Shown here: piece after piece, positions 1-64,000 of the stretch
Layout of the letters: each line of letters begins with the position of its first letter
Position numbering within the stretch: the first letter of the stretch is position 1
Assembly (NCBI GenBank): GCA_032622095.1
Contig: CP136064.1
Location: forward strand, 131,385,129-131,449,128
Direction of reading: 5' to 3'
DNA from: Siphonodentalium dalli
Taxonomy: Eukaryota > Mollusca > Scaphopoda > Gadilida > Siphonodentaliidae
DNA length: 64,000 nucleotides
Program-made: the position numbers and the translations under genes
Notes under the pieces: model-generated
Databases searched by the model: none
What the model was told of the DNA's origin: nothing
What the model saw: only the letters and a program-made list of their open reading frames with translations

Positions 1-985
1 CCCATCTAGAGGTGATCCTAAACATGCCTGTAAATTATAAAAACATTTCTCCAATAAATGCAGGCTGCAGGGTGTGCCGACGGATTCAAATTTGTAATAA
101 ATTAAAGAGTCAATGACACTGTAAGCTCAACTTGGGAGGTGTTAATAATTTTATGCTGAACAGTCAATAGAATGATAAAGAACGAGAGAGAAATATTTAC
201 AGTAAATGAATTATATTGTGTAAATGAAATTAATTTGATTTCAAACATTTCACCAATAAATGTGGGCTGCAGGGCTTGGATGAGGGATGAGGGATGTGGC
301 ATGTAGTGTGTGCCAAAATGATTTTAGTCACGAAAATAGTAAAATCCAAGATGGCCACTGAAGACCATGTTTTTTATCGAGATTCGGAAAATATCATTGG
401 CTCCCATCTAGAGGTCACCCTGAAGAGCGATGTGGTCTATACCATGTGCCAAAGGATTTAGTCATGCAAAATGTAAAATACAAGATGGCTTATGTTTTTA
501 ATCGAAAATTGTTCAAATTTGATAGCTCTCATCTAGAGGTGATCCTAATCATGCCTGTAAATTTACAAACAAACAAAATCTTAGATATATATGGGATGCA
601 GGGTGTACCGATGGATTCAAATTTGAAATCCAAGATGGCTGCTGGCAGCCATATTTTTTTAACAAATTTCATAAATAATCGATGGCCCCCATCTAGACGT
701 TACCCCAAAGATCCGTATGAAGTTTGATGACAATCGGATGAGGGATGTGGCCTGTAGGATGTGCCAAAGGATTAGTAATGCAAAGAGTAAAATCAAAGAT
801 GGCTGCTGGCGGCATGTTTTTTAACGAATTTCGGAAATAATCGATGGATCCCATCTATAGATCACCCCGAAGATCCATATAAAGCTTGGTGGCAATTAGA
901 TGAAGGATGTGGTCTGTAGAGTGTGACAAAGGATTTAGTATTGCAAAGAGTAAAATTCAAGATGGCTGCCGGCGACCATGTTTTT
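1..985 (+). repeat. F1-type degenerate repeat units
   Basis: About six degenerate units of ~165 bp. Each carries CCCATCTAGAGGT, AATCCAAGATGGCTGC, GGATGAGGGATGTGGC and GTGCCAAAGGATTTAGTCATGC in the same order. A diverged F1 left end (GTCAATGACACTGTAAGCTC) is at about 109-131. No coding potential was recognised; the short open frames here are only repeat translations. Relatives of this subfamily recur at 6170-6395, 6600-6720, 8760-8900, 18745-18960, 43900-44090 and 44640-44870. Confidence 0.75.
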
Positions 986-991
986 CATAAA

Positions 992-1410
992 CAAGACAGT
1001 CAATGACTGTGGGTCGCTCTCCAGACTGTTAAGACTGAGAAGACTGGGACTCTGATGACTACCGGTACAAGTCAGTACTTGAAAAAATCAATTAAGACAA
1101 GTAGTTCTAAATATGGACATAGCTGGAGGTTCTCAGATGAGCAGGGCTCTTCACCTTGAACTTTCTAGTTGCACAACACTGACTATTCTCCAACTTCCTA
1201 CCTTTTAAAGAAGACAACCATACCACAGTACTAAGTTCACAAAATTAACTAAGTTCACAAAATACCTTTTGCACATCCCTCTTAGGTTGAATTTTACAAC
1301 TGGTACCAGTACTTCAAGCTCTCAAACTTTTGAAAATTACCAACTTGACACCCCCATAAAGTTAAAAAAATTTGGCCAATTCTGTCCAACAGTTTAACCT
1401 GAAGTAGGAA
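992..1410 (+). repeat. F2 element, 5' end fragment
   Basis: It begins CAAGACAGTCAATGACTGTG, the F2 left-end hairpin, and continues with the conserved F2 leader (GACTGTTAAGACTGAGAAG, CAAGTAGTTCTAAA, GGACATAGC, CTTTTGCACATCCCTCTTAG). The copy stops near a CCCCCAT tract without reaching the 157 bp core units. It is a truncated relative of the fuller copies at 24808 and 48058. Confidence 0.75.
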
Positions 1411-1498
1411 CATATGGACTGTTGATTTAAAAACATACATGTTGGAAAATCATACCAAACTATGAGAACAATTCTAACCTATTTTTGGTCTGAATATC

Positions 1499-2216
1499 TA
1501 ATCTACAACTAATGTTGTATCGGGCATGACACTGTTTAAATTTTGATCAAAGTAGGGGGTCAAAACTCCATCCCCTCTACACTCCCTCAAATATTGCCAC
1601 AAACAAGGCTGCCTAGAAATCAATATTATTATACCAGTACCAAACAACATAGAGGAGAGTTAAATCTCTTATCACTGCACCTATTAAAACAAATGTGCCC
1701 CAACTATGAGACCCAATCATCTAGTAATATCAATATACATGTACCCCATAATATCCAATATACCCCTTCTTTGAAAAATCAGGGCATTATTTCACCTGGA
1801 TAAGTGGTGGTTAAGAAAATAATATTAGAAAATCTACAACTAATGTTGTATCAGGCATGAATTTTTTTGGTGTGAGCATCTAATCTACAACTAATTTTGT
1901 ATCAGGCATGAAATTTTCAACTGTTTAAATTTTGATTAAAGTAGGGGATCAAAACTCCACCCCTCTACACTCCATCCTCATTACCTCAAACATTGCCCCC
2001 ACCCAGGCTGCCTAGAAATCAATATTATACCAGTACCAAACAGCATAGAGGAGAGTTAAATCTCCTATATCTGCCCCTATTAGAACAAATGTGAATCCCC
2101 ATCTTTGAGATCCATTCATCTGGTAATATTCTATATACCCTCTATTTTTTCTTTGGAAAATCACGGTATGATTTCACCTGGATAAGTGGTGGTTAAGAAA
2201 ATAATATTGGAACAGC
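1499..2216 (+). repeat. Two direct copies of a ~365 bp unit
   Basis: The run beginning AATCTACAACTAATGTTGTA (about 1499) recurs near 1868 as AATCTACAACTAATTTTGTA. Both are followed in the same order by a GTTTAAATTTTGAT motif, CTGCCTAGAAATCAATATTA and GAGGAGAGTTAAATCTC. The tail (GGATAAGTGGTGGTTAAGAA, AACAGCCAAGCCTG) recurs near 40975, where it is again joined to the 91 bp hairpin, so this is a dispersed element. No coding potential is seen. Confidence 0.7.
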
Positions 2217-2246
2217 CAAGCCTGTATTTAGTGTGTCTGACCTTTG

Positions 2247-2318
2247 CAGAATGAGGTCCCCAAAAGGTGAATTTAAAGACACCGGCGGGCTAGCATCACT
2301 GAATTCACACTCAGTCTG
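2247..2318. repeat. 91-bp-type hairpin, shortened copy
   Basis: A CAGAATGAGGTCCCC arm faces a diverged complementary arm (GGGCTAGCATCACTGAATTC). It is a short, decayed member of the palindromic family seen intact at 6395-6485. Confidence 0.6.
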
Positions 2319-2779
2319 ATTTGGCCTCAACTGCCATGGGAAACCTAGAAACAGATTGAAGTTCTACAGTTGAAATTGGTGATGCACACCCATTGAGCAC
2401 CTCAATTATGCATTTTATCTTCTGCAAATAAGGGGACATAGAAACTGAACAGAAGGGAAAAAGTAATGAGAGGCCGATCACAATCGGCAGATGTTTAACC
2501 CATACCTTGGCGATACCGATTAGCTATTTTAATAAATCCTTACACAAACCTTTTCATGAGTGCAAAAGTTTCAACAATTCAGACCTTACTATTAAGGTCA
2601 CAAGTGGAATCAGACTTATTGGGCACCTTGCTCACATAAACACAATAGGAACACGGATGTGGCATTCGATTTCAACCTATGAGGTCACTCTAACACAGAT
2701 ATGTCTTATAGAGTGATAAAGCTAATTAAGCTCAATCCATAGTCAGAGAGAAGTACCATAGCAGTTAAAGACAAAATAG
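2319..2779. other. No feature recognised
   Basis: Unique-looking AT-rich sequence. I see no coding exon, RNA gene or clear repeat in it. Confidence 0.4.
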
Positions 2780-2783
2780 TTAA

Positions 2784-3243
2784 AGGGGTACTGTACGTCA
2801 TTTTCAATAAATTCTTGGTGATAACAACGATCTAATATCGATAATATATAGAAAACTAAGTAATTTGAGGCGAAGATGTATTCTGTAAATGTTCAGGCTA
2901 ATAGGTTGTCTTAAAATCAAAGTTAATAATTTGATATAAATTGAATTTATGGCTGGATAGTGGATTAGGTAAGGCGTGGCACACATGGTCGTGCAAAAAA
3001 TTATGACTAGACAATGACTTAAATGAGTATATGGGACTAGTATGCATATAATATAACATTTATTTGATACATTTGCTTGAAACTGTCCAAAAATTACTCG
3101 ACAACGACAATTGGTATTTTTACATTCCGGCTAATCTGCCATCCGTAGCATTACTTCGTACTCAAATAATTGAAATCTGGTTACTTTATTTTACGACTCA
3201 GAGACTATAGAAACCAACAACAACATTTGAGTACAGTATCCCT
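2784..3243. mobile_element. TTAA-type MITE, 460 bp
   Basis: It starts AGGGGTACTGTAC and ends GTACAGTATCCCT, with TTAA on both sides (2780-2783 and 3244-3247). Its interior aligns with the copy at 26241-26884: ATAAATTC, GCGATCTAATAT-like and TTTATGGCTGGA-like stretches occur in the same order. The TTAA target and inverted ends fit a piggyBac-type non-autonomous element. No transposase frame is present. Confidence 0.75.
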
Positions 3244-3399
3244 TTAAGACATTAAGTAGATAAACATCATAGCAGCTCCATTTATTTGCTTATTACATTG
3301 GAATGTGAGACATAACATATTATGTTTTTTTTTATTATTGTTATTTTTTTTTATTATGTTTTGTGTTAGCTGCATATTAAAAATTCATGGGATCATTTA

Positions 3400-4975
3400 G
3401 ATGGGAGAAAAGGGTTAATATTTCCCATTCAAAAACCAATCAATACATGAACAACTATACCAGTGAGGGATGTATAGACCTGGATATAAAATGATTGATA
3501 ATGATTGGATATAAAATGTTTTAATGCAGAATTTTCAGATAGCTAGAGGTATGATATGAGATTGGTCAGATTGAAAATATTAGATTCATTACATTGGATA
3601 GCATACTGTATGACAATGGAATGGGGTGGGTTAATTTTCTTCTAAGCTGATCATTGGAAAGATATGTGTGTAAACAGCGGAAATATAATTAAAGTTATGG
3701 TTAGTATTTTCAAAACCATTCAATCGATACCAAAATCTATACAGGTGAAGAATGTGTCATGATTAACATGGATGCAATTATTTGTATAGTGATCGTGTGA
3801 AAAATATATTGTTATTACATTGTGTCAACAGGATTGGTGGAGGATGTTAATATGTTAAGCAAATAAACCAAATGACCCTCACTATGCAGGTTACGGGTGT
3901 GTTATCATAAACTATGCCAAGAACTATAAACATAATTAATTGGAAATATTTGAGTTATGAAATCGGATAGAATGGGGTTAATCTTACCCAAACTAATGAA
4001 CTGATAAACACAAAAAGTCCATAAAAAGCATGTCATTAGATTTAGAAACCCATAAAATAAGTCAGTCTCTAATGTCATGAACCTGTTTCAACAAAGGGGT
4101 TAACATAATATTGCACAGAAAACAGAACTGGACCAGAGAGTCATCAATCACAGTTTTGACAGATTTTATCAACAGACTCTGCTAGCCATGCTATCTATAT
4201 ATCTATCTAGTGTCCAGCTAAACATAACTCAATGCCAATAATACACTTTCTGTGTGATGAGAAGTTCTCTTCTAAGCTCACAGTACACGCATTAATTACA
4301 TTATCAGTTACTTGAATTTTAAATGGCCATAACTCTGTTAACATATACCGGATCAAACTTAACTGTATTTCTGGGTGAGGACCATATGTACCAAATTTGG
4401 TGCTGATCAGATGAAAAATATTTAAGTCAACACAGCCTGGATGAATTCTATTTAAAAACAAGAGCAGAAAGGGTTAACTAAACGATACTAAAATCCATAC
4501 AGATGAAGAAAGTGCTAAGAAAGACATAGGTAAGAAATATGAGGCAGATCAGAAGGAATACATGCATATTCAACTTATTGCATCAGTTAGCATGTGTGTG
4601 AAGGGTTAATTATTTTCTAAACCGATCAACCAATCGCTAACAAAAACTATACAGGTGAAGGGTGTGTCATCAAATATGAACACAATCAGACAAAAAATAC
4701 TTTGGTCATAGCATCGGATAGCACATGCCCATGTGTGGATGCAAAGTGTTTACAATTTCTAAACCGATTGATACCAAAAACTATAGAGGTGAGGGGTGTG
4801 TCATTGTAAACATGCAAATGAAATTTGAACACGATCCGGTAAAAAATACTTGAATAATCGAATCGGATAGCAAGTGTCTAGACAGACATCCAGACAGACA
4901 GACGGACGGATGAACTAACGACAGATGGTTGATCCGGATGTTGGCATTATGTGTACCATACAGTACATGGTATGG
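3400..4975 (+). repeat. Degenerate tandem repeat tract
   Basis: Diverged units repeat the order GGGTTAAT, TTCTAAACCGATCA, CTATACAGGTGAAG, GTGTGTCAT, GAACACAATCAGA, AAAAATACTT and CGGATAGCA, clearest at about 4600-4900. The tract ends in GACAGACAGACGGACGG, the terminal signature of the other mollusc-type core-repeat elements here. It is an old core-repeat element, too decayed to count units reliably. Confidence 0.55.
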
Positions 4976-5050
4976 GTGCACATAAAAAAGTAACTAAACA
5001 AAATATTTCAATTTGATACTGAAGATACTTTCCAGAAGATGAGGCATTAG

Positions 5051-5141
5051 CAGAATGATATCCATGGAGGGTGTATTTGGTGATGCTAGCCTGCTGTATG
5101 GGGTAGCAACACTAAATTCACCCTCTGGGGACCTCAGTCTG
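5051..5141. repeat. 91 bp hairpin
   Basis: An imperfect palindrome from CAGAATGATATCC to GGGGACCTCAGTCTG with arms of about 40 nt. It is the same length and design as the 6395 and 6498 copies. Confidence 0.7.
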
Positions 5142-5308
5142 CAAATATCAGACACACTGAATTCAGGCTTGGGAACACACTAAATTCAGGCTTGGGAACA
5201 CAATTTTGTTTTAATTTGATATTAACAACAAGCACCAGTGCTAGTGCATTGTTTACACAAGTCTGTCCAATAACATTCTAATCTCTAATATGTCATTCAA
5301 ATCTCAAT

Positions 5309-5438
5309 TAATGACCTGACTTGGTCTCTCTGAAGCTGCCTGAGTCCTCTGGCAGAATTAATACTGGCAGATATAATAACTGCTTCTGGTGAGTTGTGAT
5401 ATGATATGGGGTGGAGGGGTTGGTTGGGGCAGGGTGGG
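5309..5438 (+). repeat. 130 bp direct duplication, copy 1
   Basis: The segment from TGACCTGACTTGGTCTCTCT to GGCTGGGGCAGGGTGG-like sequence recurs nearly identically at 5998-6126. An F2 fragment lies between the copies. It contains GGCAGAATTAATACTGGCAG. It is followed by a poly-G run and a 106 bp tandem duplication (GAGTGGTGGATAGTTTCTAT at about 5474 and 5581). Confidence 0.8.
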
Positions 5439-5659
5439 GGCCTGGGCCATGCGGGGGGGGGGGGGGGGGGGGGAGTGGTGGATAGTTTCTATGATTTCAT
5501 TAAAGATTAAAGTTTCATAACTCTGAGGATGTTTTTAAAATTTTAGAACTCCCTCTTAAGGTGCTATCTAAGGGGGGGGGGGAGTGGTGGATAGTTTCTA
5601 TGATTTCATTAAAGATTAAAGTTTCATAACTCTGAGGATGTTTTTAAAATTTTATAACA

Positions 5660-6166
5660 TGTTTAAAAAAAAATTGAGTTGTGTCACTGGCTCCACCCAC
5701 ATTCGGCACAGTGACCTCATTTGAACAAATCTGAACCACAGTCGCCCAAGGACCCTTTGTACTAGATATGAACCCATTCGGCCCAATGGAAATTGAAATG
5801 TCATTGTAAGAATTACTATGGTAGGAAAGAGTTATGGTCATAGATTTGCAACTATTTGACCGGGTGACCCCATTTGAACAAATCTGAATTTGATTTACCT
5901 AGGAAACATCCACACCAAATATGAACCCATTCGGCCTTACGATTTGGGAGGAGAAGATGATTATTGACGGACAGACGGATGGACGAGGAGTGATGAGTAA
6001 TGACCTGACTTGGTCTCTCTGAAGCTACCTGAGTCCTCTGGCAGAATTAATACTGGCAGATATAATAACTGCTTCTGGTGAGTTGTGATATGATATGGGG
6101 TGGAGGGGTTGGCTGGGGCAGGGTGGAGACTTCTCCACCTGAGACTTTGCCTCAGGTGAGCTAAAA
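5660..6166 (+). repeat. F2 element, 3' part
   Basis: It contains core phrases of the F2 unit (GGCTCCACCCAC, GTGACCTCATTTGAACAAAT, AGAATTACTATGG) and the GACGGACAGACGGATGGACG tail. It resumes after copy 2 of the 130 bp duplication (5998-6126). The last bases CACCTGAGACTTTGCCTCAG fold into a hairpin followed by GTGAGCTAA, the F2 right end. Confidence 0.7.
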
Positions 6167-6169
6167 AAA

Positions 6170-6720
6170 TCGCTAAAATTTGATAGCTCCCATCCAGAGG
6201 CGATCCTAAATATGTCTGTAAATTTTCAAAACATTTTCCAATAAATGCGGGCTCCAGGGTGTGCCGATGGATTTAAATATGAAATCCAAAATGGTTGCTG
6301 GCAGCCACGTTTTTTAACGAATTTAACAAAAATATCAATGGCTCCCATCTAGAGGTCTCCCTGACAAGCCTTGAAATAGGGTATCTGTCATTTGCAGAAT
6401 GAGGTCCCCAGAGGGTGAATTTAGTGATGCTTCCCCGCATAGCGGGCTAGCATCACCAAATTCACCCACTGGGGACCTCATTCTGCTTAAACCTCAGCAG
6501 AATGAGGTTCCCAGAGGGTGAATTTGGTGATGCTAGCCCACTATGTGGGGTAGCATCACTAAATTCACCCTCTGTGGACCTCATTCTGCAAATGACAGAC
6601 ACCCTACTTCAAGGCTTGCACCCTGAAGATCCAAATGAAGTTTGGTGATGATCGGATGAGGGATGTGGACTGTAGGGTGAGCCAAAGAAAATTGTTGACG
6701 GACAAACGGATGGATGGACG
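6170..6720 (+). repeat. F1-type fragment split by two 91 bp hairpins
   Basis: F1-type units (CTCCCATCCAGAGGCGATCC; ATGAAGTTTGGTGATGATCG) flank two consecutive palindromes at 6395-6485 and 6498-6588. Each palindrome is exactly 91 bp, running from CAGAATGAGGT to its complement ACCTCATTCTG. CCTTGAAATAGGGT before the pair and ACCCTACTTCAAGG after it are themselves inverted, so the pair sits inside a larger foldback. Confidence 0.7.
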
Positions 6721-7229
6721 ACAACCCACAGGAATAGCTCAAAACTTACAAACTAATGTTAAGCTAAAAATGACTGCTGGTGGCATCGGGAGGTCATTCT
6801 GAAGATCCATATGAAGTTTTGTGATGACCGGATGAGGAATGTCAAATACTGACCAACTGCTCTTCCATATATTCTGGGCAGAATTATGTTCAAACACAAT
6901 GCATTAAAACGTTGTTCGTGTAGTATCGGAATATGACAATCTGACCAATACACAATATTTTCCACAAATTATCATGATTTTATGAACAATGCAGTATTAA
7001 AAAGTAAAGCCACATTTACACCATCTACTGATAGCTATGAGGGCATGTAGTTTGATTTTGAGCTCAGGTGTTGAACCATACACTAAAAATTTGACAATGA
7101 CCATGGCATGGCATGAGATATAATATGCCACACACATATAAGTCATGGGTAAATTTGTCATTGTTTGCAGTCAATGTTAGAAACTGTATAAATTCGAAGT
7201 AACTAATCAATTTGATGTTCAATTTGAGT

Positions 7230-7235
7230 TTTATT
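7230..7235 (-). promoter_or_regulatory. Candidate poly(A) signal AATAAA
   Basis: On the minus strand AATAAA lies about 85 nt past the TGA stop of the MBLAC1-like last exon. It is the nearest canonical hexamer. AT-rich DNA makes chance matches likely, so confidence is moderate. Confidence 0.4.
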
Positions 7236-7318
7236 CTACATTATCAGGACCCTACAGAAAGCTATTACTAGCTGGATAGCTTTTCAACTATTGATGCAAC
7301 ACCTTCCCAAAAATAGTT

Positions 7319-7587
7319 TCACAATTCCTCTATCACAACACACTCAGTGTGTGACTCAACATGTAGTCCTCCTTCCGTTACACTCTGCCGTTCATCATAA
7401 AACATCACCATTTTCATTTGCTTTTTGAATTCTTCAGGAACTTGAAACATAGGACCATGCCCAGGGACAATGTAGTCTGCTATATTGAGAACACTGAAAC
7501 GATTCTGCTGCTGTACTTCTGGATTCTCACTATTGTCCTGCCATATGTCTGGCTCGTCTAGATCTTCTGCCTTCTCGAACAAATCGC
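7319..7587 (-). CDS. MBLAC1-like last coding exon
   Basis: The acceptor TTATGTTCCAG precedes this exon. Two bases complete the glycine of the TGD motif, so the Asp that bridges the metals sits at the exon start (GDLFEKAEDLDEPDIW). Further on NIADYIVPGHGPMF supplies the last histidine ligand of the fold in the VPGHGP setting typical of MBLAC1. The C-terminal tail is acidic and polar and ends at TGA (7321-7319). The exon holds 88 codons plus stop. I saw no frameshift or internal stop. Confidence 0.9.
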
Positions 7588-7629
7588 CTGGAACATAACA
7601 GTAACAAGTTAATTATCAAGCTGGACATA

Positions 7630-7720
7630 ATGAAAGTGTCAATCACACTGTAGCTCAACTTGGAGATGGGATAATATCATGCTTTCTAATTCAGTAAATT
7701 GCCAATCCTTTGATCTGATT
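7630..7720 (+). repeat. F1 left-end fragment
   Basis: It starts TGAAAGTGTCAATCACACTG and continues GTAGCTCAACTTGGAGATGG, the F1 left end with its CAATG-type hairpin slightly altered. The core units are missing. The ~0.9 kb that follows to 8614 is AT-rich with nothing recognised. Confidence 0.65.
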
Positions 7721-8614
7721 GGCTGAGACTGTCAAAGTGTTCTGTATAACCATTCAATAATCGGTTTGTAATTTCCATTATGTATGAAGTACCATGTCCA
7801 TACTATTGCTGAAAAGTTATTAATATTGTGCCTATTATTTATATATTTGAATTTCATATAAATAAACAAGGCATTCATTGTGAATGAATATTCTCACATT
7901 TTTGCACTGTCGATGGGGCGGTACATGTGACAGCTTTGATTCAATTTCAAGAAACGTGGGCAGATACAACTGTCCAATTTTTGCCAGAATGTCGCTGTTA
8001 AACATTCATATTATCCAGAGTATAAATCCTGTTATATTCATTTAATTTTCACAAGATATAGAGGTAGGCCTACTATCACATGTATACATATTGAATACCA
8101 AATAAATTTCATTGAATCTTGAATCTTATCCGCTTATAATGATTGTAATCATTTCAGTGTGTAAATTGACCAATGCCGGATGTCACATGATGATTGTCAT
8201 TGTTACCTGTAAGGCGGCAAGAACTATCGATTTTCACTCGAGGACTATAAGTTTCAATATGAGTCAATAATCTAAGCGATTTTGGAAACACAATCAATTC
8301 CTTCATTGGAATAGGGTCAAGCCAAAATAGCAATGCTAAACATGAAAAATATAAAGTCATTCAAAAGCTGTTAATTAGATTTGCTTTCATTCACTCACAT
8401 TGTTGTAAACATATTTGAATAGTTTAATTGCATAATTTCTCATAAAATAGGTGGTAATGCAATTGTGCCGCAACTATATTTTATATGGTAAGGTTGTTTG
8501 TGGCATTATTAGGCTGAGTTGGTGACGTTACTCCATTTTGGGTTGTATTTGCAGTTCTATTTGAATAAGTTGATTTGGTATTAAACAGGTGTTTTGTGTA
8601 AACAGAATTAGAAT

Positions 8615-8723
8615 GGGGATAACAATGTTGTGTTTGGCAATTTGGGAAAGGTTGTACGCTGATTATAATGGGGAATCAGCATACAACCCTTCCCAAATAA
8701 CCAAACACAACACCGTTATCCCC
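8615..8723. repeat. Foldback MITE, 109 bp
   Basis: The left arm GGGGATAACAATGTTGTGTT is matched by its complement AACACAACACCGTTATCCCC. The inner arms GGAAAGGTTGTACGCTGATT and AATCAGCATACAACCCTTCC also pair, so nearly the whole element forms one long hairpin. Confidence 0.8.
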
Positions 8724-9114
8724 TAATTACAGTCAATGGAGTGATAAAGAATGCAGAAAGTTTAAATGTTTTAGCAATATATACCAGAGGTCAGCCCGAA
8801 GAGCCATATGAAGTTTGGGATCAATTGGATGAAAAATGTTGGCTGTACATAGGGCATGCCAAATATTAATTTATGCAAAGATTAAATTCCAAGATGGCTG
8901 TTTCATTTCATTTCATACTTTCATGTCATTAATATTACATATAGAATTGTACTCTCCCAAAATTTACTCGCCGCTCGGTGAAGCGAAGCAAAATGCCTGA
9001 GAAAAAATATGTTACTCAAGCGTCCTACATCGGTCAGCTGTAACTAATCCCTCCACTTTTTTCTGGCATAGCTTGAAGCAGTACCCTCGGTGTATTCACT
9101 TGATATTTAACCTT

Positions 9115-9411
9115 TGTATTATGACAGAAGCTGGAGTCTGTGATTCTGTGTCGGAGTATGATGTAGGTTGAGATACTCCTCGACGAAAAAGGACATCTAA
9201 ATATGATTTACTGGAGTAAAGGTACATGGATTCGTGGGAATCTGACTTGAATGGAGACATAGAAAATCTTCCTTTGACATCTGAGGGAGTGTTTATAGAG
9301 GGTCTCGAACAAGGCTCAAAATATTTATTTTTTACTGATTGTCAAAATGACAGGCACCAAATGGATGGAGCTGGTCATTTCAGAATGGTGCTTGTCAAAT
9401 TTTCACAATGA
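9115..9411 (+). pseudogene. Unrecognised broken coding-like segment
   Basis: Around 9120-9220 a plus-strand reading gives TEAGVCDSVSEYDVG, then a stop, then DTPRRKRTSKYDLLE, then a stop, followed by MDSWESDLNGDIENLPLTSE and further acidic residues up to TGA at about 9409. The composition looks like real protein (charged, low in Cys and Trp) rather than repeat translation, and the reading frame carries on past the stops. I do not recognise a family. It may be a processed or transposon-derived pseudogene. A chance open frame is possible. Confidence 0.3.
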
Positions 9412-9550
9412 CAGGACATGATATTTAAAACAAGAGGTGGCATCAGAGATGCTGTGTCTCGTTTTCGGTGGCTTACCGCCGGTGGCTACCGCCAATTGGT
9501 GTGCATCAGTATCGGTAGACTAATAGGTAAAATCGAAAAATGACTAATTA

Positions 9551-10670
9551 AGGGCCATAACTCCATCAAATTTAATCGGACCAGGCCGGTTTTCGAACTC
9601 GTCCGAGATATTCTTGGGAGACACCTATATACCAAATTTCAATCAAATCGGATAACGTTTGTTGAAGTTATCGCGCTAACGAGCTGAAAATTCGTGAAAA
9701 ATGACTAATTAAGGGCCATAACTCTATCAAATTTTATCGGACCAGGCCGGTTTTCGAACTCATCCGAGATATTCTTGGGAGACACCTATATACCAAATTT
9801 CAATCAAATCGGATAACGTTTGTTGAAGTTATCGCGCTAACGAGCTGAAAATTCGTGAAAAATGACTAATTAAGGGCCATAACTCTATCAAATTTTATCG
9901 GACCAGGCCGGTTTTCGAACTCATCCGAGATATTCTTGGGAGACACCTATATACCAAATTTCAATCAAATCGGATAACGTTTGTTGAAGTTATCGCGCTA
10001 ACGAGCTGAAAATTCGTGAAAAATGACTAATTAAGGGCCATAACTCTATCAAATTTTATCGGACGAGGCCGGTTTTCGAACTCATTCGAGAAATTCTTGG
10101 GAGACACCTATATACCAAATTTCAATCAAATCGGATAACGTTTGTTGAAGTTATCGCGCTAACGAGCTGAAAATTCGTGAAAAATGACTAATTAGGGGCC
10201 ATAACTATATCAAATTTTATCGGACGAGGCCGGTTTTCGAACTCATCCGAGATATTATTGGGAGACACCTATATACCAAATTTCAATCAAATCGGATAAC
10301 GTTTGTTGAAGTTATCGCGCTAACGAGCTGAAAATTCGTGAAAAATGACTAATTAAGGGCCATAACTCTATCAAATTTTATCGGACCAGGCCGGTTTTCA
10401 AACTCATCTGAGATATTCTTGGGAGACACCTATATACCAAATTTCAATCAAATCGGATAACGTTTGTTGAAGTTATCGCGCTAACGAGCTGAAAATTAAA
10501 AGGGCCATAACTCTGTAATAAATGTGCGGACGAACCCGATTTTTTGTCTGCAGCTTACGTGCATGGATATGTACTCACACACCAAAATTTTAATCCGTCA
10601 ATAAACGGTTGAGTTATAAGCCGCCCGCCCGCCCGTCCGCCGCCCGCCCGCCCACCGTCCCTCATCAAAC
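9551..10670 (+). repeat. 161 bp tandem array
   Basis: Six full units begin AGGGCCATAACT at 9551, 9712, 9873, 10034, 10195 and 10356, exactly 161 bp apart. A seventh, partial unit starts near 10501. Each unit contains CGGACCAGGCCGGTTTTCG, ACCAAATTTCAATCAAATCG and GTTATCGCGCTAACGAGC. Units differ by only a few bases, so the array is young or homogenised. It ends in a CCCGCCCGCCCGTCCG stretch. A distant relative is at 32540-32975. Confidence 0.92.
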
Positions 10671-10681
10671 TATAAACTAAA

Positions 10682-10980
10682 AATATAATATATATTTCCT
10701 TAAAGAAAGCCTGAACACTGAACTATATGGATATATGTCCTGCGTTTGTAAACCATAGTAGAAAGGGGTTAACTTTTTGTGGTCGCCTACCATTGGCTTG
10801 CTCGGAATCAGTCACGCATGCGCAGTCCCAATATAACGCACTTTACAGATTGAATTAGTCAGTTTATTTTCAACTCAATCAGAAGATTGGCGAGTTGCGG
10901 GGTTGGGAATGGCACCGCCATGGGAGGGCCCTATGATAGTTCAGTGCTCAGGCTTTCTTTAAGGAAATATATATTATATT
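10682..10980. mobile_element. MITE with ~45 bp terminal inverted repeats
   Basis: The left end (AATATATATTTCCTTAAAGA through CCTGAACACTGAACTAT) is mirrored at the right end (10935-10980) with a single mismatch in about 45 bp. The 10725-10845 interior (ATATGTCCTGCGTTTG ... GGTCGCCTACCATTGGC) recurs inverted at 15486-15625 inside the right end of the next element, so the two are related. No coding capacity. Confidence 0.8.
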
Positions 10981-11176
10981 TTTAAAAATATCATATTTCC
11001 GCTAAAGGAAGCCGTTCACACTGAACTATATGGATTAGAATGCAAGCCCAGGAGGAGGCACGAGCAATAAAGTTAATTGCCAAATTTTTTTTTTAGGGAA
11101 TGCACTCTTCTAAAACAGATTGTACCTAAATATGAATTCTTTAATGAATCTGTTATGATTAGTTACGTGAAATAAC

Positions 11177-11960
11177 TCATATAATTAGAGTGCTATATTG
11201 CTCAAACATGTACCTCCCCCCCTTGTTTTTGGAAGCAACATCCCAGGTGGTGCCATTCAATTCAGAATTGCGAGCGAACCGAGCAATTCTCTTTTCTTTA
11301 TCCGTCAGTTCTAAGAATCCAGCCGATTTGAGATGCGAGGAGACTAACTCCCTCTCCGCGACATAACGACCTGCACTGGAGGAGGCCCACTCCGAAGATG
11401 GCAAGACAACCAACATTAAGAGTTAACTAACTGCTGTTCGCCAATGCAAATGGCAGATAACCTGATGCCCAATCTGTGGAGAGCCCATTAGCCCAAATGG
11501 GTTATACAACTATAAGCGAGTCAAGCTATCGGATCAGAGGGAGCCCCCACCATCGCATGCTGCAGGTGGTCATGCCCAAGCTAATATCCTGGCCAAGCTG
11601 GAGGGTGGGGAAAGGTCATTGTTCTCCTATCCCTTCAGTGTTCACGGAGGAGTGGCAGGCAAGGCCGCATTTTGTTGTTAAGGCAAGCGTGGCCAGGGGG
11701 ACGCGGCGCTTTACCTCATGGATACGGCCCCTGCCCTATGCTTAAGCTGCCGGAGGCCCATCTGCCGGTGTCGATTTGTAGGCACGCGATTTGGCAGCTT
11801 TAGCGCCCAGAACCGCTGGCGTTTGGTGGGGGACAAAATCCGACAAATGTCCTGGAGGTCCCAAGTACCCTGTCTTCTCCACCAGACGTTTCCCCACAGA
11901 ATGATTGTACCGCCGAGGCGTAATTGGAGGAGCGTGAACTGGTCCTGCCCTTAGAACAGT
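11177..11960 (-). pseudogene. Coding debris inside the TIR element
   Basis: The minus strand reads LVSSHLKSAGFLELTDKEKR then IARFARNSELNGTTWDVASK in an open frame ending near 11177. Upstream, proline- and alanine-rich stretches continue in shifting frames broken by stops (for example LRAGPVHAPPITPRRYN near 11950). The local base composition differs from the AT-rich flanks. It looks like a dead element protein, perhaps gag-like, but I recognise no family. Confidence 0.3.
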
Positions 11961-11978
11961 TATCACATGTTCACATGT

Positions 11979-12465
11979 CTCTGAGGTACCTATGTATCAC
12001 AATATACACATTGCGTATATATATATATAAAATGATATAATATATATATCCGGGGGATATATATATTAAGTTTTCCTCATGAGACCATGTCAGAAGGCCC
12101 TACCATAGCTGCGCCCATCAATCCAATGGTCGGAGCCAGATCACAGCTCCCTGTCATGATCCAACGTATCACTAAATATAGATATATAACCCCACAGAGA
12201 ACATGTCGCATGTCTCTGAGGTACCTATGTATCACAAGATATCATTGCAGAAATACGGTGATACAAATCTTTTGCATACTATATAGATATATAAAATGAT
12301 ATAATAGATATATCATGGTGATATATAAGTCATCATGAGATCATGTCATAAGACCCTACCAAAGCTGCGCCCAACAATCCAATGGTCGGAGCCAGAGCAG
12401 AGATCCCTGGCACAATCTAATGTATCATTAAAGATATATATATAGCCCCTCAGAGAACATGACCA
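11979..12465 (+). repeat. ~235 bp direct duplication
   Basis: CTCTGAGGTACCTATGTATC at 11979 recurs at 12214. Both copies go on to an AT dinucleotide stretch, CATGAGACCATGTCA-like sequence, GCTGCGCCCA and CAATGGTCGGAGCCAGA. The copies are diverged, so the duplication is old. Confidence 0.75.
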
Positions 12466-13344
12466 ACAGCCATGAGCATCGGAAGCGCATGGCCGAACAC
12501 CGCAAGTGACCAAAGCATCCAATGAGAAAGCAAACCGCTACTCTCAGGTGCCAAATAATAATGTCGGTACAATTATTAATTTTGGAGAAATTTCCCAACG
12601 ATCACCATCCTTTGGAATGGAGATAGACAGCAAAATGTGCAATCACAAGTATTATGTTCAGCCTAAATCCACACACATTACTATTATTAGGCCATTACTA
12701 CCACTAGGCACCTGAGAGCAGTCCACGTTCCCAGCGGAATACCCACCGCGATCCGATTCTAAGAAATGAAGGTGCGCCTTCTACAACCGAAATCAGTTCA
12801 AATGATGTACAATGTAGTCAGATGATAAACACAGGTAAATTTTCACGGTCACCATACGGAATATTCAGGTCTGAGCCTCTGCCCCCCCAAACATGCAGCA
12901 GAACGACCTAGGTGTGTGATAGGTCGGTTAGTGTGAAGCATGCAGCAAACTAGGGGAAGACCTGCTCTAAAAATGGCTCCCCTAGGAAGGAAACGAATGA
13001 AATTATCATCCTTCTAGTAAAGGATACACATCCCTTTTATAATGTTGTTTTATTTTAATTTGAAGAGCCAAGATAGAGAGGAACTCCCCCTACCTAAGTG
13101 CTTAAGGCATGCTTAAGGCATGTTTAAGGAAGAGAGGACAAATCCAGCATAGACCGAAATGCGCAGAGTTGGCAGCATGGTTTCAGGCCCTTATGATCAG
13201 GCATCTGGTGCCATGGGGATGGGATCCACTCGTACGGGGTGGTCCCCTGCCTGCGTCTTAGGAAAGGTCGGTAATGCTGGTCAATGAGCTTCCTCGAAAG
13301 TTTAGCTGGACAGCGCAAACATCTTTGGCTGTTTTATTGTCTAT

Positions 13345-13615
13345 GTGCCAGATAATCAAATTGATATGGGCAATAGAAGTATGAAGAGCCATGCTGATGG
13401 ACTCTTGTCGGAAAGGCTATTGGCAGTGGTCGTGGGACACGTGACAATATAAATGCTTTCCATGTAAATATGCTTCATTATGTGCAGATAATCAAATTGA
13501 TATGGGCAATAGAAGTATGAAGAGCCATGCTGATGGACTCTTGTCGGAAAGGCTATTGGCAGTGGTCGTGGGACATGTGACAATATAAATGCTTTCCATG
13601 TAAATATGCTTCATT
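13345..13615 (+). repeat. 136 bp tandem duplication
   Basis: GATAATCAAATTGATATGGG starts at 13351 and again at 13487, and TGCTTCATT ends both copies 136 bp apart. The two copies are almost identical, which implies a recent local duplication inside an otherwise decayed element. Confidence 0.9.
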
Positions 13616-14575
13616 CATATGTGAAGTCTATTCGCCATATCAACGGTATGAAAGGTCGGGACACGTATATGTTTGAAAATTCATTGAGACTCCAGCTAGT
13701 CCATGAATACCTTCAAAACACCTACCATGCCCTTTATGAACAATGCATGCTGTATTGGATGTACATATGCAGCCTGTTCTTGTACATGGGTCAGCCATTA
13801 AGTTTTAATTGTCCACACCCGATCGCACAGCGTAGTGCACCCACGACAACATACCTGAACAAGTGTTGTAATGGGGAAAGTCGGCATTTGCATTCGGATT
13901 TTATTCAGTAATCTCGAATGGGACTTTTTAGCCTGACAAACTTGGTATCGGACCAAGTTCTGATTTCTGTCAGAATACCCTGACCAGGGTGCGATCCCCG
14001 GTCCGCTAGCACATGGCTGAGATTGTTACATTGAAGTTGATGCACCGTTACGAGAATCAAACCATGAGCAGAATTATAACACTTGTCAAATATCAATCTC
14101 TGTCAATTTATTAAAGTAATAATGACACTACTGTTATTCTTAGGTACCTGTTTTGACATTGATAAACCAAGATGTAATCAACTTTAAGTTCAAATGTGAC
14201 CAACACATCTGGATCAGTTGTATTGAACCATAAAACAACAAAGTATTATGTGAAAGAATGTTGTTCATAACATTATGATAGATAGCGTCAGTAGCGATGT
14301 AATTATTGCTAAATAAATGTCCACGCGTAAATAAATTACCACGAAATTAGGTGACTTCCGGTAGCGAATCACGTGGCATTTTTTATATCTGACAAATTCT
14401 ATCATACCTTATAGATGCTATAATAATTACATAGATGTATTGCTCACAATAATCTATGCGCCTCGTAAGGCCTTGAAATGGCGGCTGATTATGGCGAAAT
14501 GTCGATTTTCATATTCGATAAATTTTTTAAGTTAGCCACCTGTTCGAAAACACGGACAATTGTAGCAAGGACGCG

Positions 14576-14829
14576 GATCCCCACTATTGAAGATCCCCCC
14601 CCTAGCAGCTGATACAGTGCTTAAGTAGGTACACCTTTCACATTTCAGTTCGGTCGTGGTGTTTGTTTCTTCAATACGGCGAAATCTGGTCACAAAACTT
14701 GACATATATGGATTAGAGTTATATCCCGTAGTTCTGTTCGGAGCGCCGAGTAGAATACAGCCAAATGTCAAACCGAATAATGCCGAACATCTTTCGGTAT
14801 GACTCGGGGGATCTTCAATAGTGGGGATC
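14576..14829. mobile_element. 254 bp MITE with 24 bp perfect inverted ends
   Basis: GATCCCCACTATTGAAGATC followed by CCCC at the left end is exactly mirrored at the right end by GGGG and GATCTTCAATAGTGGGGATC. No clear target duplication is visible in the flanks. It is nested in the larger TIR element. Confidence 0.8.
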
Positions 14830-15655
14830 AGACAAATTGCACAATTGTATGTTTGAAGCGAAACGGTCCGTGAATTCGAAACAATAATTTAAAAAACGAA
14901 CGCGTAGGCAACCAGTAATTATTGTATCGATAAATTGAATTTGTTGTCTAGTTATTAAACGACAAATTCGGAACAATACTCCCTTTAGACTTCCGTTCGG
15001 TTTCGTAGCAGAAAATAAACTGATTAATTCAATCTGTAAAGGTTATAGTACACCAATTATCAAAAATTATCAAAAATTATCCCCCTTGGTGTGCTGTCAC
15101 CCACACTCAAGTCAGCATAAAATCACATCTGGCAGCTGAATGGTTGATTATGATTGGGATAAAATTAATGAAAAAATCAAAGCCACCATGGAAATATTAT
15201 ATCTAGATGAATATTGATACAGAGTGGGTGAAATAATGAACCTGGCATTTTATAATAATGGGGGTATGTTTGAAAATTTGGTGATGAATTTTTCTGCGAA
15301 ATTAGGGCAGTATCAAAAGCGGTAAATTTAAAGGTGGAAAACCAACACGTACCTATTAAATTTTTTGGGTCAAATTGGGTCCGAAGGGCCATTCTTCAAA
15401 ATTGACTAGGTTAGAAAGTTCCTGAATTCACAAGGAATCGAGCATAGCCCCGGACGTTAACACTGTCGCCTATGGAGAATAATTGGTGTCCTGTAACCTA
15501 TAGTGCGTTATATTGGGACTGCGCATGTGTGACTGATTCCGAGCAAGCCAATGGTAGGCGACCACAAAAAGTTAACCCCTTTCTACTATGGTTTACAAAC
15601 GCAGGACATATATCCATATAGTTCAGTGTGAACAGCTTCCTTTAGCGGAAATATG

Positions 15656-16600
15656 TGGCTTACTGACTCCAAATTCATTACAATTTACAAATAACGAAAA
15701 GTCGATGGTTCTTTATTATTTATGTAATCACAGGACAATTCAATGTCATATATCTTCATACCTTTATGTGTTTAATTATTTATTGAATAAAATAAAAAAT
15801 ATATTGTGAATAAAATTTCAAATCAAATGAAAAAATGTCAATATGTGACCCACTTACAGTACAGTTAAGTTATAGCTCTCTTGCAAATTTATACAATGAT
15901 ATGGGACTTCTCATTTGTCAATCACAGCACTTGTATTATAGGCCCCAAAAAATACTTGTTTGTTTCCAATTACGAAGCCAAAAATGTCCATGTACATTTT
16001 ACATGTAGGGATTTTTTTTTTTAAACTATATGTAGATCTTAAACTTTTCTTACTTCAAAGTATGTGAAGCCTGTCTGTATTATGTGGGAAAGAACTGAAT
16101 CCAGCTCAATAAAAAAGGTGACTAGTTATATAAATTTTGACAGGACATAGGCTCCCATTACAAAATAGCAGATAGATATTGAAGAGTCTCCCAAAAGTAC
16201 TTACAACTACAAACTGCCCCCATTCTTACAAAAGTTCAATGTTTGATACCATAATAGTGTTACACCTTTTAATGCCTACCTATCACTCAAATTTTCAACT
16301 ACAGAATATAGAATATATCACTTGTCATATAATTACAAACTCATTTAAATTGTATACACCCCTTCACATTTCACACCCCTTCACATATCAAAATGAGTCA
16401 TTAAACGTATATGGGCTCAAACGTGGACGGTAGGCCTAAAGACTTTGTTTTATACTTGTTTATGTTCCCTATTTGGGATGTTATTTAGATTTTTCTATGT
16501 TTGTTGACCATTGACTACAGTTTGATGCCTTTTGTGAGCATAATTTTCACACTTAATTAGGCTAATGACTCATTGAATTAAATTAAAAACTTCAACTACT
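15656..16600. other. AT-rich intron, nothing recognised
   Basis: Simple AT-rich sequence. I see no exon, RNA gene or dated repeat. Confidence 0.4.
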
Positions 16601-16609
16601 TGGTAATAT

Positions 16610-17190
16610 ACATGAATGGCCATGTTTTTTTCACCGAATGATGCCAAAATGACTCGCTCCCATTTACATGTCATCAGCCTTGATAAATTTCATAATGATC
16701 CGACTTGTAGCCCATGCCAAAGGATTTAGTCATGCAAAGAGTAAAAACCAATGGCTGCAGGCAGCCTTGCTTTATGGCCAAATGACCCCAAAATGACTCG
16801 TTCCCATGTACATGTCATCCATGACAAATTCCATGATGATCCGACGAATAGTTAGGCCTGTAGCCTGTGCTAATGGATTGGATTTTTAAATCCAAGGTGG
16901 CCACTGGTGGCCATATGTTTTTGCCGAATGACCCCAAAATGATTCGTACCCATTATCCCATCTACATGTCAATGTCAACAGCCATGGTAAATATCATAAT
17001 GATCCGACCAAATGACTTGTTGCCCATGCCAAAGGATTTAGTCATACAAAGAGTAAAAACCAAGATGGCTGCCAGCAGTATCCAAATTGTAGTTATCGAT
17101 CGGAAACCAAAATTGTTAGCGGACAGACGGATGGATGACCAGCAAATGGATGGATGGACAGATGGACAGACTGATTACATACATGTAATA
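16610..17190 (+). repeat. F1 fragment, core units and tail
   Basis: Three or four diverged 164 bp units (CCAAAATGACTCG, CCCATGCCAAAGGATTTAGT, CAAGATGGCTGCC) run into a GACAGACGGATGGATG tail. The right-end hairpin is not clear. A 91 bp hairpin copy follows at 17246-17337. Confidence 0.7.
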
Positions 17191-17245
17191 CAACCTTTTT
17201 TTCAAAAAGGCAACAATGTTAATTTGATACTAAGATGAGGTCTAA

Positions 17246-17337
17246 GCAGAATGAGGTCCACAGAGGGTTAATTTAGTTCTGCAAGCCCACTGTGTGGGAT
17301 AGCATTACTAAATTCACCCTCTGGGGACCTCATTTTG
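17246..17337. repeat. 91-bp-type hairpin
   Basis: CAGAATGAGGTCCACAGAGG faces CCTCTGGGGACCTCATTTTG. The length and arms match the other family members. Confidence 0.7.
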
Positions 17338-17809
17338 AAAATGACAGACACACTATTTCAAGGCTTGGTAGGATATGAATATTATGAATAGGTATACTAC
17401 TAAATGATCAAATGGTATCTGTGGTTTTAAGCGATATACATGTAATGTCAAACTTTGGCATTTGGACATGAGCACCATAATTTGAAAGATTTTGTTTTAT
17501 ATAAACACCAGAAATTCTGACTGAAGCTAACTGCAAAAGGCTGGATAATTTACAGACATTAATATGAATACATTTGTGTTGCGCATTTAAAATGACTGAA
17601 TCCAACCAGCAATGGTCAAGAATCATTTTGAGAAATATCCACAATTACAGCTGTCATCATGAGACTGAATGCAATTTCAGACACTTATTCTGTACAAAAG
17701 AATTGCGCCATGAATATTAAGTTGAGCGATCTGCTACCATAAATCAGATTCATGTATTTGGCATTTATGAAGAATAATTTTCTATATATAGCATCAAAAA
17801 AGCAACAAC

Positions 17810-18741
17810 AATGTCCATGACACTGTAGTTCAACTTTGCGAAGAAGTTAAATTTTTGTGCTGAGCAATGAATGGAATGATGAATTGAATTTTGAAATCCA
17901 AGATGTCCACTGGCAGCCATGTTTTTCAGCCAAATGAACCCAAAATGACTCGTTCCCATCTACATGTCAATATCAACAGCCATGACACATTTCATAATGA
18001 TCTGACCAAAGGTACGACTTGTAGCCTGTGCCAAAGGATTAAGTCATGCAAACAGTAAAATCCAAGATGGCTGTGGACAGCCATGTTTTATGGCCGAATG
18101 ACCCCAAAATGACTCATTCCCATCTACATGTCAATGTCAACAGCCATGACAAATTTCATAATGATCCAACAAAAGGTACAACTAGTCACCCGTGCCAAAC
18201 GATTTAGTCACGCAAAGAGCAAAATCCAAGATGGCTGCCAGTGGCCATGTTTTATGGCATAATGACCCCCAAAATGACTCGTTCCAATCTACAAGTCAAT
18301 GTTAACATCCCTGACGAATTTCATGATGATCCAACCAAAGGTACAACCTCCAGACCGTGCCAAAGGATTTAGTCATGCAAAGAGTAAAATCCAAGATGGC
18401 TGCTGGCCGCCATGTTTTATATCCGAATGACTCCAAAATAACTCGTTCCCATCTAGATGTCAATATTAACATCCACGACATATTTCATGATGATCAGACA
18501 AACACTCCGGCCTGTAGCCGTGCTAATGGATTGCATTTTGAAATCCAAGATGGCCACGGCAGCCATGTTTTTTGGCCGAATGATCCCATGCCAAAGGATT
18601 TAGTCATGCAAAGAGTAAAATCCAAGATGGCTGCTAATGGAAATTGTTGACGGACATCTCCACACACACACATTCTAGCACACATGGAAGACGATACCAA
18701 GTTTGGCAACAGCTCAAACTTTACAAGTAAAGTAGAGCTAA
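17810..18741 (+). mobile_element. F1 element, compact complete copy
   Basis: The left end is ATGTCCATGACACTGTAG, followed by about four core units (CAAGATGGCTGCC; CGTTCCCATCTACATGTCAA-like). The tail is GTTGACGGACATC with a CA repeat. The right end AGCTCAAACTTTACAAGTAA then AGTAGAGCTAA gives a hairpin plus CTAA. It lies in the intron between exons at 19314-19200 and 7587-7319. Confidence 0.75.
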
Positions 18742-19199
18742 AAATGGTAAGCTCACATCTAGAGGTCACCCAAAGGATCCATATGAAGTTTGGTGACGAT
18801 TGGATGAGGGATGTGGCCTGTAGGGTGTGCCAAAGGATTTATTGATGCAAAGAGTAAAATCCAAGATGGCTGCCAGTGGCCATGTTTTTTGGCCGAATGA
18901 TCCGAAAATGACTCGTTCCCGTCTACATGTCAATATTAACATCCATGTTATTTAAACATGAACCCACTTCCAAGGTCTTTAGTCCCTTAATAAATGAAAT
19001 GCAGGACTCACACCTATCAGTAAACTGGTATTAAAAATAAATGGATACTCCTAAAATCAGAAGTTGAAACCAAATTTTATAAAATCCGCTCAAATGTACT
19101 ACAATAAAGTTATCATTTGGATAAACATCTGAACAGACAGATAATACTGATAAATATAGTCTGTAATGTTTTAAGGAGACAGAGATAAATTTAGCTGAC

Positions 19200-19314
19200 C
19201 TGTTATGACAATGGTTCCATTCGGTGTGTTACGAACGACAACCGATACATCTGATGCTGTATGACCAGGTGTGGGAATAACCTCAATGTTCTCATCTATC
19301 TCGTATGGTATTCC
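19200..19314 (-). CDS. MBLAC1-like exon with PTPGH motif
   Basis: The acceptor is a strong pyrimidine tract ending TCTCACACAG and the donor is GTCAGC. The exon starts in phase 0 and ends after one base of a glycine codon. It encodes GIPYEIDENIEVIPTPGHTA then SDVSVVVRNTPNGTIVITG. The histidine in PTPGH is a metal ligand of the metallo-beta-lactamase fold. The DVSVVV strand after it is characteristic of MBLAC1. The frame joins cleanly to both duplicate upstream exons and to the last exon. Confidence 0.9.
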
Positions 19315-19399
19315 CTGTGTGAGACAGAATGGAAAGAAAATGGGAAAACTACAAATAAGTGAGTGGTATTTACATAATAATTTTTTCCAGTCTTGCATA

Positions 19400-21950
19400 A
19401 ATCTTTAAAATAATGTCAATTTGGAAAATTACCAGTCATTTTACTGGAGTCTGGGAACCTAGTACATTTATTGGTTAATATTTACATAGCCCATTTGTAT
19501 TACACTAAATCCTGTTTGGTGATTGTCAACTGTCAATTAAGTCACCCGTTTTATATCCCAATAACACCACACAACATCAGAAATTGTTGACCTACCTATA
19601 TAAATCACTAAAAGCATGCAAGCAGAATAATTGGACGAATTACATCTGAAGCCAGTTATTTATATCAATCACATTATTGTTGCAAAGTGCTTGTAAATCT
19701 TATATTGGGCTGACTTAATGTGCTGCGTGGGCTAGTCTCAAATTCTCGGCAGATTTTATGAAAATAAATAAGCATACTCAGCTTTTTTATGGGCATAAAT
19801 CATCAAAATGCTATATAAATAGAAGAAATGAATGTAGTGGGTGTGTGTACATGTGTTATTGGGGGATATGTGGTTGTTGTGTGGTGCTGTGGTCATTGGG
19901 GGCACATTTAGTGTGTAAACCAATTTGCAGTTTACATAATGTACCCCATTGACCAAAGTGCTGTATCCTCCAATAGCACACACCCGCTACATTCATTTCT
20001 TAAATAGTTCAAATATATTGTTCAGTAGGAAATACTGCATTCACTTGAAATCCAGTAAGTGATATTGTGAAAGTTGTGTGAATAATTTAAGACTTGTGTA
20101 TTTTTGTGAGAATATAAATATTTTCTCACAAAAATAAAAAAGTTTCTTAAATTTTTATAAACGATATTATAAACCAATGTGTATTAGCTTTCCTATGTTC
20201 AAGGATGTTGTACTGATTTTTGGGAATTTAATTCTGGAAACAATATTTTATGACAATCATCAACTAGCATTATAGTCCAGTCCATTAGTAATTTTGCCAT
20301 TTTTAGATATACCATGGACAAACTATTTTCTCAGGAAGCAAATTTTGAGTGTGTTTTCTGTGTTTTATTTGTCAAAAATGCCTGAAAATCGTGATTTTTC
20401 AATATATTAAATAAATTATAAAAAAATTTGTGCATTTGATCCAATTTTGGACAGAAATTTGGTATAAAACATCAGAACCAAACAAACTAAGGCAAAAGTT
20501 GGATTGGAATAATTTAAAATGGCAACCATGGGGGTCGGGTCTTTTTACAGATCGATTAATATCAGAGTGGTTGATTGTTTGTGGCTTACAGTGTTAGTAT
20601 TTACAAGTACATATGTTTAAGGGTGAAAATTTGAAAAGAATACAACATCGAACACAAAATGCTTCGTAAAAGATACTGTACATAAGGGTATAGGTATATA
20701 TGAAAAATACTATATTGGCAGTATACACATGATCCAAGAGATTCGCCAAGAAAAACATCTGCCAAAACCATTTATGATTATCGTTCTTGTTTGAGGTTGT
20801 CCAATGTGTATCAAAGAGCGGGACCCCAATATTTGAAGCGGTGCATTTGACATTATTTCATTGTTGTTGTATATGCACACACAGATATAGAAACATTTCA
20901 GATATTGTTCGTATAGAGTGATGGAAATTTGTATGAAATTAAACAAGACAGCCAATGACGGGAGTCGCTCACCTGACTGCAAAGACTGAGAAGATTGGTA
21001 TTCTGAAGACTAAAACATTAAGTACTTGTCAAAATCACCTAAACCAAGTAGTTCTAAACTTGGACATAGCTAGAGCAGGGACATAAATAAAAAAGAACAT
21101 TCAATAATTAAATTTCCAAAAAATGTATGATTAAATTATTTTTTTATTTAAATCAAAATTGTGATATAAATGTTCAAAATTCTAAGTCATAAACCGAAAC
21201 CAAAGTTGCTGCAATTTTGAGTTGAAAAGATTAGTATCCAATGATCATCACCGATTTAGTCACCGCGATTGCTACTAATGCTTCATATGGTCCTGGGATA
21301 CCGGTGGATGTTATACATGTAACACCATTTTTTCTTTATATTTTGATTCAAAACAATGTTTTTTTTAATTTTTTGTTAAATTGACTTAGATTTCAATCTA
21401 ATGGGAATTTTTTTTTAGGTTTTTTAACTATTTAAAAAAAATCAAAATGTTTAAAAGATCAAGATATATAAAGAAAACTTAAATGCTCATTCTCGTTAGC
21501 AAAATTTTATATATGGATCTGAAAATCTGTGAATGGGTTATTATAGGTTCTATTTCATTTTCTGCATACATATTGTATATACCATTATATTATATACTTC
21601 AGTCATTAGATTCAATACACATATTTATGAAAAAATATACAGCAAATAATTTAATCTAAAAGAAACAATACCAAAAATTAAATGCCCTCTACACATCTTC
21701 TTTGAATGTACAGTCTCAAGATCTGTTTGCTTCAATTTCAACATATACTCCATCAAAAATGTTCTCTTATCTTTGAAATTACACCTCAAAATATCGTTCC
21801 TGGGTTATAAAACCTCCCGACATGTTTAAAGACAATTCTTTTGATATATGTGTACTCTTATATAAGAAATATATATACTCTTGCAAATTTAAAGATGGAT
21901 TATCTCTCTAAATAACAAATTTGAAATAGTTGCGTGGGTATAAAATAATA
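19400..21950. other. AT-rich intron with a short F2 fragment
   Basis: Mostly unassigned AT-rich sequence with long T and A runs. The only repeat I identify is a truncated F2 left end at 20944-21075 (CAAGACAGCCAATGACGG, GACTGAGAAGATTGG, GTAGTTCTAAAC). Confidence 0.5.
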
Positions 21951-21954
21951 AATA

Positions 21955-22365
21955 TGAACTGAAGACCCCTGTCCGGAAAGGCTTCTATCAATTAATTTTG
22001 ATTTTATTTTGAATATTTTATTATGAAATGATATGATTAATTGGGAAACTTTATTTGTCTATTTTTAAAACAGACCATTCGGGTGATACCATATAGCGAT
22101 AGAGAGGCTGTTCCTATGGCTACGTACCAAGTGTCAAATGTCCCAGATTGATTGGTTGTATTGTTTTATTTCATAGTTATAAGCGATAAAGGGTATAATT
22201 AATGTTTATTTGTGACAAAATTACACAATAAAATTTCTGGTCTCTGTTAACAGTAACTACTATTGTTTGTTAGCTAAACAACCACACCTTTTTAGACCAG
22301 AAAATATTCGAAATAAAATCAATATTAAACGATAGAAGCATTTCCGGACAGGAGTCTTCGATTCA
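21955..22365. mobile_element. ~410 bp element with inverted ends
   Basis: CTGTCCGGAAAGGCTTCTAT near 21969 is mirrored by GATAGAAGCATTTCCGGACA near 22331. The similarity continues inward (GATTTTATTTTGAATATTTT versus its complement) for 60-75 bp. The interior has no coding potential. Target duplication not determined. Confidence 0.7.
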
Positions 22366-22709
22366 GAATTTCAGATCTAATATTTTATACTCCGGTAACT
22401 ATATAATACATGTTTACAAAGAGATAAACCACCTTAAAGAATAGTGACCCTACACTTTCTGGTCTAATTGAACACATTAGAAACAACAAATTTACTGAAA
22501 CTGTTTTCAAAAAGAGATTGAACTCCCAAAAAGAGATTTTTTTTTAGAACAAGATGGATTGAACTCAACCCTCTCTTTGATTCAACCAACTCATAATTAA
22601 AACTGAAAAATTTGAAGAAAAAAAACAGAAAGCAACCATGTATTCTCGCTCACACTTCAATATGTCAAACTCCCACAGACAAAAGAATAAAATATAAATA
22701 AATTATAGT

Positions 22710-23190
22710 ATTCTAGAATGGTAAGATGTGTTTCAACTTGTGTCCAAAATGCCATACTTGGACAAAGGTTGCCTTCACCTTCCTGTAAATGTACGCCTAC
22801 CACATACATTGGGTGTCTTGCTGTGAGTACTGTTTCAGGTTTCAGCCTGTTTTTGGTGGATAGCTTCTCTATAAGGTGCTTCACCTACAGATGGCCGTAT
22901 CATCTTGTAGGGACTGGTTGTTTCTGGGGCTCCACACTGCCATGGGCCATGGAGCCCTTTCAGTCACTTGACGGTGACTGAGTGGGCTCTGTGTCTCATG
23001 GAGATGCTTCTCCTGGAAAGGCCAGGCTCACGCAGAGGATGGGAGGGGGGGGTGCGGTTGTCAGGGAGGGGGCATCTGGGGTGCGGCATCCTATTCGGAG
23101 GGCTGATATAGGAATGGCATTCTCATCTGGTCCAGTGTGGGTTGGTTGGATGCAGGACTGGGACAGGTGACTGTAATATATTTTGTCCCA
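22710..23190. other. GC-rich island, unrecognised
   Basis: A ~480 bp stretch of clearly higher GC sits within very AT-rich intron. It contains CCATGGGCCATGGAGCCC and GACGGTGACTGAGTGGGC. Both strands give open frames of 60-87 codons, none of which I recognise. It might be a retrocopied transcript fragment, an element end or a regulatory island. There is no adjacent poly-A tract. Confidence 0.3.
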
Positions 23191-23289
23191 ATACAATATA
23201 TGTTGAACTTATTATATACATGTATGTTGAACTTATTACATATGTTATAACTATATATTTTTGAGATCAGAATAAAAATACTAAAAAAA

Positions 23290-24600
23290 ATTTAAAAGAT
23301 AAAAATGTGTCAAACCGCACTTTATAGGATGAGGTTAGATTGTGTCAAATTTATATTGTTTGAGTGTTTACTAGCAGAGGAAGTAGTCACCTTGGGGTGC
23401 CGATTTACAAAGAAGCCACCAAACAATAGGTTGATAATTGCCATCGATTACATAATGGAATGGTGTCTCGATAATGTAGATGATGAGTGATCATATGTGT
23501 GCAAATGACAGCCGTAGTAATATATTTGAGTTTTTTTGTCGCTTCCTAGAGGGTCTGAACAGACTAGCGAAAATGCAGTACTGCCAGTACATATGCATGT
23601 AGCATACATCTTTTAATCCTCCATGTTGTGTTTTGTTTGTCATGTGAGCAATCATTCTAATTGGGTCATCTTTGATAAATTCATATGGCAGTCATGCTTT
23701 CATTTTCAAACAGGTGTAGACACACAGTAATAAAGAGCGTTCTCTAATATTGTTGATACCCTTTTTCAATTGAGGTTGATTTTGCGGATTGTCCTGATAT
23801 TGTTTTCTATTGTTTTCATTTTAACGAGAAATTGATTTGAAACAGTTGGTGTCAAATAGAATGTGGCATATTTAAAACAACATTACATGCATGACTTCAT
23901 ATATTAACACCCATACACAGATTATGGAGATGGTGAGTGATCAGATATGTGCATGTATATGAGAGACTTAGTTATATATCTAACGAACCACTTTTCAATT
24001 GAGGATGATTTTGTGGATTACCAAGATGCATGTTTGTTACCATGATGGCTATTTTTCCCCTAAATTTACTTACATGTCAATTTATTTTAGTGTGATTACA
24101 TCTGACAATGTTCCATTGTGATACCACAATTTGTTTGAGATAAGAAACAGTGGTGAAATAAATACATAGCAAATTCAATATCAAATAGAATATCATTTTC
24201 CATCTGGCACTTTTTGATCCAAACATGCTATATTATACACAAGAAGCTAAACGAAAAGTAAAATAGTCTTGTGATTTTGTATTAATTTTCTTTTAATGTT
24301 TTTTTTTCAGATTGAACTCATTGCTCAATTTAGATTGAACTCATTGCTCAATTTAACAAATGTTTTTTAGTTTTAATCAAAATTTTGAAAAAGAAAAAAA
24401 ACCGCAGATATAACATCCACACTGATTCCGCAGAGGTACCCCGATTCACCTCAGCAAATTTGATTGAAAGCGTCCAGTGGTCTGGAAGAACAATCAGACA
24501 GTCACGTTGTTCATAGGGTTGCGACGTTTCAAAGTGATTCACAGTGATTAGCAGCGAAGATTTCCAGTGGATCGCCACAAGAATTATAAGCCAAACTGAT
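23290..24600. other. Unassigned intron with small duplications
   Basis: Two diverged copies of TTTTTCAATTGAGGTTGATT occur near 23763 and 23992, each preceded by a GAGTGATCA motif. A 25 bp unit ATTGAACTCATTGCTCAATT is tandemly doubled at about 24312-24353. The 24370-24600 stretch is less AT-rich and minus-strand open (LPDHWTLSIKFAEVNRGTSA), but no family or splice context is clear. Confidence 0.35.
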
Positions 24601-24807
24601 ACTGCCTGCTAATCCCTGTCGCTTCAAATCGAGGCGGAATAATGAATGTCGGCAATTCGGCGGGATATCTCACTAAAAAAAGGCCCGACATGATGAGGCT
24701 GCTTTGTCTTGGGGGTACTGTATCATCGACTGCACCTTCTGGTGGGACTCGGTGGGTTGTGGGCAGGAGTGCGGATCTGGTCTTCTATGTTGAGGGGTGA
24801 TGATGAA

Positions 24808-27514
24808 CAAGACAGTCAATGACTGTGGAGACGATCACCAGACTGTAAAGACTAGGAAGACTGGGACTCGGAAGACCATAAGAGTTAGTACTTGTCATAT
24901 TCACTTAAAAACAAGTAGTCCTAAAGAGGGACATAGCCTAGAGGGTCTACGTTGAGCAGTGGGGTGTCCACCTTGAAATATGGTCCAGATCCCCCCACCC
25001 CACATAGTCCATAGTCTGCTCCCTCTCAACTGAAGCAAACACACTCCCAAGTTTGTAAAATTCCTTTGCACATGTTGGAATATTACAACTGATACTTCAA
25101 GCTTTCCTAACTGTGGCAAAGTTACAACCTGACATGCTCCCCTTTTTTAATGGTGGACCCCATTGAAACGAATTTTGATCCCAACTCTCCATAGGCCATT
25201 TACACCAAATGCCATTTCTTGATTGGTCGAACCCATTTTAACAAATCTGTAACCCAGTCCCAAGTAACACAAGGACCCTCCATACTGGTTACTACATATA
25301 GGCTAAATAGGACTGATGGATCTTGAGGAGCGCCATTTTAAGAATTACTTTGGGGGAAGAGTTATGTCCATGGTAGCACCCCTATTTGACCTGGTGAACC
25401 CATTTCAACAAATCTGAACCCAGTCACCCAATGACTCTCTATACCAAAATGTATACCAAATATGCCAAATGGTTCTTGAGAAGATCTTTTAAAAATAACT
25501 GATGAGGGAAAGAATTATGTCATTGGCACTGACCAATTCTGAATCAAATCTGAATCCTAGTCACCCATACCAAATATAAGCTGAATAGGCCTGATGGTTC
25601 TTGATAGGAAGACATTTTAAGAATTACAATGGATGGACAAGTTACGTCCCTGGCTCCGCCCTTATTTGACCAGGTGACCTCATTTTAACACATCTGTATC
25701 CCTGTCACCCAAAAACCATCCACACCAATTATAAGCTAAATAGCCCTGCTGATTCTTGAGATGTTTTAAGAATTACTATGGATGGAAAGAGTTAGGTCCT
25801 TAGTTTCTTGAGAAGATGTTTTCAGAATTACTATGGATGGAAAGAGTTAGGTCCCTAGCTATGCCACTTTTTTGACCATGTGACCCCCATTTGAACAGAA
25901 CTGAATCCCAGCCACCTAGGGACCATCCACACAAAATATGTCTCAATTCTTCATCTCAGGTAAGGTAAGAAAAATGCCTCCATCTTTCTCATCCAGTTTC
26001 CCATATGTAATCGCCTGAGAAAACAGGTATTTAGTTTTACTGGCCTAACTGTCAGATTCATCATTCACACTTGGCCTTGGGAGTGGAGTTTGTTATCATA
26101 AGCAGGATCATTTATATACAAACTCTCTAACAGGCAGAGAAATTTAGGCTATTAATCAAAGCAGTCATTCCAAACAGATTTTGTTAACGCTGCCATTTCA
26201 TTTATTACTTTATAATCAATGTGACTTCTATATGGTTTAAAGGGGTACTGTACCCCAATTTCAATAAATTCCCAGTGACAATAGCGATCTAATATGAATA
26301 TTATATTATAAAATAACTAATTTGAGTCGACGATGTCTACTGAAAACGTTCCGGTTAACAGGCTATCGTAAAAGTAAAATTGAATTATTTAATATAAATT
26401 CATTTATGGCTGGAGTCATAAAATGGAGAATTATGCCATTACGAGTTACCGTTCTTGAAATCGCATATGTTGCGTGTCTTTTATCGACGGCCATTCGCGA
26501 ACATTATTGAGTTGCAAACAAAACATGTTACCTGCAAAAGAAGGCCCGTTATAACCAATTCGGGAAAAAAGGAGAAAGAAACAAGAGTCATAAAGCGTCA
26601 AGTATTTTATAGGGAGTGAGATTGTTCGATGGAAGAGATTGAATGCATCAATCGAAGCTGTGAGCAATGAACTTCCGGTTCTTCCTGCGACCTGGGTCTT
26701 CTCCGGTGAAGGTCAAAAACATGGCGCGTAGTTTGAAATCGTAATATTTTTGTTTCCAAGATCAATATTTTCTTCGCTAAATTAGGTTTATACGAAACTC
26801 ATATAACACGAACACAATCTAACTTGAAAGTTATTTCAATGGGAGTAAATAAAAAAATCGCCTATCTTAGTGTACAGTACCCCTTTAAGCATGTTCTTGA
26901 TTTTAGACTGATTTAAACCAAATTTGGTTGAGTCACCCTGGTGGATGTTATAATGGTGTTATTTTTTTTTAAATTGAGCAAGAAATTAATCTCAATTATA
27001 AAAATAAAAAAATTAATTTGAAAAAACAAAAAAATCTATTTTTTTGGGGGTTTTTTGTTTTGTTTTGTTAAATTGAACAAGGAGTCCAATGTAAAAAAAA
27101 ATTTTTAGTTCAATCTAAAAAATTTTTTATATTTTTTTAAGAGTTGTGTCCCTGGCCCCGCCCACATTTGACCCAGTGACCTCATTTGAACAAATCTGAA
27201 CCCCAGTCACCCAAGGATCCTTCATACCAAATATGAACCCATTTGGCCTGATGGTATTTGAGAAGAAGATGTTTAAAAGAATTACTATGGAGGGAAAGAG
27301 TTATGGCCCTGGCTTCGCAATTATTTGAGCCAGTGACCTCATTTGAACAAATCTGAATGTGAGTCACCTAGGGAACATCCACACCAAATATGAACTCATT
27401 CGGTCCATTGGTTCCAGAGGAGAAGATGTTCAAAGAATTGTTGACGGACGGACGGACGACGGACGAGGAGTGATGACTATAGCTCCACCGGAGACTTCGT
27501 CTCAGGTGAGCTAA
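24808..27514 (+). mobile_element. F2 element, full-length copy carrying a TTAA MITE
   Basis: It begins CAAGACAGTCAATGACTGTG, a hairpin with a CAATG top. It has a conserved leader, then ~157 bp core units (for example GTGACCTCATTTGAACAAAT at 27174 and 27331), a GACGGACGGACGACGGACG tail, and a right-end hairpin ACCGGAGACTTCGTCTCAGG followed by TGAGCTAA. No protein is encoded. It is nearly identical over long stretches to 48058-51433. The structure fits a non-autonomous Helentron-type (pearl-like) element: hairpin ends, CTAA terminus, core tandem repeats and no target duplication. That class assignment is inferred. Confidence 0.75.
26241..26884. mobile_element. TTAA-type MITE, 644 bp, nested in F2
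   Basis: The ends are AGGGGTACTGTAC and GTACAGTACCCCT, with TTAA at 26237-26240 and 26885-26888. The corresponding point of the other F2 copy (near 50324) reads GGTTTAAGCATG with a single TTAA, so it is a true empty site. There is no transposase. Its relative is at 2784-3243. A lone TTAAAGGGGTACTGTA end is at about 46825. Confidence 0.92.
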
Positions 27515-28107
27515 AAAGGAATGTTTAATGAGTCTCAGTGATTTTATTAAAGAAAAATTCATAACTTTAAGTTTCATAACTCTGTGGATGTTATAGTCAT
27601 GTTAGTTTTTCAAAGTCCTTTTAAAATGTTTTTGCAAGGTTTTAAATCTCAATTAAATAAATTTTTGTTTTATTTTAATTATATTTGAATTTGTTTTTTT
27701 TAAATTAATTTTTTTTTTTAAGAGGTCTGTCCCTGACTCGGCCCATGATCCGGTGACCCCATTTGAACAAATTTGAATCCCAGTCACAGAAAGAACCTCA
27801 ATATCAAATATAAGCTAAATCAGCCTGATGGTTCTTGAGAAGAAGTTGTTTTAAGAATTACTACCGGTATGGAGGGAAAGAGTTATGGCCCTGGCTTCAC
27901 AATTATTTTACCGGGTGACCTCATTTGAACAAATCTGAATGTAAGTCACCGAGGTACATCCACACCAAATATGAATCCATTCATTTTATTGATTCTGGAG
28001 AAGAAGATGTTTAAAGAATTGTTGACGGATGGACGTCTAGGCCGACGGACAATGGATGAGGAGTGTTGACTATAGCTCCAGCTGAGACTTCGTCTCATGT
28101 GAGCTAA
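27515..28107 (+). repeat. F2 element, truncated second copy
   Basis: It follows immediately after the previous F2 right end. It contains core units (GGTGACCCCATTTGAACAAA; AGAAGTTGTTTTAAGAATTA) and ends GAGACTTCGTCTCATGTGAG followed by CTAA. The left-end hairpin is missing. Confidence 0.7.
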
Positions 28108-28295
28108 AAAGGTTTAAAACAAGGTTACATAAAAATAACAAAAAAACATTTTCAGCTGGTTTTACAAATTGTTCCCAAATGGCAATTGGGGCCAGTGAAG
28201 AAAATAACTTAAAATTATTCAAAGTGATCAACTATTAGTTATCAATTGGTGCATGCACTCAAATTAAAGAAAATGAGAATAAAATATGATTATAC

Positions 28296-28459
28296 CTGCT
28301 TGAATTCGTGGGAGACATATAGATCTCCAATACATATATCAAAGCCATAGACATGGATCGAGTTAGTAAATAAGTTAGAATTTCCAGTGTGGTCAGAATG
28401 TCCATGTGTGCACACAACATATTCTATATTCTCTGGGGTCAGGTTATTTTTGGCCAGGC
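28296..28459 (-). CDS. MBLAC1-like alternative exon 2b (metal-binding motif intact)
   Basis: The acceptor is TTTCCTGTTGCAG and the donor GTATAA. The exon is 164 bp; it starts by completing a glycine codon and ends in phase 0. It encodes LAKNNLTPENIEYVVC then THGHSDHTGNSNLFTNSIHV and YGFDICIGDLYVSHEFKQ. The THGHSDH motif supplies the His, His, Asp and His metal ligands of the fold in canonical MBLAC1 form, so this is the version expected to give an active hydrolase. It is 29/55 identical, without gaps, to the exon at 33678-33841. Confidence 0.92.
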
Positions 28460-29164
28460 CTGCAACAGGAAACAAATAGTTAGTTGAGTTAATTAAAGGT
28501 GATTAGTTTATTGGGGGGAACTAGGTTACCACTCACAACACTTTCAGAAACTTAGCTTGATGAAATTATTTTTGATTTTTCAATATAAACAATGTCTGAC
28601 TTTATCAATCCCGGAATACCACTAACAGTTTAAAAAAAATCAATTTCAGAGAGCAGAAAGAAGAATTGTTGATAAACTATGCAACTTTTTAAGGAGTATG
28701 TTGTTGTAATTGGTAACACCAAGCACAGAAATCATATCAGTAGTGTGAATATATTGCAATTGTTAAGCAAACATCTGAAATTAAGAGCAAATTCGAACTT
28801 ATAAAGTCAGAGAAAGGTCTGATTTCAATATATTTTGATGGGAATCATCTGCCCTAATTGAACAATGTTATAATTCCATATGATAAAATATCTGGGTCAA
28901 TAGAAGATTGGTTTCAAAATAGAGAAATTAATTTGTTCATAGATTTACATGGAAAATGAGAACATATTTGAATGATCTAATCCTGACATTTATCTCTTTC
29001 AACACAAAACACCTTCATCATCTTACAAGTGTTTCTTATGAATATTTATTACCACATCAATAGCCCACTGGTCAAGACCAAACATGGAGTATACAGATAA
29101 AATGCCAGAAGTGTCGCTACAGTTTAATTCTCGAAACAAGGAAATTCAGGAGACTTCTCTATGG

Positions 29165-29872
29165 GAGGTTAAATATTTGTGCTTAAGTGCAAATAACCTC
29201 TATCATTTGCGCTTAAGCGCAAATCATTTGCGCTTAAGCACAAATCAAAATTAATATGCATTATCCCCCTGAATTAATTTTAAATGGCACAAGCCTAAAC
29301 ACAAAACAACGTATATATAGGCCCACCATATGACGGAATTAGCAATCCACCAGTAACCCCAATATCCCTTTTGTGACCATGGAAATGGTATAGATCTGTG
29401 CAGGATATGTCTCTTTTATAAAATAATATACTAGATCTCTGGGATGGAGACACAAATTCTTGGGGACAGGGATGCTGATAATATGAAAATATGGGTTTTT
29501 CCCCTATTTCAAGTCAATAAGTACACCATATGAGGGAAGCAAGCCCCTAGTAACCACTAATTCCCAATTTATGGTCATGGAAATGGTATATATCTGTGCA
29601 GGAGATGTCCCTTTAATAAAATATACTAGTGCTCTGGGAGTGAGGCATCAATTCTTGGGACACCAGGGACAGAGATGCTGATATGCATATTTAAATATGT
29701 TTTTTCTTCAACTTTAGAGCCTGTATGGGGCTACTACTATGGGCCCATGATAATATACTATGAGATGGACTCAATCATTCACAATCAGAGGGAAGTATTA
29801 AAGGGAGTGTTAGGTATTTGCGTTTAAGCGCAAATAAATAATAAATGTGAAAATGATTTGCGCTTAAGGTAA
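29165..29872. mobile_element. ~700 bp element with repeated palindromic ends
   Basis: Near the left end three 20 bp palindromes of the form ATTTGCGCTTAAGCGCAAAT (with small variants) lie at 29174, 29204 and 29225. The first sits inside a larger hairpin (AGGTTAAATATTTG ... AAATAACCT). At the right end ATTTGCGTTTAAGCGCAAAT is at 29816 and a partial copy at 29854. The interior has two diverged direct units (GGAAATGGTATAGATCTGTG and GGAAATGGTATATATCTGTG). No coding potential. It lies between the two alternative exons. Confidence 0.65.
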
Positions 29873-30637
29873 GGTTTTACATAGAAGATAATGGTGCAGG
29901 TTAAACAATTCTACAGTAATGCTGTCGGAGTGAAGGATGGAAAAGAGGGAGAACCAATTTCAATGAAAATATTTTTGTTGATGATTTCCATCAAATTTAT
30001 ATACAAAAAGTTATCTCCATGATATGGGGAATCTTATAATGTGATTCAAAGATACCCTATGAGTCAGGGATGGGGGTTGGTGAGGAACATCAAAATTAAT
30101 AAAAAAAAACAATTTGTCAACAATTTCTACCAAACTTAAAATTAGTCATGTCCATATGACAGTATAGTAAGAGAATATTACAGTATGGTAAAATATTCCA
30201 AAGTGGCACCATCCATGTCATTTCCTCCAAACTTATAGTCATCTCCATTGTACAGGAAATCTATGGTACAATTCAACATGGCAAAAGTCATACCATTGGA
30301 GTCTGGGATGGGGGTTGAGGGAGGAGCACCAAAATCGGATAAAAATATGTGTCACAGATATCATTCAAACATATATAGATATCTCCATGATATAAGATAC
30401 CTACTGGTGCAGCTTAAATTCTCTGAAGTGGCACAATTCAGGTCAGGAGATGGGGGAACTAACACAATTGAGAAAACCATGGATTTTCCTACAAACTTAT
30501 AAAGTTCCCAAAATAGTGCTGTTCATGTAAGGAATGAATGTCATGTAAGGGGCACCAACAATGCTAAAACAAGTTTCCTAGTTTACCAAACTTATCTATA
30601 TAATCATATCCGTGAGTGACATATCATATAAACTATA

Positions 30638-31957
30638 TGAAAGTGTCATGAAACTGTAGCTCAACTTGGAAAGGGAATAATTTAATGTATTACAGTCAAT
30701 GGAGCGATTAGGAATGTGGAAGGTTGAATATCTAATACTAGTTTATAGACATGACGAGAAAAGTAAAATCCAAGATGGCTGCTGGCGGCCATGTTTTCGG
30801 CCGAATGACCCCAAAATGAGTCGTTCCCATCTACATGTCATCGTTAACATCAATGACAAATTTTATGACGATCAGACTAAAGGTAATACCTGTAGCCCAT
30901 GCTAAATAATTTAGTCATACAAAGAGTAAAATCCAAGATGGCTGCTGGCGGCCATGTTTTTTGGCCGAATGACCCCAAAATGACTCGTTTCCCATCTACA
31001 TGTCATTATTAACATTCATGACAAATTTTATGATGATCAGACTAAAGGTACGACATGTAGCACGTGCTAAAGAATTTAGTCATACAAAGAGTAAAATCCA
31101 AGATGGCTGCTGGCGGCCATGTTTTTTGCCCGAATGACCCCAAAATGACTCGTTCACATCTACATGTCATTATTAACATTCATGACAAATTTCATGATGA
31201 TCAGACGAACAGTACGACCTGTGGGCCGTGCTAATGGATTAAATTTTGAAATCGAAGATGGCAGCTGGCGGCCATGTTTTTTGTCCGAATGACCCCAAAA
31301 TGAGTCGTTCCCATCTACATGTCATCGTTAACATCAATGACAAATTTTATGACGATCAGACTAAAGGTAATACCTGTAGCCCATGCTAAATAATTTAGTC
31401 ATACAAAGAGTAAAATCCAAGATGGCTGCTGGCGGCCATGTTTTTTGGCCGAATGACCCCAAAATGACTCGTTTCCCATCTACATGTCATTATTAACATT
31501 CATGACAAATTTTATGATGATCAGACTAAAGGTACGACCTGTAGCCCGTGCTAAAGGATTTAGTCATACAAAGAGTAAAATCCAAGATGGCTGCTGGTGG
31601 CCATGTTTTTTGGCCGAATGACCCCAAAATGACTCGCTCCCATCTACATGTCATTATTAACATTCTTGACAAATTTTATGATGATCAGACTAAAAGTACG
31701 ACCTGTAGCCCGTGCTAAAGAATTTAGTCATACAAAGAGTAAAATCCAAGATGGCTGCTGGCGGCCATGTTTTTGGGCCGAATGACCCCAAAATTACTCG
31801 TTCCCATCTACATGTCAATATTAACATCCATGACAAATTTCATGATGATCAGACAAACATTACGGCCTGTAGCCCGTGCTAATGGATTGAATTTTGAAAT
31901 CCAAGATGGCCACTGGCGGCCATGTTTATTTCCCGAATTTTCATGTATAGTATAATA
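30638..31957 (+). repeat. F1 array, 5' end plus ~7 units
   Basis: The left end is TGAAAGTGTCATGAAACTGT with TAGCTCAACTTGG, followed by about seven units of ~164 bp. Each reads AAATCCAAGATGGCTGCTGG, CGGCCATG, GGCCGAATGACCCCAAAATG, CGTTCCCATCTACATGTCA, ATGATCAGACTAAAGGTACG and GTGCTAAAGGATTTAGTCAT. The array stops without a right-end hairpin. It lies between the alternative exons 2a and 2b, in the same orientation as the larger array at 36893-39987 on the other side of exon 2a. Confidence 0.9.
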
Positions 31958-32539
31958 CAGGCCTGAAGATTTCAGTTCGCCTGGAGGTTACCTAAAGCTA
32001 AAATGCCGCGAACGAAAAAACACCTACATTGTGCCAAAGTTTTCAAAGTGTGCCAAAGGTCTCACGATCATGTATTTTCACCTTCATTATTGCTCAATCT
32101 AGTCCCAAGATGAGATATTCAAAATTATTGTTCAATGATTTGCTCATTAGTAATTAATAATACAGTGATGTGATTATATGTGCATAAACTCTTCTGTTAA
32201 CCTAAGCACTAAGTTTGTGCCACAAACCTGGTGACAAAAAATTGATTACTCATAATTTTAAGCTCTGCAGGCCTGTGTATATATTAACCGATAGAAAACC
32301 CTGCTAGTAAAAATATGTTGCTAATTCCATTAATATTGTGAGATATTCATTGTTATGACGGCTTCATAAGTCCCTTCTCCTTATTTCATTCTCTAAGAAG
32401 AAGCCTCTATTCAAAATAGTTTTTTTTTACAAGGAAACTGATCATTTATTAATAGGTATCCTGACATTTCCATCACCCATGTGAGTGGACATTTCCCCAC
32501 CTGGTGACTTAAAAAAACAAGGGTTGCGCATCAAAGATG

Positions 32540-32980
32540 GTTTGTTGATATTGTTGTGAAAGGTACACATAACAAATATGAATGTAATTGGTTGATGTTT
32601 GTTCAAGTTATCACGCTAATAGACATAACATTTCCTAAAATTGCTAAAAGTAGACTAACTATTGAGTGCCGTAACTCAGGTAAAAAGGATCAGACAAATC
32701 TGGTTTTGGAACTTGTTCTAGATATTGTTGTAAAAGATCCATACGCCAGCATACCAAATATGAATGCAATTGGTTGACATTTGTTCAAGTTGTCGCGCTA
32801 ACGGACATAACATTTACTAAAATTTCTAAAAATAGACAGACAGTAACTCAGGTAAAAAAAATTTGAACAAACCTGGTTGTCGAACTCGATCATGATATTA
32901 CTGTGACAGGTTGATACATGTATACCAAATATGAATGAGATTGGTTGACGTTTGTTCAAGTTAAAATGCTAGCAGATATA
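32540..32980 (+). repeat. Three diverged ~180-200 bp units related to the 161 bp array
   Basis: Three units carry CAAATATGAATGTAATTGGT-like sequence followed by TTTGTTCAAGTTATCACGCT-like sequence and ACATAACATTT. The order and phrases resemble those of the 9551 array (ACCAAATTTCAATCAAATCG, GTTATCGCGCTAACG). Old and decayed. Confidence 0.65.
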
Positions 32981-33677
32981 TAACGGGAAAACATCTGGTG
33001 GGTCGACACCTGGCGGGTATACGTCAGGTGGGTAATTGTCAGTATTACTATTAATCTATTGTCTGCTATACGTCAGTACTGAGTACGGATGTAAAATGTT
33101 ATGCTGTGTGCTATATGTCCGTATTGACATTTCATCACACTATCTGTCACCCATTTATTCATATAAACTAGAACTCAGAGATTGGTGCATTGGAACAACT
33201 ATATCTCAAAGTTTCATGTATGGTGTTCCACGATTGTGAAGGATAATAGCCTTTCAATTGATTCAGTTTTATGGTTTTCGTGATATTCAGTTATATTTTT
33301 CCACTGGAAAATGCCATAATGTCGATGACCCAGCACACGACGTCATAACATTAGCATTGAAAAGGTTAAAGTAATACTTCTATCTGAGCCAGTATATATG
33401 GCACATGAGTGTGGAAATGTTTGGTATTCACCAAATTATTCAGACACTTGTCACTACAAATCTTACTTGATTAATCATGCAAACATCATACAATACTAAC
33501 TTTGACCCAAGTCAGTAACTAACCAAAACCAAGCCTTCACAGAGGCCAGTAATCCACATATACTACGTTAGTACAAAGCTCATAACTTTTAACAAATTGT
33601 TACTGTCTCTCACAACGACTAAAGAACAAACACCAAACAACAAAAGACAATGGAACATTTCAGGCTTGACATTGTAC

Positions 33678-33841
33678 CTGTTTGAAATCATGTAGGATAT
33701 AGCTGTGTCCATTGTAGATTTGATTTGACACCACATGGATTGATCCAGTAAACAGGTTAAGATTTCCCACCTTGTCAGAGTTTCCACTTGTACAGACAAC
33801 ATACTTTATGTCATCAGCGATTAAACCATAATCCAATAGTC
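33678..33841 (-). CDS. MBLAC1-like alternative exon 2a (metal ligands lost)
   Basis: The acceptor is GCACTTCTCAG and the donor GTACAA. The exon is 164 bp and open throughout, with the same start and end phases as exon 2b. It encodes LLDYGLIADDIKYVVC then TSGNSDKVGNLNLFTGSIHV and VSNQIYNGHSYILHDFKQ. At the motif that is THGHSDH in 2b it reads TSGNSDK, so all three histidine ligands are gone and only the Asp remains. The surrounding core (YVVCT, GN, NLFT, SIHV, HxFKQ) is kept. This pattern fits a pseudoenzyme isoform or changed chemistry better than simple decay, but a recently silenced exon cannot be excluded. Confidence 0.85.
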
Positions 33842-34060
33842 CTGAGAAGTGCATTAATAAAAGTAATAATCACTATGCCTTGATGAAGGTCACAGAGAGT
33901 GAGAGTTGTATTCCTGATTTGCTGAAAATGCTGACTGAAATACACAAGCTTTATTTTTAGATTGACATAAAAAATGCCTTCATAACAACGGAATGGGGTG
34001 ATTTAAAGTAGTGATTATGAATTACCTATGAATGTGAGATTTACAATACCTGATAGAGAA

Positions 34061-34190
34061 CAAGAGTGTCAATGACTGTTGAGTCACTTTCCTGGCTGTA
34101 AAGACTGAGAAGACAACAACAGTCAGTACTTGTCAAGATATTACTCTAACCCCTTTCTATACTAAATGATTTCTCACATTCAGTTAAAAA
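34061..34190 (+). repeat. F2 left-end fragment
   Basis: CAAGAGTGTCAATGACTGTT followed by GACTGAGAAGAC and CAGTCAGTACTTGTCAAGAT. It is a truncated F2 leader with a slightly altered hairpin. Confidence 0.65.
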
Positions 34191-34574
34191 ATATACATTG
34201 AATTGGTATATTATTCATTGGGAGGGGTTTTCAGGGACAATAAGCAGACAGATCATACAAATGCAGAAGGAGTCTTATTTATTGAAGAATAAAAGGCCAT
34301 CCGGCCACAGTGTCCCCCGAAAAAGTGGCTTCATTGGGGGCATCAGCTTTTCTGAAAATAATAACAAGAACCCTAAATCCGATACTAAATTTCAGAACAA
34401 TCCAACCAGTGTCCCCTGAAATGGAACACGGCAAACTCTAGATATTTATTTGTTAATTTTACCTTCATTAATGCTGGCTGTGTTATTTGTTACCAGATGG
34501 TCTGTTCAGTGAATAAACAAGAAATCATCGGAAAAAAGTTCATATTATATTTTCATATAAGAAATCAATATTCA

Positions 34575-35095
34575 ATATTTGAGAGCAACCAGACAAAAAT
34601 GGGTGGATCGTACCCATATTGGAACTTGATCTGTATTTCGAGCTGATAAACTCATATACCAAATTTGATTAGATATGATCACACAAACTAAAGTTATCAT
34701 CCGGAACCAGAAATTGACAGGATTCTAAGTCGTAAAAGGACCATAACTCTCACGAAAATGGGCAGAGCAAACCCATATTAGAACCTGACCTGTATTTTGG
34801 GCTGATAAACTCACATAACAAATTTGGTTCAGATATGATCACACAAACTGAAGTTATCATCCGGAAACCAGAAAATTAAAAGATTCTAAGTCGGAAAAGG
34901 GCCATAACTCTCGCAAAAATGGGCGGATTTTACCCATATTCGAACTTGACCTGTATTTTGGTCTGATAAACTCACCTATGAAATTTGCTTCTGATCTAAT
35001 AACCGAAACTAAAGGTATCATACGGAAACCATTTCCGGACGCACGGACGGACACCGGCTGTTTTAATAGTCCCCCGAATTTTTTTTTCGGGGGAC
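34575..35095 (+). repeat. F4 element: tandem units plus G-rich 3' hairpin
   Basis: Three units of ~165 bp contain GGGCCATAACTCTC-like sequence, ACCCATATTGGAACTTGA, CTGTATTTCGAGCTGATAAA and AGTTATCATCCGGAAACC-like sequence. After GGACGCACGGACGGACACC the element ends in a hairpin of GTCCCCCGAA and TTCGGGGGAC around a T run. A related repeat is at 44230-44640. No coding function. Confidence 0.75.
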
Positions 35096-35239
35096 AAAAA
35101 TGTACAGATAATAAGTTCAATTCATGTTTGTTGAACTTATTATCTGAGCTTTCCAAGGGATAACTACTCATCAATGAGTATTTAGTATAGAAAGGGTTAA
35201 AACACGAAGTTATATATAGGGCATATCTAGTGGCATCTA

Positions 35240-36215
35240 TTGAGTGGTGGGGTGTCCACCTCAAAATTTTCAACTGCACCGTACCCACCCCTCCCATAGT
35301 CATTAGCGTCCTCTTAACGAGACGCAAACTCCCAAGTTCGTAAAATTTCCTTTGAACAACCCCCTTAGGTTGAAATTTTACGATTGAAACCTCAAGCTTT
35401 CCAAACTGTTGGAAAGTTTCAACCTGACATGCCCCTTTTTTAATTGTTGACCGCATTTAACATATTTTAATCCAAACTATCCACGAACCCTAGTACACAC
35501 CAAATGCCATTTCTTTACTGGTATAACCAATTTTAACAAATCTGCATCCCAATCACCCAAGGACCCTCCATTCTCTATATTAGCTAAGTAAGCCTGATGG
35601 TACTTGAAAAGATGTTTTAAGAATTACTATGGAGGGAATGACTTGTCCCTGGCTCTGCCCCTAATTGACACAGTGGCCCCATTTGAACAAACCTGAATCC
35701 CGGTCACCCAAGGACACTCCATACCCAAATATAAGCTGAATAGGCCTCATGGCTCTTAAGAAGATGTTTGCAGAATTACTAAGGAGGGATAAGTTATGTC
35801 CCTGGCTCTGCCCATATTTGACACAGAGACCCCATTTGAACAAATCTGAATCCCAGTCACCAAAGGACCCTCTATACAAATATAAGCTAAATAGCCACAT
35901 GGTCTTGAGAAGAAGATGTTTTAAGAATCACTACAGAGGAAAATAATTATGTTCCTGGCGCAACCCCTAATTTAGCCGATTACCCCATTTCACAAAATCT
36001 GAATCCCAGTCACCCAAGTACCCTCCATACCAAATATAAGCTGATTAGCCGTGATGGCTTTTGAGGAAAAGATGTTTTAAGGATTACTATAAAAGGTAAG
36101 AGTTATGTAACCCAGGCTCTGCCTCTTTGATCCATTGACCCCATTTGGACATCAGTCACCTAGGGACCATCCACAACAAATCTGGGCCAATTATTCAGAC
36201 AACCTGTTTTAATTG
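35240..36215 (+). repeat. F2-type array, truncated
   Basis: It begins within the F2 leader (GTGGGGTGTCCACCTCAAAA; AACCTGACATGCCCC) and continues with about five ~157 bp units (GACCCCATTTGAACAAATCT, CCCAGTCACCCAAGGACCC, AGAATTACTATGG). The right-end hairpin is absent. Confidence 0.7.
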
Positions 36216-36577
36216 ACAGAAGTCAATCAAAACCAATCCCAGGACATCAGAATGATGGTGTTAGTTTTTCAAAAATATTATTTAAAAAATTGAATTTAAA
36301 AAAAAAAAAAAATTGAGCAAAGAGTTAAATCTAAATAAAAAAGTTGTTTAAATGTTAAAATGGTTTAATCAAGATGAGCCACAATGGGGCCACAGGCCCC
36401 TAACGCATAAAAGGGGCCGCAGTCCACTCTGATGCTCAATAAAGTCTCCCGAAGGTGTTAGTTTTTCTAAATTTTGATTTAAAACTAAAAAATATAATTT
36501 AATTTAATTTTAATTTTTTTAAAACAGTGCTTTGTTAAATTGTGCTATGAATTCAATAATCAATTCTAAACAAAACT

Positions 36578-36892
36578 AGAGGTGTGACTGTTCCAATGGG
36601 ACTAAGGATACCCCCGTGTTTTAAAATACTAAGATGTTTCACATGTCAGTAAACATTTAGTTAAAATAATAAAATAACAGTTCCCATTACAGGCACACAA
36701 CCCTAACCCTAATCTTAAACCTATTGACCGAAAAATGTAGGAACAAGACTGTCAATGACTGTGGGGTCGCTCACAAGACTGTAAAGACGGAGAAGACTGG
36801 GACTCTGAAGACTACAATAGTCAGTATGTTGTTATTTTTTGTATATTTTTATATTCATAATTTTTATTTAAAATTCGAAAAAAAAATTAAAA
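36578..36892 (+). repeat. Abutting F3 and F2 left-end fragments
   Basis: An F3 left end (AGAGGTGTGACTGTTCCAAT, GGGACTAAGGATAC) runs to ATGTAGGAA at about 36743. It is followed at once by an F2 left end (CAAGACTGTCAATGACTGTG) to about 36830 and then AT-rich sequence. It shows insertions piling up at element ends. Confidence 0.7.
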
Positions 36893-39800
36893 TGAAAGTG
36901 TCAATGACACTGTAGCTCAACTTGGAAAGGGAATAATTTAATATATTACAGTCAATGGAGCGATTAGGAATGTGGAAAGTTGAATGTCTAATACTAGTTT
37001 ATAGACATGAAGAGAAAAGTAAAATCCAAGATGGCTGCTGGCGGCCATGTTTTCGGCCGAATGACCCCAAAATGAGTCGTTCCCATCTACATGTCATCGT
37101 TAACATCAATGACAAATTTTATGACGATCAGACTCAAGGTACGACCTGTGGCCCATGCTAATGGATTAAATTTTGAAATCCAAGATGGCCACTGGCGGCC
37201 ATGTTTTTTGTCCGAATGACCCCAAAATGACTTGTTCCCATTTACATTCCAATTTCAACAGCCATGAAAAATTTTATGATGATCAGACTAAAGGTACGAC
37301 CTGTAGCCCATGGTAAAGGATTTAGTCATACAAAGAGTAAAATCCAAGTTGGCTGCTGGCGGCCATGTTTTTTGGCCGAATGACCCTAAAATTACTCGTT
37401 CCCATCTACATGTCATTGTTAACATCCATGACAAATTTTATGATGATCAGACTAAAGGTACGACCTGCAGCCCGTGCTAAAGAATTTAGTCATGCAAAGA
37501 GTAAAATCCAAGATGGCTGCTGGCGGCCATGTTTTTTGGCCAAATGACCCCAAAATGACTCGTTCCCATCTACATGTGATTATTAACATTCATGACAAAT
37601 TTTATGATGATCAGACTAAAAGTAGGACCTGTAGCCCGTGCTAAAGGATTTAGTCATGCAAAGAGTAAAATCCAAGACGGCTGCTGGCGGCCATGTTTTT
37701 TGGCCGAATGACCCCAAAATGACTCGTTCCCATCTACATGTCAATATTAACATCCATGACAAATTTCATGATGATCAGACGAACAGTACGACATGTGGCC
37801 CGTGCTAATGGATTAAATTTTGAAATCCAAGATGGCTGCTGGCGGCCATGTTTTTTGTCCGAATAACCCCAAAATGACTCGTTCCCATCTACATTCCAAT
37901 TTCAACAGCCATGACAAATTTTATGATGATCAGACTAAATGTACGATCTGTAGCCCGTGCTAAAGAATTTAGTCATACAAAGAGTAAAATCCAAGATGGC
38001 TGCTGGCGGCCATGTTTTTTGGCTGAATGTCCCCAAAATTACTCGTTCCTATCTACATGTCAATATCAACAGCCATGACAAATTTTATGATGATCAGACT
38101 AAAGGTACGACCTGTAGCCCGTGCTAAAGGATTTAGTCATACAAAGAGTAAAATCCAAGATGGCTGCTGGCGGCCATGTTTTTTGGCCAAATGACCCCAA
38201 AATGACTCGTTCCCATCTACATGTGATTATTAACATTCATGACAAATTTTATGATGATCAGACTAAAGGTACGACCTGTAGCCCGTGCTAAAGGATTTAG
38301 TCATACAAAGAGTAAAATCAAAGATGGCTGCTGGTGGCCATGTTTTTGAGCCAAATGACCCCAAAATGACTCGTTCCCATCTACATGTCAATATTAACAT
38401 CCATGACAAATTTCATGATGATCAGACAAACAGTACGACCTGTGGCCCGTGCTAATGGATTAAATTTTGAAATCAAAGATGGCCGCTGGCGGCCATGTTT
38501 TTTGTCCGAATGACCCCAAAATGACTCGTTCCCATCTACATTCCAATATCAACAGCCATGACAAATTTTATGATGATCAGACTAAAGGTACGGCCTGTAG
38601 CCCATGGTAAAGGATTTAGTCATACAAAGAGTAAAATCCAAGTTGGCTGCTGGCGGCCATGTTTTTTGGCCAAATGACCCCAAAATGACTCGTTCCCATC
38701 TACATGTCATTATTAACATTCATGAAATTTTTTATGATGATCAGACTAAAGGTACGACCTGTAGCCCGTGCTAAAGAATTTAGTCATACAAAGAGTAAAA
38801 TCCAAGATGGCTGCTGGCGGCCATGTTTTTCGCCAAATGACCCCAAAATTACTCGTTCCCATCTACATGTCAATATTAACATCCATGACAAATTTCATGA
38901 TGATCAGACGAACAGTACGACATGTGGCCCGTGCTAATGGATTAAATTTTGAAATCCAAGATGGCTGCTGGCGGCCATGTTTTTTGTCCGAATGACCCCA
39001 AAATGACTCGTTCCCATCTACATTCCAATTTCAACAGCCATGACAAATTTTATGATGATCAGACTAAATGTACGACCTGTAGCCCGTGCTAAAGGATTTA
39101 GTCATACAAAGAGTAAAATCCAAGATGGCTGCTGACGACCATGTTTTTTGGCCGAATGACCCCAAAATTACTCGTTCCCATCTACATGTCATTGTTAACA
39201 TCCATGACAAATTTTATGATGATCAGACTAAAGGTACGACCTGCAGCCCGTGCTAAAGAATTTAGTCATACAAAGAGTAAAATCCAAGATGGCTGCTGGC
39301 GGCCATGTTTTTTGGCCGAATGTCCCCAAAATTACTCGTTCCCATCTACATGTCAATATCAACAGCCATGACAAATTTTATGATGATCAGACTAAAGGTA
39401 CGACCTGTAGCCCGTGCTAAAGGATTTAGTCATACAAAGAGTAAAATCCAAGATGGCTGCTGGCGGCCATGTTTTTTGGCCAAATGACCCCAAAATGACT
39501 CGTTCCCATCTACATGTGATTATTAACATTCATGACAAATTTTATGATGATCAGACTAAAAGTAGGACCTGTAGCCCGTGCTAAAGGATTTAGTCATGCA
39601 AAGAGTAAAATCCAAGACGGCTGCTGGCGTCCATGTTTTTTGGCCGAATGACCCCAAAATTACTCGTTCCCATCTACATGTCAATATTAACATCCATGAC
39701 AAATTTCATGATGATCAGACGAACAGTACGGCCTGTAGCCCGTGCTAATGGATTGAATTTTGAAAACAAAGATGGCCACTGGCGGCCATGTTTTTTTCCT

Positions 39801-39987
39801 AATGACCCCAAAATGAATCATTCCGGTACAAATGTTGATGTCAACAGCTATGACAAATTTCATAATGATCCGATCAAAGGTACGACCTGTAGCCTCTATT
39901 GTTGACGCCTTACGCACACACACACACGGACGACGGACGACAAAGCCATGGCAATAGCTCAAACTTTACAAAGTAAAGTTGAGCTAA
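36893..39987 (+). mobile_element. F1 element, full length, ~17 core units
   Basis: The left end TGAAAGTGTCAATGACACTG holds a hairpin (AGTGT-CAATG-ACACT) followed by TAGCTCAACTTGG. About 17 units of 164 bp follow (for example CCAAGATGGC at 37991 and 38155). The tail is GACGCCTTACG, a CA run and GACGGACGACAAAGCCATGG. The right end (39955-39987) folds TAGCTCAAACTTTAC against GTAAAGTTGAGCTA and ends CTAA. No protein is encoded: the short open frames repeat with the units. It is pearl-like (Helentron-associated) by structure and lies in the intron between 43521 and 33841. Confidence 0.85.
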
Positions 39988-40109
39988 AAAATTGAGCAAG
40001 AAGTAAAATTATAGGGTTTTTTTCCATTTAAAAATAATTTTTTTTGTTAAATTTAGCAAAAGGAGTTAAATCTAAAAACTTGTATCTAAAAATAGTTTAA
40101 AAAAAAAGA

Positions 40110-40445
40110 AGATATTTACCCTGCCGATGTTTGCCCCAGTGACCCCATTTTAACAAATCTGAACCCCAGTAAACCAAAGACCCTTCATACCAAATATGAA
40201 CTCATTCGGCCTGATGCCACTTGAGAAGAAGTCGTTTTAAGAATTACTATGGAGGGAAAGAGTTATGGCCATGGCTTCGGAACTAATTGACCCAGTGACC
40301 TCATTTGAACAAATCTGGATACCAGTCACCTAGGGAACATCCACACCAATTATGAACCCATTCGGTCCTATGGATCTGGAGAAGAAGATGTTCAAAGAAT
40401 TGTTGATGGACGGACGACGAGTGATGACTTTTGCTCTACCACCAG
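40110..40445 (+). repeat. F2-type core units
   Basis: Two diverged ~157 bp units (GTGACCTCATTTGAACAAAT; GAATTACTATGGAGGGAAAG) end at a GGACGGACGACGAGTGATGA tail. The terminal hairpin is degenerate. No features were recognised between 40450 and 40885. Confidence 0.65.
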
Positions 40446-40888
40446 TCTTAGAAACAAAATCCATGCAAGTAAAGGTGGATTATTATCATTATAAACCTGG
40501 AGATAGAATCTGAGAATTTAAATTAAAAATATCACAAAAGCATAAAATTGGTGACCAGGGTTAATACATGTAACCCATTAAATGATGGAACTGTACCCAG
40601 TATGTCACTTGAATGTATCATAGATACAATGCTAATATTTCAAATGTGTTGATAAACAAATACCATAGATGGCACACACAATTACAGTAATCCCCCAGCT
40701 GCCAACTAGCAGAATGAATTCTAATTTATTGTTTATTTAATCTGAGAGACCAAGTGTATGGTGATTGATGGGCCAATTCTATATCACCCAGATAATGGAT
40801 CATTTTCAATTAATCTCAAGATGTCTGTATTTAAAATGGATCAAATAAATTTTGATAGCATGCATTTATGTAGCTTAAAATAATATGC

Positions 40889-41124
40889 CAGAATGAGGTC
40901 CCCAAAAGGTGAATTTAATAACACTATTCCGCAAGGCGGGCTAGCATCAGGGTATAATGAGTTCAACTGGATAGGTGGTGGTTAAGAATAAAATATTGGA
41001 ACAGCCAAGCCTGAATATAGTGTCTGACATTTGCAGAATGAGGTCCCTAAAGGGTGAATTTAGTGACGAAATCCTGCAATGTGGGCTAGCATCACCAAAC
41101 TCACCCTCTGGGGACCTCATTCTG
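40889..41124. repeat. Two copies of the 91-bp-type hairpin with linker
   Basis: A truncated copy at 40889-40939 (CAGAATGAGGTCCCCAAAAG) and a full 91 bp copy at 41034-41124. They are separated by the same GGTGGTTAAGAA and AACAGCCAAGCCTGAATA sequence that precedes the 2247 hairpin. The hairpin therefore travels as part of a longer element. Confidence 0.7.
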
Positions 41125-41329
41125 CTTAGGCTTCAACTGCTATGGGAGACATAGGAATAGACTGATGTTCTCCCTGTCTAGAGCTAATACCACTGGCTGA
41201 ATCTGCTGGTGGAAGAGGTGAGATGGGTGGGGTGCTGTTGGTTGGTGGCAGGGTGGTGGTCTGGGTCATGAGGGGGGAGGGTGATGGAAAGGGACAGTTT
41301 TCATGCTGTCATTCAAGATTTTCATAACT

Positions 41330-42007
41330 CTGCGGATGTTACAATGGTGTTTGTTTTTCTAATTTATTTTTTTCTGGACAGTGGGTGCAGGGGCAGAGCA
41401 GAGTGGAGGGAAATTGGGGGGGGGCTTTTTATTTTTAATTGAGCAAGGATTTCAATTTAAAAATATTTTTGTTAAGAGTTATGTCCCTGGCTCGGCCCCT
41501 ATTTGACGCAGTTACCCCATTTGAACAAATTTGAACACCAAACACCCAAGGACCCTCCATACCAAATAGTAGCTAAATCGGCCCAATGGTTCTTGACAAG
41601 AAGTCGTTCTAAGAATTACTATGGAGGAATAAAGTTATGGCCCTGGTTTCGCAATTAATTGACCGGATGACCTCATTTGAACAAATCTGAACACCAATCG
41701 CCCAAGGACCCTCCATACCAAATATTAGCTAAATCGGCCCAATGGTTCTTGACAAGAAGTCGTTCTAAGAATTACTATGGAGGAATAGAGTTATGACCCT
41801 GGTTTCGCAACTAATGGACCTGGTGACATTATTTGAACAAATCTGAATGCGAGTCACCTAGGGAACATCCACACCAAATATGAACCCATTTGGTCTTACA
41901 GTTCGGTAGAAGAAGATGATTCTTGATGGACGGACAGACGTCCGGACGGACGACGGACGAGGAGTGATGATATAGCTCCACCGGAGACTTCGTCTCAGGT
42001 GAGCTAA
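41330..42007 (+). repeat. F2 element, 3' part
   Basis: Three core units (GAATTACTATGGAGGAAT-type, CCAAGGACCCTCCATACCAA) followed by the GGACGGACGACGGACGAGGA tail and the canonical right end (CACCGGAGACTTCGTCTCAG, GTGAGCTAA at 42007). The next F3 element abuts it directly. Confidence 0.75.
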
Positions 42008-42615
42008 TAAAAGCTCGGACAAAATTATACATGTTGCGAAAATTTCTAAGTCGAAAAAGGGGAATAACTCCACAAAAAAAAGTCGGACAGACAGACATCA
42101 TAATATGCAGGTGCACAGGTTCCCATGGTACTACATATCAGTGCCAAGATTAAAAAACATTGACCTAAAAATGTAGGAATAAAAGCTCGGACAAAATTAT
42201 GCATGTTGCAAAAAAAAAATTCTAAGTCGAAAAAGGGGGATAACTCCACCAAAACATGTCAGACAGACGTCATAATCGCAGGTGCAAAGGTTCCCATTGT
42301 ACTAAATATCTGTGCCAAGTTTAAACAAAATTTACCTAAAAATGTAGGAATAAAAGTTCGGACAAAACTATACATGTTGCGAAAAGTTTCCAAGTTGAAA
42401 AAGGGGGGATAACTCCACCAAAAAAAGTCCGACAGACTTCATAATCACATGTGCACAGGTTCCCATGGATGGTTGATGTCTGTGCCAAGTTTCACGGAAA
42501 TTGATAACAAAAAAAAGACTGAGAAAAACTCCGGACAAATTTGTGTCCACGGACGGACGAGCTGATTCCAGTATACCCCCCCTCAACTTCGTTGCGGGGG
42601 GGGGGGGGGGTATAA
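42008..42615 (+). mobile_element. F3 element, three ~165 bp units and 3' hairpin
   Basis: Each unit reads AAAAGCTCGGACAAAATTAT, ACATGTTGCGAAAA, CTAAGTCGAAAAAGGGG and ATAACTCCACCAAAA, then CAGGTGCACAGGTTCCCATG. The tail GGACGGACGAGCTGATTCC leads to a hairpin (TATACCCCCCC, CAACTTCGTTG, GGGGGGTATA). The left-end hairpin seen at 36578 and 60621 is missing, so the copy is 5' truncated. Confidence 0.75.
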
Positions 42616-42694
42616 TTATTGTTTTTAAATCTACATTTAAATGTTTTCTGTATAGCTTTTTTAAAAATAAAAATGTGTACATGTCATGTTTGCT

Positions 42695-42741
42695 GGTCTA
42701 GATTCTTACTCCCCGAATTGTGGGCAGTAAGAATCTAGACA
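42695..42741. repeat. Short perfect hairpin
   Basis: GTCTAGATTCTTACT is mirrored by AGTAAGAATCTAGAC around a CCCGAATTGTGGGC centre. Adjacent bases TGTTTGC and GTGAACA weakly extend it. Possibly a tiny MITE. Confidence 0.6.
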
Positions 42742-42938
42742 AGTGAACATGATGTGGCTGTGTTCCCGAATAACTATTTGCATGCTCTGATTTGACTTAT
42801 AGCACAATTGACTGCACACAATGAGATTAACTGGAAATTGATGTTGAGTTTGCGCTGATCACGACACACAATCCTTGAGCTGAACTATTACTTATCCAGT
42901 CTTGGGAATTTGTGTGCTTTACCGACAATCAGTGTAAC

Positions 42939-43400
42939 AAATGTAGTAATGGGATTAAAATAGATATGGTCATGGTAGCTTGTTCCAAACATCAAATTAA
43001 CTATAGGTCCATTTGAATAACACTTGAAATTTAAGCCTGACTCGCTGTTTTTATCTTGCTATATTGATATATACTATAAATTTCATGCAATGACATGACA
43101 GTAATATATTATCTTTCTCACCCGATTATAGGGTCATTGGAAATATTGAAAACATTGAACGCGAACAATTTTGATTGTCCCTTGCTGACTTACAATGATA
43201 ATTATTTTTAAAACACAAACTCTGATTTTTAAAATGAGAAGAATATTTTTGGAGACTGAAGCTTCCAGAGGTTCGCCCATGGATATTATACATTGTAATA
43301 TGCTCCATCAACCCACCAATGCCCTTGTACTTGCATACCCAGGACACAATTGTAGTAATGGGATTAAAATAGATATGGTCATGGTTGCCTGTCATTCATG
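42939..43400 (+). repeat. ~46 bp direct repeat, 409 bp apart
   Basis: GTAGTAATGGGATTAAAATA followed by GATATGGTCATGGT occurs at about 42943 and again at about 43352, with similar flanks. The second copy is ~120 bp from the MBLAC1-like exon donor. It could be an old duplication or the scar of an insertion. Confidence 0.75.
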
Positions 43401-43520
43401 AACATAGAAGAACACGGATTTGAATACACCCCACTTAACAGCAAAGTCAGTATCTGTACTATCTACTTCTATATGCAGTCCCTTATAATCGGTGACCATC
43501 ACGCAACATATTTATCTCAC

Positions 43521-43619
43521 CTTGCTCTATGAGGTTCTTGTCCCAAGGGTTCCCAGTGTCCACCAGAACAGTGTGTGGACCTTTGATCAAGGTTATGCTT
43601 CCACATGCTTTTTGACGTC
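43521..43619 (-). CDS. MBLAC1-like first identified exon
   Basis: The acceptor is GTATTATTTACAG and the donor GTGAGA. The 99 bp exon starts by completing a codon and ends after one base of a glycine. It encodes RQKACGSITLIKGPHTVLVD then TGNPWDKNLIEQ. The VLVDTGxPW strand-loop is the conserved N-terminal hallmark of MBLAC1. The upstream exon with the start codon was not found between 43620 and 47500. It is either in later repeats or outside the window. The exon accepts either 2a or 2b downstream. Confidence 0.88.
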
Positions 43620-44890
43620 CTGTAAATAATACATACTAGTATCAATGTTAATGCAATGCATAATTTATTTAATTTCTTTTGGTATATAACAGTTGTATAT
43701 AATACAAATTATACAATACAATATCTGGGTGAAGATAAACTCAAAGAAGAATATTTGTATCTCTGGAGCTTTTTCCTGGAACTCCCCCTGTCTGATTCCT
43801 ATAAAACAACGAGCTATTAAAAGAATCACATGATCTATAGCATTAGATTTAAAACAATGTGCATAGTCGCTAGAAGCCAAATCTCTATTTTGAACCTATT
43901 GTTCACTATGGAATACTGTTTATGGAACTTCAGAACCCCCACACCCCACTGATGCGAAGAGTAAAATTCAAAATGGCTGCTGGCAACAATGTTTTCTGAA
44001 CAAATATTGTTCAAATTTTATAGCTTATAGAGCTAAAAGTGATCCCGAACATGTCTGTAAATTTTCAAAAACATTTCTCTAACAAGAGCACGCCGTCGGG
44101 GCGTGGCATAATACGCCCATTTCTGGAGTAGAGTGGGGCAAGGTTTAATTAATTTGTTTGAAACCTTAGACTAGAGATGAAATAATAACAAAAATAAAAC
44201 TGAGTTATCTTGTGGAAACCGAATTTTGTTTTAAAAATATTTCTTTTCAGACAAAAAAATCCTATAACTCTGGCAACAATGGTTGGACCAGATTCAAATT
44301 GACCTGCAAAATCATGTAGACAGAACCAATATTTGAACTTGATCAGAACCCATATTTGAACTTGATCTGTATACCAAATTTGGTTCAGTTCACTCGATTC
44401 AATCTAAAGTTATCATCTGGAAACCGCATATCAGATAAAATCTAAATCGAAAAAGGGGCATAACTCAGTCAAAATAATGCGGACGAAACCCATATTCGAA
44501 CTTGATCTGTATTTTGGTGTGGTAAATTAATATACCAAATTTGGTTCAGTTGACTCGATTCAATCTAAAGTTATCATCCGGAAACCAAAAGCAGACGGAC
44601 GACGGACGGTACGACAACCCATTTACATAATACAAACGTTTTTTCAAAGAGGCGTATAATAAATGTTGGCTGCAGGGTGTTCCGATGGATTCAAATGTGA
44701 AATCCAAGATGACTGATAGATGCCATGTTTTTCAAAATTTGGAAAAATTTAATGGCTCCCATCTAGTGGCCACCCAAAAGATCCATATGAAGTTTGGTGA
44801 TGATTGGATGAGGGATGTGATCTGTATGGTGTACCTGCAAGTATTTAATCATGCTAAGTCATAAAAAATGGCTGAGCTCCCAAGTTCGCA
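43620..44890 (+). repeat. Mixed F1-type and F4-like repeat fragments
   Basis: 43920-44090 and 44640-44870 are F1-type units (GATTGGATGAGGGATGTGAT, CAAAATGGCTGCTGG). 44090-44640 is an F4-like element starting GAGCACGCCGTCGGGGCGTG (hairpin CACGCC/GGCGTG), with units containing CATATTTGAACTTGATCTGT and AAAGTTATCATCCGGAAACC, ending CGGACGACGGACGG. The first 280 bp show nothing recognised. Confidence 0.6.
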
Positions 44891-45012
44891 TAATAACAAT
44901 TGCACAACCCCTCCCCCTTGGCTTGAATTTCCGAAATGGCTCCAGGCAAATTCAGGCCTAGATGTTTTTTAATTGATTAGCAGTTTTAACTGGTCATCTT
45001 AGAGGTGAAAAC

Positions 45013-45170
45013 TACGGCTTTTGACTGAACACAAGAATTATCATTCGTGGGTACAAGCAAATATCGATTTTGAATCATTTTCCACTGGTGGCAAACCGCT
45101 CGTGGATAATCGATATTTGCTTGTTACTTGTACCAACTCATGATAATTCTCAGATTCAGTCAAAAGCCAT
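45013..45170. repeat. Foldback MITE, ~155 bp
   Basis: CGGCTTTTGACTGAACACAA, GAATTATCATTCGTGGGTAC and AAGCAAATATCGATT are mirrored by AATCGATATTTGCTTGTTAC, TTGTACCAACTCATGATAAT and CAGATTCAGTCAAAAGCC. One long hairpin with a ~40 nt loop. Confidence 0.8.
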
Positions 45171-45299
45171 AGGTATCCTCTACATGTATTTATTGGTTTC
45201 ATTTTTTTTGCGATGAAGTGACAAAACGATAGTAAATTTTGCTGATAACATATTTATATATTTATTATATGAAGAATTACATGATTAACATAAAACAAA

Positions 45300-47510
45300 C
45301 ATAGAAAAAGAGCATCGCTATGACATGGCAAAATACGCCCCTTAGCCATATCAAATTGTACTAAATGTACCATAAAATAAATTAACAATTTGAACTTGCA
45401 AAGAATATTTGATATATCCTAAATTTCAATGCCAAAATAAAGTCAAATTCTAAGTCGAAAAATGGCAGTTACTCATGTGAAAATAATTTGACAGAACGCA
45501 TATTCCAATTTGGCCTGTAGTTTTAGCTGGGTTTGATTGATTGATTGGGGTTTAACGTCGTTTTAGCAACAAAGCCATATCACGAGTATTGCTGGGAAAC
45601 ACACATAACAGCGTTGGTTAGAATCAATTAATGCAAACAAGAGTTATCAGATGGAAACCAAAACTGTTAATGGATGGATGGATGGACAGACAGACAGATA
45701 AACATACTGATTACATAATACGACCTTGGTTTCAAAAGGGCGTATAAAAATGAACAGTACAATAGAAACAAATTATATACCCATTGATTATACAACCACC
45801 AATATGGCCACACTTCCCCAGGCTAGACCTTTTCACATCACGCACTATAGTTAAATGGCTCAGCGTCCACCCGTCCATGCCCAAATATACTTTGTATGAA
45901 AGAAATGTAAGGAAATGCATAACCGTTTCTTTTAATGACATAAAATAATCTGTAAGAATGATGAAAATGTACAGCCACCAAAACATGCATGGATGGAAAA
46001 GGGGCTCCGGTATCAATTCTGGATACGATTCTCAACAGTGAGATTGGACGTCACTAGAGGGAACTATTAAGATTTTCATATAACAGCAAGATATTTCACA
46101 CTACATACTGGATGGAGAAAAAAACCTCCATTTGGCCAATTAAAGATCTATACATAATCCCATTAAGCACCCCTCAATTACTATTTATTTGGATTCGGGG
46201 GTAAAAAATATTTTATTCGAGTCAAGGAACCTCTCAAAGCTCAGAGTTATTAGATATCAATTTTTTAAATCTATTATTTTTCACAATCGAGAATTATTAG
46301 TGGCCCAATAAACAATTGACGAGCCGACGTTCTCGGACCAAATTGAGGATGGAGATGAATAACTCTAAAATAAAGAGGTATCTGTTGATAATATGGCCAA
46401 ATTACATCGAACAACATGTTGATAAATAACATGTTTCGGGCAATTTTATACTACATATGACAGTGGTAGCATTATTTTTGGGCAATTAATAAATTCTGAT
46501 AACTGAAGTGACATTTCTAAAAATGTTGTTGTTGTTGGATGTTGTTATATGGGGACCATTGAATCGGATTGAAGGATTGAATACCTTTAATGTCATGGTA
46601 GCCATGAAATTCACAACTGTCGAAAAAGTTTGTCAATGTTATGGGTGAGACAACCCAAACCACAAACCTTTTCGGAATGTCCATGATAGAAAGGATTTTC
46701 AAGCCTGAGACAATGTGATATGGAATAAATGTGGTAAAAGTGATGTGGCAAATAGGGTGTTTGGGTGTACACTCCAGCCCCAATTTTGGTCAAACTTTTC
46801 AACATTTGGAATTTTCAATAACTTAAAGGGGTACTGTAAACTAAATCCGACCATTTATGGGACCATCTCCTTTTATACTAAACAGAATTTATGCAACAAA
46901 TGAATGAATTTGAGGCATGGATTAGTGAAAAATACACCCATGTGCTCTATGATCAATGCAAACAACATGGTTATTATAATGAAAATGAATTTATGACTCA
47001 TTTGATTTGAGATTATTTTGAAATATAGTTTAATTTCCCAACCAGTACTTAATATAGTCGGTCTTAGAAACACGCTCTTTAAGGAAATAGTGTTAAAAAA
47101 ATTGAGAATTGTTTCTAGGGTACTTTTCAATGAGGAATTTCACAGTGCCAGCTGATTTAAAAAAAACGGTGCACACATTGGGGTTTTAGGGGCCTGAACC
47201 CCAATTTCGGGTTTCAGCACTTTTTCTCAAAATATCACCCCAATAAAAAAATATTTTTCAGTTCAATTCACTTAAATGTAGTAAGTAGACATTTAATGCT
47301 AATCATTTTTCTGGTAAAAAAAGTCTGTAAAAAGAACCAAAATTAGGGTTTTATCAGCATGAACCCCAATTTTGGGGTTTATCCCTTTTTCCTCAGATTA
47401 TAGTCCCAAAAATAATTTTGTTTTTGCCAACAAGTTTAATTTACTATGCAACAATACTGATAGTCATTCTTCCATTTTTTAAAACAGTTGTAAGTTCTAA
47501 CATCAGGGTT
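45300..47510. other. Mostly unassigned sequence
   Basis: 45300-45720 resembles a decayed core-repeat element (AAATTCTAAGTCGAAAAATG; GGATGGATGGACAGACAGAC tail). 45838-46820 shows nothing recognised on either strand. TTAAAGGGGTACTGTA at 46825 is a single TTAA-MITE end without a partner. 47200-47440 holds two diverged copies of an AACCCCAATTT(C/T)GG unit. Confidence 0.4.
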
Positions 47511-47513
47511 TTA

Positions 47514-47734
47514 TGTTAACTTGAATCGTGTATATAACTTTAACTTCCTGGTTCAAGAGTTATCGTTCCGGAAGTGACGTCAGTGTGTGAAAATGGGGAG
47601 AATGAGGAAGTGTTTTAGAGGTGATGGTATTGTGATTGTATGAAAGGAGAAAAGGAGAGGCAATCTGTGACAGCGGTGGGATACTGGGCACGGAGGAAAG
47701 AGACTTCAGGTGAGCTTTGCTATCGAACTTTTCA
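47514..47734 (+). mobile_element. Candidate 5' LTR of Ty1/copia element
   Basis: It begins TGTTAACTTG and ends CTTTTCA, fitting the TG...CA rule, immediately before the primer site. It contains a TATATA at 47531. The left boundary is inferred because the 3' LTR is outside the window and cannot be compared. Confidence 0.55.
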
Positions 47735-47745
47735 TGGTAGCAGAG
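47735..47745 (+). promoter_or_regulatory. Primer binding site, tRNA-iMet
   Basis: TGGTAGCAGAG is the exact complement of the 3' end of eukaryotic initiator tRNA-Met (CTCTGCTACCA). This is the usual primer for Ty1/copia reverse transcription. It directly follows the LTR candidate and precedes gag by about 50 nt. Confidence 0.8.
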
Positions 47746-47797
47746 CGAGGTTCCATCAATAAACAATTCGGTTTGTGAATTTCGAAATAAACAGAAA

Positions 47798-48057
47798 ATG
47801 GCAACGAGAAATTATAAAACACCACCGATGTTTTCGGAATCGAAGCCCTATAATCGTTGGATAGATGAACTACATGTAAATGTATGGGTGATTATAACAG
47901 AATTAGCACCAGAAAAGCAGGCGGCGGCGATTGCGTTATCATTACCGGAAAATAGAGGTGGAATTCGTGACAAAGTGTTCAGTGAGTTGACTGTTCGTGA
48001 ATTAAGTGACAAAGAGGGTTTCAAAAAGTTGATAACTTTCATGGATAAAATTTATAA
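47798..48057 (+). pseudogene. Copia gag, N-terminal part
   Basis: It starts MATRNYKTPPMFSESKPYNR, followed by a W-rich region and PEKQAAAIALSLPENRGGIR, typical of copia capsid N-termini in form. The frame is open to the F2 insertion at 48058. Its continuation is at 51434. The start is the first ATG after the primer site. Confidence 0.75.
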
Positions 48058-48746
48058 CAAGACAGTCAATGACTGTGGAGACGCTCACCAAACTGTTAAG
48101 ACTAGGAAGACTGGGACTCGGAAGACCATAAGAGTTAGTACTTGTCATATTCACTTAAAAACAAGTAGTCCTAAAGAGGGACATAGCCTAGAGGGTCTCC
48201 GTTTAGCAGTGGGGTGTCCACCTTGAAATATGGTCCAGATCCCCCCACCCCACATAGTCCATAGTCTGCTCCCTCTCAACTGAAGCAAACAAACTCCCAA
48301 GTTTGTAAAATTCCTTTGCACATGTTGGAATATTACAACTGACACTTCAAGCTTTCCTAACTGTGGCAAAGTTACAACCTGACATGCTCCCCTTTTTTAA
48401 TGGTGGACCCCATTCAAACGAATTTTGATCCCAACTCTCCATAGGCCATTTACACCAAATGCCATTTCTTGATTGGTCGAACCCATTTTAACAAATCTGT
48501 AACCCAGTCCCAAGTAACACAAGGACCCTCCATACTGGTTACTACATATAGGCTAAATAGGACTGATGGCTCTTGAGGGGCGCCATTTTAAGAATTACTT
48601 TGGGGGAAGAGTATATGTCCATGGTCGCACCCCTATTTGACCTGGTGAACCCATTTCAACAAATCTGAACCCAGTCACCCAATGACTCTCTATACCAAAA
48701 TGTATACCAAATATGCCAAATGGTCCTTGAGAAGATGTTTTAAAAA

Positions 48747-49659
48747 TGAAAGTGTCAACTTGGAAAGGGAATAATTTCATGTGTTAAAGTCAATGGAGTG
48801 ATTAGGAATGTGGAAAGTTGAAAGGCCTAGTTATGCAAAGAGTAAAATCTAAGATGGCTGCTGGCAGCCATGTTTTTTTGCCGAATGACCCCAAAATAAC
48901 TAATATATATACGTAACAAAATGCGACACAAACAACTTTGATATTAAAGCAGCTGTTTTTTTTAAACAAAGAGTATAACATTGAACACACACATGTAAAT
49001 GGAATGTCTCACTTAGAAATTCATTTTGGTATAAAATCCTTGATTTGTGACCTTCACACTGGGAGCCCACAGCTCCTGCTAAATCCGTCAGAAATATCAT
49101 AATCACCCAGTGCGCAACAGCGACGCTCGTGTGCGTTTACGGCGAGAGAATACAGGCAGTTACATGCTTCATTTCACACACTGGTGAGGCAGTTACAGGC
49201 TTCATTTCATACACTGGCGAGGCAGTTACAGGCTTCATTTCACACGCTGGTGAGGCAGTTACAGGCTTCATTACACACACTGGTGAGGCAGACAGGCTTC
49301 ATTACACACACTGGTGAGGCAGAATTATTCCCATCTACATGTCATTGTTAACATCCGTAACAAATTTCATGAAGATCTGACCAAAGATACGACCGATAGC
49401 CTGTGTCAAAGGATTTAGTCATGCAAAGAGTAAAATCCAAGATGGCTGCTGGCGGCCATGTTATTTTGCCGAATGACCCCAAAATGACTCGTTCCCATCT
49501 ACATGTTAATGTCAACATTCATGACAAATTTCATAAAGATCAGACCAAAGGTATGACCTGTAGCCCACGGGAAAGGAAATTGTTGACGGACACATGCACA
49601 CAAGGACGACGGACGCTAATCCATGGCAATAGCTCAAACTTACAAATAAGTTGAGCTAA
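48747..49659 (+). mobile_element. F1 element nested in F2
   Basis: It starts TGAAAGTGTCAACTTGG (most of the left hairpin is deleted) and ends with the AGCTCAAACTTACAAATAAG hairpin and TTGAGCTAA. The matching site in the other F2 copy (near 25491) reads AAAAATAACTGATG without it, so insertion left no duplication and fell between A and T. It contains only a few core units and a 33 bp minisatellite. Confidence 0.85.
49156..49321 (+). repeat. 33 bp minisatellite, 5 copies
   Basis: The unit GCAGTTACAGGCTTCATTTC plus ACACACTGGTGAG is repeated five times; the last unit is slightly shorter. It sits inside the nested F1 copy and is not found in the other F1 copies. Confidence 0.9.
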
Positions 49660-50859
49660 TAACTGATGAGGGAAAGAATTATGTCATTGGCTCTGACCAA
49701 TTCTGAATCAAATCTGAATCCTAGTCACCCATACCAAATATAAGCTGAATAGTTCTTATGGTTCTTGATGGGAAGACATTTTAAGAATTACAATGGATGG
49801 ACAAGTTACGTCCCTGGCTCTGCCCTTATTTGACCAGGTGACCTCATTTTAACACATCTGTATCCCCGTCACCCAAAAACTTTCCATACCAATTATAAGC
49901 TAAATAGCCCCGATGATTCTTGAGAAGTTTTAAGAATTACTATAGATGGAAAGAGTCCCTAGCTATGCCATTTTTTGACCATGTGACCCCCATTTGAACA
50001 GAACTGAATCCTCCACACAAAATATGTCTCAATTCTTCATCTCAGGTAAGCTAAGAAAATGCCTCCATCTTTCTCATCCAGTTTCCCATATGTAATCGCC
50101 TGAGAAAACAGGTATTTAGTTTTACTGGCCTAACTGTCAGGTTCATCATTCACACTTGGCCTTGGGAGTGGAGTTGTTATCATAAGCAGGGTCATTTATA
50201 TACAAACTCTCTAACAGGCAGAGAAATTTAGGCTATTAATCAAAGCTGTCATTCCAAACAGATTTTGTTAACACTGCCATTTCATTTATTACTTTATAAT
50301 CAATGTGACTTCTATATGGTTTAAGCATGTTCTTGATTTTAGACTGATTTAAACCAAATTTGGTTGAGTCACCCTGGTGGATGTTATAATGGTGTTATTT
50401 TTTTTTTAAATTGAGCCTGATTGAGCAAGAAATTAATCTCAATTAAAATAAAAAAATTAATTTGAAAAAATAATAAAAAATTTGGGGGTTTTTTGTTTTG
50501 TTTTGTTTTGTTCAATGTAAAATGTTTTTTTTTTTAAGAGTTGTGTCCCTGGCCCCGCCCACATTTGACCCTTACTGAACAAATCTGAACCCCAGTCACC
50601 CAAGGATCCTTCATACCAAATATGAACCCATTTGGCCTTATGGTATTTGAGAAGATGTTTAAAAGAATTACTATGGAGGGAAAGAGTTATGGCCCTGGCT
50701 TCGCAACTATTTGACCCAGTGACCTCATTTGAACAAATCTGAATGTGAGTAACCTAGGGAACATCCACACCAAATATGAACTCATTCGGTCCATTGGTTC
50801 CAGAGGAGAAGATGTTCAAAGAATTGTTGACGGACGGACGGACGAACAAATGGGTAGAT

Positions 50860-51335
50860 ATGTGGCTCCGACCTATGTGGCTAGAAATGGTAATGTGGCT
50901 TTAGTTTTTATGTGGCTTCTCAAGTAGCCATAAAATTTTATGTGGCTATCAAGTAGTAGATAGTGATAAAACTCCAGATTATGGATTCATAACATGTTGG
51001 AATTATAGCAGAAGAAGCTGATTAAAACTCAAAAACTTGCACTCAGCAACTGGGACAGTGGAATAGGAGAAACTGACAGGTCCGTGATTGGGTGGCTAGC
51101 CGCATAAATGTCAGTCAGTGTCCGACATCTCCTATTGACGGGTCATGGATGTCTAAATCGATGGACTTTTTGTTTCCAAATTTTGAGTGACTACAAAATT
51201 AAATAAGCTGATTAGGCCAAATAGATCATTTTTGAACGTCCATCTGAAAGCTGTTACGTGGCTAGCCACGCAACGGAAGTTATGCACATAAATATCCATT
51301 TCACACACTCTTAGCCACATAAGTAGTCATTAGTA
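50860..51335. mobile_element. Insert with TATGTGGCTA inverted ends
   Basis: About 480 bp absent from the other F2 copy, interrupting the GACGGACGGACG tail. TATGTGGCTAGAAATGG near the left end is mirrored by TCTTAGCCACATAAG at the right. TATGTGGCT is repeated several times near the left end, and GTGGCTAGCCACG forms an internal hairpin. Confidence 0.6.
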
Positions 51336-51433
51336 AACACGGACGGACGGCTCGACGGACGGACGGATGGACGGACAACGGACGAGGAGTGATGACTATA
51401 GCTCCACCGGAGACTTCGTCTCAGGTGAGCTAA

Positions 51434-51795
51434 AAAGGATGAACTGTCATCTGCATATGAGACATACACAGATTTTGATCGTTACAAAAAGACACAAAAA
51501 TTTGACATGGATCATTACATCATGGATTTTGAGAAGAGGTATAATAAGAAACTTCGACAATCAGTTCTGGCTTTTAAGCTTTTGGATGGAACTTGTTTAG
51601 AACACAAAGACCGGCAACTTGTTCTTACTGCTGTAAATTATGAGGACTCTGATTCATTATTCAGACAGATGAGTGTAGCTTTAAGGAAATTCTTCGGAAA
51701 ACAATCTATGACAGCTAATGAAAATAAAGATAGAAATATATCTATCAAAGTGGAACCAGATGATTCTGAAGCGTATGTTGCATTTCGGTATGGTG
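51434..51795 (+). pseudogene. Copia gag, C-terminal part
   Basis: It resumes KDELSSAYETYTDFDRYKKT and runs through the capsid C-terminal region (MDHYIMDFEKRYNKKLRQSV) into an acidic linker. Near 51785-51800 the coding meaning switches by one base to the frame that carries the RGG-rich region and pol, so a single-base indel separates gag from the zinc knuckle in this copy. Confidence 0.8.
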
Positions 51796-53388
51796 ATAAG
51801 AGGACGTGGACAATATGACAGAAATAGAGGATTTTCTCGGGGTCATGGAGGTCAAGCACCGGATAGACCTGGAGGGTTTCAACGAGGTCGTGGAGGTCAA
51901 AATTTGGATAGACCTGGAGGAAGGAATAGACGGCGGACTAATCCTATATCTTCTGATGGGAGGCCAATGAGGTGTGTAATCTGTGAGAGTATTCTGCATT
52001 TCGCCGCAGGATGTCCACATTCTTACGAGAACATGGAGAAAAGGACATACTTTTGTAATTCCGAAATTCAACAAGATGCAGAAGCTGTACTATTTACAGG
52101 AAATGTAGTAGAAGAAATGCAAGTTCTGGTAAATGAGACAATTTGTTGTGCTGTTCTTGACATCGCTTGTAGCTCAACAGTCGCAGGAAAACTGTGGATG
52201 GAATGTTTTCTGGATTCATTAACACCAGAGAATTTAGCAAAAGTGCAACGAGAGGAGAGCTCAACTGTTTTCAGATTTGTTGGTGGAACAAGACTTGAAT
52301 CAAGAGGGAAAGTAACTTTTCCGTGTGAATTAGCCGGAGTTCGAAGCACAATAACAACGGACGTTGTTGATAGTGACAATCCACTTTTGTTAGGAAAACC
52401 ATCTATGAAGAAAGCAGGAATTGTTTTGGACTTGGTGAATGATCGTGCACATATTTTTGACAAATATGTTGACTTACAATTAACATCTGCAGGACATAAT
52501 TGTATTCCACTCTTTCAAACTGAGGTTACCATTCAGGAGACATGCATGGTTGACATTTTCAAGGACAAAGTTTCTTTAAACGAGATGCAGCATGTGATCA
52601 CCAAATTACATAAACAATTTGCTCATCCTTCTAGTGAACGTCTTAAAGTTCTTTTGAGAGATGCCAATATGAGAGATAAGAGGTGTCTTGAAATCGTGGA
52701 TAAGGTGACTGAAAACTGTGATATATGCAAACGATATCGGAAAACTTCAAGTCGTCCAGTTGTGTGTGTACCAATTTCTAAAAATTTCAATTATGTGGTT
52801 GTGATGGATCTTAAGGAATGGGATAAAAATAAAGGTATTTACTTCCTTCACATCATTGATATGGCAACTCGATTCTCTTTGGCATCAGTTATCTACAGCA
52901 AGAAACAAGAAGTTATTATAGACAATGTGATGAAAATGTGGATCGATGGAGGTTTTGGTACTCCACAGAAAATTCTCACAGACAACGGAGGTGAATTTGC
53001 ATGTTCAAAGGTGAGAGACATGGCTGAAAATTTGAATATAGAAGTGATGAATACTGCTGCTAATTCGCCATGGCAGAATGGACTTTGTGAAAGAAACAAT
53101 GCGGTAGTTGATGGCAGTGTCAAGAAAATTCTATCGGATCAACCTGATATGGATCTGGAGACTGCTCTTATTTGGGCAATAAATGCTAAAAACTCTCTGC
53201 AGATGGTTTATGGTTATAGCCCATATCAGTTAGTGTTCAGATGCAATCCAAATCTACCTTCAATACTGGTTGACAGACCACCAGCATTAAAAGGTTCGAC
53301 ACAAACTGAAATATTCGCAAAACATTTAAATGCTTTGCACAGCGCGCGCCAAGCGTTCATCGGAGCAGAAGCATCTGAAAAAATCTGA
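51796..53388 (+). pseudogene. Copia polyprotein: zinc knuckle, protease, integrase
   Basis: An RGG-rich stretch is followed by a CCHC knuckle (CVICESILHFAAGC, spacing CX2CX4HX4C). Next come a protease-like VLDIACSSTVAG with an intact Asp, then the HHCC integrase zinc region (LHKQFAHPSS to CDICKRYRK). The integrase core carries its Asp, Asp and Glu residues in VVMDLKEW, ILTDNGGEF and QNGLCERNN. The frame ends at a TGA (53386-53388) just before an arginine-rich run that continues in the same frame, consistent with a CGA to TGA change. Catalytic residues look intact but the copy is dead downstream. Confidence 0.88.
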
Positions 53389-53881
53389 AGAGCACTCAGG
53401 CATCAGGTTCGGCCTAGTGGAGATCGATATGAAATTGGCGATATGAAATTGATTCTGAACAAAACTTGCCATCAGAAAATGCAAATGTCCGAAATGAGTT
53501 CAAGCTTCCAAAATTGGGACAATCTATTCGTTTTGTGCGAAAAGGAGATGATGAATGGTGTTATGTTGACATAGTGAGTCGTGGTGGTAAAGTTGGTGGA
53601 AAATATGCAGAATGGCTAAATGTTAAGGAACATGGAGATAAGCCTGTAAGAGCTATTGATTTTCGAAATGGAGTGGACAAGTGGGAATTATACGAAGAAA
53701 GTGAAGAATCGAGGGAAGAAAGTACTATAAACTGATATGGAGGTGAACATAACAAAATATTCTAAAGATAGCGAGATTGTAGCTGCTGCAAAATGTCAGG
53801 AATTGGAAAATTGGAGTAAATTTGAAGTTCACGAGGAAGTTAACGACTCTGGACAGTCATTCATCTCAACCAGATGGGTTA
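53389..53881 (+). pseudogene. Copia integrase C-terminus and RT start, frameshifted
   Basis: After the stop, RALRHQVRPSGDRYEIGD continues the integrase tail. A small direct duplication (CGATATGAAATTG) then shifts the frame. 53466-53735 reads LGQSIRFVRKGDDEWCYVDI and on to an acidic tail, and another shift leads to FISTRWVI, the start of the RT domain, cut by the giant inverted-repeat element. At least two frameshifts and one stop. Confidence 0.75.
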
Positions 53882-56800
53882 TAGTCCAGGAGATATTGGT
53901 CAACCTCTGCACCCCCCCCCCCAGGACTTAACTTCACCCCACTAATTTTCTTCCTTAAGGTCTCCTCTAATTTTTTTCACTTGTTAACAAGAAAAGATTA
54001 ATGCACCAGGTTTCATTGATCGGCGTTATAGTAAAGATGATGTCACATGCCGTCTTGCTTTCCGCTCGATTCGTTATGCTAATATACAACCCTTACAAAT
54101 TAGCCAAAAATCCGACACCAGAATCCAATATGGCGGCCAAGATGGCCGCCGAAATGTGAAAATATGCTATTTTTCTGTCATGTTACCACCTTTCGTTTGT
54201 CTCTGTGGGAAAATGTTAGAATGTTTGCGTCATGTTATACATTTATCATACAGAGGAGTCATTGGCGAATACATGGGGACCATAATATGCATTCATTGCG
54301 GGATATTTTTGTCCGATATCACGTTTTCCCAAATGCCGGTATCATAGGTCAAAGCCGAATCTCCGTTAATAACGCGATGTTATGTTTCGAATCAATGAAT
54401 GTTATTGCTATTATAACAACACCCATGCATATATATTTGCAGGAGATACTCGAGCTAGGATTCCTCTTATACCTGAGTTGAGGAATATTTACCCAACTCC
54501 AAGATGGCGGCCAAAATGGCCACCAGAAATAAAAAATCGCTGATTTTAACATCAGTGAGCATTATTGTCATGACAACTCCACACCTGCTTACTATTGTAA
54601 GTTGGGAACACTTAGACGAAGAACTTTCCTTGTACCATATCCAAATAAAAGTCCCCCAAATCCAAAATGGCGCCCACAATGGCGGACAGATTTTGAAAAA
54701 TCACAGAAAATCCCTCATATTCACATCATTGGGCATTATTGTCGAGACAACTCCATCCATGCGTACAGTTGAGTTGGAAATACTGAGTTGAAGTAATTAC
54801 CTTACATCTCATGCAAGAAATGGTTTTCCAAATCGAAGATGGCGGCCAAAATGGCGACCGAAATTTGAAAACACGCCTACATTCCTTTACTTTCTTAGGA
54901 TGGGCGTTATTGTTTCGCGATTTCTACCCACCACTACATGTTGATATGTATGAATTATTCATTATGGTTTGGCAAGTGATACTCAGTCAATATGGCGGCC
55001 AAACTGGCGGGCAGAAATTGAAAAGAAGCCGATATTATCACATACTAATTTCAACTTTTTGTCATAATATTAATTTGTATAAACGAAACGGTACATAATA
55101 TAAGCCATATATTAGTTCCAATGTAAGTCGTAGTCTTTTGGAAGGGTGAAAACCCACAATCGCGATGTGGCATTTCAAAATCCATTCTCCACTAAGGGCT
55201 CATACTGGCCGTAACCGTATATAGGTGCGCCGAATATTCATATTATGACTTCCAAGAATCAAAACAACAGTACCTGAGCTTATTCTGAATTGCCACATTC
55301 AGCATTATCTAGACTCGTTTCCGTCTCTTCGTCAGATTAATCTATCTCACCCACAACAACAGTTCACTACTCTTCTTCGTAGAAGGGTGCCACTAATCGG
55401 AATGTTTCAAACAATACATATGCCGGATTCTAGCTCACGTGTTTGTTTCGAAAGCTTGGAATTCTTAGCGAGCTTCATTCGTGGTATAGCTTATGGTATA
55501 ATACAGATGCTACATATGCATGGGGTATATGCGTCATCTTGTGCGATACACTATAAAGGAATTCGGTCGATGCGTATACAAGCTTTCAGAAGGACCTATC
55601 TATCTGCGTATTGCCAGCTTTGGTGACCTAATGGGGATAACAACGTGTACACCTGGTGATTTTCCCAAACAGCCACTTCTCAATATATGGTTCATCAATT
55701 CACATACCCATCTAATGCACTCACGTACCCGGACAACTTCTGTATATGGCTTCGAATGTGGAAAGCCCGACATTTGTGGATACAATTCTGCTAAGGCGTA
55801 GACGACCATAATGCATAATATACCCAAACTCCTTGAACATGATCATAAGAACAAGCTTGTTGGCGTCCAGCAATCGTCTCACCGAACAGTTCCAAGCAGA
55901 TGATAACAATAATCACGGTGCTAGTTTGTGGGTATGTGTCACGATAGTGGAAATGAAATTGGACCATGACTGCACCGCCCCTTATTTTGTTATGTTTTAG
56001 ATTCAGACAGGATCTCATGTGTGGCTTTGCTTTCCTTGTATGCTAAAATTGTATGTTCCCACCCATTTGGAAGCCGTTCTTAAACAACTGGACCAGGAGT
56101 ATGCCATTGGCTACTGCTGTATAAGCCCCACCAAGACTGGGGTGTAGTCTTAAAGGCGATACATTTGATAGTTGGTTGATATGTCATACTCACGCTGGGT
56201 GGTATGGTTCAAGAAAGTACAAATGTCATCAACAAAAGGGTGAAATGTTCAACACGAAGAACATCCACAGGAATGTTACGTTGGTGAGCTCTTGCATTCA
56301 GTTCAACAAACGTTGGTACACCAAGTGATTTCTTGGTAACATCACCATTGCGACCATTTCCCTACATGAGACATTAACTACTATATTCTAAAGTTATATA
56401 TATAAAACTATATGATCATAAAGGTCGCGTTCCCCAACGTCCACTGCCATCGAGACTGTAAATTGTTCTTTAAATACATAGTGAAATAAATGCACCACAG
56501 TTCCTGACATTTTCTTGAATAATACCGCCCACATACTGACACTAACCCCGAGAGAGGATAACAAAACACACACGCATATACATTCATGCTATAAAGACAT
56601 TATCATTTAGTCCATCCGACTGTTTTGAGGGAGGCTAGCATAGTATTATCCAGACAAAAGTGTACGTAGTTGAATCAGAAAGGCGGATGTGGAAATACAA
56701 TCTTACCACACCAAATAAAACCGACACGCATGACATTCGATATCTTAAACATGCACCAGGTGTAGGGGTGGTGTATAGAGTGGCCCATTTCATTCCCACT

Positions 56801-58838
56801 ATCATGGCGCATGTCCACAAACTAGCACCGCGAGCATTGTTCTTCTCTGCTGAGAGATATTCGACGATACAACTGCGGGGCTTCACACAGTTTGCTTCGG
56901 ATAATGGTGTGGGTGGTCTGTACACTAGGGTCTTCTCCTTAGCATATAGACATCTGTCCAAGGGAATGAGACAGCTAGCAACCTTCGAAGTTGTCCACAT
57001 ATGCCAATGCATTCGCTGAGTTTGTGAGTTGACGAACCATCTATTGAGAAGTGACTAGCTAACTGGTTCGCCAGGTGTACATGTCGTTATCCCATGGGGT
57101 ATGAGACACATACATAGAGATGACATTCTGTAAGCTTGTATACTCATCGGTCATATGCCTTCCTAGTTCAAGATGACGCACAAATATGATAGTTTGTAAA
57201 TATTTAAAATCGTAAGCTAGACACCGGAAAATGAATTGTTTGAAACGTTATGATTAGAGGGACCCTACTCACAGGAAGTGGTGAATACTTTGTCGGTGTG
57301 AGCGACCTAGATTTATCAGACAAAGAAATGGAAGCTGGTCCAGCTAATTAAGGACGTGACGTGGCAAATCAGAATCTGTTATCAGGTAATTGTTTTGATA
57401 TAACTATTTGGCGCACATACGCTTACGGCCATTATCGGCGCTAAGTGGAGACTGGATATCGAAATGCCACATCGCGATATTAATTGTGGTTTTTCATCTT
57501 TCCAGAAGGATACGAGCTATGTTATGCGTTTTGATACCTTTAAGTTGAACTAGTAGATGGTTTATGTACAGTTTCGTCCATACATACCGATATTATGACA
57601 AAAAGTTGAAATTAATATGTGAAAATATCGATTTCTTTTCCATTTCTAGCCGCCAATTTAGCAGCGATCTTGGCTGTGAGTATCAATTGCCAAACCCTAA
57701 TGAATACTTCATGTCACTATTCCATATCAACATGTAATGGTGGGTAGAAATCGCGAAACAATAACGCCCGTCCTAAGAATGTAAAGGAATGTAGGCGTGT
57801 TTTCAAATTTTGGTCGCCATTTTGGCCGCCATCTTCGATTTGGAAAACCATTTCTTGCATGAGATGTAAGGTAATTACTTCAACTCAGTATTTCCAACTC
57901 AACTGTACGCATGGATGGAGTTGTCTCGACAATAATGCCCAATGATGTGAATATGAGGGAATTTCGGTGATTTTTCAAAATCTGTCCGCCATTGTGGGCG
58001 CCATTTTGGATTTGGGGGACTTTTATTTGGATATGGTACAAGGAAAGTTCTTCGCCTAAGTGTTCCCAACATACAATAGTAAGCAGGTGTGGAGTTGTCA
58101 TGACAACAATGCTCACTGATGTTAAAATCAGCGATTTTTTTTTCTGGTGGCCATTTTGGCGCCATCTTGGATTTGGGTAAATATTCCTCAACTCAGGTAT
58201 AAGAGGAATCCTAGCTCGAGTATCTCCTGCAAATATATATGCATGGGTGTTGTTATAATAGCAATAACATTCATTGATTTGAAACATAACATCGCGTTAT
58301 TAACGGAGATTCGGCTTTGATCTATGATACCGGCATTTTGGAAAACGTGATATCGGACAAAAATATCCCGCAATGAATGCATATTATGGTCCCCATGTAT
58401 TCGCCAATGACTCCTCTATATGATAAATGTATAACATGACGCAAACATTCTAACATTTTCCCACAGAGACAAACGAAAGGTGGTAACATGACAGAAAATA
58501 GCATATTTTCACATTTCGGCGGCCATCTTGGCCGCCATATTGGATTCTGGTGTCGGATTTTTGGCTAATTTGTAAGGGTTATATATTAGCTTAACGAATC
58601 GAGCGGAAAACAAGACGGCATGTGACATCATCTTTACTATAACGGCGATCAAAGAAACCTGGTGCATTAAAAAAAAATGGCCGCCATGATGGACGCCATC
58701 TTGTCTGGAGTCTCTGCGGCCACTTTTTTTTCTTGTTAACAAGTGAAAAAAATTAGAGGAGACCTTAAGGAAGAAAATTAGTGGGGTGAAGTTAAGTCCT
58801 GGGGGGGGTGCAGAGGTTGACCAATATCTCCTGGACTA
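53882..58838. mobile_element. Giant inverted-repeat element, 4,957 bp, TTA duplication
   Basis: It runs from TAGTCCAGGAGATATTGGTC to its complement, flanked by TTA at 53879-53881 and 58839-58841. Removing element plus one TTA restores the copia frame. The arms cover about 53882-55980 and 56785-58838. They are nearly identical outside, ~85% near 54960-55080 versus 57600-57700 by eye, and much more diverged inside. Each arm is built from ~150-190 bp units headed by AAGATGGCGGCC-type motifs (54127, 54501, 54664, 54837, 54989). The 3 bp TTA target fits PIF/Harbinger. I found no transposase; the longest open frame is ~125 codons and unrecognised. Confidence 0.85.
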
Positions 58839-58962
58839 TTATAACTGAAAATTGTGTTGACGGACAACCAAAAGTTAAAGCCAGATTAGTCGCCAGAGGG
58901 TTTGAAGAAATGGATTCTCACAGGACTGATTCTCCCACAGCAGGAAAGGATACACTTAAAAT
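58839..58962 (+). pseudogene. Copia RT segment 1
   Basis: TENCVDGQPKVKARLVARGF then EEMDSHRTDSPTAGKDTLK is the finger region of Ty1/copia reverse transcriptase (KARLVARGF is the family hallmark). It is open, but bounded on both sides by insertions. Confidence 0.85.
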
Positions 58963-60124
58963 CAGGGGCGTAGCAAGCAAATTTTATTGGGGGGGTATAA
59001 CCATTCATCGTGAAGCACTGACCGGACGCCGATGGCGTCGGTGGGGGAGAGCACGAGAGGGGGTCGCCCCCCTCTCGATGGGGAGTTCTGACATTGGAAG
59101 CTTAAAGTGGCTCTCTGGTGGCTTCTGACCCATCTGACATTGTTTTCCCACACACTACATTATCATAGATTAGATCAACATTCTTATCATTTATCAATTG
59201 TAATTTCATAAAATGGTAGGCCGATTGAAAGTGTAATGAACAAATAGGTATATGGGAATTCATGTTGTGTTATTATCTAGTCATTAATGATGTGAAATTA
59301 CTCCCATAACTGGGATAAGATATTCAGAAAGTAAATATGACACAAACAACCATGAGAAAGTAGACTACATGGATACACACATCACCATGGGTATGTATCG
59401 TGGGGTATTTATCGTGTGGGTATGAATAGTGTGGGTATGTATCGTGGGTATGTATAGTGGGTATGTATAGTGGGTATGTATCATGGGGGTATGTATCGTG
59501 GGTATGTATAGTGGGGGTATGTATAGCGTGGTTATGTATAGTGGTGGTATGTATTGTGTGAGTATGTATAGTGTGGGTATGTATAGTGTGGGTATGTATA
59601 GTGTGGGTATGTATAATGTGGGTATGTATAGTGTGGGTATGTATAGCGTGGGTATGTATAGTGGTGGAATATATTGTGTGGGTATGTATCGTGTGGGTAT
59701 GTATAGTGTGGGTATGTATAGTGTGGCTATGTATAGTGTGGGTATGTATAAAGTGGGTATGTATAGTGTGGGTATGTATAGCGTGGGTATGTATAGTGGT
59801 GGTATATATTGTGTGGGTATGTATAGTGTGGGTATGTATAGTGTGGCTATGTATAGTGTGGGTATGTATAATGTGGGTATGCATAGTGTGGGTATGTATA
59901 GTGTTGATATGTATAGTATGGGTATGTATCGTTTGGGTATGTATAGTGTGGGTATGTATCATGGAGGTATGTATGGTGTGGGTATGTATCGTGGGGGTGT
60001 GCATTGCCGTGATCGTCGGCGATACTTCATTAGTTTGCCAAATATTTTTACTAACCTTTGGAAAATATTGGGGGGATAAATACCCCCCTTGCCCCCCCCC
60101 CCCCCCCCGGTTCCTACGCCCCTG
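58963..60124. mobile_element. hAT-like non-autonomous element, 1,162 bp
   Basis: It begins CAGGGGCGTAGCAAGC and ends CCTACGCCCCTG, with an 8 bp target duplication CTTAAAAT at 58955-58962 and 60125-60132. CAGGGGCGTAG-type ends with 8 bp duplications are typical of hAT elements. Inside are G and C runs and a long 15 bp minisatellite. No transposase: the ~200-codon open frames on both strands are minisatellite translations. Confidence 0.92.
59395..60000. repeat. 15 bp minisatellite with higher-order structure
   Basis: About 40 copies of GTGTGGGTATGTATA. The variant GTGGTGG(A/T)ATATATT-type unit recurs at 59541, 59661 and 59796, i.e. 8 and then 9 monomers apart, followed by the same order of variants. 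This shows a higher-order repeat of 120-135 bp. Confidence 0.95.
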
Positions 60125-60132
60125 CTTAAAAT

Positions 60133-60622
60133 ATTCATTGGACTAGCTTCATCGTTATCATGGAAATGCAACATTATCGATGTCAAAGCTGCGTTTCTAC
60201 AGGGGAACGCAATTGAAGGGAAGTCCTGTTAAAACCTCCAAATGATTTGTACAATAATAAATTGTGGAAGTTAAAGAAGTGTGTTTATGGACTTAACGAT
60301 GCTTCTCGTCAGTGGTATTTCAGAGTGTGTGAAGTATTAAAATCATCAGGCTGCAAACAATCACAAAATGATCCTGCTCTTTTCTACAAGTATTCTGATA
60401 AAGGACTAGATGGGCTTTTTCTGATGCATGTGGGCGATTTCTTGTGGTGTGGTAATGAACAATTTCGAAAGGGAGTGATTTCAGAGATCTTGAGAACATT
60501 TCAAATAGGAAAGCTGCTCATGATCAATTTCGTTACATTGGATTGGACATTCATCAAAGTGATAAAAATATAATGATGAATCAAACTCAGTATATTGGAT
60601 CATTGTGTGGAATTCCAACTAG
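60133..60622 (+). pseudogene. Copia RT segment 2, active site damaged
   Basis: It contains IDVKAAFLQGN, then a frameshift near 60225, then LKKCVYGLNDASRQWYFRV and SQNDPALFYKY. The catalytic box, normally YVDD in copia, reads HVGDFLWCG here, so one catalytic Asp is replaced by Gly. A further frame change follows near 60525. F3 interrupts the end. Confidence 0.88.
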
Positions 60623-61454
60623 AGGTGTGACTGTCCCAATGGGACTACGGATACCCCCTGTTTTTAAAATACTAAGATGTTTCACATGTCAGTAAACATT
60701 TAGTTAAAATAAAAATATAACAGTTCCCATTGCAGGTGTACAACCATAACCCTAATCTTAAACCTATTGATCAAAAAATGTAGGAATAAAAGCTTGGACA
60801 AAATTATGTATGTTGCGAAAACATTTCAAAGTCGAAAAAGGGGAATAACTCCACACAAAACAGACGTCATAATCGCAGGTGCACAGGTTCCCATGGTACT
60901 AAATATCAGTGCCAAGATTAAAAAAACATTGACCGAAAAGAGTAGGAATAAAAGCTCGGACAAAAGTATACATGTTGCGAAAAAGGGGGGATAACTCCAC
61001 CAAAAAAAGTGTACAACCATAACCCTAATCTTAAACCCATTGACCAAAAAATGTAGGAATAAAAGCTTGGACAAAATTATGCATGTTGCAAAAAAGTTTC
61101 TAAAGTCGAAAAAGGGGGATAACTCCACCAAAAAATGCAAAAAATGTAGGAATAAAAGCTTGGACAAAATTATGCATGTTGCAAAAAAGTTTCTAAGTCG
61201 AAAAAGGGGGATAACTCCACCAAAAAATGCAAAAAAGTTTCTAAGTCGAAAAAGGGGGATAACTCCACCAAAAAATGTCGGACAGACGTCATAATCGCAG
61301 GTGCACAAGTTCCCATGGTACTAAATATCTGTGCCACGTTTTAAAAAAATTGACATAAAAATGTAGGAATAAAAGCTCGGACAAAATTATACATGTTGCG
61401 AAAATTTTCTAAGTCGAAAAAGGGGGGATAACTCCACCAAAAAAAGTCCGACAG
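60623..61454 (+). mobile_element. F3 element inserted in copia
   Basis: The left end holds a hairpin GTCCCAATGGGAC near 60632, followed by CTACGGATACCCC and TTTCACATGTCAG, shared with 36578. Then come five or more irregular units (GTAGGAATAAAAGCTTGGAC, AAGTCGAAAAAGGGGGATAA). The right boundary is where copia coding resumes at GTGAGAGATCC. The canonical G-rich end hairpin is absent. Confidence 0.75.
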
Positions 61455-61709
61455 TGAGAGATCCAAAATTTGAACACATACTAAGTGCAAATAAAGTAAT
61501 CAAAAAGTTGCAGTTGGAAACTTACAACTTAGTTTTTCCACAATTTACCAAGATAGAGAACTTGAGACTCCGAGTTTACTGCGATGCGTCGTTCGCAAAT
61601 CTGCCTGATGGATATTCAAGTGCCGCTGGATTCATAATATTCATGACTGACGAAAATGATTTGTCATGTCCTTTGTACTGGAAATCAACGAAAGTAAAAA
61701 GAATAGTAA
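61455..61709 (+). pseudogene. Copia RNase H segment
   Basis: RDPKFEHILSANKVIKKLQ leads into RLRVYCDASFANLPDGYSSA then AGFIIFM and CPLYWKSTKVKRIV. VYCDASFANLPDG is the start of Ty1/copia RNase H with its catalytic Asp. It is cut by an F1 insertion at 61710, and the rest of the element lies beyond the window. Confidence 0.88.
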
Positions 61710-61813
61710 TGAAAGTGTCAATGACACTGTAGCTCAACTTGGAAAGGGAATAATTTAATGTATTACCGTCAATGGAGCGATTAGGAATGTGGAAAGTTGA
61801 ATGTCTAATACTA
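61710..61813 (+). repeat. F1 left end, itself interrupted
   Basis: TGAAAGTGTCAATGACACTG and TAGCTCAACTTGGAAAGGG are followed by ~60 bp of F1 leader (GGAATGTGGAAAGTTGAATG, TCTAATACTA). The giant inverted-repeat element then enters. The same leader at 36986 continues AATACTAGTTTATAG, so the insertion point is after CTA. Confidence 0.9.
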
Positions 61814-64000
61814 TAGTCCAGGAGATATTGGTCGACCTCTGCACCTCCCCCCCCCCCAGGACTTAACTTCACCCCACTAATTTTCTTCCTTAAGGTCTCC
61901 TCTAATTTTTTTCACTTGTTAACAAGAAAAAAAAGTGGCCGCAGAGACTCCAGACAAGATGGCGTCCATCATGGCGGCCATTTTTTTTAAATGCACCAGG
62001 TCTCTTTGATCGCTGTTATAGTAAAGATGATAGCACATGCGGTCTTGTTTTCTGCTCGATTCGTTATGCTAATATACAACCCTTACCAATTAGGCAAAAA
62101 TCCGACACTAGAATCCAATATGGCGGCAAATATGGCCGAAATGTTAAAATATGCTATTTTTCTGACATTTCACCACCTTTCGTTTTTGTCTCTGTGGGAA
62201 AATATTGGCATTTTGGCGTGAATTTATACATTTATCGTATAGAAGAGTCATTAGCAAACACAAGGCGACCATAATATTCATTTATTGTGTGATATTTTTG
62301 TCCGATATCATGTTTTCCCAAATGCCGGTATAATAGGTCAAAACCGAATCGACGCTAATAACGCGATGTTATGTTTCGAATCAATGAATGTTATTGATAT
62401 TATAACAACACCCATGCATATATATTTGCAGGAGATACCCGAGCTAGGATTCCTCTTATACCTGAGTTGAGGAATATTTACCCAAATCCAAGATGGCAGC
62501 CAAAATGGCCACCAGAAATAAAAATTTGCCGAAAATCGCTGATTTTAACATCAGTGAGCATTATTGTCATGACAACTCCACACCTGCTTACTATTGTAAG
62601 TTGGGAACACTTAGGCGAAGAACTTTCCATGTACCATATCCAAATAAAAGTCCCCCAAATCCAAAATGGCGCCCACAATGGCGGACAGATTTTGAAAAAT
62701 CACAGAAATTCCCTCATATTCACATCATTGGGCATTATTGTCGAGACAACTCCATTCATGCGTACAGTTGAGTTGGAAATACTGAAGTGAAGTAATTACC
62801 TTACATCTCATGCAAGAAATGGTTTTCCAAATCGAAGATGGCGGCCAAAATGGCGACCGAAATTTGAATACACGCCTACATTCCTTTACTTTCTTAGGAT
62901 GGGCGTTATTGTTTCGCGATTTCTACCCACCATTACATGTTGGTATGTATGAATTATTCATTAGGGTTTGGCAAGTGATACTCACAGTCAATATGGCGGC
63001 CAAACTGGCAGGCAGAAATTGAAAAGAAGCCGATATTATCACATACTAATTTCAACTTTTTGTCATAATATTGATTTGTATAAACGAAACGGTACATAAT
63101 ATAAGCCATCTATTAGTTCCAATGTAAGTCATAGCCTTTTGGAAGGATGAAAACCCACAATCGCGATGTGGCATTTCAAAATCCATTCTCCACTAAGGGC
63201 TCATACTGGCCGTAACCGTATATGGGTGCGCCGAATAGTCATATTATGACTTCCAAGAATCAAAACAACAGTACCTGAGCTTATTCTGAATTGCCACATT
63301 CAGCATTATCTAGACTCGTTTCCGTCTCTTCGTCAGATTAATCTATCTCACTCACAACAACAGTTCACTACTCTTCTTTGTAGAAGGGTGCCACTGATCG
63401 GAATGTTTCAAACAATACATATGCCGGTGTCAGGCTCACGTGTTTGTTTCGAAAGCTTGGAATTCTTAGCGAGCTTCATTCGTGGTATAGCTTATGGTAT
63501 AATTCAGATGCTACATATGGGGTATATGCGTCATCTTGTGCGATACACTATAAAGGTAATCGGTCGATGCGTATACTAGCTTTCAGAAGGACCTATCTAT
63601 CTGCGTATTGTCAGCTTTGGGGACCTAATGGGGATAACAACGTGTACACCTGGTGATTTTCCCAAACAGCCACTTCTCAATATATGGTTCATCAATTCAC
63701 ATACTCATCTAATGCACTGACGTACCCGGACAACTTCTGTATATGGCTTCGAATGTTGAAAGCCCGACATTTGACGGATGCATTTCTGCTAAGGCGTAGA
63801 AGACCATAATGCATAATATACCCAAATTCCTTGAACATGATCATAAGAACAAGCTTGTTGGCGTCCAGCAATCGTCTCACTGAACAGATCCAAGCAGATG
63901 ATAACAATACACACGGTGCTAGTTTGTGGTTATGTGTCATGATAGTGGAAATGAAATTGGACCATGACTGCACCGCCCCTTATTTTGTTATGGTTTAGAT
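61814..64000. mobile_element. Giant inverted-repeat element, second copy (partial)
   Basis: It starts TAGTCCAGGAGATATTGGTC and follows the left arm of the 53882 element almost base for base to the window end. It keeps the ~70 bp GTGGCCGCAGAGACTCCAGA and ATGGCGTCCATCATGGCGGC segment that the first copy shows only in its right arm, so the first copy has a left-arm deletion. It continues past the window. Confidence 0.9.

Follow-up and report, generated by a model that had tools for sequence, protein, structure and literature searches.

Can one gene of a scaphopod mollusc provide both an ordinary metallo-beta-lactamase enzyme and, by the exchange of a single exon, a twin deprived of its main metal ligands? 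The question is raised by 64,000 nt of DNA from Siphonodentalium dalli (GCA_032622095.1, contig CP136064.1, positions 131,385,129 to 131,449,128 of the forward strand), the whole of which is called the window in the following. The reading that we favour, with a probability of about 0.6, is that one gene yields either an active MBLAC1 or a disarmed one through two mutually exclusive exons, 2a and 2b. Comparisons with the literature draw on excerpts of five publications (PMC6303110, PMC5891035, PMC7434440, PMC9741552, PMC5740500).

A search of the genome reveals one MBLAC1 locus, with all five places found at E ≤ 0.001 being exons of one gene. Located on the minus strand, this gene contains within the window a shared coding exon 1 of 99 nt (43521–43619), which possesses a strong donor (GCAAG/gtgagata) and ends in a split Gly codon ahead of exon 2, the alternative exons 2a (33678–33841) and 2b (28296–28459) of 164 nt each, separated by an intron of 5218 nt (28460–33677), a shared exon 3 of 115 nt (19200–19314) with TPGHT, which includes His196, and a shared last coding exon 4 of 269 nt including the TGA (7319–7587) with GDLFE (Asp221) and VPGHGP (His263), whereby the Gly codon of GDLFE is split over the exon 3/4 junction. 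The original prediction had correctly set the upstream exon to end at 43521; this exon (43619–43521) is internal, however, and the ATG exon is situated 6.5 kb outside the window. A scan of approximately 50 kb upstream detected the ATG exon once, and one other segment also scored above the limit. With the ATG exon included, the full product is an open frame of 233 aa, equally with exon 2a and with exon 2b.

The two alternative exons are neighbouring, homologous, of equal length and identical phase, and have compatible splice sites, as is characteristic of tandem-duplicated exons. Both are bounded by GT-AG sites, ttctcag/GACTAT and AACAG/gtacaatg in 2a and gttgcag/GCCTGG and AGCAG/gtataatc in 2b, and each joins in frame to exon 1 on one side and to exon 3 on the other. 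Read in the phase that exon 1 imposes, both have 54 full codons free of stops, while the remaining two frames of each contain stops. The coordinates, splice sites and open frames of the two minus-strand exons had thus been predicted accurately; the predicted identity of 29/55 residues corresponds to 28/54 over full codons in an ungapped alignment, as the former figure includes the Gly split at the exon 1 junction. Local alignment of the DNA scores 37, while none of 500 shuffles exceeds 16, and residues 78–241 of human MBLAC1 (PDB 4V0H) match both exons in a tblastn search of the window, 2b with E 3e-8 and 2a with E 1.7e-5.

Membership of the gene in the MBLAC1 family does not depend on the choice of exon. 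Among solved proteins, both forms match human MBLAC1 4V0H best, with E 1.3e-37 (132.7 bits) for 2b and E 2.8e-35 (124.9 bits) for 2a in pieces of 192 aa, and with E 1.2e-36 for the whole 2a product; LVDTG.PW, TPGH, GD.FE and VPGHGP are common to the human protein and the gene analysed here. Pieces of 191 aa score 68.2 bits with 2b and 42.3 bits with 2a against PF00753 (Lactamase_B; cut-off 22.7), and exon 2a on its own is without a Pfam Lactamase_B match. The two forms differ at the metal site. In the numbering of PMC6303110, the 2b form aligns with 4V0H at all seven ligands, His116, His118, Asp120, His121, His196, Asp221 and His263, and its motif II, read as THGHSDH as predicted, is intact. 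Exon 2a reads TSGNSDK, likewise as predicted, with His116 replaced by Ser, His118 by Asn and His121 by Lys, such that SGNSDK departs from HxHxDH and one of four motif ligands is left; the anticipated loss of motif ligands therefore applies to the three histidines, three of the four rather than all, with Asp120 kept. His196, Asp221 and His263 reside in the shared exons 3 and 4 and are present in the 2a form as well. Loss in 2a shows a modest excess at the ligands over other conserved sites, affecting three of three histidines versus four of 18 other residues (Fisher 0.026), or three of four versus four of 17 with Asp120 counted (Fisher 0.088). Judged from its residues, the 2a form is likely metal-deficient, and one weak metal site could remain because Asp120, His196, Asp221 and His263 are retained.

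These retained residues lead to the alternative that both exons are used and that the 2a form holds one metal at Asp120/Asp221/His263, acting with a different chemistry or on a different substrate. Metallo-beta-lactamases of subclass B2 bind one metal on Asp120/Cys221/His263 and possess Asn at position 116, while Lys occupies position 121 in NDM-type enzymes, both of which speak in favour of such a form. Equally, exon swaps that remodel the core of an enzyme exist, as exemplified by coq-2 (PMC7434440). On the other hand, positions 116, 118 and 121 are all altered here. Besides, the B2 enzymes retain His118 and use Cys221. Since in human MBLAC1 Asp120 makes a long contact of 2.9 A to metal 2 (PMC6303110), a site 2 deprived of His121 would bind metal only weakly. 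We consider a one-metal enzyme of this kind unlikely.

Whether exon 2a still serves as a coding exon has been addressed by tests within the genome, that is, in one genome with one outgroup protein. The 1-kb flanks of 2a and 2b are no more similar to each other than shuffled sequences, unlike the exons. In simulations with 2a evolving neutrally, none of 400 pairs reached 28/54 residues at any of the four settings for 2b, with mean numbers of identical residues of 18.7–19.5 and 12.0–14.5% of runs stop-free, while 12–80% of pairs reached 28/54 with 2a constrained like 2b, an outcome also compatible with long constraint followed by recent decay. Identity at second codon positions (40/54), like the residue identity, points to constraint, whereas third positions indicate the opposite, their identity of 25/54 being closer to the neutral means (27.2–28.1) than to the constrained means (15.2–21.3). 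Pairwise dN/dS between 2a and 2b amounts to 0.18 (ML), 0.23 (NG86) and 0.32 (LWL85), with dS near saturation and one of the four methods giving no value. Of the 18 residues common to human MBLAC1 and 2b besides the three histidines, 14 are retained in 2a, and residues matching the human protein in one exon only number six in 2a and seven in 2b, three of the latter being the metal histidines. Decayed introns beside preserved exons, the neutral simulation and the agreement with human MBLAC1 outside the histidines hence bear out the proposed constraint on 2a, which appears to be a coding exon of long standing that has been maintained.

The same data have to be weighed against a history in which 2a is a former alternative exon, constrained for long and recently decaying, with its histidines lost after disuse. 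The replacement of all three histidines and the third-position identity near that of neutral runs would fit such a history, as would an acceptor that ranks below that of 2b (1.6% versus 0.07%), albeit above that of exon 1 (3.0%). However, the frame is open with no stop in 54 codons and both splice sites are intact, and the 14 of 18 retained residues are complemented by the six human-matching residues absent from 2b. Decay after disuse appears slightly more doubtful still than a one-metal enzyme.

With respect to splicing, inclusion of both exons or of neither leads to stops, and 2a joined to 2b encounters a premature stop a few codons inside 2b. The reading frame penalises joint use or skipping because 164 is not divisible by three and premature stops follow. 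The analysis supports one gene with tandem homologous, splice-compatible exons that exclude each other by frame. The reading frame is also the only obstacle to joint inclusion: no convincing pairing elements for an exclusive choice were found between 27900 and 34300, where inverted repeats are few, nine pairs in all, and weak or palindromic. The two alternative exons have weak donors (top 7.7% and 8.7%), in contrast to the strong donors of exons 1 and 3. One might consider 2a mainly a regulatory or poison exon which, when included jointly with 2b, would disrupt the reading frame and cause the loss of the mRNA, with the peptide of minor importance. The premature stop shortly into 2b suits such a role; a poison exon requires no peptide constraint, however, while 2a displays constraint and alone yields the complete open frame of 233 aa, which makes this role very improbable. 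That 2a and 2b derive from two genes, for example through a partial tandem gene duplicate, would accord with the frequency of tandem gene copies in animals, but can be dismissed as the least probable of all, since only exon 2 is doubled here, exons 1, 3 and 4 each having one copy in the genome search and one significant match in the window, and the ATG exon having been detected once in the scan of approximately 50 kb upstream.

Further relatives of the exon pair were sought. Exon 2a as a query finds six places in the genome at E ≤ 10, namely 2a, 2b and four weak ones (L001–L004; E 0.10, 1.78, 2.32 and 7.72), none of which contains HxHxDH or SxNxDK in the matched stretch. L001 is located directly behind a reverse-transcriptase open reading frame (RVT_1), and L002–L004 resemble one another (43–49% over approximately 42 residues) and thus look like one dispersed repeat. 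The likeness of the four places to 2a was taken as chance and they were rejected as further exon copies. Kinship of the exons with an intronic minisatellite of 164 bp, considered because of the equal length, was equally rejected (scores of 9–10 versus shuffle means of 9.4–9.6). A scan of prokaryote contigs confirmed one locus of 57 pattern matches, in Halorientalis, which with 40% over query residues 13–59 is too distant for use.

In the favoured reading, an old tandem duplication of MBLAC1 exon 2 would have created 2a and 2b, and splicing would select one of them per transcript. The 2b product would be a regular MBLAC1 enzyme with two metals. The 2a product presumably retains the metallo-beta-lactamase fold, with metal site 1 reduced to His196 and the bridging Asp221 and site 2 without His121, and should be inactive or nearly so. 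Most likely, the 2a form would reduce MBLAC1 activity by taking the place of the active isoform in certain cells or at certain stages; perhaps it pairs with active subunits or holds substrate, as human MBLAC1 is dimeric and its active site lies next to the dimer interface. The complete scenario of an MBLAC1 switched on and off by splicing, with an ancient exon pair, a dismantled dinuclear site and a pseudoenzyme subunit that may restrain the active form, is put forward tentatively. As the duplication would be old, the exon pair is expected across many related genera.

Gene duplication is the usual origin of pseudoenzymes. In the present case, a single gene seems to code for an enzyme and its disarmed twin, the ratio of which splicing could set. 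If true, this gene represents a natural experiment on MBLAC1 function and a case of a metallo-beta-lactamase fold kept by selection without three main metal ligands. Among the matches listed, neither titles nor the beginnings of abstracts describe mutually exclusive exons for MBLAC1, in agreement with the original prediction, or any exon swap by which the catalytic metal site of an enzyme is dismantled; exon swaps that remodel active sites are already known from coq-2.

Several known systems offer themselves for comparison. CPSF-100 is the pseudoenzyme partner of the active metallo-beta-lactamase nuclease CPSF-73, likewise a metallo-beta-lactamase fold without a working metal site paired with an active one, but the two are encoded by separate genes and not by splice forms of one gene. 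Human MBLAC1 (4V0H), of the same family as the gene analysed here and with C. elegans SWIP-10 as putative orthologue, is a dimer with seven named metal ligands, of which a ligand mutant loses activity and dimerisation, and cleaves histone pre-mRNA in human cells (PMC6303110); the worm relative is involved in the protection of dopamine neurons. In contrast to human MBLAC1, exon 2 is doubled here with one version lacking His116, His118 and His121; the word 'isoform' does not occur in the main text of PMC6303110. Exons 6a/6e of coq-2 in helminths, annelids and molluscs are a published mutually exclusive pair in tandem that rebuilds the core of an enzyme (PMC7434440), although that swap alters the choice of substrate with both forms being enzymes, whereas the MBLAC1 swap removes metal ligands. 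As a control, a coq-2-like gene in the same genome, which scores 155 and 141 bits against TIGR01474 with the one exon and the other, carries two homologous exons that lie 3.4 kb from each other and share 45% identity. In a human survey, three genes, ACTN1, ACTN4 and ACAN, have one of two tandem exons without most or all predicted ligand-binding residues, whereby calcium sites and no catalytic site are concerned, in contrast to the catalytic metal site altered here (PMC9741552). Over the 236 human cases of that survey, 80.6% of the predicted ligand residues in such exons are kept (PMC9741552), compared with one of four motif ligands in exon 2a.

The gene lies on the minus strand of the window, with a shared coding exon 1 (43619-43521, 99 nt), the alternative exons 2a (33841-33678, 164 nt) and 2b (28459-28296, 164 nt), a shared coding exon 3 (19314-19200, 115 nt) and the last coding exon 4 (7587-7319, 269 nt including the stop codon). 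A 55-nt exon outside the window at C4:131455649 (window-equivalent 70521) is the likely start exon of MBLAC1; when ten residues of human MBLAC1 were used to scan approximately 50 kb, two segments passed and this one scored higher, and its phase is compatible with the gene. When the whole 2a product was aligned by HMMER, the residues of this exon fell on human positions 20-48, with a weak score of their own (3.3 bits). The two 164-bp exons with splice sites and open frames of the original prediction are borne out, as both are of equal length and identical phase, flanked by GT-AG sites and open throughout. A transcript including either 2a or 2b is 702 nt long and encodes 233 residues plus stop in an unbroken frame, while inclusion of both or neither runs into stops, so that joint use of 2a and 2b would be futile because of the reading frame.

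Splice sites were scored with generic weights taken from general knowledge and ranked among the 3532 GT and 2932 AG dinucleotides on the strand of the gene. The donors of 2a (0.7 bits, top 7.7%) and 2b (0.4 bits, top 8.7%) are weak and those of exon 1 (6.7 bits, top 0.06%) and exon 3 (4.2 bits, top 0.71%) strong, and the acceptors rank in the top 1.6% (2a), 0.07% (2b) and 3.0% (exon 1). The weak donors of both alternative exons would fit regulated exons. The introns on either side of 2a harbour arrays of a 164-bp minisatellite (30762-31882, 6.9 copies, 88% matches; 37018-39894, 17.8 copies, 86% matches); kinship of this unit with the 164-nt exons was rejected as there is no sequence similarity, and the equal length is therefore apparently a coincidence. 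The intron between 2a and 2b contains tandem, mostly palindromic 21-bp units (29202-29247), with more copies at 29172, 29813 and 29853.

Among solved proteins, both forms come closest to human MBLAC1 (PDB 4V0H), which matches 192-residue pieces with 2b (E 1.3e-37, 132.7 bits) and 2a (E 2.8e-35, 124.9 bits) as well as the whole 2a product (E 1.2e-36, 129.5 bits). Pfam Lactamase_B is matched above cut-off by 191-residue pieces with 2b (68.2 bits) and 2a (42.3 bits); exon 2b alone also matches this model, and exon 2a alone gives no Lactamase_B match. In a search of the genome (2.23 Gb, nine contigs), all five places found at E<=0.001 are exons of the MBLAC1 gene, which thus occupies one locus. 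Three distant places with near-alike frames (LN.GL..LD.I.Y...) and weak likeness to exon 2a (L002, L003 and L004; E 1.8-7.7) seem to belong to a single dispersed repeat. Within the window, retroelement pieces occur at 51712-53388 and 60217-60573 (an rve integrase core at E 1e-10 and an RVT_2 reverse transcriptase at E 2.4e-9), a long simple repeat with low-complexity frames on both strands at 59324-60146, and alike open frames in both orientations at 54477-55626, 57880-58296 (minus) and 62398-63579, whose recurrence suggests a dispersed repeat.

Metal ligands of human MBLAC1 are His116, His118, Asp120, His121, His196, Asp221 and His263, and the protein is a dimer with the active site adjoining the interface (PMC6303110). 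At positions 116, 118 and 121 exon 2a encodes Ser, Asn and Lys, each replacement differing from the 2b codon by two nucleotides. His196, Asp221 and His263, encoded by shared exons, are retained; therefore site 1 of the 2a form would consist of His196 and the bridging Asp221, and site 2 of Asp120, Asp221 and His263. The claimed loss of the metal site in 2a consequently stands for the three histidines, yet with Asp120, His196, Asp221 and His263 remaining it is not complete: the 2a form is expected to lack the dinuclear site, and a weak single metal site is possible. The same source describes the human H196A/D221A/H263A variant as mostly monomeric, with little activity left and no secretion. Among residues common to human MBLAC1 and 2b, all three histidine ligands are lost in 2a versus 4 of 18 other sites (Fisher 0.026), or 3 of 4 versus 4 of 17 with Asp120 counted as ligand (Fisher 0.088), and because of these values a loss aimed at the ligands is suggestive only.

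Local DNA alignment of 2a with 2b scores 37, with a maximum of 16 in 500 shuffles. The 1-kb flanks of the two exons remain at shuffle level when aligned with each other, with a score of 15 on the upstream side (60 shuffles averaging 14.6, maximum 19) and 18 on the downstream side (shuffle mean 14.0, maximum 20). The duplication is therefore old, with scrambled introns and preserved exons. In simulations halted at the observed nucleotide identity (96/162; four settings, 400 runs each for a neutral 2a), the mean number of identical residues under neutral evolution was 18.7-19.5 out of 54, 12.0-14.5% of runs stayed without stops, and the observed 28 was reached in 0/400 at each setting; with 2b-like constraint the share of runs reaching at least 28 was 12-80%, varying with how strong the constraint was. 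Second-position identity (40/54) matches constrained (37.5-41.4) and not neutral means (33.4-34.2), but third-position identity (25/54), contrary to constraint, is closer to neutral (27.2-28.1) than to constrained means (15.2-21.3). Three methods put the pairwise dN/dS at 0.18-0.32 and a fourth gave no value; dS is 1.2-2.9, close to saturation. Human MBLAC1, 2a and 2b have 14 sites in common; the human residue is found in 2a alone at six sites (the GNL leucine, the glycine that follows LF., valine and serine in the strand after that, and two sites before all of these) and in 2b alone at seven, three of them metal histidines. Judged by these residues, 2a is as conservative as 2b apart from the histidines. 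The three-way sites and the neutral simulations thus support the proposal that residues around the 2a motif are kept under constraint.

Mutually exclusive exons that remodel a protein are a known kind; an exon swap dismantling the catalytic metal site of an enzyme was not described in the titles and abstract beginnings of the literature matches listed. In 236 human tandem-duplicated exon substitutions, predicted ligand residues are kept at 80.6% and other residues of the same proteins at 53.1%, with most or all ligand residues lost in ACTN1, ACTN4 and ACAN, calcium-binding in each (PMC9741552), whereas MBLAC1 2a keeps one of four motif ligands and 27 of 50 other residues. The same genome possesses a coq-2-like gene (UbiA-family match) with a doubled exon (L006:9574-9702 and L008:211-339, both plus strand). 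The preceding exon joined to either alternative has TIGR01474 (4-hydroxybenzoate polyprenyltransferase) as best model (155.3 and 141.3 bits), under the cut-off of 275 because the proteins are partial. Helminths, annelids and molluscs have documented pairs of mutually exclusive coq-2 exons (PMC7434440), and the doubled exon is of the pair type known as mutually exclusive in rhodoquinone-making animals. A doubled coq-2 exon would fit a mollusc, an annelid or a helminth; the bivalve affinity assumed in the original prediction is a guess. The coq-2-like exons, 3.4 kb apart, share 45% identity in an alignment covering 42 of 43 residues (13/43 ungapped, without a one-residue offset), and the MBLAC1 pair, 5.2 kb apart and 52% identical, is of the same kind.
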